A DNA stretch of 38,118 bases from Pseudomonadales bacterium (GTDB lineage: Bacteria > Pseudomonadota > Gammaproteobacteria > Pseudomonadales > Ketobacteraceae), in the NCBI GenBank assembly GCA_002701845.1, contig NZXG01000041.1, positions 25,244 through 63,361 of the forward strand, written 5' to 3'. A program made the translations under genes and the position numbers. The notes under the pieces were generated by a model, which was not told where the DNA came from, did no database searches, and was given only the letters and a program-made list of their open reading frames with translations. Below, in pieces: positions 1 through 38,118 of the stretch. Each line of letters begins with the position of its first letter. Position 1 is the stretch's first letter.

Positions 1-75
1 CCATGGCACATTAATTGCCCAGGTGAGGTACCCAGCGCCACCGGCGCAATAACAACACCGCACAGGGGAATGCAC

Positions 76-885
76 ATGACCGAGACCTTTTACGAGGTAA
101 TGCGCCGCCAGGGGATTACGCGTCGCAGCTTTATGAAATACTGCAGCCTCACCGCCACCGCCCTGGGCCTGGGGCCGGCCTTCGTACCCCAAATCGCCCA
201 CGCCATGGAAACCAAACCCCGCATTCCCATCCTCTGGCTGCACGGTCTGGAATGCACCTGCTGTTCGGAATCCTTTATCCGTTCCGCCCACCCCCTGGCC
301 AAGGATGTGATTCTGTCCATGGTGTCCCTGGATTATGACGACACCATCATGGCCGCCGCCGGCACCCAGGCGGAGGCCATCGTGGCGGAAACCATCGAAA
401 AGTACGACGGCAATTACATCCTGGCGGTGGAAGGCAATCCGCCGCTGAACCAGGACGGCATGTCGTGCATCATTGCCGGCAAACCCTTTCTGGAACAGCT
501 GCAGCATGCCGCTGACCACTGCAAGGCGATTATTTCCTGGGGTTCCTGTGCCTCTTACGGCTGTGTCCAGGCCGCCGCCCCCAACCCCACCCAGGCCACG
601 CCGGTGCACAAAGTGATTCGCCACAAACCCATTATCAAAGTGCCCGGCTGCCCGCCAATCGCCGAGGTGATGACGGCGGTGGTGACCTACATCCTCACCT
701 TCGACCGGATGCCGGAACTGGACCGTCAGGGCCGGCCGAAAATGTTCTACAGCCAGCGCATTCACGATAAATGCTACCGTCGCCCCCATTTTGATGCCGG
801 CCAGTTCGTGGAGAGCTGGGACGACGAGGCCGCCCGCAAGGGATACTGCCTGTACAAAATGGGCTGCAAGGGCCCCACCACCTAG
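76..885 (+). pseudogene. hyaA: [NiFe]-hydrogenase small subunit, 3'-truncated by group II intron
   Basis: This is the electron-transfer subunit of a periplasm-facing, membrane-bound uptake hydrogenase (group 1, HyaA/HoxK/HupS family). The ATG at 76 is preferred over the one at 70 because AGGGG lies about 7 bases upstream of it. Residues 1-43 form a Tat signal peptide (RRSFMK at 16-21). All six proximal-cluster cysteines typical of O2-tolerant enzymes are visible: C60, C62, C63, C158, C163 and C192, which are 17, 19, 20, 115, 120 and 149 in mature numbering. The distal cluster ligands H230, C233, C258 and C264 are also present. The frame ends after GPTT, where the family continues YNAC. The stop TAG is made of two exon bases (TA, 883-884) and the first base of the inverted intron. 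About 90 residues are lost, including the medial-cluster cysteines and the C-terminal membrane anchor, so the product cannot be functional. The intron is antisense and cannot splice from this transcript. No large subunit gene is in the window. Confidence 0.93.
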
Positions 886-957
886 TCGTGGTAGAACGCC
901 CAGTTACCCAGACGTCCCCACACAGATCCCGGCGTGCGGAACTACCGCACCGGGCTC
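885..957 (-). ncRNA. Group II intron domains V and VI (3' catalytic end)
   Basis: Reading the minus strand, bases 957-924 fold as the short conserved domain V hairpin. It begins with the AGC catalytic triad, pairs GCCCGG and GTGCGG with CCGCAC and CCGGGAT, and has a two-base-type bulge between the helices. Bases 920-885 form domain VI and end in the AY dinucleotide (AC) expected at a group II 3' splice site. This fixes the intron boundary at 885 and shows that the 3' exon is the antisense strand of hyaA. Confidence 0.82.
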
Positions 958-973
958 CTCAGTAATAACTTTG

Positions 974-2446
974 CTACCGTGCAACGGCAACACCCTTCTC
1001 AAATAACCAGAACACACGTTTCTTAGCTGCCGTAGCCGTCGCGGGCTTAGGTAGCCTCATAAGCTGTAGCAGCTGAAGGAAGCCCGTCCAGTTATAGCTA
1101 CGACGCTGACTGCGCCGATTCAACCACTTGAACAGCAACTCGATTACCATCGTGTAATAGCGCCCCACTGATTGACCATTCCCTTTCACTGCAAAGTAAC
1201 GGTAATGGCCCAGCATCTTAACTCGCAGCTCGGCTGCAAGCACGGGTAACGGTCTATTGCGATTCTGCCTTAACCACAATTTTAGCACTTGTCTCAGCTC
1301 TTTGAGCTTTGATCTGGCGGTGCGACGCATCAGTCGTGCACGCCCCTCCTGGTCTTTCCACCAGTAGTACTCAAACCCCAGGAACTTGATCCGGCGTCTC
1401 ATACTGGGGCGAAACCGACTGAAACGCGTCAGCGCCGTCTTCTCCGGTGCCACCGACAAGCCGAATTTCTTCAGTCTTGCTGGCAGGGAACCGTACAGTG
1501 CTCTGGCATCCCGATGGTTCTGGAAGGCCAGTATATAGTCGTCGGCATAACGTATCAGCAACGATCGCGCTTTCAGCTTCGGCCTGATTTTGCGCTCAAA
1601 CCAGTGATCCAGTACATAATGCAGATAGATGTTGGCCAGAATAGGGGAAATTACTCCACCTTGTGGTGTGCCCTTTTCTGGTCTGTGACTACTGCCATCG
1701 ACTTCGATCACCGGCGCTTTCAGCCACTGTTTTATCAGTCCCAATAGCGTCTTATCGTCTATGCGTTGTTCCAGCATCCGCATCATCCAGTCATGATCAA
1801 CATGATCAAAGAAACCCTGAATATCCGCCTCTACCACATAGCCAAATGGACCCCATTGAAGGTTGGCTGACAGACTTTGTGCCGCATCACCGGCCCCTCG
1901 GCCCTCGCGGTAGGCAAAGCTGCTGTCACTGAAATCCCCTTCGAAGATGGAACTCAGTATATCGCATACTGCCTGCTGGACGATCTTGTCTTCCAGTGCC
2001 GGTATCCCCAGCGGCCTTTGCTTGCCATTGGACTTTGGAATGAAGCTGCGACGTACTGCTTTGCATCGATAGCGTTTGGTTTTCAACTTCTGTTCAAGCT
2101 CGATCAGGTTCGACAGCAGGTTTTCTCCATACGCCTGCGCCGTGACCCGATCGACTCCCGCACTCGCCTTCTTGTTCAACCGGCGCCAAGCCTTGGCCAG
2201 AGCGGCCAGGTCCAGCATCCGATATAGATCTTGAAAGCGGTGCTTCGGGTGGGTGTTTGCCTTGATGGCTATCGCTTCTAGAGAGGTTGTCCCTGTTTGA
2301 TCCAGCCCGACTTTGTCCGGACAGGGTTGTCCTGTTGAAGCGGTGTTACTACTGCAAATCCCTTCATGACGTGAGCGATGTTCCTGCCCGACACTACTAT
2401 GGATTTGTCCGACTTCCTGATGGTCTTCGTTCGTCTCGTTTATCAC
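974..2446 (-). CDS. ltrA: Group II intron reverse transcriptase/maturase
   Basis: This multifunctional intron-encoded protein reverse transcribes the intron RNA and helps it splice. The RT core runs from about residue 77 to 360. It contains GTPQGGVISPILANIYL (RT motif 4 region) and the catalytic YADD box. The maturase/X (GIIM) domain follows, around FKWLNRRSQRRSYNWTGF. No HNH endonuclease is seen at the C-terminus, so insertion probably relies on reverse splicing without second-strand cleavage (inference). The assigned start is a GTG at 2446. The first 70 or so residues overlap sequence likely to belong to intron structural domains, so the true start is uncertain. The frame has no interruption, so the protein is probably active. 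Confidence 0.92.
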   Translation of the reverse strand: MINETNEDHQEVGQIHSSVGQEHRSRHEGICSSNTASTGQPCPDKVGLDQTGTTSLEAIAIKANTHPKHRFQDLYRMLDLAALAKAWRRLNKKASAGVDRVTAQAYGENLLSNLIELEQKLKTKRYRCKAVRRSFIPKSNGKQRPLGIPALEDKIVQQAVCDILSSIFEGDFSDSSFAYREGRGAGDAAQSLSANLQWGPFGYVVEADIQGFFDHVDHDWMMRMLEQRIDDKTLLGLIKQWLKAPVIEVDGSSHRPEKGTPQGGVISPILANIYLHYVLDHWFERKIRPKLKARSLLIRYADDYILAFQNHRDARALYGSLPARLKKFGLSVAPEKTALTRFSRFRPSMRRRIKFLGFEYYWWKDQEGRARLMRRTARSKLKELRQVLKLWLRQNRNRPLPVLAAELRVKMLGHYRYFAVKGNGQSVGRYYTMVIELLFKWLNRRSQRRSYNWTGFLQLLQLMRLPKPATATAAKKRVFWLFEKGVAVAR

Positions 2447-2799
2447 TTAACTACCCTACCAGTCTCCTTCTGGAACCATCAGGATCTCTCAAGTTCATGA
2501 TACATCTCTTACTGCATGCCATGACTTGATAACTCCGCCGTCTCTTCACAGCCTTGCTATAACGGCTGATCCACGTGGGCTTCGATCGCGTTACAAACCT
2601 CGCCAGACGAAACTGCCTTTCGGAGCGATACCAGTGCTTCAGGGCCACGGTGCCCTTATGGCCTACCGTATTCGCTGTGTACGCTTCACGTTGATTGTTC
2701 GACCCGTTGATAGCAGCCTTCGCCGCTGACTGGAGAGCGTTCCCTCTCCCGTTGTCTCCGCACAACGCGCAACACTCGCTAAGGGTGGCTTGCTAGACC

Positions 2800-3594
2800 T
2801 TACCCTACAGGGACTTTCACCCTGCCAGATGCATCAAGCTTCCTTGACGCACTAACGCCCTGCTTACCCCACAACAACTGGCGGGTGGCGCGACGGTTTT
2901 CCGCATTCCACAGACCATCCTGCTGTAACAGATAGCGCATTCGGTTGTGCAGCCGCAACAACAGATCCACGGTAACAAAAGCCATGGTGGCGGTGCGCTT
3001 CCAGTAGCTGCCATCGGCCTGCTGGTACAGATCAAAGCATACCGCTTTGTGCTCCACCTCTTCCAGGGCATGGTACACCAACAGTTGCCGGAACGGCTCC
3101 GCCGCCTGCTCCACCAGATCCGGGCGATGGTAGATAAACAGGTGGGCCATGGACGCAGTGAAGTGCTCCGAAGCGGCGGTCATGGCCAGCCGCGTGGTGG
3201 CGGCAATGTTGCGCCGGGCCCACTTGTTATCACGCTTGAGGCCGGCATCAAACGCCTGCATCGCCGGATACCCTAACGCAACCAACGCCTGAGTCCAGCT
3301 GTCGTGTTCACGACCGTGCATGGCCTCCTGACGGATAAACTGCTGGATCTGCTCCCGCAGCTCCGGTGCCAGGTTGTCCCGTCCCACTTCATCGCGCACA
3401 TCCCGCGCCGCGTCCATAAAAAACCGTTCGCCTTCCGGAAACAGGGCCTGCAGCGCATTGAAGAAATGGGTTTTCACCGGATCATTGTCATGCCAGTAAC
3501 GTTGCCGGCCCATGGCACCCAGATAATCGAAGCGGACTTTACGCACCAGAATCTTAAGATTGGCGGGGGTACGGACCCGGCTTATACCTAACAT
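2800..3594 (-). pseudogene. PF10118 'metal-dependent hydrolase' family protein, C-terminus replaced by intron sequence
   Basis: This belongs to the family annotated as predicted metal-dependent hydrolase (COG3687/PF10118), cytosolic and of unsettled function. Residues carry a diiron-like helix pattern: Glu in GERFF near 55, EAMHGREH near 92-99, and EEVEHK near 179-184. A good GAGGTGG ribosome binding site precedes the ATG at 3594. Native sequence ends at QGV (base 2853), where the intron begins. The last 17 residues before the stop at 2800 are read from the intron 5' end. Compared with the second family member in this window (15336-16195), about 45-50 C-terminal residues are missing, including the conserved region around YFRWNYHP. 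The intron is in sense orientation here, but splicing would join the frame to antisense hyaA, so the native protein cannot be restored. Confidence 0.85.
2853..2864 (-). other. Intron-binding sites IBS1 and IBS2 in the 5' exon
   Basis: On the minus strand the six bases before the intron are GCGTTA (2858-2853). They are fully complementary to TAACGC in the intron (2593-2588, candidate EBS1, about 260 nt from the intron 5' end). Bases AGCAG (2864-2860) are complementary to CTGCT (2716-2712, candidate EBS2, about 137 nt from the 5' end). The order and spacing match EBS2-EBS1 in domain I of IIA/IIB introns. The exon is therefore a genuine target of this intron. Confidence 0.7.
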
Positions 3595-3642
3595 ACTTAT
3601 GCCACCTCACTGCGGGATCTGAATTTAAGTTTAGCAGGCGGT

Positions 3643-5265
3643 TCAGGCCTCACCGCTGTACTGGCCCTGATACTGGTCCCGCAACTGCCGTTTCAGAAGC
3701 TTGCCGGTGGGGGTATGAGGCAGCTCATCCACAAACAACACCTCGTCGGGCAACCACCACTTCACCACTTTATCCGCCAGGTATTCCAGCATCTCCTCCC
3801 GGGTCAGACTGGCCCCCGGCTCCAGCACCACCAGCAGCAAAGGCCGCTCATCCCATTTCGGATGGGGCACCCCCACCACCGCGCATTCCGCCACCGCGTC
3901 ATGGCCAATGGCAATGTTTTCCACGTCGATGGAACTGATCCACTCACCGCCGGATTTGATGACGTCCTTGGCCCGGTCCACGATGTTCATATAGCCCTGT
4001 TCATCAATGGTGGCCACGTCGCCGGTATCGAACCAGCCATCCTGCCAGTCGGACTGGTCCTCCAGCTTATAGTAACTGCTGGCCACCCAGGGTCCCCGGG
4101 CCTGCAGCCGGCCAAAGGCTTTGCCATCCTGAGGCAGCGAATTCCCCGCGTCATCCACAATCCGCAGCTCGATACCGTAAATGGGCCGCCCCTGTTTGAC
4201 CTGCAGTTGGTAGCGCTGCGCCTGATCGAGGCTGGCCATGTAGGCGTTCATGCTGTTTACGGTGCCCATGGGTGACAGCTCCGTCATGCCCCAGGCGTGC
4301 ACCACAAACGCATTGTGTTTTTCCTGAAAGCCTTTGATCATGGACATGGGAGCGGCGGAACCGCCGATCACCACCTGTTCCACCGAGGTCATGGTGCATC
4401 GTTCTTTTTCGCAATATTGCAGCAGCCCCAGCCACACCGTGGGCACCCCCAGCATTTGCGTCACCTGCTCACTGTCAATCAGTTCATAGAGCGAGGCGCC
4501 GTCCATGCCGGCCCCCGGCAACACCAGCTTGGCACCGGCGGCGGTGGCGGCGTAGGGCACCCCCCAGGCATTGACGTGAAACATGGGCACCACCGGCAGC
4601 ACCACCGAACGGTTACCCATGCTCAGGGCCTCGCCACTGAGGGAGGCCAGGGCGTGCAATACTGTGGAACGTTGGCTGTACAAAACTCCTTTGGGATTAC
4701 CGGTAGTGCCGGAGGTGTAGCACAGGGTGGCCGCCAGGTTTTCATCCAGTGCCGGCCAGTCATAGTGGGCACTGGCCTCTTGCAACAGGGTTTCATAACA
4801 CAACAGGTCCAGTTTCGATTCCGGCATCCGCTCGGCATCCACCATCAACACCACGTGTTTCAGCTTGGGCAGCTGGTCACGGATGGCTTCAATCAACGGC
4901 ACAAACTGCAGATCCAGAAACAGCACTTCATCTTCGGCGTGATTGAGAATGTAGACGATCTGTTCGGGGAACAGGCGCGGATTCACGGTATGGAGTATGG
5001 CGCCACTGCCGGACACCGCATAATACAACTCATAATGGCGATGAGTGTTCCAGGCCAGTGTTGCCACCCGGTCCTGCTGTTTGACCCCCAGCCGGGTCAA
5101 TAGGTTGGCCGCCTGGCGCGCCCGACGGGCGGCATCAGCATAGGTATAGCGAAACAGGCCGCCTTCCGGCTTGCGACTGACGATTTCGGATTTGCGGTGA
5201 ACTTTTTCGGCATGCTGCAGGATGGAGGCAATGGACAGCTGAGTATTCATCATCAATCCGTGCAT
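3643..5265 (-). CDS. Medium/long-chain fatty acyl-CoA ligase (AlkK-like, ANL superfamily)
   Basis: The enzyme activates a fatty acid with ATP and CoA through an acyl-adenylate, in the cytoplasm or at the inner membrane face. Its 540 residues are the usual family length. Visible ANL motifs are the P-loop YTSGTTGNPKGV (about 183-194), the WGMTE motif A5 (about 324-328), GWFDTGD (about 416-422), the hinge region DRAKDVIKSGGEWIS (about 433-447) and the C-terminal catalytic Lys in PTGKLLK. GAGGAG lies about 7 bases before the ATG at 5265. Two further Met codons follow closely but have no better site. It lies downstream of the BVMO and SDR genes on the same strand after a 95-bp gap that carries a duplicated GGGTAATTGTTGTT. 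Context suggests it activates the acid product of ketone or ester breakdown, which is inference. Confidence 0.92.
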   Translation of the reverse strand: MHGLMMNTQLSIASILQHAEKVHRKSEIVSRKPEGGLFRYTYADAARRARQAANLLTRLGVKQQDRVATLAWNTHRHYELYYAVSGSGAILHTVNPRLFPEQIVYILNHAEDEVLFLDLQFVPLIEAIRDQLPKLKHVVLMVDAERMPESKLDLLCYETLLQEASAHYDWPALDENLAATLCYTSGTTGNPKGVLYSQRSTVLHALASLSGEALSMGNRSVVLPVVPMFHVNAWGVPYAATAAGAKLVLPGAGMDGASLYELIDSEQVTQMLGVPTVWLGLLQYCEKERCTMTSVEQVVIGGSAAPMSMIKGFQEKHNAFVVHAWGMTELSPMGTVNSMNAYMASLDQAQRYQLQVKQGRPIYGIELRIVDDAGNSLPQDGKAFGRLQARGPWVASSYYKLEDQSDWQDGWFDTGDVATIDEQGYMNIVDRAKDVIKSGGEWISSIDVENIAIGHDAVAECAVVGVPHPKWDERPLLLVVLEPGASLTREEMLEYLADKVVKWWLPDEVLFVDELPHTPTGKLLKRQLRDQYQGQYSGEA

Positions 5266-5360
5266 GGGGCTTCTCCTCGCACTGGGTAATTGTTGTTTGG
5301 GTAATTGTTGTTATTGTGGTCTGGCAATCCGGGCCGGGGCCCGGTTTCACGCGCCGGTGT

Positions 5361-6203
5361 TCAGCGCCCCGCCAGCTTGAAAGTGCCCGCCACCAGCCGC
5401 TGGTAGCTTACCGGCAGCGAACGCTGCAACAGATCCAGCACCCGGGCATCGGGCCCAATCAGCACCCGCCGCTTGTCGGCTTTGACCCCCGCCAGAATCA
5501 CCCTGGCGGCCTGCTGCGCGGTAGTCATAAACAGGGCCTCAAACTGGCTCCGCATTTTCTCGGCACTGGCGCTGCCGGTGAGATTTTCCACGCTGCGGTT
5601 CATGCGGGCATTACGGGCAATATTGGTTTTTATACCACCGGGGTGCACACAAGTACAGGAAACCTTGCCACCGGCCAGATCCAGTTCCTGACGCAGGGAT
5701 TCGGTAAAGCCCCGCACCGCGAACTTCGACATATTATACCCGCTTTGAGTGGGCTGGGAGAACAGGCCGAACACACTGGAGACATTGATCACGTGACCCT
5801 CTTCACCGCTGGCCTTGATCAGGGGCAAAAACGCCTTGGTACCATACACCACGCCCCACAGGTTAATCCCCAGAATCCACTCGTAATCCTCGTAATCCGT
5901 ATCCTCCACGGTGCCACCCAGGGCCACGCCGGCGTTATTGAAGATCAGGTTGACCTTGCCGTGATCCTGCACCACCTGGGCCGCCCAGGCATGCACCGCC
6001 TCCCGTTCGGCCACATTCACTTTGCTGCTGGTGACCTCAACACCCAGGGCCCGGGCCTGCTGGGCGGTGGCCGCCAGCCCGGCCTCGTCCACGTCACTTA
6101 AGGCCAGATCACACTGCTGTTGCGCCAGTTCCAGGGCCAGGGCCTGACCGATACCCGAGGCCGCGCCGGTGATGGCGGCCACTTTGTGTTGGAAGGTTTT
6201 CAT
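5361..6203 (-). CDS. Short-chain dehydrogenase/reductase (classical SDR)
   Basis: This 280-residue NAD(P)-dependent oxidoreductase probably interconverts an alcohol and a ketone or aldehyde. The Rossmann cofactor motif TGAASGIG is at about 13-20, the NNAGV motif near 90, and the catalytic Ser in NVSSVFG near 142, followed by YNMSK (Tyr and Lys about 155 and 159). The start is the ATG at 6203, not the upstream in-frame extension. The upstream BVMO stop overlaps it as ATGA, which implies translational coupling. The Asp ending the second strand (SDVDEAG) suggests a preference for NAD over NADP (inference). The coupling suggests that it supplies the ketone substrate of the monooxygenase or handles its product. 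Confidence 0.93.
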   Translation of the reverse strand: MKTFQHKVAAITGAASGIGQALALELAQQQCDLALSDVDEAGLAATAQQARALGVEVTSSKVNVAEREAVHAWAAQVVQDHGKVNLIFNNAGVALGGTVEDTDYEDYEWILGINLWGVVYGTKAFLPLIKASGEEGHVINVSSVFGLFSQPTQSGYNMSKFAVRGFTESLRQELDLAGGKVSCTCVHPGGIKTNIARNARMNRSVENLTGSASAEKMRSQFEALFMTTAQQAARVILAGVKADKRRVLIGPDARVLDLLQRSLPVSYQRLVAGTFKLAGR

Positions 6204-7720
6204 GCGGCGGCCTCCCCCACGGATCCGGCGGCGGATGCCTCCACGGCCCCATTGAACAGATAGGCGCTGGGATCGAAGCGGCGGGTCTGCTGGCGGAACT
6301 GCCAGGTGAAGCCGGGCCATAAGGTCACGTTGCGACCGCTTACCGGGTGAAGGTACCAGCTCTGGCAGCCACCGTTGTTCCATACCGAGCCCTGCAGTTT
6401 GCTCTGCAGACGCTGGTTGTATTCCGCCTGGGCGGAGGGCGCCACGTCGATCATACGAATGCCTTTCTGCTCCATAAATTCCATGGCCTTCAACGCGTAG
6501 TTCACCTGGGATTCAATCATGTAGACCATGGAGTTATGCCCCAGCCCAGTATTGGGCCCCATCAACATGAAAAAGTTGGGGAACCCGGACACTGTGGTGC
6601 CCTTGTAGGCCTCGGGGCCTTCCGGCCAGGTGTCCACGATGTCCACCCCGCCCCGGCCAAAGAACAGGCCCCGGGGGATAGGGTCGGTGGCTTTAAAGCC
6701 GGTGCCATAAATGATGGCGTCCACCTCCCGTTTGGTGCCATTGACGTCGATGACACCGTCCGCCGTCACCTCCCGGACACCGGTGGTGATGACGTCCACA
6801 TTGGGCTGGTCCAGAGCCGGATAATAATTATCGGACAACAGAATACGCTTGCAGCCGATGGTGTAATCCGGAGTGACTTTTTTGCGCAGTTGCGGATCGC
6901 GAATCTGCCGGCGGATATGATTCAGGGCCCAGCGCTTGGCGATGGCCATCAGTCGCGGGTCCACCAACATTCCCAGCACCCGGGTCTCCAGGGTCCAGTA
7001 GATACGTTCCCGCAAGGCCTTCTGCGCAGCGGGCAGACGCTTGAACAACAGCTTTTCCAGCAACGACATGGCGCGATCGGGCTTGGGAATAATCCAGGGC
7101 GGAGTGCGCTGGTAAAGATCCAGCTGCGCCGCCTGCTTCTGCACTTCCGGCACGAACTGAATGGCCGAGGCGCCGGTGCCAATCACCGCCACCCGTTTGC
7201 CCCGCAGATCATAGTCGTGATCCCAGTTCTGGGAATGGAAGGCGCGGCCCTTAAACTGATCCAGACCGGGGATGTTGGGATAGACCGGCACCGACAAACC
7301 ACCGGCGCCGGACACCAGATAGGTGGCGGTATAGTGATTGCCGTACTGATCGGTGATTTCCCAATGGGCCTGCTGTTCGTTCCAGCGGGCCCCGGTGAGG
7401 GCAGTGTTCAGGCGCACATGGGGCATGATGCCATAGTGACTGGCGCAATATTCCAGGTACTCTTTGATCTCCGGCTGGGGCGCAAACATGCGGCTCCAGT
7501 TGGGCTTGGGGGCAAAGGAAAACGAATACAAATGGGACGGGACATCACAGGCGCAGCCCGGATAATGATTGACCCGCCAGGTACCGCCCACGCCACCTTC
7601 CTTCTCGAACAGAATAAAGTCCTGTTCACCCTGCTGGCGCAGGCGAATGGCCATTCCCAGCCCCGAAAAGCCGGTGCCGACAATGGCCACCTTGTGGTGT
7701 TCCACCTTCTGATTACTCAT
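6200..7720 (-). CDS. Flavin-containing Baeyer-Villiger-type monooxygenase
   Basis: This 506-residue FAD/NADPH monooxygenase inserts one oxygen of O2 next to a carbonyl, giving an ester or lactone. The N-terminal FAD motif GTGFSGLG is at about 15-22 and the second, NADPH-binding Rossmann motif GTGASA near 185. Between them lies the BVMO fingerprint FxGxxxHxxxWD, seen as FKGRAFHSQNWD. The PGCACDVPSHLYSFSF segment is typical of HAPMO/cyclohexanone-type BVMOs rather than AlmA alkane hydroxylases. The ATG at 7720 is preferred: GAAGAG is 10 bases upstream, whereas the alternative GTG at 7729 is too close to it. It is the first gene of the minus-strand catabolic block, divergent from a TetR regulator. 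The combination of BVMO, SDR and acyl-CoA ligase resembles the gene content of the mycobacterial mymA operon. Confidence 0.92.
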   Translation of the reverse strand: MSNQKVEHHKVAIVGTGFSGLGMAIRLRQQGEQDFILFEKEGGVGGTWRVNHYPGCACDVPSHLYSFSFAPKPNWSRMFAPQPEIKEYLEYCASHYGIMPHVRLNTALTGARWNEQQAHWEITDQYGNHYTATYLVSGAGGLSVPVYPNIPGLDQFKGRAFHSQNWDHDYDLRGKRVAVIGTGASAIQFVPEVQKQAAQLDLYQRTPPWIIPKPDRAMSLLEKLLFKRLPAAQKALRERIYWTLETRVLGMLVDPRLMAIAKRWALNHIRRQIRDPQLRKKVTPDYTIGCKRILLSDNYYPALDQPNVDVITTGVREVTADGVIDVNGTKREVDAIIYGTGFKATDPIPRGLFFGRGGVDIVDTWPEGPEAYKGTTVSGFPNFFMLMGPNTGLGHNSMVYMIESQVNYALKAMEFMEQKGIRMIDVAPSAQAEYNQRLQSKLQGSVWNNGGCQSWYLHPVSGRNVTLWPGFTWQFRQQTRRFDPSAYLFNGAVEASAAGSVGEAAA

Positions 7721-7788
7721 TGTTATCACACTCTTCGTTGTGCCGCCGGCCCCCGGCGGGGCCAGCCGATCCCGGTTTAATGCTCAGA

Positions 7789-7806
7789 GGTAGACACCTG
7801 TCTACC
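7789..7806. promoter_or_regulatory. Perfect 8-2-8 inverted repeat, candidate TetR operator 1
   Basis: GGTAGACA and TGTCTACC flank a CC spacer. The site lies in the 266-bp divergent region between the BVMO start (7720) and the TetR-family gene (7987), about 70 bases upstream of the BVMO start. Symmetry and place fit a dimeric TetR-family operator. The assignment to that regulator is inference. Confidence 0.6.
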
Positions 7807-7817
7807 CAACAGCATCC

Positions 7818-7835
7818 AGTATACGCTTGTATACT
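7818..7835. promoter_or_regulatory. Perfect 7-4-7 inverted repeat, candidate operator 2
   Basis: AGTATAC and GTATACT flank GCTT, 11 bases beyond the first inverted repeat in the same divergent region. Its sequence differs from the first site, so the two may bind different proteins, or one may be a promoter-overlapping palindrome (TATAC resembles part of a -10 box). Confidence 0.55.
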
Positions 7836-7940
7836 TTTAGGTCAAGACCCGGTACAATTCCGCTGAATTTGTGCACCAGCGATGGCATCGGACCTGCCTT
7901 TGCGTCTGTTGCGTCTGTATATGTAATGAGTTGAGTTTTT

Positions 7941-7996
7941 TCCCGTGAGTCTTTCCCCATGAGCGTATCCCCATGAGCGTATCCCCATGAGTTTAT
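7941..7996 (+). repeat. 14-nt tandem repeat array covering the TetR start codon
   Basis: The unit CCCCATGAGCGTAT occurs at 7955-7968 and 7969-7982. A copy with two changes at 7983-7996 contains the real start codon, and a degenerate GTG-bearing copy lies at 7941-7954. Because 14 is not a multiple of 3, each upstream start reads only five codons (M-S-V/L-S-P) and stops at a TGA that overlaps the next ATG. The array looks like serial duplication of the regulator's own first codons. Confidence 0.75.
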
Positions 7997-8787
7997 CCAA
8001 GTCGGTGCTGGCCCAGGGCAAGCGGCTGTTGATGGAGGCAGCCCTGAAGCTCCACGCCAATACCCGCAGCCTGAACGCCCTGAGTCTGCGGGAGCTGGCC
8101 CGGGAGGCAGGCCTGAACCCGAATACGTTTTATCGCCATTTCCGGGATTTCGATGATCTGGGCCTGGCCATCATTGAAGAAATGAGCCGGGAGATCCGCC
8201 AGCCCCTGCGGGCCCTGCGGCGGCGGGCGGCGGAATCGGTGACCCCACCGGGCGCACCCCTGCCCGCCTGGGACCAGGACGCGGGCCTGAACCTGGCCCG
8301 GGCCATGGCGGCGAACCGGGCCACGGTGAGGTTGTTTTTTGATTATGTGGCGGGCAACCCCAACGCCTTTATTCTCGGTATCCGGGAGCTGCATGGGGCC
8401 TCGCCGGTATTACGCAGCGCCCTGCGCCAGGTGATGGCGGACTTCGCCCGGGACATGGCGGAGGACGTGCGCCAGCTACAGTTGGTGCCGGACCTGAATC
8501 CGGAGGAGCTGTATGCCATCGCGGAAACCATCAGCCGGGAGATGTTCCAGTTGTCCATGGACTATATTGAGCAGCCGGACCAGCGGCAGGCGATCTGTCA
8601 GCAGGCGGAGCGCATGATCACCGCGCTTACCATGGGCAGCGCGGTGCTGCATGGCCATGGGCCGGTGCTACTGCCCGCCCTGGCCGGCACTGATGGCGCC
8701 GTCGGGCCGGCCCCTTCTGACGGACCGGTCTCCTCTGACCAGGATGCTGAGCGGAAACGGGAGCAGACCAGGCCCCGCCTGGCCTGA
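7987..8787 (+). CDS. TetR-family transcriptional regulator (FabR-like)
   Basis: This 266-residue DNA-binding protein is divergent from the BVMO-SDR-ligase genes and probably controls them. The N-terminal HTH, SLRELAREAGLNPNTFYRHF (about 36-55), is close to that of FabR-type regulators. So are the following DFDDLGLA segment and the central GNPNAF motif, which suggest an acyl or lipid ligand (inference). The C-terminal 35 or so residues are Pro/Ser/Asp-rich and probably disordered. No strong Shine-Dalgarno is visible. The start sits in the last copy of a 14-nt tandem repeat whose upstream copies make minimal overlapping ORFs. The end is 2 bases from the convergent HAD gene. Confidence 0.88.
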   Translation: MSLSKSVLAQGKRLLMEAALKLHANTRSLNALSLRELAREAGLNPNTFYRHFRDFDDLGLAIIEEMSREIRQPLRALRRRAAESVTPPGAPLPAWDQDAGLNLARAMAANRATVRLFFDYVAGNPNAFILGIRELHGASPVLRSALRQVMADFARDMAEDVRQLQLVPDLNPEELYAIAETISREMFQLSMDYIEQPDQRQAICQQAERMITALTMGSAVLHGHGPVLLPALAGTDGAVGPAPSDGPVSSDQDAERKREQTRPRLA

Positions 8788-8789
8788 AT

Positions 8790-9545
8790 TCAAATCAGCG
8801 CCGGCACATCGGCGATGGACGCCACCATCCGCGCGGTTGCGGGTAAGCGACCCTCATCCCCCGGCTGGTATTTCCCGGTTTGCACCAGGCAGCCCTGCAA
8901 CCCCGCTGCCACGGCTCCGGCCACGTCCGCGGCCACATCGTCCCCCACCATCAGGCAGGCTTGCGCCGGGACCCCGGTGGAAGCCACCACCTGATGAAAG
9001 AAGTCCGCGCTGGGTTTGCCCATGATCACTGGTTCCACCTCCGCTGCCCAGGCCAGGGCGCGAATAAAGGGGCCCGCATCCAGTTTGAGTCCGTCACTGT
9101 CTTTGAAATAGCGGTTCATGCCAATGCCGATCAGGGGTGCACCTTTCTGGCACAGCCGAAAGGCCCGGTTGAGGTTGGCGTAGTTGAGATCATCCCGGGC
9201 ATCCCCCAGCACCACGCAATCGGGATTCTGCCGGGGCAGATCCGCGAATTCTGGCTGCAGGTTCGGATGTAACAGACAGTAGGGTCGAAGGCCCTGCTGT
9301 TTAATGTAGGCGTGGGCGGCCATGGGCGCCGTGATCAGCTCGCCGGGCTTAAGTTCGATGCCCATCCGGTGTAACCCGGATTCGATGGCGGCGCCGGATC
9401 GGGTGGCGGTATTGGTGACAAAGCGCAATACCAGGCCCCGGGCCCGGGCCTCGGCAATCACCTCACGGGCGCCCCCGATAACCTGATCCCCTTCATAGAC
9501 AACGCCGCTCAGATCCAATAATAATGCGTTTACTTCCCGGGCCAT
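8790..9545 (-). CDS. HAD-superfamily phosphatase, HDHD2/LHPP-like (TIGR01458 type)
   Basis: This 251-residue cytosolic phosphohydrolase has the C2-type cap seen in NagD/HDHD2/LHPP proteins. Motif I is LLLDLSGVVY (nucleophile D11), with Ser in place of the usual second Asp, as in HDHD2 and LHPP. Motif II is the T in VTNTAT (about 44-49), motif III the Lys in IMGKPS (about 174), and motif IV is GDDVAADV (about 198-205). A strong AGGAGG precedes the ATG at 9545. The substrate cannot be told from sequence. It is convergent with the TetR gene and has no evident operon partner. Confidence 0.9.
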   Translation of the reverse strand: MAREVNALLLDLSGVVYEGDQVIGGAREVIAEARARGLVLRFVTNTATRSGAAIESGLHRMGIELKPGELITAPMAAHAYIKQQGLRPYCLLHPNLQPEFADLPRQNPDCVVLGDARDDLNYANLNRAFRLCQKGAPLIGIGMNRYFKDSDGLKLDAGPFIRALAWAAEVEPVIMGKPSADFFHQVVASTGVPAQACLMVGDDVAADVAGAVAAGLQGCLVQTGKYQPGDEGRLPATARMVASIADVPALI

Positions 9546-9696
9546 CGGTCATCCTCCTGCGGGGCCCCAACCATTTACCCAGTCCTACCGGCGGCTGTCA
9601 AGCGGGATGACCGTGCCGAAAGCCGGCCCCACAGAGCGCGCCGACTGGCGCAGTGGGATGGGCGGGAAAGGCCATAGACAGCATAATGGACGGCTT

Positions 9697-10014
9697 ATGG
9701 AAATCATTTATCGCGCCAAAGACTTTGCCGATGCCCATATCCTGGCAGGTTACCTGCGGGCCCGGGGCCTGGAATGCCATGTGGGGGGGCATTATCTGCA
9801 AGGGGGGCTCGGCGAATTGGGGGCCACGGACCTGACGGTGGTGCGGGTGGCAGCGCAGGATGTGGCGCGGGCCCGGGAAGTGGTTGAAAGCTATGAGCAA
9901 TCCCAGCGGGAGCCTGCCACCCCGGCCATGACCGGTTCGCCCCTGCCCTCCCCGCTGCTGGTGGTGGCCCTGTTTCTGGTCAGCGTATTAGTTCTTGTCA
10001 ATTGGTTTGGTTGA
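9697..10014 (+). CDS. DUF2007-domain protein with C-terminal membrane anchor
   Basis: This 105-residue protein has an N-terminal DUF2007 ('putative signal transducing protein', PF09413) domain. The pattern is MEIIYRAKDFADAHILAGYL, then RARGLECHVGG and DLTVVRVAAQDVARAREVVESYE, spanning about 1-70. A Pro/Ser/Thr linker and one hydrophobic segment near 88-104 follow, so the domain is probably tethered to the cytoplasmic membrane face. The start at 9697 is chosen because homology begins there; the upstream extension to 9607 looks non-coding. The function is unknown. It lies 69 bases before the aldo/keto reductase gene on the same strand. Confidence 0.82.
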   Translation: MEIIYRAKDFADAHILAGYLRARGLECHVGGHYLQGGLGELGATDLTVVRVAAQDVARAREVVESYEQSQREPATPAMTGSPLPSPLLVVALFLVSVLVLVNWFG

Positions 10015-10083
10015 GCCGGTTGCGACATCCGGGTTAGCCTGTCCGGGAACAGTTCTCACTACATACCGACTCCGAGGCCTCCC

Positions 10084-11028
10084 ATGCCGTTCGCCAGGCT
10101 ACTCCCCATGCACCGTCGTCGCTTCCTCACCACCCTGGGCCTGGGCGCGTTGGGCCTGCTGGCCACCCCGGGGGTCGCTTTGGCAGCAGTCCCGGACCTA
10201 CGGCGCAAACCCATTCCGGGTTCCGGGGAGTTGCTGCCGGTGATCGGCATGGGCACCTGGCAGACCTTCAATGTGGGCGGGGATCGAAAGCTGCTGCAAC
10301 AGCGCACCGCGGTGCTGCGGGCCTTTTTTGCAGCCGGTGGCGGCCTGGTGGACTGCTCCCCCATGTACGGCTCCTCCGCCCAGACCCTGGGGTTCGCCCT
10401 GGAGCAACTGCAGCAACCGGACTCCCTGTTCGCGGCGGAAAAGATATGGACCCGGGATGGCGATGCCACCCGCCGTCAGCTGCAGGAACAGGCCCGGGCC
10501 TGGGGCATTGAACAATTCGAGCTGATGCAGGTGCACAACCTGCTGAACTGGGAAGCCCATTTACCGGCTTTGAAAGAGCTAAAGCAGGCCGGACGTATTC
10601 GCTATCTGGGGGTGACCACTTCCCATGGCCGCCGTCACCGGGAACTGGAGCAGATCCTCAGCCGGGAGCCGGTGGATTTCGTCCAGCTCACTTACAACAT
10701 TCGTAACCGGGAGGTGGAACAGCGCTTGTTGCCCCTGGCCCGGGAACGGGGCATTGCGGTGATTGCCAACCGCCCCTACGCCGGGGGTCACCTGATCAAG
10801 TCCCTGCAGCGCCGGGCCAGGGTGCCAGAGTGGGCGCAACAGGCCTTTCAGTGCCGCACCTGGGCGGATTATCTGCTGAAGTTTCTGGTGTCGCACCCGG
10901 CGGTGACCTGTGCCATTCCCGCCACCACGCAGGTGGTCCATATGCGGGAAAACATGGCCGCCGGCCGGGGACCACTGCCGGACAACGCCACCCGGCAGCG
11001 AATGATCCGTCACCTGGAAACGCTGTGA
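10084..11028 (+). CDS. Tat-exported aldo/keto reductase-family oxidoreductase
   Basis: This 314-residue AKR (TIM-barrel NADPH oxidoreductase family) carries an N-terminal twin-arginine signal: HRRRFLTTLGLGALGLL, with cleavage after about ALA at 34. It is therefore probably periplasmic or membrane-attached. The catalytic tetrad is recognisable as Asp in LVDCSPMYG, the Tyr of the same segment, Lys in AAEKIW and His in MQVHNL. The start at 10084 has GAGG about 7 bases upstream. A second ATG at 10108 directly before the RRR motif is possible. The Tat route would export it already folded with its cofactor. The substrate is unknown. Confidence 0.88.
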   Translation: MPFARLLPMHRRRFLTTLGLGALGLLATPGVALAAVPDLRRKPIPGSGELLPVIGMGTWQTFNVGGDRKLLQQRTAVLRAFFAAGGGLVDCSPMYGSSAQTLGFALEQLQQPDSLFAAEKIWTRDGDATRRQLQEQARAWGIEQFELMQVHNLLNWEAHLPALKELKQAGRIRYLGVTTSHGRRHRELEQILSREPVDFVQLTYNIRNREVEQRLLPLARERGIAVIANRPYAGGHLIKSLQRRARVPEWAQQAFQCRTWADYLLKFLVSHPAVTCAIPATTQVVHMRENMAAGRGPLPDNATRQRMIRHLETL

Positions 11029-11070
11029 CAGGCTCAGGCGGCAGGGGTAAGTGACCGCGGTGTTCCACTG

Positions 11071-11529
11071 ATGGCTCTCAACTACCGGATAGCGGATTTC
11101 ATTCCTTACTCGGATACGGTGTATCTGCGCCTGATCGAACGGGTCAATGAAACCTTCTGGCCATGGATTCCCCTGCTGATCCTGGGCCAGGGTACGGTAC
11201 TGGTGCTGCTTTGGCGGCGACGGACAATGCTGCCGGGACTGTTGCTGGCGCTGGCCTGGCCCCTTATTAATCTGGCGTTCCGCCAGCGGTGGTGGCAGCT
11301 GGAACTGGCGGGGCTGCACCCGGATCCCACGGCGGTCTTGTCCCTGGCCGTGGCCCTGGGCGGTCTGCCGCCGATCCGGGCCTGGGTGGCGTGCCTGTTG
11401 CCGCTGGCCTGGTGCCTCTGGTCCGCGGCGACGCTGTGGTCCATGGGTCTGCCCATGGCCTGCCCGTTGGCACTGAGCATAGTGCTCGCCCTGGCGGGTC
11501 TGAGCTGGAAGCTGGGGTTTCACCGGTAA
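11071..11529 (+). CDS. Small multi-pass membrane protein, function unknown
   Basis: I do not recognise this 152-residue protein. It is strongly hydrophobic, with about four or five membrane segments: around 30-48, 53-70, 87-103, 108-124 and 128-146. Basic RRR at 49-51 gives a cytoplasmic loop. It starts 42 bases after the exported aldo/keto reductase on the same strand and could act as its membrane partner, although nothing in the sequence proves that. It ends 8 bases from a convergent gene. Confidence 0.68.
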   Translation: MALNYRIADFIPYSDTVYLRLIERVNETFWPWIPLLILGQGTVLVLLWRRRTMLPGLLLALAWPLINLAFRQRWWQLELAGLHPDPTAVLSLAVALGGLPPIRAWVACLLPLAWCLWSAATLWSMGLPMACPLALSIVLALAGLSWKLGFHR

Positions 11530-11537
11530 TATCCGGT

Positions 11538-12110
11538 TCAGGGATTGCGTGAAGTCAACGCGGAAGTTTCAGAATCGGCTTCCGGCCACCACAGAAAAAT
11601 AGAGTAGCGGCCCGCAGGTGTTTCACTGGGATAGGTCCAACCCGACCAGTTCACCAAGGGTCGCTGTCCGCCCGGTCCCACCAGCGACAGCGCGCCGCAA
11701 CAGCCATCGGAAAAAATCGGACCCTCAGTGGAAAGCGGATCGTAGTTGTAGCCGCTGATACCCAGATAGTATTCACCGGCCGGCAGGTAATCCAGTTGCA
11801 GGGAGGCATTGTAACCGTCACCGCTGTCTTCGTCCGCGATAATCCCATAACCGTCAGCGTCAAACAGGAACAATTGGGTGTCGCCCCCTGGTGCCACCGT
11901 ATAAGCGTTGAAGGGACCATCGGCTTCCAACCTGAGTCGATAAAGATCGATTTCTCCATAGCCGGCAACGCCCTGAATCAGCGTCACGCCCGCCGGCAAA
12001 ACGGCAGCACTGGCCAGGGTTTCGCCAGCATCCTCCGTCTCCTGGAACGGCTGGGCCATGGCCACCATGGCAACCAGATTCAGCGCCCAGCCGACAATGA
12101 ATTTGCCCAT
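11538..12110 (-). CDS. Secreted protein with pre-peptidase/DVUA0089-like beta domain
   Basis: This 190-residue exported protein has a signal peptide of about 19 residues ending AMA. The body carries features of bacterial PPC-like or DVUA0089-type beta-sandwich domains: ETEDAGETLASAAVLPAGV, then IDLYRLRL, FLFDADGYGIIADEDSG and YLPAGEYYLGISGYNYDP. It has an unusual GCCGAL and several Trp near the C-terminus. The ATG at 12110 has AGGGAG 8 bases upstream and is preferred over the upstream TTG at 12137. No catalytic motif is visible; it may be a cell-surface or matrix protein. It stands alone between a convergent membrane protein and vgrG. Confidence 0.75.
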   Translation of the reverse strand: MGKFIVGWALNLVAMVAMAQPFQETEDAGETLASAAVLPAGVTLIQGVAGYGEIDLYRLRLEADGPFNAYTVAPGGDTQLFLFDADGYGIIADEDSGDGYNASLQLDYLPAGEYYLGISGYNYDPLSTEGPIFSDGCCGALSLVGPGGQRPLVNWSGWTYPSETPAGRYSIFLWWPEADSETSALTSRNP

Positions 12111-12362
12111 CGACCCCACTCCCTGACAGTCTGACAATCAACACTTCAAGTCAGTATTGCACAGGCAAAATCCGGTCCCATGTCCGCAAATCAATAAACC
12201 CGGTAACACGGCAGCCCCCCGGGCGTCCGGTGCTGGCCCGCCACCGTTTTCCAGAGCCGGGCTTGTAAGCTTTGCAACCCGGCGGCAGACCTTACAGTGG
12301 AGTGCACAGGACCGCAGGGTGCACCTTGTGCGGCGGGCTTGGCCGGGCAGAGCCGGGCGGTC

Positions 12363-14387
12363 TCAGGTGGTGTCAGGGTCACCGGTGGCGGGGGGCGGCC
12401 GGTCAAAGCGCACAGTTTCCCGCCGGGGAGGACGGCCAGGGGAGTGGGGCAGCAGGCCAGCACCCGCCGGTGCCGCCGGCACTGGCGCCGGGGCCTTGGG
12501 GGTACGGGGGTTGGCAGCGGCGGCACCACGACCGCCACCGCCACTATTGATGCGAATCCTGGATCCGGTGAGAGCCACTCCCCCCGGATCCAGGTGCAGC
12601 CTGCTGCCGCCGGCATTCAGGGTGAGACTGACACCCGCCTCCAGTACCACCTGGTTGCCGGCTTTTACACTGTGCAGCTCGCCGGCTTGCATCAACTGCT
12701 GCCCCGCCACCGCCTGCTGCATGCGTCCGCCCACCTGCTGGGACCAGTCAGCACCCGTATCCAGCGTCAGGTTGCCGGCAATATGCCGGTGCAGGTCCTG
12801 ACCCACCTGCTGAAAACCACCGGCCTCGATCTGCCGATGCAGTTCCCGCCCGGCGCTGTGCCGGCCGTCCCGCCCCACCGCCAGATCCAGATCCCGTTGC
12901 GCTCGCACCAGGATCTGCTCCCGCCCCCGGCGATCATCCAGCCGTAATTCGTTACAGCCTTCGCCTCCGGGGCTGGATCTCGACTTCAGGCCACTGCGGG
13001 CCTGCAGCTCCGGCAGCGCCTGGGACGGCCGGTTGCGACCATTGTACAGTGCTCCGGTGACCAGCGGACGATCCGGATCGCCATCCATAAACTGCACCAG
13101 CACCTCCTGCCCCACCCGGGGCACACGCCAGCTACCCCAGCCATTGCCGGCCCAGGCCTGGGCCACCCGCAGCCAGCAGCTGCTGTAGCCATCGCCCCGG
13201 CCCTCGCGATCCCAGTGAAACTGGACCTTGACCCGGCCTGTGGCGTCGGTATAAATCTCTTCCCCCGGCGGCCCGGTCACCACAGCGGTCTGTACCCCAC
13301 TGACTCGCGGCTTCGTCCGCGCTGGCACTGGCTGGTAAGCCTCCGCCGCCGGCAGCCCCCACAAGCTGGCGGAAAAGCGGCTGCCACCGGCACCCGCCCC
13401 CTCCTCCAGCACCTGGGGCTGGGCGGCCTCAACTTCGATGCCGGTGACAAGGTACTCCCGGTTCAATGTGTCACTGGGGTGATCCCGGAGCCGGAAGCGG
13501 CGGCCGGGTGCCAGCAATTGGCAATCGGTACTGGCCCGGAACTGTTGCCGCTGACCCCGTAAAGCCTGTCGCCGGCGCCTCATTTGGGCCAGACCTGCCG
13601 ACTGCCGCTGGAACCCACCGGGGTATTCGTATTCCACCAGAGCCTCATGGGCGCCGGCAGCGGCCTCCACAATCCATCGGGGATGCGGAGGATAATAGTC
13701 ACGGGACACCGCGCCTTCGGTTTGCTGTTGCCGCCAATGGCGGAATTCCGATACGGAATCATCCTGGCCCGCCTGGCCGGAATCCGGCCGGAACGGGAGT
13801 GACCCCGCTCCGGGCAACGACTGGAACACCTGATCGTGATCGCCAATCACCAATAACGGGCCCTGGCGCCGTTGGCGGATATGAAAAAACAACCCCGCGT
13901 CCCACAACAACCGGGACACAAAATCCAGATCTGATTCCCGATATTGCACGCTATATTCCCGCGCCGGGTAGGATCCGCTGAGTTGCCAACTTACTTCCTT
14001 TGCCGGAACACCCGCTGCCGTCAGCACCCGGTCCACGATCTGCGGCACCGACTGCTGCTGAAAGATCCGCAGGCCCCGCCGCAAACCCAGGAGCCAGAGC
14101 CGTGGTCGCAGAGTGAGAAAGCAGGTGGTAAAGCGGCGCCCCACGGCCCCCTGCGTCAGTTGTACCACCTGTCCGTGCAGGTAGCTCGGGTGCTGCCGGT
14201 GGTGCAGGGTCAATACCGCGGCCCGGTTCAGCCAGCCGGCCAGATCCGGTGGTGCTCCGGCAACCGCCACCTCCAGCTGACAATGGAACAGGCCGTCGAT
14301 GCGGTCCTGGTAACGGAAACCCACCACCCGCAGGTCGGTGTCCAGGTCGGCAAGTTGCAGGGCAAAACGGCTGTGATTGGCAGGCAT
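12363..14387 (-). CDS. vgrG: Type VI secretion spike protein VgrG (TssI), orphan
   Basis: VgrG trimers cap the Hcp tube of the type VI system and carry effectors into target cells. This 674-residue protein has the gp27-like N-terminal part (about 1-340, including YPAREYSVQYRESDLDFVSRLL and LWDAGLFFH). The gp5 OB-fold follows (GRVKVQFHWDREGRGD to GWGSWRVPRVGQEVLVQFMDGDPDRPLVTG, about 395-460), then a long beta-prism with NELRLDDRRGREQI and repeated polar stretches. The last 70 residues are Ala/Pro/Arg-rich and low in complexity. The ATG at 14387 has AAGGAG 11 bases upstream and is preferred over the GTG at 14417. No hcp, tss, PAAR, adaptor or recognisable effector-immunity gene is adjacent. 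Confidence 0.93.
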   Translation of the reverse strand: MPANHSRFALQLADLDTDLRVVGFRYQDRIDGLFHCQLEVAVAGAPPDLAGWLNRAAVLTLHHRQHPSYLHGQVVQLTQGAVGRRFTTCFLTLRPRLWLLGLRRGLRIFQQQSVPQIVDRVLTAAGVPAKEVSWQLSGSYPAREYSVQYRESDLDFVSRLLWDAGLFFHIRQRRQGPLLVIGDHDQVFQSLPGAGSLPFRPDSGQAGQDDSVSEFRHWRQQQTEGAVSRDYYPPHPRWIVEAAAGAHEALVEYEYPGGFQRQSAGLAQMRRRRQALRGQRQQFRASTDCQLLAPGRRFRLRDHPSDTLNREYLVTGIEVEAAQPQVLEEGAGAGGSRFSASLWGLPAAEAYQPVPARTKPRVSGVQTAVVTGPPGEEIYTDATGRVKVQFHWDREGRGDGYSSCWLRVAQAWAGNGWGSWRVPRVGQEVLVQFMDGDPDRPLVTGALYNGRNRPSQALPELQARSGLKSRSSPGGEGCNELRLDDRRGREQILVRAQRDLDLAVGRDGRHSAGRELHRQIEAGGFQQVGQDLHRHIAGNLTLDTGADWSQQVGGRMQQAVAGQQLMQAGELHSVKAGNQVVLEAGVSLTLNAGGSRLHLDPGGVALTGSRIRINSGGGGRGAAAANPRTPKAPAPVPAAPAGAGLLPHSPGRPPRRETVRFDRPPPATGDPDTT

Positions 14388-14472
14388 GGCAGCGTCGACT
14401 CCTTGATTCACAGGCACAGGGAAACCTGCCCAGAGAGACAGCGGCGGCGCAACTTTTCGCGGAATTACGACC

Positions 14473-15249
14473 TCAGTGAGTGCCCTGCAGGATTACGTGG
14501 GCGACCAGATCCGGAGCGTCCCACATGGGCACGTGGCCGCAGCCCGGCAAGCGTACCCAGTGGGTGTGGGACGGTACCCGATTGCGGTCCCGTGTCCCCA
14601 CCGGGAACACCATATCCAGGTCGCCAAAGGCCACGGTGCAGGGGACACTGATACGGTCTCCACTCTGAAACGGAGGCCGGAACGCCTCAAACACTGATTC
14701 AAAATGATGGGATTGAGAGAAGGCGCGAGCCGCTTGTACCGCGTCGCGAGCCGGCATTTTCCAGCCTCTGGCCGCCACCGCGCCGGATAACAACAGGGTG
14801 CGCCCGATGCCGGTGGCCAGGGCGCGATCCGCCAGACCCGGCAAGGCGCGATAAAAGCCGCGCATGACATTGAACATGGGCTCTATGTGCGCCGGCCCTT
14901 TATCCCGCCACAGCCCCGCCGGCGAAATACCCACCACCGCGCGGGCCAGCCCCTGGGCGGCAGCCTCCAGAGCAATGTAGCCACCAAGAGAATTGCCCAC
15001 CACATCCACCGGTTCGGTGATACCCATCTGGTGGAGGCTTTGGCCCAGGCTTTCCACCATGGCCCCGGCGTTGGGCTCCTGATCGGCGATGCCGGGCGTC
15101 CGGCCAAAACCGGGTATATCAAAGGCGATCACCCGCCGCTGTACCGCCAGCCGATCCAGCACCGGGACCCAGGCATCGCTGTTCATGCCAATGCCATGCA
15201 GCAGAATCAGGGGACGGCCGTGGCCTTTTTCAATATGGTGCCAGATCAT
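14473..15249 (-). CDS. Alpha/beta hydrolase
   Basis: This 258-residue alpha/beta-hydrolase-fold enzyme probably acts on an ester or C-C bond in the cytoplasm. The oxyanion motif LLHGIG is at about 17-22, the nucleophile elbow GNSLGG near 85-90 (Ser about 87), the acid Asp in FGDLDMVFP near 209-211, and the catalytic His in GCGHVPMWD near 238. Its length and motif spacing match the single-domain esterase/epoxide hydrolase/MhpC-like group. Its ribosome binding site is weak (AGCGAG), and a perfect inverted repeat (15257-15283) lies just upstream. It lies 85 bases from vgrG but shows no effector features. Confidence 0.9.
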   Translation of the reverse strand: MIWHHIEKGHGRPLILLHGIGMNSDAWVPVLDRLAVQRRVIAFDIPGFGRTPGIADQEPNAGAMVESLGQSLHQMGITEPVDVVGNSLGGYIALEAAAQGLARAVVGISPAGLWRDKGPAHIEPMFNVMRGFYRALPGLADRALATGIGRTLLLSGAVAARGWKMPARDAVQAARAFSQSHHFESVFEAFRPPFQSGDRISVPCTVAFGDLDMVFPVGTRDRNRVPSHTHWVRLPGCGHVPMWDAPDLVAHVILQGTH

Positions 15250-15256
15250 GAAAACT

Positions 15257-15283
15257 CGCTAAATCAATCAGCTTAATTTAGCG
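15257..15283. promoter_or_regulatory. Perfect 8-11-8 inverted repeat upstream of the alpha/beta hydrolase
   Basis: CGCTAAAT and ATTTAGCG are separated by 11 bases, immediately upstream of the alpha/beta-hydrolase ribosome binding site. A ten-base palindrome (ATGGTACCAT) follows a few bases away. The repeat could be a repressor operator or an mRNA leader hairpin. There is no U tract, so a terminator is unlikely. Confidence 0.45.
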
Positions 15284-15335
15284 GAATGGTACCATGGAAT
15301 CCGTTGTCCGCGGCTGTTTTTTAATCAATGTCCCG

Positions 15336-16195
15336 TCAGGCGACGGCCCGCTGCGGTGTCAGCCGTGGCTCCAGCTCACTGAGCACGGCATTCGCATCGT
15401 CCGTATTACCCTGATTTTTCGGGTGATAATTCCAGCGGAAATAAGCCAGGCTGCAGCGAAAAATGTACCCCATACGCGGCAACAACCCCGCCCGACTGGT
15501 GCGCAGATAGGCAGCGAAACCATAGCGTTTCGGCCCGTCCCGATCCTGCTGAATAAATACCTGTGTGCCCCGCTTCCAGGTCAACACCACCCCCAGCATC
15601 ACCAGAAAAAACCAAAAGGTGCGGCCAAAATAGCCGCCCCCAAGATGGTAATACAGGTCATGGGCCACACTGCGGTGCTCCACCTCTTCCGCCCCATGCC
15701 AGCGCAACAGGTCCAGCATGGGCCCTTCCCCCCCGCCCGGGCAATGGCGGTATTGTAGAGAATCCAGTTGCCCAGCACGCAGGTGACATGCTCGATGGCG
15801 GCAATAATGCCGATCCGGGCCCGCAGCCAGCGCCTCTGCCAACGGCCCCGGGCCTGCCAGCGGCCCAGTATCCGATCCCCCAGCAGGTGATTGAAAATCC
15901 AGTTCAGCCGGTTCTTGGATACCGAAAAATCCCAACCATCCGCCTCGTACCGCTCAAGTACCGCCCGATGGCCCCGGGCATGGGCACCCTCCTGGGCCAC
16001 AAAGGTTTTTACCTCCCGGGCCAGCTCTGGATCGGACACCTCAGGCAAGGCCTGATTAAACAGCCGACAAAACCAGAGTTCGCCAGGCGGTAATACCAAG
16101 TGGGTGACATTGAGGCCATAGCTGGCCAGTTTATGGTTGGGAATCCAGACCGTAGGTGATTCACTCCATTGATGTTGAAAAGCTCGGGCTTGCAT
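15336..16195 (-). pseudogene. Second PF10118 family protein, frameshifted in a G tract
   Basis: This is a homologue of the intron-truncated gene at 2800-3594. The first frame runs from the ATG at 16195 (GGGAGGGAGAG ribosome binding site) through EVKTFVAQEGAHARGHR to NTAIARAGG. The family sequence then continues in the next frame as GPMLDLLRWHGAEEVEHRSVAHDLYYHLGGGYF, through to YFRWNYHPKNQGN and the stop at 15336. The switch is at a run of seven G on the coding strand (15734-15728). With eight G the two halves join in a single frame as ARAGGEGPMLD, about 287 residues in all. Both diiron-like half motifs (QEGAH..H and EEVEH) are then present. This is a recent one-base loss, a phase-variable tract, or a sequencing or assembly error. 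Confidence 0.87.
15728..15734 (-). repeat. Seven-base G homopolymer at the frameshift
   Basis: The + strand shows seven C (seven G on the coding strand) exactly where the reading frame of the PF10118 homologue changes. Eight would restore it. Such tracts are hot spots for slipped-strand errors in vivo and in sequencing. Confidence 0.75.
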
Positions 16196-16411
16196 CAGTG
16201 CTCTCCCTCCCCGGGGTTTTGTTATTATTCTGTTTGGTTGTCTGACTATCGAGTCTAAACCGAGGCTTTGACAGCAAACAACGGCCCACTGTCCGCGAGT
16301 TGCGTGCCCAGGGTGAAACAAACGGTAAATGGCCGGACCATTTCGGTTAATGGCCATTACAACCGGTTTATGGCTTTAATAAGCGGTCATGCGGTCAAGG
16401 CGTTCCCCGCC

Positions 16412-16446
16412 AATCTGAACAGATTCTGCTCAAGAACAGAATCTGT
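16412..16446 (+). promoter_or_regulatory. Two overlapping, mutually exclusive hairpins upstream of a diguanylate cyclase gene
   Basis: ACAGATTCTG (16419-16428) pairs perfectly with CAGAATCTGT (16437-16446) around an 8-base loop. The same CAGATT can pair instead with AATCTG at 16412-16417. The structure ends about 40 bases before the diguanylate cyclase start. No U tract follows, so a simple terminator is unlikely; it may be an operator or a leader-RNA switch. The rest of the 290-base gap (16196-16487) is AT-richer and shows no gene. Confidence 0.4.
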
Positions 16447-16487
16447 ATTACTATAGACAGGGCTCATTGACCAACTGTGACGAGGCA

Positions 16488-17678
16488 ATGCCAGACTTCG
16501 ATCGGGACCTGAAAAAATACGACCGGCAATTAAAGCGGGGATTTAAAAAACTGACTTTCAGTGGTGATCTGGAGTCTGAGTTCCGATATTTCTATCACGC
16601 CCGCAATGTGGTGAAACAGCGTGGCGCCATCCTGGTGGGGCTGATTCTGCTGGTGTTACTGATTCCTCTGGATATGGAGTACCTGCGGGGGGAAGCCGAG
16701 CACTTTTACCTGATCACCCGGGCGGTGATCACCGTTCCCTTGTTGGCACTGGCGCTGATCCTCACTTTTAACGAGCGCTTTCGCCGTTACTTCCCGATAT
16801 TCAGTTTCATCATCATCAGTTTTATCGGGGTGACTACCAACCTGCTGGTGGTATACATGCAAAAGGCCCTGCTGCATGCCCCCTACGAAGGCGCCATGTT
16901 GCTGATCATGGTGGCGTTCTTTCTCGGCGGCATGCTGTTTCGCCAGGCGCTGGTCTGCATTCTTGGCATAGCCCTCAGTTATATTGTTTTGAGTGAACTG
17001 TATTTGCCCCCGGAGCCTTACCGGCTGCACCGTTACTTTTTCATTCTGGCCACCTGCCTGATCGGCGGGGTGAGCGCCTACACCCTGGAATATCAGGTCC
17101 GCATCGCTTTTTTGCAGCGGGGGGCTCTGCGCTACCTGGCCAAGACCGACCCCCTAACCGGGCTGTTAAATCGCGGTGCCATCAATCACAAGCTCAGCCA
17201 ACTGGTGGAGTATGCGTTCCGGGAACAAAAAACCATTACCCTGATGCTGGCGGACGTGGATTACTTCAAGCCTTACAACGATTGTTACGGACACCTGGAA
17301 GGAGACCGCTGTCTGCAGGCGGTGGCCGCTGCCTTGGGCCGCAACTGCCAGCGACCGCTGGATTTCGTGGGGCGCTACGGTGGCGAGGAATTTTTGCTGT
17401 TGTGGTTCGATGCCGCGCCCAAGGAAGCCGCGGGCTTTGCCCACCGCGCCAAAGATTCCATCGAGGAACTGCGGATCCCTCACTTTGATTCCGATATCAG
17501 TGAGCAGGTGACAATTTCCGGCGGCATGGTCACCGGCGTACCCAGCCAACCGGAGCAGGCGGAAGCCATCCTGCAGCAGGCCGACCAGTGCCTGTACCGG
17601 GCCAAGGAGAGCGGTCGTAACCGGGTTATTATTCAGGATCTGGGAGACGAAAACAGCATCATCGCCCTGGTTAAGTAA
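16488..17678 (+). CDS. Membrane diguanylate cyclase (GGDEF)
   Basis: This protein makes cyclic di-GMP from two GTP. It has about 396 residues: a charged cytoplasmic N-terminus (1-43), about six membrane helices (roughly 47-200) and a C-terminal GGDEF domain. The active-site loop is GGEEF near 298. An allosteric I-site, RPLD (RxxD), sits five residues before it, so product inhibition is expected. TDPLTGLLNR opens the domain. The ATG at 16488 is tentative because its GAGG lies only two bases away; a TTG at 16467 is the alternative. No sensory family is recognised in the membrane part. A leader with possible alternative hairpins precedes it. Confidence 0.92.
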   Translation: MPDFDRDLKKYDRQLKRGFKKLTFSGDLESEFRYFYHARNVVKQRGAILVGLILLVLLIPLDMEYLRGEAEHFYLITRAVITVPLLALALILTFNERFRRYFPIFSFIIISFIGVTTNLLVVYMQKALLHAPYEGAMLLIMVAFFLGGMLFRQALVCILGIALSYIVLSELYLPPEPYRLHRYFFILATCLIGGVSAYTLEYQVRIAFLQRGALRYLAKTDPLTGLLNRGAINHKLSQLVEYAFREQKTITLMLADVDYFKPYNDCYGHLEGDRCLQAVAAALGRNCQRPLDFVGRYGGEEFLLLWFDAAPKEAAGFAHRAKDSIEELRIPHFDSDISEQVTISGGMVTGVPSQPEQAEAILQQADQCLYRAKESGRNRVIIQDLGDENSIIALVK

Positions 17679-17701
17679 GCGGCCACCGCAATGTTTTTTT
17701 T
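17679..17701 (+). terminator. Weak Rho-independent terminator candidate
   Basis: A short GCGG-CCA-CCGC stem lies directly after the diguanylate cyclase stop and is followed four bases later by eight T. The stem is only 4 bp. A second GC-rich hairpin (CACCGG/CCGGTG, 17711-17732) follows. Together they may separate this gene from the next GGDEF gene. Confidence 0.35.
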
Positions 17702-17800
17702 ACCCACCAACACCGGTTTCCCTCCCCCGGTGATAACCGCCTGCTAAACTGAAAGCAGTGATATCATCGCCCCGTTTTTCAGAAACCGACAGGCACTGTT

Positions 17801-19759
17801 TTGCGACCACACCCCTGCCAATTTTGTATCGGCCTGCTCTTGCTGCTGGTCACCAGTCTGACCTGGTCGGCGCCCCCTCTGGTGTTGTCTGACGCCACTG
17901 ACCGGATCAATTTGCTGCCCTATCTGGAGTATCTGGCCGACCGCGACGGCAGCCTGGACCTGGCGCAGCTGCGCCAGCGGCCGGAGCATGACTGGCACAG
18001 CGCTCCCCAGCATCGGGAAAGTCTGAATTTCGGCTACACCGATGCCGTGTATTGGTTCCGCTGGCGCCTGGAAAACGCCACCCCGGAGCTGCAGAAGGGT
18101 AACCTTGAGGCAGGTTACAATGTACTGGATTATCTGGATCTGTACGGGGTGCGCAACGCGGCAGTGGTGCGCCGGTTGAAGCTCGGCGATAAACTCCCTT
18201 TCGCTGCGCGCCCGCTGGATCATCGGAACTTCGTCATTCCCGTGACACTGCCGCCACAGACCACCACCACCTACTACTTGCGGGTGGAAACCACCAGTTC
18301 CATGCAGGTGCCTCTGCGCTTTATACGCGACGCCAGCCTGTTGCGCAGTACGCAGATTGAAATGCTGGGCCTGGGACTGTACTTCGGCACCATGGGGGTC
18401 ATGGTGCTATACAACCTGTTTGTATTCTTCTCGGTGCGGGAATCCAACTATCTCTACTACGTACTTTACGTCGCCAGCATCGCTCTGTTCTTCGCCAGCC
18501 TTAGCGGTGTCTCCTTTCATTATCTGTGGCCCCACAGCACCTGGTGGAACGACCAGAGTATCGTGTTTTTCCTGGCCTGCGTGGTGCTGTTCGCCGCCCT
18601 GTTCACCATCCGCTTCCTGCGGGTAAAAGAGAACTTTCCCCGCCTTCACCACCTGGGCACACTGGTAGTGGTCGTCAGCGTGATCATTGTTATCAGCAGC
18701 CTGCTGTTCGCCTATCGCACCATGATTATCGTAGTGATTGCCTGGGCAGTCTGTGGCATTGCGCTGGCCATCGGCGTGGGTATGGTCCGTTGGATCAGTG
18801 GCGATTCCTCCGCCAAATATTATTGCATCTCCTGGTTCACTCTGCTGTTTGGCGGCCTGGTGTTGGCACTGAATAAGTTCGACTTTCTGCCGCGCAATTT
18901 TATCAGCGAGAACGCGGTGCAGATCGGTTCGGCGCTGGAAGTCATCCTCCTCTCTTTTGCCCTGGCGGACCGGCTCAATGTGGAGAAGCGACGTCGGTTT
19001 CAGGCCCAGTTATTGGCGCTGGAAAACGAACGGGTGGCGCGCCTGGCCCAGGCGGAGGCGCTGCAGCAGGAGAAAAATGCGCGCCAGGCCGAGGAACAGG
19101 CTCTTGCTCATGAACGGGAGGCCCGGGAAGCACAGGCGGCGGCGCTGGCGATCCAGCGCCAGGCCACCGAAACCCTCGAACAAAAGGTGCGGGAACGCAC
19201 CCAGGCGCTGGAAGTGGCCAATCAGCGGCTGGAGGAATTAACCTACACCGACGGTCTCACCGGGATTCGTAACCGGCGCTACCTGAATCGTGCCCTGGAA
19301 CGGGAGTTTTCCCGTGCCCGCCGGGATCATCAGCCGCTGGCGGCCATCATTATCGACATTGATCATTTCAAGCAATTCAACGACAGCCACGGCCATCTGG
19401 CCGGGGATGACTGTCTGCGGGAGGTGGCACGCAGCATCCAGGCATGCGCCCTGCGCGAAAACGATGTGGTGGCCCGCTACGGCGGCGAGGAGTTTTTCGC
19501 ACTGCTGCCCAATACAGACCAGGCCGGCGCCCTGCAGGTGGCGGAGCAGATCCGCGCTGCCATTGGCGGGCTGCGGGTCCAGGTGGGGGCCAATACGGCC
19601 AGTGTCACCGCCAGCCTCGGGGTGAGCACCCGTATTCCCCAGCGCGGGGAAACCCCGGAACCCTTCGTGGCGGCTGCGGATCAGGCACTGTATCAGGCCA
19701 AAACCGGCGGCCGCAATCAAGTGCGCTATGGGGAACCGGACTACCCCCCGCCGTCCTGA
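17801..19759 (+). CDS. 7TMR-DISM sensor diguanylate cyclase
   Basis: This 652-residue membrane sensor produces cyclic di-GMP. A signal peptide (about 1-23, ending WSA) leads into a periplasmic 7TMR-DISMED2 domain (about 30-175, with YWFRWRLEN). Seven membrane helices of the 7TMR-DISM type follow (about 185-390), then a long Ala/Glu/Arg-rich coiled coil (about 395-475) and the GGDEF domain (about 480-645). The catalytic GGEEF is near 561 with an I-site REND five residues before it. 7TMR-DISM periplasmic domains are thought to bind carbohydrate-like or other small ligands. The start is a TTG at 17801 with AGG about 9 bases upstream; no ATG fits the signal peptide. It lies 122 bases after another diguanylate cyclase gene. 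Confidence 0.93.
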   Translation: MRPHPCQFCIGLLLLLVTSLTWSAPPLVLSDATDRINLLPYLEYLADRDGSLDLAQLRQRPEHDWHSAPQHRESLNFGYTDAVYWFRWRLENATPELQKGNLEAGYNVLDYLDLYGVRNAAVVRRLKLGDKLPFAARPLDHRNFVIPVTLPPQTTTTYYLRVETTSSMQVPLRFIRDASLLRSTQIEMLGLGLYFGTMGVMVLYNLFVFFSVRESNYLYYVLYVASIALFFASLSGVSFHYLWPHSTWWNDQSIVFFLACVVLFAALFTIRFLRVKENFPRLHHLGTLVVVVSVIIVISSLLFAYRTMIIVVIAWAVCGIALAIGVGMVRWISGDSSAKYYCISWFTLLFGGLVLALNKFDFLPRNFISENAVQIGSALEVILLSFALADRLNVEKRRRFQAQLLALENERVARLAQAEALQQEKNARQAEEQALAHEREAREAQAAALAIQRQATETLEQKVRERTQALEVANQRLEELTYTDGLTGIRNRRYLNRALEREFSRARRDHQPLAAIIIDIDHFKQFNDSHGHLAGDDCLREVARSIQACALRENDVVARYGGEEFFALLPNTDQAGALQVAEQIRAAIGGLRVQVGANTASVTASLGVSTRIPQRGETPEPFVAAADQALYQAKTGGRNQVRYGEPDYPPPS

Positions 19760-19836
19760 GGCGGGCGGCCTGCGGCGGTGGCCCCTTCCCCGTTTCAGCT
19801 GAGGGGCTCCGGCCAGGTGGCTCCCCAACCTTCCAT

Positions 19837-19865
19837 TTGACCCTTGTCCGGCTTCGTGCTTTACT
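19837..19865 (+). promoter_or_regulatory. Candidate sigma-70 promoter of the TetR-aidB-thioesterase operon
   Basis: TTGACC (19837-19842) and TTTACT (19860-19865) are separated by 17 bases and lie about 20 bases before the TetR gene start. Spacing is ideal and both boxes are fair matches. The regulator may act on its own promoter, but no clear operator palindrome was found here. Confidence 0.5.
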
Positions 19866-19883
19866 GAAACAAAGAAATGAATC

Positions 19884-20528
19884 ATGGTTCACATTATGGC
19901 CTATCGCGCAACGGCGTTCACCGAGAACCGCAAAGCCCAGACCCGGTCCCGGCTGCTGAAAGAGGCCACCCGCCTGGTATCCCGGGCCGGTTTCCGCGGC
20001 CTGTCCATCGCCCAGGTAGCCAGCGCCAGTGGCGTGGCCACCGGCACCGTGTACCGCTACTTCCCCTCCAAGTCGGAACTCTGTATCGCCGTGTTTGAGC
20101 AGGCTACACAGCGGGAAATCGACGCGGTAAAGGCAGCCAGTCGCCTGCCGCGGCCTCCGCTGCAACAACTGGAGCAGGCCTTCGACTGTTTCATCCAGCG
20201 GGCCCTGAAAAACCCCCACCTGGCCTACGCCCTGATCGCCGAGCCGGTGGACCCGGGCCTGGAGCAGACCCGCCTGGTGTACCGGGGACGCTGGGCTGAA
20301 ACCTTTGCCCAACTGATACAGCAGGGCATTGACCAGGGGGCACTGGCGCAGCAGCCGGCCCATCTGGTGGGCACCGCCCTGGTGGGGGCCATGGCGGAAA
20401 CCGTGATCATTCCCCTGCAACAGGCCCGCCACGAGGCCGGCAATCACACCCCAGTCACCCAGGCCCACTGCCGACAGATTATCGACTTCTGCCGGCACGC
20501 GGTGCTGCAAACGGAGCCATCATCATGA
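19884..20528 (+). CDS. TetR-family transcriptional regulator
   Basis: This is a 214-residue repressor-type protein. Its HTH, SIAQVASASGVATGTVYRYF (about 48-67), is followed by PSKSELCIAVF and a divergent all-helical ligand domain with LAYALIAEPVDPGLEQTR. The start at 19884 is uncertain, since an in-frame ATG at 19896 would remove four residues. The stop overlaps the aidB start by ATGA, so the regulator is co-translated with the acyl-CoA dehydrogenase and probably responds to an acyl-CoA-type ligand (inference from context). Confidence 0.88.
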   Translation: MVHIMAYRATAFTENRKAQTRSRLLKEATRLVSRAGFRGLSIAQVASASGVATGTVYRYFPSKSELCIAVFEQATQREIDAVKAASRLPRPPLQQLEQAFDCFIQRALKNPHLAYALIAEPVDPGLEQTRLVYRGRWAETFAQLIQQGIDQGALAQQPAHLVGTALVGAMAETVIIPLQQARHEAGNHTPVTQAHCRQIIDFCRHAVLQTEPSS

Positions 20529-22201
20529 ACTCATCCCATCACCCCCTGGCGGATTCCATGCAAGCGGTGACCCACGAAGTGGATAACCAGCCCTACGCCC
20601 TGGAAGACTATAACTTGTTCAGCTCAGACCTGGCCCTGCAGGAAGCCGTGCGGCGGGAGGGCGCCGCCGGTTCCGCCACGGAACTGTCAGCCTTCGGTCA
20701 GCTTACGGGTTCCGCCGAAGTGATCAAGTGGGGATTTCAGGCCAACAAAGTGAAGCCGGAGCTGCGCACCCACGACCGCTACGGCCGCCGGGTGGACGAA
20801 ATTGAGTTTCACCCCGCCTATCACAAACTGATGGAGACGGCCATCGTTCACGGCATTCACTCGGCGCCCTGGACCGATAACCGGCCCGGCTGCAACGTTT
20901 ACCGAGCCGCGCTGTTCTATCTGCAATCCCAGGTGGAAGCCGGGCACGGCTGCCCCATCACCATGACCTTTGCCTCCATCCCCACGGTGCGCAAGCAGCC
21001 CGATATCGCCCGGGTCTGGGAGCCGCTGATCACCAACCGGATTTACGATCCCCGCAATCGGCCGGTGGCGGAAAAGTCCGGGGTGACCATCGGCATGGCC
21101 ATGACCGAAAAACAGGGTGGCTCCGACGTGCGCGCCAACAGCACCCGGGCCTTTCCCGTGGGGCAGCGCGGCGGCGGGGAAATCTACGAACTGGTGGGGC
21201 ACAAGTATTTCGTCTCCGCACCCATGTGCGACGGGTTTCTGGTGCTGGCCCAGGCGGAGGACGGCCTGTCCTGTTTCCTGGTACCACGCTGGCGCCCTGA
21301 CGGCAGTAAAAACCCGCTGCAGATCCAGCAATTGAAAAACAAAATGGGTAACGCCTCCAACGCCTCGTCGGAAACCGAGCTGCGCGGCGCCATGGGCTGG
21401 CTGATCGGCGACGAGGGCCGCGGGGTGGCCAACATTCTGGAAATGGTGGCCCTGACCCGGTTTGACTGCATGATCGGTTCCTCCGCCGGCATGCGGCAGG
21501 CGGTGGCGCAGATTCTGCACCACACCGGTCAGCGCAATGCCTTTGGCAAACGGCTCACGGAACAACCGCTGATGCAAAACGTGCTGGCGGATCTGGCACT
21601 GGAAAGCGAAGCCGCCCTGGCACTCACCATGCGTATGGCCCGGGCCCTGGACAATCAGGAAGATGAGCATGAGCGTCAGCTGGCGCGCATCGGCACCGCC
21701 ATTGGCAAATACTGGATCTGTAAACGCACCCCCGGCCATGCTTACGAGGCCATGGAATGCATTGGTGGCAGCGCGGTTATGGAAGACAGTATTATGCCGC
21801 GTTTGTATCGGGAGGCCCCGGTGAATGCCATCTGGGAAGGCAGTGGTAATGTGCAGTGTCTGGATATGTTACGGGCCATGACCCGCAACCCCGGTTCCCT
21901 GGAGGCGCTGCTGGCGGAAATCGATGAGGCCAAAGGCATGAATCCCGATTTCGACCGCTTCGTCAGTCACACCAAAAACCTGTTCACGGATCTCTCGGAC
22001 GCCGAATATCGCGCCCGCACTCTGGTGGAGCCGCTGGCACTGGCACTACAGGCCAGCCTGCTACTGCGGGCGGATAACAGTGCCGTTGCCGATGGTTTCT
22101 GTGCCAGCCGCCTGCAATCCGGCAACCACCAGATGTACGGTACATTGCCGCGTAATGTGGACTGCGCCGGACTGATCGCAAGGGCCCGGCCCCAAGGCTA
22201 A
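20525..22201 (+). CDS. aidB: AidB-like acyl-CoA dehydrogenase
   Basis: This 558-residue FAD protein belongs to the AidB branch of acyl-CoA dehydrogenases. In E. coli AidB is induced in the adaptive response to alkylation and has isovaleryl-CoA dehydrogenase activity. Recognisable segments are MAMTEKQGGSDVRANSTRA (about 181-199), GHKYFVSAPMCDGFLVLAQ (about 224-242), QRNAFGKRLTEQPLMQNVLADLA (about 337-359) and the AidB-typical ECIGGSAVMEDSIMPRLYREAPVNAIWEGSGN (about 413-444), whose Glu is the expected base region. It is the middle gene of a compact operon, overlapping the TetR gene by four bases and lying 4 bases before a thioesterase. This suggests acyl-CoA metabolism rather than DNA repair here (inference). 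Confidence 0.92.
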   Translation: MNSSHHPLADSMQAVTHEVDNQPYALEDYNLFSSDLALQEAVRREGAAGSATELSAFGQLTGSAEVIKWGFQANKVKPELRTHDRYGRRVDEIEFHPAYHKLMETAIVHGIHSAPWTDNRPGCNVYRAALFYLQSQVEAGHGCPITMTFASIPTVRKQPDIARVWEPLITNRIYDPRNRPVAEKSGVTIGMAMTEKQGGSDVRANSTRAFPVGQRGGGEIYELVGHKYFVSAPMCDGFLVLAQAEDGLSCFLVPRWRPDGSKNPLQIQQLKNKMGNASNASSETELRGAMGWLIGDEGRGVANILEMVALTRFDCMIGSSAGMRQAVAQILHHTGQRNAFGKRLTEQPLMQNVLADLALESEAALALTMRMARALDNQEDEHERQLARIGTAIGKYWICKRTPGHAYEAMECIGGSAVMEDSIMPRLYREAPVNAIWEGSGNVQCLDMLRAMTRNPGSLEALLAEIDEAKGMNPDFDRFVSHTKNLFTDLSDAEYRARTLVEPLALALQASLLLRADNSAVADGFCASRLQSGNHQMYGTLPRNVDCAGLIARARPQG

Positions 22202-22205
22202 TAAC

Positions 22206-22637
22206 ATGACAACTTTATTGACTGCCGCCCAGGTGCAAAGTTATCTGGCCGACATATTTCCCCAGTTTAATGCCCGCATCACTGCGCTGACCCCCAACAG
22301 CGCCATCCTGGAGTTGTTGGCGGACGACGCGCATTTGCGGCCTGGTGGTACCGTGTCCGGCCCCACCCTGATGGCGCTGGCGGATGCTGCCATGTACGTG
22401 GCCATACTGGGCAATCTGGGTCAGGTGGCGCTGGCGGTCACCACCAATCTGAATATCAGTTTTTATCGCAAGGCCGGCCCCGGGTTACTGCGGGCCGAAG
22501 CGCGCCTGTTGAAGATGGGCAAGCGGCTGGCGGTGGGTGATGTGCTGTTGTTTGGTGCCGACAGCACTGAATCGATCGCCCACGCCAGTCTGACCTACTC
22601 CATTCCCGACACGTCGCAGGCGGATACCGCACCGTAG
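22206..22637 (+). CDS. Hotdog-fold thioesterase (PaaI/YigI-like)
   Basis: This 143-residue acyl-CoA thioesterase hydrolyses an acyl-CoA to the acid and CoA. The hotdog signature is seen in DDAHLRPGGTVSGPTLMALADAAMYVAI (about 40-67), followed by VALAVTTNLNISFYRKA (about 75-91) and the final strand AHASLTYSIP. It follows aidB after a 4-base gap, so it is almost surely co-transcribed and may release the product of that dehydrogenase. No signal peptide is present. Confidence 0.88.
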   Translation: MTTLLTAAQVQSYLADIFPQFNARITALTPNSAILELLADDAHLRPGGTVSGPTLMALADAAMYVAILGNLGQVALAVTTNLNISFYRKAGPGLLRAEARLLKMGKRLAVGDVLLFGADSTESIAHASLTYSIPDTSQADTAP

Positions 22638-22765
22638 TATTTCTGCCACAATCGTCTTTACATGGGCGTGTTATTGGCTCAATATCAGCAGTGTTATTGT
22701 CCACGGTGCAGTTCCAATCCGGATACCGAGACATTCCAACACCAACAATTAGGAGATCAATGGAT

Positions 22766-23248
22766 ATGAAAAAGCTACTCGTCGGTGCCGTCCTGCTGGG
22801 TTCCACTTCTCTTGCTATGGCGGAAGCTCCCGGTGGTCCGGACTGCGGTTGGGGCAACATGCTTTTTGAAGGTCAGAGCGGCCTGGGTCCACACTTCCTG
22901 GCGTCCTGGACCAACGGCACGTCCGGCAACGCCACCTTTGGTATGACATCCGGCACCAATGGCTGTTCGCCCAACGGCACTCTGACTTACGGTGGCGACT
23001 CCCTGATCAGCCTGACCAACATGATGGATGAATTCGTGGCTGACGCCGCCAAAGGCGAAGGCGAAGCCATGAATGCGGTGGCCGTATCCATGGGCATTGC
23101 CCCGGAAGATCGCGCGCATTTTGCCGCCACCATTCACAGCCAGTTCTCCTCAATTTTCACCTCTGCCGATGTCACCGCACAAGACGTGCTGAATAACATG
23201 GTGGTGGTAATGAAGTCTGATGAGCGACTGTCCAAGTACGTTGCCTGA
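22766..23248 (+). CDS. Exported DUF3015-domain protein
   Basis: This is a protein of about 160 residues with a clear signal peptide (KKLLVGAVLLGSTSLAMA, cleavage after about residue 19). A DUF3015-type body follows, with DCGWGNMLFEGQSGLGPHFLASWTNGT, SGTNGCSPNGTL and a Cys pair that may form a disulfide. These proteins are periplasmic or outer-membrane associated and of unknown role. AGGAG at 22751 is 10 bases from the ATG at 22766 and 4 from the one at 22760. The former is taken because lysines then start the protein. It is monocistronic, with a strong terminator hairpin just after the stop. Confidence 0.87.
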   Translation: MKKLLVGAVLLGSTSLAMAEAPGGPDCGWGNMLFEGQSGLGPHFLASWTNGTSGNATFGMTSGTNGCSPNGTLTYGGDSLISLTNMMDEFVADAAKGEGEAMNAVAVSMGIAPEDRAHFAATIHSQFSSIFTSADVTAQDVLNNMVVVMKSDERLSKYVA

Positions 23249-23266
23249 TATTGATCAGACGTTGAC

Positions 23267-23291
23267 ACAAGGGGGCCTCGTGCCCCCTTGT
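23267..23291 (+). terminator. Perfect 10-bp hairpin terminator after the DUF3015 gene
   Basis: ACAAGGGGGC and GCCCCCTTGT pair perfectly around a CTCGT loop, 18 bases after the stop. The following tract (TGTTGG) is only partly T-rich, so efficiency is unclear, but the strength and place of the stem fit a transcript end. Confidence 0.7.
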
Positions 23292-23333
23292 TGTTGGTAA
23301 CCAAAAAATAAAACTTCCCCCCCCACCACATCC

Positions 23334-25208
23334 ATGATCAGAACACTCCAGTTGGTGACCCTCACCGGGTTATTCCTTAGCGCGGGTATCGCCACGGGTT
23401 GGGCGCAACCGACGGACCCTGCCCCTGACATGCTGCAAAATCTGGCAGCCAGCAACACCTGGCAGCGGCTGCTGCACTATGAACCGGGCTACCGCGCCGG
23501 CAGCGTCATTAGCCAGGTGGACGATGATGATTTTTTTCTGGCACCCGATGGTAAATACGAGCCGCTGCAGGAACTGCTTGCCACCGTGGCAGCCATGCAA
23601 CAACCGGTCACCACCGCGGATCAGCATGCCGTGTGCCGGTTCCCGGCACGCTGGAAATTTCTGCAACAAAATGCACAACTGCCTGCCGCAGTGCTGGAGC
23701 CATCCCAGTGCCCTGAGTATTCCCAATGGATGAATACGCTGAACCCCCACAGTGTCAGTCTGGTGTTCGCATCATCTTATCTCAACAGTCCCAGCTCCAT
23801 GTACGGGCACACCTTTTTGCGCATTGATCCGGCGGACGTTGAAACCGGCTCCACCTGGCTTTCCTACGCGGTGAACTTCGGCGCCGAACTGAATAACCAG
23901 GACAATTCCCTGCTCTATGCCTACAAAGGTCTGTTCGGGGGCTACCCTGGTTTTTTCAGTGTGTTGCGCTACTACGAAAAAATTCAGGAATACGGCCGCA
24001 TTGAGAACCGCGACCTGTGGGAGTACAACCTGAATCTGACGCCCATTGAAACCCGCGCCATGGTGTCCCATCTATGGGAGCTGCGGAATGTGGATTTCGA
24101 CTATTACTTTTTTGACGAAAACTGCTCCTATCGCTTGCTGGAATTGTTGGAATATGCACGTCCGGATACCTCCCTGCGGGATGACTTTGGCCTGCGGGCG
24201 ATTCCAGTGGATACGGTGCGGGCGGTGATCGACGGTGGTTTTTTGAAATCGGTGCACTATCGACCCGCCGTGGCCACTCAATTGCAACACGACCTGGACC
24301 GGCTGACGCCGGCGCAGCAGGATCTGGCCTGGAAGCTGGCCCGGCGCAACATTGACACGGACGCCGATGCACTGCTGGCATTGCCCCCCAAAACACGGGG
24401 CCAGATATTCAACGCGGCGTATGCGTACTTGCGTTACCTGGAGCTGGACAACCCCCGTCGTAAAATCAATGCCGACTACAGCCTGCAATTGTTACGGGCC
24501 CTCAATCAATTACCGGTGTCTCCGCAGTCGCCACCGGTTCCCGCGGTGCGCCCGGACCAGGGCCACCGCACCCTGCTCACCGGCATCAGCGGCGGCCAGC
24601 AGGATGGCAATGAGTTTGCCGATTTGCGGCTGCGGCTCAGCTATCATGACCTGACAGATAATCGCGCCGGCTACCTGGATGGCGCCGCCATCAATATCGG
24701 CGAACTGCGGCTGCGGCAACGGCGGGGTGATGGCCTTCGGCTGGAGCAATTGAACCTGGTGGATATCAACTCCCACTCACCACGGTCCCAGTTTATCAAA
24801 CCCATCACCTGGCGGGTGCAGGCGGGCCTGGAACGCATTTACGGCGCCGATGACGATGACCTGGCGCCCCAGGTCCATGGCGGGGCTGGCGTCACCTATA
24901 ACCTGGGGGATACCATGCTGGTCTACGGCATGGGCATGGGCAGACTGGAATACAATGAACTACTGGCCGACAACTGGAGCCTGGGGGCCGGCGCCCTGGC
25001 AGGCGCCCTGATCTATCTGCCGCCGGGCACACTGCAACTGGAATCCCAATGGTATCAATTCAGTGGCGGCGGCGAGCGTTATCGGCACCGGCTGGCGCAA
25101 AATTTCAACCTGGGGCGCAATCAGGCCCTGCGTCTGCTGGCCAGTCATTACCAACAAGTGGATACCACCATCGATGAGTTCAGTCTGGAGTTCCGCCACT
25201 ACTTTTAG
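23334..25208 (+). CDS. DUF4105 (Lnb-type periplasmic) protein with C-terminal beta domain
   Basis: This 624-residue protein has a signal peptide (about 1-24, ending GWA). The DUF4105 region (about 120-290) has the conserved MYGHTFLRID and FFDENCSYRLLELLEYARP. Their His and Cys are candidate catalytic residues of an NlpC/P60-like thiol fold, as in the Lnb lipoprotein N-acyltransferase family. The rest (about 390-624) is rich in alternating beta pattern and ends in FRHYF, as outer-membrane barrel proteins do. This suggests an enzyme domain joined to an outer-membrane or surface barrel (inference). Its 3' end overlaps the next gene, a lipoprotein hydrolase, by 35 bases. Confidence 0.85.
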   Translation: MIRTLQLVTLTGLFLSAGIATGWAQPTDPAPDMLQNLAASNTWQRLLHYEPGYRAGSVISQVDDDDFFLAPDGKYEPLQELLATVAAMQQPVTTADQHAVCRFPARWKFLQQNAQLPAAVLEPSQCPEYSQWMNTLNPHSVSLVFASSYLNSPSSMYGHTFLRIDPADVETGSTWLSYAVNFGAELNNQDNSLLYAYKGLFGGYPGFFSVLRYYEKIQEYGRIENRDLWEYNLNLTPIETRAMVSHLWELRNVDFDYYFFDENCSYRLLELLEYARPDTSLRDDFGLRAIPVDTVRAVIDGGFLKSVHYRPAVATQLQHDLDRLTPAQQDLAWKLARRNIDTDADALLALPPKTRGQIFNAAYAYLRYLELDNPRRKINADYSLQLLRALNQLPVSPQSPPVPAVRPDQGHRTLLTGISGGQQDGNEFADLRLRLSYHDLTDNRAGYLDGAAINIGELRLRQRRGDGLRLEQLNLVDINSHSPRSQFIKPITWRVQAGLERIYGADDDDLAPQVHGGAGVTYNLGDTMLVYGMGMGRLEYNELLADNWSLGAGALAGALIYLPPGTLQLESQWYQFSGGGERYRHRLAQNFNLGRNQALRLLASHYQQVDTTIDEFSLEFRHYF

Positions 25209-26055
25209 GCTCGGCTTTTACAGCATACTGGCGGTTGTTATAGTGCTGCTGATGAACGGTTGCAGCAGCTATTTCTTTTACCCCATGAAACGCCTGGTAC
25301 GAACCCCGGATCAGGTGGGCCTGAACTATCGCGATATTGAGGTGACCACCAGCGATCAGGTACGGATTCACGGCTGGCTGCTGCCGGCGGAGCAGCCCCG
25401 GGGTATTGTGTTTTTTCTCCACGGTAACGCCGAAAACATCAGCACCCATCTGGCCAGTGTGTACTGGTTACCGGAACAGGGTTACGAGGTGCTGTTGATG
25501 GATTACCGCGGTTACGGTCGCTCGGAGGGCTCGCCGGATTTTCCCGAGGTATACCAGGATGTGGCCGCCATGTATCAATGGTTGCAAACTTATGCCCGTG
25601 AGCGGCAACTGCCGGTGTATATTCTGGGGCAAAGTCTGGGGGGCGTGATTTCCAGTTATTACTTCAGCCAGCTGCCGGCGGAACAAAGAGTGTTTGAAGG
25701 GGTGGTGCTGGATGCCGTGTTCGCCGGCCATCGGGATATCGCCCGGGATGTGCTGCGGCGCAGCTTTATCACCTGGCCGCTGCAGTTTGTGGTACCGCCG
25801 TTTTTACCCGCGGAATACGACCCCGCTGACCATGTGGCCGATTTCAGCCCCACCCCGCTGCTGTTTTTTCACAGCCCCGACGATGAGATCATTCCTTATG
25901 ATCAGGGCCGCTCCGTGTATGAACAGGCAAAGCCACCGAAGTACTGGGTCCGTAGTCACGGCCCCCATATCGCCACCTTCGACGACCCCGCCTATCGGCA
26001 GCTACTGCTGAATTTTCTGGCCCGGCCCGGCGCCGATCCCAGCGCCAAACCATGA
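25174..26055 (+). CDS. Alpha/beta-hydrolase lipoprotein
   Basis: This protein of about 293 residues has a signal ending in a lipobox-like LLMNGC (Cys about 29), so it is probably membrane-anchored. The hydrolase fold shows HGNAENIS (about 94-101), the nucleophile elbow GQSLGG (Ser near 153), Asp in HSPDDEIIP (about 233-236) and His in SHGPHIATF (about 262). It is related to the BAAT/YqiA-like family of serine hydrolases (COG1073). The start is the ATG at 25174 inside the DUF4105 gene, because a shorter start at 25252 would remove the whole signal. The overlap with an acyl-transferase-like protein suggests joint action on lipids or lipoproteins (inference). Confidence 0.87.
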   Translation: MSSVWSSATTFRLGFYSILAVVIVLLMNGCSSYFFYPMKRLVRTPDQVGLNYRDIEVTTSDQVRIHGWLLPAEQPRGIVFFLHGNAENISTHLASVYWLPEQGYEVLLMDYRGYGRSEGSPDFPEVYQDVAAMYQWLQTYARERQLPVYILGQSLGGVISSYYFSQLPAEQRVFEGVVLDAVFAGHRDIARDVLRRSFITWPLQFVVPPFLPAEYDPADHVADFSPTPLLFFHSPDDEIIPYDQGRSVYEQAKPPKYWVRSHGPHIATFDDPAYRQLLLNFLARPGADPSAKP

Positions 26056-26062
26056 CGGCGGT

Positions 26063-26707
26063 TCAGCCCCACTGCCCGCCCACAAAAGGGTTGGAGCGCT
26101 TCTCCTCGCCAAAGGTGGACATGGGGCCGTGCCCGGGGATAAAGCGAATATCATCCCCCAGCGGGAACAGCTTTTGTTTGATGGCGTTGATCAGGGTGGC
26201 GTGATCGCCACCGGGAAAGTCCGTGCGACCGATGGAGCCGTTAAACAGAACGTCGCCAACGATGGCCAGTTTGCTCACCGGGTCGAAAAACACCACGTGC
26301 CCCGGGGTGTGCCCGGGACAGTGCAGCACACTCAGGGTCACGTTGCCCACCTGCACCGACTCGCCATCCTGCAGCCACTGGGTGGGTTCAAACACCCGCG
26401 CTTTGGCAAATCCCATCATCTGCCCCTGCTGGGGCAGCCCCTGAATCCAGAAGTCGTCCCCCTGATGGGGGCCGATAATGGGCAGGTCCCGGGCTTCCGC
26501 CAGATCCGCCGTGGCACCGGCGTGATCAATGTGGGCGTGGGTGAGCAGAATTTTTTTCAGGGTGACCCCTTCCGCCTCCACTGCGGCGTAGACCCGGTCC
26601 AGGTCGCCACCGGGATCCACCACCGCCCCCTGCCGGGTTTCGTCACACCAGATCAGGGAACAGTTCTGTTCGAACGGGGTCACAGGAATAATTCTGTATT
26701 TCAACAT
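26063..26707 (-). CDS. Metallo-beta-lactamase-fold hydrolase, YcbL/glyoxalase II-like
   Basis: This 214-residue cytosolic zinc hydrolase has the THAHIDHAG metal motif (about 56-64), HCPGHTPGH (about 129-137), the bridging Asp in IVGDVLFNGSIGRTDFPGG (about 150-168) and a final FIPGHGP (about 193-199). The short single-domain length and these motifs match YcbL-type glyoxalase II proteins, which hydrolyse S-lactoylglutathione or related thioesters. It is convergent with the lipoprotein hydrolase (8 bases apart) and divergent from the AIM24 operon. Confidence 0.9.
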   Translation of the reverse strand: MLKYRIIPVTPFEQNCSLIWCDETRQGAVVDPGGDLDRVYAAVEAEGVTLKKILLTHAHIDHAGATADLAEARDLPIIGPHQGDDFWIQGLPQQGQMMGFAKARVFEPTQWLQDGESVQVGNVTLSVLHCPGHTPGHVVFFDPVSKLAIVGDVLFNGSIGRTDFPGGDHATLINAIKQKLFPLGDDIRFIPGHGPMSTFGEEKRSNPFVGGQWG

Positions 26708-26823
26708 GCTAGACTCTCTTCACGGGCCCGGTTGCCGCGGCAGACCGGCACCATGCCGCCCCCGCTCCGGAACCATAACAACAATGGACCCTATCATAAC
26801 ATCCACAGGAGCATTGGTTCACG

Positions 26824-27435
26824 ATGAACACCCGTTTTCCCCGAATCCGACACCACGCGGCATGTGGCGCTCTCGGCGCCATTCTACTGGGCAGTGGCTG
26901 CGTCACCGTGGAGTCCGACAGCGTCAGCCAGTTGGATCCCTATTTGCGCCAGTCCTCCGTGGTCTCCACCAGCTCGCCGGAGTTTGCGCCCCAGCCCGGT
27001 GCCACCGTGGGCTGGGACAATGACCTGAGCGTACACGGAGCCGAGGGCACTGACCTGCCGGTGCAGCTGGTGACCGAACTCAAAACCCGGATCGATGCCG
27101 AACTGGTGGCCAAAGGGTACGCCTTTACCCCGCCGGGAGTGGCGCCGGATTACCATATCCATGGTCTGATTCTGTTGGGGGACCAGCTCAATGAACACGA
27201 ACTGGGTGACCTTTTGGGGTTCCAGCCGGGGCTGGTGGCCCATGGTCAGCGTTATGAAAAAGGCAGTCTGCTGCTGATGCTGGTGAACCCCGCCACCCTG
27301 GGCACCGACTGGCGGGCGGCGGTGCAGGTGTTTACCGACCGCAATCTGACGCAGGAACAACAGCAGACCCGCTTCGACTATCTGGTGCACAGTCTACTGC
27401 GGCCCCTGCCCAGCCTGGAAGCGGAACAGCCATGA
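26824..27435 (+). CDS. Lipoprotein of DUF4136-like type, first gene of the AIM24 operon
   Basis: This 203-residue lipoprotein has a signal peptide ending in LLGSGC (Cys 26). The following residues are Val and Thr, not Asp, so it is probably sorted to the outer membrane. The body (TELKTRIDAELVAKGYAFTPPGVAPDYHIHG) resembles the DUF4136 fold, in which an Asp-Tyr segment and a C-terminal helix (TRFDYLVHSLLRPLP) are typical. AGGAG lies 12 bases upstream, rather far. The stop overlaps the M48 peptidase start by ATGA. The function is unknown, though the coupling implies that it works with the peptidase. Confidence 0.78.
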   Translation: MNTRFPRIRHHAACGALGAILLGSGCVTVESDSVSQLDPYLRQSSVVSTSSPEFAPQPGATVGWDNDLSVHGAEGTDLPVQLVTELKTRIDAELVAKGYAFTPPGVAPDYHIHGLILLGDQLNEHELGDLLGFQPGLVAHGQRYEKGSLLLMLVNPATLGTDWRAAVQVFTDRNLTQEQQQTRFDYLVHSLLRPLPSLEAEQP

Positions 27436-28616
27436 GCACCAGCTATGCCGGGCACGCGTTCCACGATTCATTTCCCGGTGGCCGGGCGTCCGGGGAATTG
27501 ATGCTTACCGACACCCAGGTGATTTTCCGTAACAACCAGGGCAGCGTGCAGTTCAGCATTCGCGGCGCCCGTTTCAAGCTGGGGGGCGCCAGCGACCGGT
27601 TATTGTTTATCAGCCACCCGGCGCAACCGGACTGGAACCTGTATACCTCGGATCTGGGCATTCTGAAGCACCCCGCCCTGCAGCAGGACCCCCAGGTAAA
27701 GCAGCAGGTGCGCAAAGCCCGCCGCGGCAAACAGCTGGCCTGGGGTGTGTTCGGTTCGCTGGCGGCACTGGTGGTGGCGATCCCCCTGTGCATACTACTG
27801 TTTATGGATAGCATTACCGGGGTACTGGCGCCCCATGTACCGGCGCAGTGGGAACAGAAAATGGGAGCCACCGCCCTGGGCCAGGTGCAAACCGGGACCC
27901 GCTTTATGCCCCGGGATCAATCCAGGGCGCTGCTGCAACCGCTGGTGGATCCCCTGCTGAACGCGCTGGACAGCGACCGCTACGAATACGAGTTCCATAT
28001 CAGCGCCGACGATCAGATCAATGCATTCGCGCTGCCGGGCGGCTATATTGTGATTAACAGCGGTTTGATACTGAAGGCGGATAACGCCGCCGAGGTGCTG
28101 GGAGTGGTGGCCCATGAAATTGCCCATGTCACCCAGCAGCATGGGGTACGCAATATCATGGGCACCGCCGGTATTTACGTCACGCTGAATGCCCTGTTGG
28201 GGGATATGAGTGGTTTGCTGGGGGTGATGGTGGATGCAGCGCCGTTTTTAATTAATCAGAGTTACTCACGGGGCTTTGAAGCCGAGGCTGATGAGCAGGG
28301 TCTGGCACTGCTGCGGCGGGCGCGGATCGACCCCCGGGGCCTTGTGAGTTTTTTTGAAAAACTGCAACAGATCGAGCGGGAGCGCCTGCAGGAGATGGGC
28401 GCCGACGACAGCGACACCGTGGAATCCACCCTGGACTTTCTCAACAGCCACCCCGCCACTGCAGACCGCATAGCCAATCTGCAGCAGCGTATTGCGGCCC
28501 TGCCGCCCCAGGAATATGTGGATCTGGAAACTGAATTCAACCGCCTGCAACAGCAGGTGCGACAATTTGTAGCCGCAGAAGACCCAACACAACAAGGGGA
28601 CCCAACACAACAATGA
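27432..28616 (+). CDS. Membrane-bound M48-family zinc metallopeptidase
   Basis: This is a 394-residue protein. An N-terminal domain of about 75 residues (GELMLTDTQVIFRNN, WNLYTSDLGIL) looks PH/GRAM-like and is also seen on other M48 proteins. One membrane helix follows (about 100-122), then the peptidase domain with the zinc motif HEIAH (about 231-235) and the third ligand Glu in FEAEADEQG (about 280-288). M48 enzymes such as HtpX and BepA perform quality control of membrane and outer-membrane proteins. The C-terminus repeats DPTQQ twice owing to an 18-nt duplication. Start and stop both overlap neighbouring genes by four bases. Confidence 0.92.
   Translation: MSTSYAGHAFHDSFPGGRASGELMLTDTQVIFRNNQGSVQFSIRGARFKLGGASDRLLFISHPAQPDWNLYTSDLGILKHPALQQDPQVKQQVRKARRGKQLAWGVFGSLAALVVAIPLCILLFMDSITGVLAPHVPAQWEQKMGATALGQVQTGTRFMPRDQSRALLQPLVDPLLNALDSDRYEYEFHISADDQINAFALPGGYIVINSGLILKADNAAEVLGVVAHEIAHVTQQHGVRNIMGTAGIYVTLNALLGDMSGLLGVMVDAAPFLINQSYSRGFEAEADEQGLALLRRARIDPRGLVSFFEKLQQIERERLQEMGADDSDTVESTLDFLNSHPATADRIANLQQRIAALPPQEYVDLETEFNRLQQQVRQFVAAEDPTQQGDPTQQ
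28581..28616 (+). repeat. 18-nt direct repeat at the M48/AIM24 junction
   Basis: GACCCAACACAACAA occurs at 28581-28595 and 28599-28613, separated by GGG. The second copy ends in the ATGA that is both the peptidase stop and the start of the first AIM24 gene. The duplication adds DPTQQ to the peptidase and moves an AAGGGG about 13 bases from the AIM24 start. Confidence 0.8.
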
Positions 28617-29275
28617 AAACGGAAATCAAAGGCCAGCCGGCGTTCTCCTATCTGGATGTGGAGCTGGAGCCCGGCGAAACCATCACTACCGAATCCGATG
28701 CCATGTCCAGCATGGACGCCGATATCGAATTACACGCCCGCTTCAATGGCGGTTTTTTTGTCGGGCTGCTGCGCAAATTTCTTGGCGGCGAGACGCTCTT
28801 TATCAATGATTTCAGCAACCCCACCGACCGTGCCCGCCACATGACCATCGTCCAGCCCACGCCGGGCGAAGTGCGGGAAATCGAACTCAACGACGAAACC
28901 CTGTATATGCAACCGGGTGCCTTTCTGGCCTGTACCCCGGGGGTAAAAGTGGGGGTGAAGTTCGCTGGTTTGGTGTCCTGGATTGCCCGGGAGGGCCTGT
29001 TCCGGATCGCCGTCAGCGGCAGCGGTAAAGTCTGGTACGGCGCCTTCGGTGCCCTGCTGGACCGGGACGTGGACGGCGAATTTATCGTGGACACCGCACA
29101 CCTGGTGGCCTACGACCCCGGCATCAAGCTGAAACTGCAGTTGGCCGGCGGTATCTGGTCCAGCCTGTTTGGCGGTGAAGGACTGGTCACCCGGGTGGTG
29201 GGCCAGGGCAGAATCGTGATCCAGTCCCGCAGCATTGCCGGCATCGCCAGCTGGATCAACCCGCGACTGCCCTAA
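28613..29275 (+). CDS. AIM24-family protein 1 (TIGR00266)
   Basis: This 220-residue beta-rich protein belongs to the AIM24/TIGR00266 family, named after a yeast mitochondrial protein needed for proper inner-membrane organisation; bacterial functions are unknown. Family signatures are ESDAMSSMDADIELHARFNGG (about 27-47), GGETLFINDF (about 59-68), GAFLACTPGVKVGVKFAGL and GLFRIAVSGSGKVWYGAFGALLDRDVDGEFIVDTAHLVAYD. It has no signal peptide. The GGGFF-type hydrophobic loop suggests membrane contact (inference). It is translationally coupled to the M48 peptidase. Confidence 0.9.
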   Translation: MKTEIKGQPAFSYLDVELEPGETITTESDAMSSMDADIELHARFNGGFFVGLLRKFLGGETLFINDFSNPTDRARHMTIVQPTPGEVREIELNDETLYMQPGAFLACTPGVKVGVKFAGLVSWIAREGLFRIAVSGSGKVWYGAFGALLDRDVDGEFIVDTAHLVAYDPGIKLKLQLAGGIWSSLFGGEGLVTRVVGQGRIVIQSRSIAGIASWINPRLP

Positions 29276-29287
29276 GGAGGCCATCCC

Positions 29288-29971
29288 ATGCAAATTGAAT
29301 TGGTTAACCGGCCGGGCAACACCGCGGCCAAAGTGGTACTGCAGCCGGGGGAGACCTGCACCGCCGAATCCGGCGCCATGATTGCCATGAGCGGCAATAT
29401 TGGCATCACCACCACCACCCACAAAAAATCCAGTCGCGGCCTGATGAAAGCCATCAAACGCATGGTGGCCGGGGAATCCCTGTTTCTGAACCACTTTGAA
29501 CCCCAGGGGGGCCCCGGCGAAGTCTGGCTGGGCACCGCCCTGGCCGGAGATATGGAGGTGATGGAACTGGACCAGGACAGCCTGATCGTGCAGGGCAGTT
29601 CGTTTCTGGCCTGCGATCACGATGTGGACATCGACCTGGGCTGGCAGGGGTTTAAATCCGTGTTCTCCGGGGAAAGCGTGTTCTGGGTCAACCTCAAGGG
29701 CCAGGGCAAAGTGGTGGTCTCTTCCTTCGGCGCCATCTATCCGGTGGCCGTGAACGGCGAATACATCGTCGACACCGGCCACATCGTGGCCTTTAACGAA
29801 ACCCTGAATTTCAGCATTACCAAGGCCGGTTCCAGCTGGTGGCACTCCATGCTGGGGGGTGAAGGCCTGGTGTGTAAGTTCAGTGGCCGCGGCACCGTCT
29901 GGTGTCAGTCCCATAACCCCATCAGCTTTGGCCAGGCCCTCACCAGCGGCCTGCGCCCCCGACGCGCCTGA
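29288..29971 (+). CDS. AIM24-family protein 2
   Basis: This 227-residue paralogue of the preceding gene shares AESGAMIAMSGNIGI (about 28-42), AGESLFLNHF (about 61-70), SFLACDHDVDIDLGWQGF (about 106-123), GESVFWVNLKGQGKVVVSSFGAIYPV and EYIVDTGHIVAFNETL. A strong AAGGAGG precedes its ATG, 12 bases after the first copy's stop. It is clearly more like the third copy (WQGFKSVFSGES against WQGFTKGFFSGES) than the first, so the operon probably grew by successive duplication. It has no export signal. Confidence 0.9.
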   Translation: MQIELVNRPGNTAAKVVLQPGETCTAESGAMIAMSGNIGITTTTHKKSSRGLMKAIKRMVAGESLFLNHFEPQGGPGEVWLGTALAGDMEVMELDQDSLIVQGSSFLACDHDVDIDLGWQGFKSVFSGESVFWVNLKGQGKVVVSSFGAIYPVAVNGEYIVDTGHIVAFNETLNFSITKAGSSWWHSMLGGEGLVCKFSGRGTVWCQSHNPISFGQALTSGLRPRRA

Positions 29972-29980
29972 GGAGTGGTC

Positions 29981-30982
29981 ATGACCAGTTATAACGTCAA
30001 TATCAGCGGCGAAATCAGCCCCTACGCCCAGCGCGACACCGTGATCAATGCCTTTGCCCGACTGGCCAACATCACGCCGGAGAAAGCCGAGGAAGTTTTT
30101 AGCCGGGCCCCGGTCACCATCAAGAAAGGGGTGGACGAACAAACCGCGACCAAATTCCTCCACGCCCTTGAACAGATCGGCGCCCTGGCCACGGTGGAAC
30201 CGCCCTTGCCAGGGGCGGAAACCCCGCTCAGCTTCGACCCCCCGCAGGCGGTCACCCCGGCGGAGCCGGCCCCCTCCGGGGAGGCCCGGGACATTGTGGT
30301 CACCGGCGGCAAAGGTTACGACTTCACCATCGAGGGCCGGCCGGATTACGCCTTTCTTACGGTAAAAATCCCCGCCAATGAAACCCTGAAGGTGGAAGCG
30401 TCGTCCATGGCCACCATGGACACTCACCTGAAGATGAAAACCAAATTGCGGGGCGGCTTCAGCCGTTTCCTCAGCGGTGAATCCATTTTCATCAATGAAT
30501 TCACCGCCGAAGGCGGACCCGGCGAGATCGGCATCGCTCCGGGCTCCCCCGGGGACATGACTCATCTCTACCTGGACAACGAGATAGTCTACCTGCAGAA
30601 CTCCGCCTTTGTGGCCGCCACCATGGGCGTGGCACTGGAGTCCAAATGGCAGGGCTTCACCAAGGGCTTCTTCTCCGGCGAGAGCCTGTTTCTGATCCGC
30701 GCCAGCGGCCAGGGGGATCTGTGGTTCAACACCTACGGCGCCCTGATCGAGATCGATGTGGAGGAGGACTACGTGGTGGATACCGGCAATATCGTTGCCT
30801 TTACCGACGGCCTGGAATACAGCATCTCCAAAGTGGGTGGTTATAAGTCCCTGTTCTTCTCCGGCGAAGGCTTCGTCTGTCGGTTTCGGGGCCAGGGCAA
30901 GGTCTGGATCCAGACCCGTGGGGTGTCGGCATTCGCCTGGTGGGCCCACTGGTTCCGCCCGGTCCAGAAGTCCAACGGCTAA
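29981..30982 (+). CDS. AIM24-family protein 3 with N-terminal L7/L12-CTD-like domain
   Basis: This 333-residue protein has its AIM24 domain at about 105-320 (SSMATMDTHLKMKTKLRGGFSRFLSGESIFINEF, DYVVDTGNIVAF, FSGEGFVCRFRGQGKVW). A Pro-rich linker (about 74-100) separates it from an N-terminal domain of about 70 residues. That domain reads INAFARLANITPEKAEEVF, then SRAPVTIKKGVDEQTATKF and LHALEQIGALATVE. The pattern closely matches the C-terminal domain of ribosomal protein L7/L12 (xREITGLGLKEAKxLVExAPxxIKEGVxxEEAExxKxxLExAGAxVE). The ATG at 29981 has AGGAG overlapping the previous stop. The first domain may be a protein-docking module (inference). Confidence 0.87.
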   Translation: MTSYNVNISGEISPYAQRDTVINAFARLANITPEKAEEVFSRAPVTIKKGVDEQTATKFLHALEQIGALATVEPPLPGAETPLSFDPPQAVTPAEPAPSGEARDIVVTGGKGYDFTIEGRPDYAFLTVKIPANETLKVEASSMATMDTHLKMKTKLRGGFSRFLSGESIFINEFTAEGGPGEIGIAPGSPGDMTHLYLDNEIVYLQNSAFVAATMGVALESKWQGFTKGFFSGESLFLIRASGQGDLWFNTYGALIEIDVEEDYVVDTGNIVAFTDGLEYSISKVGGYKSLFFSGEGFVCRFRGQGKVWIQTRGVSAFAWWAHWFRPVQKSNG

Positions 30983-31030
30983 CAGCGGATAAAAAAATCA
31001 TCAGGTTCACGTATCAGGATTTTTGATACA

Positions 31031-31080
31031 CATCCCCGGGGGCAGAGGCTACATTGATGGCATTACTACCCTCGGGGATG
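31031..31080 (+). promoter_or_regulatory. Leader hairpin that can sequester a Shine-Dalgarno
   Basis: CATCCCCG (31031-31038) is perfectly complementary to CGGGGATG (31073-31080). The latter contains the only plausible ribosome binding site (GGGGAT) of the GTG-start gene at 31086. The 34-base loop could hold further pairing. A smaller hairpin (GTATCA/TGATAC) lies just upstream at about 31013-31030. This fits translational control by RNA folding, which is inference. Confidence 0.5.
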
Positions 31081-31085
31081 ACCCT

Positions 31086-31508
31086 GTGAATCGCCTGTTT
31101 CTGCTTGCTGTATTGGTATCAGGTTTTGGCCTGCTGGGGATGACCCCGGAGGTCGGCGCCAACGACGATGTCTATTACGACGAACCCTACTCCGAAGAAG
31201 CCTACCCGGAAGAAACCTACGCGCAGGAGATGTACGCGGAAGAACCCTACTCAGAAGAACCCTACTACGATCAGGCGGACTCGGATTACCGCAGCGAATA
31301 CGATACCGGCATGGATACGGAAGCGCCGCCGGCCACCGGCGACACCGCTGCGGAAGCCTATGACCAGACCCCAATGGACAGCTACCAGGCCGCCCAGGTG
31401 CAGGAAGTGCGCGGCCAGTGTCAACAATGGGCACAGGAATCCGGGCTGGAGGGCGAGGATCGAGAGGTTTTTGTGGCCGACTGCGTGTTCAGCCAGACCG
31501 GCTTCTAG
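31086..31508 (+). CDS. Exported Tyr/Glu-rich pentapeptide-repeat protein
   Basis: This protein of about 140 residues starts at a GTG, giving the signal peptide MNRLFLLAVLVSGFGLLG, cleaved after about VGA at residue 25. Next come six tandem acidic pentapeptides of the form E-x-Y-x-E (residues 33-62), an acidic linker, and a compact C-terminal segment with two Cys (VRGQCQQWAQESGLEGED, then VFVADCVFSQTGF). That segment resembles small periplasmic helical domains with one disulfide. The upstream in-frame ATG at 31023 would bury the signal and lacks a ribosome binding site. Eight T's at 31525-31532 after the stop could end transcription. The family is not recognised. Acidic tyrosine repeats suggest metal or cation binding, or an adhesive role (inference). 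Confidence 0.75.
   Translation: MNRLFLLAVLVSGFGLLGMTPEVGANDDVYYDEPYSEEAYPEETYAQEMYAEEPYSEEPYYDQADSDYRSEYDTGMDTEAPPATGDTAAEAYDQTPMDSYQAAQVQEVRGQCQQWAQESGLEGEDREVFVADCVFSQTGF
31182..31271 (+). repeat. Six in-frame 15-nt repeats encoding E-x-Y-x-E
   Basis: The encoded units are EPYSE, EAYPE, ETYAQ, EMYAE, EPYSE and EPYYD. The first and fifth are identical in protein and nearly so in DNA, which points to expansion by slipped-strand or unequal recombination. Copy number may vary between strains. Confidence 0.85.
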
Positions 31509-31696
31509 GGAACTTCTGAACCCGTTTTTTTTACCTCACACCGATATTCGCTGATAAAAGGTTCCTTAATATAAAGTTCAATATTTTTTGCTGTCATTGG
31601 TGCCGCGGCCTGTTTTCTAATGCGCTGGAAAGGCCCCGGGCCTCTGGCCGTGAATGATCACCGGCCCGGAAAGCGACTTTATGACCGAGGTGTACG

Positions 31697-31891
31697 ATGA
31701 GCGATTCCGCCACCGCCGAATGGGATGACAACCTGCTGGACGACGAGGATGTGTTCGATCTGGGGCCGCTGGATACGGCTAAAAGCGGCCGTCAGCAACA
31801 GCTGGATATCCGGCGTAAACTGGAGGACCGCATGGAGCTGAAGCGGCTGCGGGAACAGATCAGCGATCTGGACACCTCCTGGCTGGACTGA
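31697..31891 (+). CDS. PA3496-family small acidic protein
   Basis: This 64-residue protein matches the PA3496-type family (putative envelope integrity proteins of gammaproteobacteria). It has an acidic N-terminus (EWDDNLLDDEDVFDLG) followed by a basic amphipathic helix (QQQLDIRRKLEDRMELKRLREQI) and a short DLDTSWLD end. GAGG lies about 7 bases before the ATG. The 188-base gap upstream holds an AT-rich stretch near 31555-31600, a likely promoter region, and an inverted repeat, CCGGGCC (31636-31642) with GGCCCGG (31663-31669), just before the gene. The stop is 28 bases from the convergent LysR gene. Confidence 0.82.
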   Translation: MSDSATAEWDDNLLDDEDVFDLGPLDTAKSGRQQQLDIRRKLEDRMELKRLREQISDLDTSWLD

Positions 31892-31919
31892 ACCCCAAGC
31901 AACCTCTGAACAAGTCCGG

Positions 31920-32765
31920 TCACACCAGCAGCGGATTCAACAGGGCCACCACCTCCTCCACGATACCGGCCCGGTCGCTGGAGGCACGGGACACCGCATA
32001 CAGGGGCCGGCTGAAGGTGGGCGCCCCCGGCACCGGATACAGTGGCCGGGCGTGCTCCTGCTGCAGCACGCTGTGGGGCAGATAGGCCGCGCCCTCCTGA
32101 TGCTGCAGATAGTCCAGGGCAATGGCGCCCATATTGGTATGCAGCACCGGCCGGGGCTCCTCCCCGAAGCGCTTGGCATGAAACATCTCGAACGACACCC
32201 CCCAATCCACGTAAACGTAGCCAGACTGCCACACGGTTTTACTGGTGGCGTCGGCGTTATTGCTCACCAGCACCAGCTTCACCTGACCGATCTTCTCCGC
32301 CTTCAGATCCACCATCGCCGGCGGTTCCAACAGCATGGCCAGATCCAGGGTGCGCTCCATCAACATCCGGGTTAACTGATCGGAGGGATGGGAGACGGCG
32401 CGAACGGCCACCGCCGGCAGCATCTGAAACAGCCGTGACAGGCACTGGTGCAAACCGAAACTCCACAGGCTGTGGGTGGCCCCCACATTCACCTGTTGGG
32501 CCTGCTCCGGTTTCAATGCCACATCCTGCAGCGCCCGCGACCAGGACAACAGGATGGTTTCCGCATGGGGCAGTAACCGCTCGCCCGCCTGAGTCAGCTG
32601 AATATTGTTGCGGGAACGGATAAACAGATCCACGCTGAGGAGCTGTTCCAATTGTCGTACCCGGGCGCTGACCGCCGCCGGCGTCAGATACAGATTGTCG
32701 GCGGCCCGGCCGAAGTGGCGGGTTTTATTCACCTCCAGAAAGGTTTTCAGCAAATCGATGTCCAT
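31920..32765 (-). CDS. LysR-family regulator, HdfR-like
   Basis: This 281-residue LysR protein has an N-terminal winged HTH (MDIDLLKTFLEVNKTRHFGRAADNLYLTPAAVSARVRQLE, about 1-40) very close to HdfR of enterobacteria, which represses the flagellar master operon flhDC. The LysR effector domain follows (about 88-280, LDLAMLLEPPAM, YVDWGVSFE). The ATG at 32765 starts the homology; the longer in-frame start at 32810 is rejected. Its target here is unknown. It is divergent from the EamA transporter gene (158-bp gap), a common arrangement for a LysR regulator and its target. Confidence 0.9.
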   Translation of the reverse strand: MDIDLLKTFLEVNKTRHFGRAADNLYLTPAAVSARVRQLEQLLSVDLFIRSRNNIQLTQAGERLLPHAETILLSWSRALQDVALKPEQAQQVNVGATHSLWSFGLHQCLSRLFQMLPAVAVRAVSHPSDQLTRMLMERTLDLAMLLEPPAMVDLKAEKIGQVKLVLVSNNADATSKTVWQSGYVYVDWGVSFEMFHAKRFGEEPRPVLHTNMGAIALDYLQHQEGAAYLPHSVLQQEHARPLYPVPGAPTFSRPLYAVSRASSDRAGIVEEVVALLNPLLV

Positions 32766-32923
32766 ACCACATCTCAAGGCAGCAATTGTCGGCAGCTTAG
32801 GGGAAGCCAAAGGCTAAAATCAAGCAGCACCCCGGCCGCTGTGATAGTGTATGGCCCCTTTGAATCGTCCCGCTTAACCCCTGGAGGCATGCCGATGGCG
32901 CGCAACCACCCAACAGGACACCC

Positions 32924-33808
32924 ATGAAGGACCGCACCCTGTTATCCGATCTGCTGCTCCTGGTGGTAACCCTGCTGGCGGCCAGCGGCTGGATCTTTTC
33001 CAAAGAGGCCCTGCAGGGCATGAGCCCGCTGTGGTTCCTGGGGATTCGTTTCTTCAGCGCCGGTTGCCTGCTGGGGGCGCTCTGTATCCCCCAGCTCAAG
33101 GCCATGACCCGGCGCCAGTGGCGTCAGGCGCTTTGGATGGGGCTGCTGTTTGCCCTGGCCCTGATGCTGTGGGTGCATGGCCTGTTTTTCAGCACCCATG
33201 TGGGGGAAGGGGCGTTTATCACCAGCCTGGGGGTGGTGCTGGTACCGGTGGTGGCCCGGCTGGCATTTGGCGATGCCACCGAGGGCAGCACCTGGGTGGC
33301 CCTGCCCCTGGCGGTAGGGGGACTGGCCTGCCTGTCCTTGCGCCATGGCTTTCGTTTCGAACCCAGCCAGGCCTTCTTCTGCGGCGCGGCCCTGCTGTTC
33401 GCCCTCCACTTTAATCTGATCAGCCGGGCACTGGCACAGATCCCGGCGTTCGCCCTCACCACCATTCAACTGACCATGGTGGGCAGCGTGGCCCTGCTGG
33501 CGGCAGCCGTCAGTGAGGGCCCGCTGCAGGTGGACGCCACCGCGGTCTGGGGCTGGCTGGTGGCCAGTATTCTGCTGGCCAGCTCCGCTCGTTTTCTGAT
33601 TCAGGCCTACGCCCAATCCATGGCCAGCGCCAGCCACGCCGCCATCATTATGATACTGGAGCCGTTGTGGGCTTCCATCATGGCCGCGGTCTGGTTTGCC
33701 GAGCAGATGAGCCTGCAACAACTGGCTGGCTGCAGTCTGATTTTTCTGGCCCTGCTGGTGAACCGCTGGCGTGCCATTCGTCAGTTATTGCGCTCGCTGT
33801 TGCGCTGA
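32924..33808 (+). CDS. EamA/DMT-family transporter
   Basis: This 294-residue inner-membrane protein of the drug/metabolite transporter superfamily has ten predicted helices in two EamA repeats (about 8-140 and 150-288). Typical features are SGWIFSKEALQGMSPLWFLGIRF in repeat 1 and SASHAAIIMILEPLWASIMAAVWFAEQMSLQQLAG in repeat 2. Such proteins export amino acids, metabolites or drugs; the substrate cannot be assigned. AGGAC lies 4-5 bases before the ATG. It is divergent from the HdfR-like regulator and followed 35 bases later by slyX. Confidence 0.9.
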   Translation: MKDRTLLSDLLLLVVTLLAASGWIFSKEALQGMSPLWFLGIRFFSAGCLLGALCIPQLKAMTRRQWRQALWMGLLFALALMLWVHGLFFSTHVGEGAFITSLGVVLVPVVARLAFGDATEGSTWVALPLAVGGLACLSLRHGFRFEPSQAFFCGAALLFALHFNLISRALAQIPAFALTTIQLTMVGSVALLAAAVSEGPLQVDATAVWGWLVASILLASSARFLIQAYAQSMASASHAAIIMILEPLWASIMAAVWFAEQMSLQQLAGCSLIFLALLVNRWRAIRQLLRSLLR

Positions 33809-33843
33809 AGCCAGCCTGACTAATCAACCGGGAGCAAGTCACC

Positions 33844-34044
33844 ATGGAAAACCGCATTATTGATATTGAAACCCGTCTGGCGTTTCAGGATGATACCATC
33901 AACCAGTTAAGCGACGTGATCTACCGCCAACAACAACAGATCGACCAACTGGACAAAACCGTGCAACTGCTGGTGGACCGGTTACAGGATCTGCTGCGCA
34001 ATGGCCCGGAGAAAGTGCTGGACGAAAAGCCGCCGCATTATTGA
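33844..34044 (+). CDS. slyX: SlyX protein
   Basis: This 66-residue SlyX-family protein is a short coiled coil of unknown biochemical role, found next to fkpA/slyD in enterobacteria. It matches across its length: ENRIIDIETRLAFQDDTINQLSDVIYRQQQQIDQL, then the conserved end EKPPHY. GGGAG lies about 6 bases before the ATG. The stop codon lies within a 20-nt tandem duplication. It sits between an EamA transporter and a PhoD-like phosphatase on the same strand. Confidence 0.93.
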   Translation: MENRIIDIETRLAFQDDTINQLSDVIYRQQQQIDQLDKTVQLLVDRLQDLLRNGPEKVLDEKPPHY

Positions 34045-34071
34045 TTACCGTGCCGGATTATTGATTACCGC
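34032..34071 (+). repeat. 20-nt tandem duplication at the slyX stop
   Basis: Two adjacent copies of GCCGCATTATTGATTACCGT (34032-34051 and 34052-34071) differ at two positions. The first copy contains the slyX stop codon. The duplication therefore adds only untranslated spacer before the next gene. Confidence 0.8.
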
Positions 34072-34098
34072 AAGAGGCGGCCACTGACAGGGGGAAAC

Positions 34099-35571
34099 AT
34101 GGGCCAGAAGATTCTGGTGGGCCCGCTGCTGGGCATCGAATCGGATACCGGTTACACGGTGTGTTTTACCACCGAACCCGGGGTCAGTGACGCCGAGGTG
34201 AACTTCAACGGTCACAGTGTCACGGCACAGGCGGTCGGCACCACGGCGCGCAGCACATTCTGGCGGGCGGAATATACAGAGACGGTGCACACCAGCGCCC
34301 AACAGATTTACTATCATATTAACCTGCAGGGGCAGCAGGCCGGCAATCGTCACCGGCAAACGGAATGGCGCTTTTACGTGCCCGCGGAAGCCGAGCAGCC
34401 CCGCATCGCCTACGCCTCCTGTAACGGCTTTTCCAGTGCCGACCTGGCAAACAAAACCGAAGACCCCTATGGGCTATGGCGCACCATGCGGGAACGCCAC
34501 GACACTGAGCCCTATTCGCTGCTGGTGCTGGGCGGTGATCAGCTGTACGCCGATGAAATGTGGGCCACCCTGTCCACTCTGAAGCAATGGGGCAAACTCA
34601 GCCGCCGTGACAAAATCAAAAGCCGGTTTACCAAAACCATGGCCCGCCAGGTCACCCGTTTCTACGATGACCTTTATCGCAGCCGCTGGCACGACGCGGA
34701 TATGGCTTATCTGTTTGCCTGCGTCCCCAGCATTATGATGTGGGATGATCATGATATCTTCGATGGCTGGGGCAGTTTCCCCGATGACCTGCAACAGTGC
34801 GAGGTTTTTCAGGGGATTTTCGCCATCGCCCGGGATCATTTCGAGCTGTACCAGATCCGCTCCCGTCACAACCGCAGCCTGTTGAATCCGACGGCACAAC
34901 ATTTCGCTTTCGGCCTGCGGTTTCGCAACTACCACATACTGGCACTGGACAATCGCGGGGAACGCACTCTGGAACAGGTCATGAGCCCGCAGCAATGGCA
35001 GGACATTATTCAGTATCTGAATAACCTGCCGGACTCCGGCCATCTACTGGTGCTGTCGGCGGTGCCGGTGGTGTATCGGGATTTCTCCTTCAGCGAAAGC
35101 GTACTGGATATCACCCCCTGGGAAGAAGAGCTTACCGACGATCTCAAGGACCACTGGCGCGCCAAGGAACACCAGGGAGAGCGGGCCCGGCTGATCATGC
35201 GGCTACTGGACAATCACAGCCGGCGCCAGGGCAAAACCCTGATCCTGTCCGGGGATGTTCACATCGGCTGCCTGGGGGTGATCAATGATCGCCGCGCGGG
35301 CAGCCAGCGCATTCACCAGGTGGTGTCCTCGGGCATCGTGCATCCGGCCCCCAGCCGCATTGCCTGGCTGGGTATTATGGCGGTGACCAACGACTGCAAG
35401 GAATACCTGAACGAGGATGAAACCATCGAGGTGAGCATGCTGCAGCCCTACCATGCCGACAAGTACCTGCGTACCCGCAATTATGTGCAGCTGCATGAGG
35501 GCAGTGACGATAAACTCTGGGTCAACTGGATCTGCGATTCCCGGGACAAGCCGGTGTATCCGCTGGCATAA
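34099..35571 (+). CDS. PhoD-like alkaline phosphatase-family protein
   Basis: This 490-residue metallophosphoesterase belongs to the PhoD/DUF7800 group. An N-terminal beta domain (about 1-95) precedes the catalytic domain. Metal-binding motifs are ASCNGFSSAD (about 109-118), GGDQLYADEMW (about 146-156), MWDDHDIFDGWGSF (about 213-226) and SGDVHIG (about 387-393). No signal peptide is present, unlike classical Tat-exported PhoD, so it is probably cytoplasmic, as in the eukaryote-like PhoD subgroup. GGGGGAA lies near the ATG at 34099. It ends 20 bases from a convergent diguanylate cyclase gene. Confidence 0.9.
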   Translation: MGQKILVGPLLGIESDTGYTVCFTTEPGVSDAEVNFNGHSVTAQAVGTTARSTFWRAEYTETVHTSAQQIYYHINLQGQQAGNRHRQTEWRFYVPAEAEQPRIAYASCNGFSSADLANKTEDPYGLWRTMRERHDTEPYSLLVLGGDQLYADEMWATLSTLKQWGKLSRRDKIKSRFTKTMARQVTRFYDDLYRSRWHDADMAYLFACVPSIMMWDDHDIFDGWGSFPDDLQQCEVFQGIFAIARDHFELYQIRSRHNRSLLNPTAQHFAFGLRFRNYHILALDNRGERTLEQVMSPQQWQDIIQYLNNLPDSGHLLVLSAVPVVYRDFSFSESVLDITPWEEELTDDLKDHWRAKEHQGERARLIMRLLDNHSRRQGKTLILSGDVHIGCLGVINDRRAGSQRIHQVVSSGIVHPAPSRIAWLGIMAVTNDCKEYLNEDETIEVSMLQPYHADKYLRTRNYVQLHEGSDDKLWVNWICDSRDKPVYPLA

Positions 35572-35591
35572 CGCCAACGTTTAAGCCGCCA

Positions 35592-36764
35592 CTACCGGTG
35601 GTGGTCCACCACAATCCGGTTGCGGCCGGAGGCCTTGGCCCGATACATGGCCTGATCCACCCGCCGCAGGATCTCATCCACCGCCATATGCACATGACCC
35701 TCATTGCAAACCAGGCCGAAGCTGCCGGTTAACTGTATCCGCTCCCCCTGCTCCAGAATCACCTGGGTGGCTTCCAGGTGCTGGCGGCAACGCTCGGCAA
35801 TGGTCCGGGCCCCCGCCAGGTCGGTACCCGGCAGAATAATCAGAAACTCCTCACCGCCATAACGCCCCACCCGGTCATTCTGCCGCAGACTGCGCTGCAG
35901 GGCATCGGCCGCGGCAATCAGGGCAAAGTCGCCGGCCTGGTGTCCGCGCTCATCGTTGATGGCTTTGAAGTGATCCAGATCCACCATTAACACCGACAAC
36001 ACCGGCCCCTTGAGCCGGCTGCGTTCCTGTTCCTGTTCCAAATGCGACAGAATACTGCGTCGGTTCAGCAGCCCGGTCAGGGGATCGGTGATACTCAGCA
36101 GCCGCACTTTTTCCTCCCGCTCCCGCCAGCGGCTTAACACCATATAAGAGATCACAATAAGAAAACCCATATGGGGAAAGGTGTAGAGATACAGGTGAAA
36201 AACGGTATAAGCCGAGGGGGCAACCAACTGCTGCGGTCCCTGCTGAAATACCGGCGCATAGGGCCACCAGCCCCAGCCGGCGCCGAAGGAAAGCACCAGC
36301 TGCACCAGCATGGCTACCGACAATGCCAGCATGACCGCACGGCGATTGAAAAAAATAAACCCCACCACCGGCGCACCTACCATCACGGCGCCCACCGGCA
36401 GAGACAGAGTGCCGATCTGATAACTGAAATAACTCAGGGACAGACTGAAATAGAGCGCCGCCAGGTACTCAAACCAGGCCGAATCGCCCCACAACCGGCC
36501 AGCGGCAAACCACAGCAGTGACAGCACCAGTGACGCCAGGGCAAAGCCGTAGAACCAACCTACCTGGGTGACCAGATAGGCAGGATCAATAAATTGAGAA
36601 TCACCCCCCTGACGCAGAAGAAATTCCGCCAGCAGCGCGTAATGCAAATAGATGATGGCAGTGATAGCCCCCAGCAGCACTGCCTTTGAGCTGGATTGCC
36701 ACTCCAGGGGATTTCCCAGATAGCCATTGGCCCGGGACACGAAATTTCGTAACCACAAACGCAC
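35592..36764 (-). CDS. Membrane diguanylate cyclase, tandem paralogue B
   Basis: This diguanylate cyclase of about 390 residues has six membrane helices (about 25-215). The ninth-strand-like LPVGAVMVGAPVVGFIFFNRRA segment is nearly identical to that of the upstream paralogue. The GGDEF domain runs from about 230 to 388, with SITDPLTGLLNRRS, MVDLDHFKAINDERGHQAGD, I-site RQND and active site GGEEF. The start is uncertain: a GTG at 36764 aligns best with the paralogue's start before the shared GNPLEW, and a TTG at 36797 with an adjacent AGGGAG is the alternative. It follows the paralogue by about 50 bases and is probably co-transcribed. Confidence 0.9.
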   Translation of the reverse strand: MRLWLRNFVSRANGYLGNPLEWQSSSKAVLLGAITAIIYLHYALLAEFLLRQGGDSQFIDPAYLVTQVGWFYGFALASLVLSLLWFAAGRLWGDSAWFEYLAALYFSLSLSYFSYQIGTLSLPVGAVMVGAPVVGFIFFNRRAVMLALSVAMLVQLVLSFGAGWGWWPYAPVFQQGPQQLVAPSAYTVFHLYLYTFPHMGFLIVISYMVLSRWREREEKVRLLSITDPLTGLLNRRSILSHLEQEQERSRLKGPVLSVLMVDLDHFKAINDERGHQAGDFALIAAADALQRSLRQNDRVGRYGGEEFLIILPGTDLAGARTIAERCRQHLEATQVILEQGERIQLTGSFGLVCNEGHVHMAVDEILRRVDQAMYRAKASGRNRIVVDHHR

Positions 36765-36817
36765 GGTAACCAGAGCCCCAAATATATCCTGATTCAACTC
36801 CCTCTGGCGGGTATCGC

Positions 36818-37969
36818 TCAGGCCGCCACCCCCAGCCGATCCCGGCCCTGGTGCTTGGCCTGATAAAGCGCGACGTCCGCCTGCTTCACCAAATCGTTCA
36901 CTGTCACCATCTCCGCCACATCGTAGCAACTCATGCCCAGACTGGCAGACAAGCTGATGCGTTCCCCGGTGGGAAGACGGAGCCGTACCGAGGCGATAGT
37001 CTGGCGGATGCGTTCAGCCAAACTGCGGGATTGAGTGGTATCCAGCCCGGGCAGCACTACCAGGAACTCCTCACCCCCATAACGTCCCACATGATCGTAC
37101 TCCCGCACCGAGTCGCGCAAGGCATGAGCCGCGGCAGTGAGCACCCGATCACCTATATCATGCCCCCAGCGATCGTTGATGCTCTTAAAGTGATCAAGAT
37201 CCACCATGATTACAGACAGCGGCATTTCCGCCAACTCACAGCGGGATTTTTCCAGCTCCAGCAGCTCCAGCACATGACGGCGGTTGCTAAGCCCGGTGAG
37301 GGAGTCGGTTCGGCTCAGATGGTTGGCCGCCTCCTCCCGGGCCCGCCAGCGTTGTAACACATAAAACGCCAGCGAGAAAATAAACAGCAGGTGCGGAATC
37401 GCGAACACGATGTAGGCCAGGGCCCAGAGTGGATCCATCTGGCCGTCCGCCAGATGCACACTGGTGGCGATGGGGGCATAGGGGATCCAGCCCAGGGCGG
37501 TGATCGCACTTAATCCAAACAGCAACAACAGGCTGCTGATAAAGGCAGTCGCCACTGCCCAGTGGTGTACGAAAATAAAGCCCACCACCGGCGCCCCCAC
37601 CAGCACCACCCCCACCGGCAGTGACATCAGTCCCACCGTGTAGCCGTAATAAACATGGGTCAGACCGAAATAAAGGCAGGCCATGTACTCATAGATAACC
37701 GAATCCCCCCGCCGCCGCTGCACCACCCGGGTCAGTATCAGCAAGCCCACGGTGGTGGCCATCAACAGCAAGAAGAAGGTACGGTGAAAATAGGCTTGAG
37801 GCCGGTTCAGCCAACCATCCAGGCCTTGCCAATGTAAAGCCAGCTCCAGCACCCCCTGATACAGTAACTGGTCAAACAAATACATCCACAGCAGCAGATT
37901 GGCCTTGCGGGCCGAATTCCACTCCAGAGGATTTCCGATTTGCTCGATCAGTTTCTGCCGCATGTTCAT
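36818..37969 (-). CDS. Membrane diguanylate cyclase, tandem paralogue A
   Basis: This 383-residue diguanylate cyclase has six membrane helices (about 25-205). The GGDEF domain (about 222-380) has LSRTDSLTGLSNRRH, MVDLDHFKSINDRWGHDIGD, I-site REYD and active site GGEEF. Its N-terminus (IGNPLEWNSARKAN) and the LPVGVVLVGAPVVGFIF motif match the downstream gene, showing a tandem duplication. The membrane domain appears to be a family-specific sensor without a known ligand. The ATG at 37969 or 37963 may be used; neither has a strong ribosome binding site. Confidence 0.91.
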   Translation of the reverse strand: MNMRQKLIEQIGNPLEWNSARKANLLLWMYLFDQLLYQGVLELALHWQGLDGWLNRPQAYFHRTFFLLLMATTVGLLILTRVVQRRRGDSVIYEYMACLYFGLTHVYYGYTVGLMSLPVGVVLVGAPVVGFIFVHHWAVATAFISSLLLLFGLSAITALGWIPYAPIATSVHLADGQMDPLWALAYIVFAIPHLLFIFSLAFYVLQRWRAREEAANHLSRTDSLTGLSNRRHVLELLELEKSRCELAEMPLSVIMVDLDHFKSINDRWGHDIGDRVLTAAAHALRDSVREYDHVGRYGGEEFLVVLPGLDTTQSRSLAERIRQTIASVRLRLPTGERISLSASLGMSCYDVAEMVTVNDLVKQADVALYQAKHQGRDRLGVAA

Positions 37970-38016
37970 CCCGCCAACGATCGCCCGGTGCCGGTTCTTG
38001 TTATGTCCGCATTTTC

Positions 38017-38055
38017 ATTACTATTAACCCGGCTTAGTAATATCTCTGATATAAT
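38017..38055 (+). promoter_or_regulatory. Inverted repeat and -10 box upstream of the edge transposase
   Basis: ATTACTA (38017-38023) and TAGTAAT (38035-38041) form a perfect inverted repeat around 11 bases. A consensus TATAAT lies at 38050-38055, only 6 bases before the ORF start, with no good -35 box. The repeat may belong to the left end of an insertion sequence or be an operator. Confidence 0.4.
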
Positions 38056-38061
38056 GCGCGG

Positions 38062-38118
38062 ATGACTAAAAAAATAGATACCCGCAAATTACCTTTTGAA
38101 GCCATTGAAGAAAAGCGT
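38062..38118 (+). CDS. Start of an IS630-family transposase (partial, window edge)
   Basis: Only 19 codons are in the window: MTKKIDTRKLPFEAIEEKR. The KIDxRKLxxEAxEExR pattern is the usual start of IS630-family transposases, whose N-terminal HTH follows directly. No ribosome binding site of quality is seen (CGCGG, 2 bases upstream). If correct, an insertion sequence begins between 37970 and 38061, after the diguanylate cyclase pair. Confidence 0.5.
   Translation, partial: MTKKIDTRKLPFEAIEEKR

Follow-up and report, generated by a model that had tools for sequence, protein, structure and literature searches.

At the locus studied here, a group II intron stands between a part of hyaA and a part of a PF10118 gene, and the question it raises is how one element came to be bordered by fragments of two different genes. 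The window, that is, the whole stretch of 38,118 nucleotides that was analysed, corresponds to C4:25244-63361 of the draft genome G000 of a marine bacterium (69 contigs, 4.9 Mb). Its features are collected in Table 1.

The intron and its flanking genes

The element is classed as a group II intron by its ends, its RNA core and the reverse transcriptase/maturase (IEP) that it encodes, and its splicing is predicted. The two termini, GTGCG and CGAC, agree with the 5' GUGYG and 3' AY of group II introns, and the exact ends, 1968-nt length and coordinates reported in the first-pass annotation were right. In the Rfam scan, RF00029 remained below its threshold within the window. The IEP lies above the TIGR04416 cut-off of 300 bits; PF00078 (reverse transcriptase) is its sole Pfam domain, and no endonuclease domain was reported by Pfam in this protein.

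The hyaA fragment, located on the 3' side of the intron and antisense to it, represents the N-terminal three quarters of the gene, and its PF14720 match is broken off at position 41 of 80. Matches to TIGR00391 and PF10118 confirmed that the flanks are mismatched, with antisense hyaA on one side and the PF10118 gene on the other, as had been described.

Table 1. Features of the intron and its flanks, in window coordinates.
Feature	Position	Strand	Details
Complete group II intron (predicted)	885..2852	minus	1968 nt; 5' GTGCG at 2852, 3' ..CCACGAC at 885
Intron RNA core, domains I-IV	2523..2817	minus	Rfam RF02005, 94.4 bits, E 1.7e-25, model 1-225
Putative domain V hairpin	925..957	minus	AGC triad, starts GAGCCC; fold of final 110 nt
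Putative domain VI hairpin and 3' end ..CCACGAC	885..923	minus	fold of final 110 nt
Reverse transcriptase/maturase (IEP)	974..2446	minus	490 aa, YADD present; TIGR04416 344.9 bits
Proposed EBS1, TAACGC	2588..2593	minus	intron nt 260-265; single TAACGC in intron; expected EBS1 loop
IBS1, GCGTTA	2853..2858	minus	end of 5' flank; shared by all three 5' junctions
hyaA, N-terminal part	76..884	plus	269 full codons and two bases; TIGR00391 452.4 bits
PF10118 gene, N-terminal 247 aa (five sixths)	2853..3594	minus	PF10118 229.6 bits; 5' flank of intron

Missing gene halves, intron copies and relatives

A DNA search placed the intron at three positions in the genome: the window, a second full copy at G000:C3:1007-2974, and G000:C54:1-92, a copy cut off by the contig edge. 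The further intron copies and the two missing C-termini, all proposed for a genome search in the first-pass annotation, were found on these two contigs. The C-terminus of hyaA occupies G000:C54:93-354, directly after the 92 nt of intron at the contig start, and is followed by what reads as a putative hydrogenase large-subunit gene; that of PF10118 occupies G000:C3:2975-3132, directly after the second full intron copy. When the halves are rejoined at the intron edges, a HyaA of 356 aa and a PF10118 protein of 299 aa are obtained in frame. Aligned with intact relatives (two hyaA records and six PF10118 records, two pairs among the six being the same contig twice, L016/L117 and L017/L118), the rejoined genes display zero gaps at the junction and few gaps at other residues, which argues from the alignments that the intron was inserted in both hyaA and the PF10118 gene, as had been supposed. 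The view that a single insertion is insufficient was also upheld. One insertion event is ruled out, the flanks belonging to two different genes whose other halves lie elsewhere in the same genome.

The PF10118 gene is whole in three of the five other genomes of the genus (G001, G002 and G003) and in a further Ketobacter sp. record (L018), lying between the genes on the right part of C4 and those of C3. A high-identity hyaA match occurs in two of the five. In these two, the left part of C4, hyaA and C54 form one stretch, with alignments that stop and restart within 2 bases, and the hyaA and PF10118 loci are on different contigs in both. Because the loci are separate and intact in relatives, the join of hyaA and PF10118 in the window is not ancestral. 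Gene truncation predating the arrival of the intron is ruled out, since both genes are whole in relatives; the arrangement that the first-pass annotation had set against its own reading, with the two genes adjacent and truncated without the intron, is not what the relatives carry. The intron was found in none of the five other genomes of the genus.

It had been proposed that homologous recombination between two intron copies, one in each gene, created the junction. The presence of the intron in both genes is retained from that proposal, but at least three copies are involved, so that two recombinations, or one recombination and one assembly error, would be needed. Such a real rearrangement agrees with the separate positions of hyaA and PF10118 in relatives and with the exact joins between flanks and intron edges on two contigs, the outcome expected of recombination between introns. 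However, the reciprocal junction that was predicted, with the intron between the remainders of PF10118 and hyaA, is absent from the assembly: the C-terminal part of PF10118 is joined via the intron to an attC flank, and beside the C-terminal part of hyaA the contig breaks off after 92 nt of intron.

Pattern searches allowing up to 3 mismatches recovered three 5' and two 3' intron ends, and at least one intron end is therefore absent from the assembly. Between the two full copies there are 16 differences, which are confined to nt 760-1309; nt 1-759 and 1310-1968 are the same in both. By chance, all 16 differences would fall within a given block of 550 nt with a probability of about 1e-9. This clustering could stem from gene conversion, from a second source or from smoothing by the assembler, and its restriction to one internal block is compatible with gene conversion or recombination under a rearrangement. 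Two intron variants, together with a contamination estimate of 1.63%, would also suit a DNA mixture, either of two strains or of a population with coexisting inversions over the intron, in which each arrangement would truly exist in some of the cells. Against this, both hyaA halves and the first half of PF10118 are each present as one DNA copy in the genome, 100% identical to themselves and without a second variant, and a mixture is considered highly improbable.

The third site and the shared target motif

The third insertion site lies in an integron. The region G000:C3:1-1006 is part of a cassette array, with an attC ending GCGTTAGGC, an HNH endonuclease cassette gene and a second attC, which begins with GCCTAAC and closes with GCGTTA at the intron start. 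The second site displays the R'' (RYYYAAC) and R' (GTTRRRY) motifs and the long imperfect hairpin of an attC, the intron cutting R' after GTTA; folding of its bottom strand gives one hairpin, 106-112 nt long, with an energy of -71 to -75 kcal/mol. The intron and the cassette gene point in the same direction. The cassette before the intron (G000:C3:199-892) encodes an HNH endonuclease with a homing-endonuclease-type repeat (PF01844, PF18780). The 3' flank of this copy begins with TGC instead of RRY, which does not prove that it is foreign to the attC, since locus L218 has GTTA/TGT inside an array.

All three 5' flanks in this genome close with GGCGTTA, and the proposed EBS1 (TAACGC) can form six of six pairs with GCGTTA at each of the three sites. 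At the hyaA and PF10118 sites, there is no attC-like hairpin comparable to that on C3, which fits recognition based on pairing more than recognition based on structure.

Origin of the junction

The junction in the window is probably a short-read assembly mix-up among the intron copies. Three copies would be present, one in an integron attC, one antisense in hyaA and one sense in the PF10118 gene, each having arrived through pairing of EBS1 (UAACGC) with GCGTTA and subsequent reverse splicing; GCGTTA would be the 3' core of the host's attC sites, and its presence in hyaA and the PF10118 gene would be due to chance. The assembler would have traversed the repeated intron and exited on the wrong flank, which would join the N-terminal part of PF10118 with that of hyaA, and the attC with the C-terminal part of PF10118, while the C-terminal part of hyaA would be left dangling and the flank behind the attC would be lost. 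This explanation is favoured because a three-way flank swap by an assembler needs no biological event, whereas a real permutation of the flanks needs two. Moreover, the gene halves are without decay, so that a rearrangement would require every event to have happened very recently.

The state of the assembly bears on the same point, since it is limited by repeats. Among the 83 contig ends examined out of 138, 64 have sequence in common with another of the ends read. These end repeats reach 80-99 nt inward in 46 of the 64, less in 3 and more in 15, and did not recur in the 102,163 interior bases examined. The break of C54 at 92 nt into the intron fits this pattern. The last part of the window (38020-38118) is the end of C4 and lies inside a repeat common to the ends of C2, C5, C12, C51, C59 and C63. 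The shortest contig measures 11,218 bases among the 45 whose lengths were available, and small contigs therefore look to have been dropped from the assembly. Three integron integrases in G000 score above the model cut-off (none in 14 control genomes), each within about 500 bases of a contig end and on the side where an array is expected (C26, C35 and C61; L291-L293), so that the cassette arrays, together with the 3' flank of the attC intron copy, are absent from the assembly. Outward of all three integrases, the contigs close in one common stretch starting GTTAAACGTGGCTGG. This stretch is probably attI with a common first cassette, which would account for the unassembled arrays.

To link a left flank of the intron to a right one, 759 and 659 identical bases have to be crossed, which this assembly failed to do at its other repeats. 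At a 2-kb repeat, however, assemblers break more commonly than they pass wrongly, which counts against an assembly error. Furthermore, two full and distinct intron copies are written out, which is unlike a cautious assembler facing an unresolved repeat, and with a long-insert library the assembled joins could be right. GC skew, from four scans of the available pieces, was -0.047 on the left and -0.035 on the right of C4; it shows no conflict at the join, is uninformative and gives no argument for an assembly error. Taken with the repeat-limited contigs and the two events that it needs, a real rearrangement is rather unlikely. An assembly mix-up of intron copies, an alternative that the first-pass annotation had itself raised, is held with good confidence to be the better fit.

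Target choice across the intron clade

Relatives of the reverse transcriptase were sought in 369 genomes of the class and 390 of the order, and matches came from 11 and 7 genomes respectively, its own included in both counts; in a phylum sample of 398 genomes, matches were confined to its own genome. Among 63 loci of viral contigs no close relative was found, and the best, at 35-40% identity, were taken as the outgroup. Reverse transcriptases of the same clade were present at eleven sites in ten other genomes (L200, L211, L201, L202, L205 and L215-L220). In a tree of 28 sequences, 12 clade rows separated from 16 others, six of which are loci with an unplaceable insertion site, with a support of 100/99 and in 100% of 200 bootstrap trees.

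With the three sites of its own genome included, the target ends in GTTA at 12 of 14 clade sites, in GCGTTA at seven of these, and in GCGTCA at the other two; six clade introns are without a GTGYG start and their edges were set by alignment to sisters, so that some circularity is possible in these counts. Watson-Crick pairs between EBS1 and target, with the EBS1 of relatives picked by eye in the matching loop, number six at eight sites, five at five and four at one. At L220, the change of the target from GTTA to GTCA is accompanied by an EBS1 of UGAC, while at L216 the target is GTCA without a matching change in EBS1. In the outgroup, none of the 10 sites with a placeable 5' end closes with GTTA or GTCA (17 loci, the 7 unplaceable ones being uncounted).

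Several introns of the clade lie in cassette arrays and in cassette orientation. At L217 and L218, the cassette behind the intron is bordered at either end by homologous attC sites, both of which close with GCGTTA. An attC-like site lies downstream at L211 and L215, and at L200 a short attC-like hairpin ends at GTTA. The attC evidence covers these five loci, and no attC is established for L201, L202, L205, L216, L219 and L220. A strict attC detector returned three matches in 50,499 clade-locus bases, all at L211 (two distinct sites, one on both strands), and none in 75,794 control-locus bases. No cassette array was found beside the G001 integrase, but the detector used there likewise fails on the attC closest to the beginning of C3. 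The relaxed detector is noisy, returning 28 sites on the two strands of 89,646 control bases, and was used only where a second homologous attC was visible by eye. Two further observations concern neighbouring introns. At L216, a second intron-like 5' end follows directly on another GCGTCA at about 4070-4150, downstream of the first intron, and genome G252 (L200 at 211-457; L212 and L213) holds further, more distant RF02005 introns, including one that lies some 500 bases upstream of the intron at the GTTA site.

On balance, we lean towards a non-IIC group II intron lineage whose EBS1 (UAAC..) is tuned to the 3' core of attC (GTTA). The attC sites of arrays would serve as its homing sites through RNA-DNA pairing with the top strand rather than through recognition of the bottom-strand hairpin, and in this Ketobacter-like genome the intron would also have escaped the integron into hyaA and the PF10118 gene at chance GCGTTA sites.

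Comparison with known elements at attC

According to the part of PMC7923331 that was available, IIC-attC introns insert in the bottom strand of attC, against the cassettes and at TTGT/T, and have a CGC triad in domain V. The present intron resembles this group (S.ma.I2 type; PMC7923331) in its lack of an endonuclease domain and in its insertion at attC, but differs from it in its cassette orientation after GCGTTA and its AGC triad. In G000, domain V has AGC in place of CGC, and the C3 copy follows GCGTTA in the cassette direction and not a bottom-strand TTGT/T.

Other parallels are found outside class IIC. The same excerpt describes a CL1/IIB1 intron that directly follows an attC and has the direction of the cassettes, and also reports truncated class E introns from a CALIN (PMC7923331). 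These elements of halophile integrons and CALINs, UHB.I2 (CL1/IIB1) and H.ha.F1/F2 (class E/IIB), are likewise non-IIC and located in cassette arrays, and UHB.I2 shares both the orientation and the position just after attC (PMC7923331). Compared by description only, UHB.I2 differs in its ends, UUGCG..GU, and its poorly conserved exons, and H.ha.F1/F2 in being 5'-truncated (PMC7923331); for neither does that excerpt report that EBS1 matches the attC core. Two Shewanella integrons also contain non-IIC introns, of the types CL1 and class E, which are mentioned in the accessible text of PMC9229058 with no account of their target site. The IS1111-family insertion sequences mentioned there are also mobile elements specialised on attC (PMC9229058), but they are DNA transposons and not introns. 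In the portion of PMC4424553 consulted, attC is one of three target types, and homing is tied to all lineages except class C. The intron and integron literature covered, which was mainly open-access and had the key IIC-attC papers outside its scope, contained no account of an EBS1 that matches the core of attC.

Implications

Introns present in several copies can give false gene junctions in draft genomes, which matters whenever rearrangements are read from short-read assemblies. If the junction is an assembly mix-up, hyaA would be broken by an antisense intron that, judging from its orientation, could not be spliced from hyaA mRNA, and the PF10118 gene would carry a sense intron whose splicing might restore the gene. 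If the proposed target choice of the clade is true, integrons would be exploited under two unrelated group II target rules, namely the folded bottom strand recognised by IIC-attC introns and pairing with the attC core.
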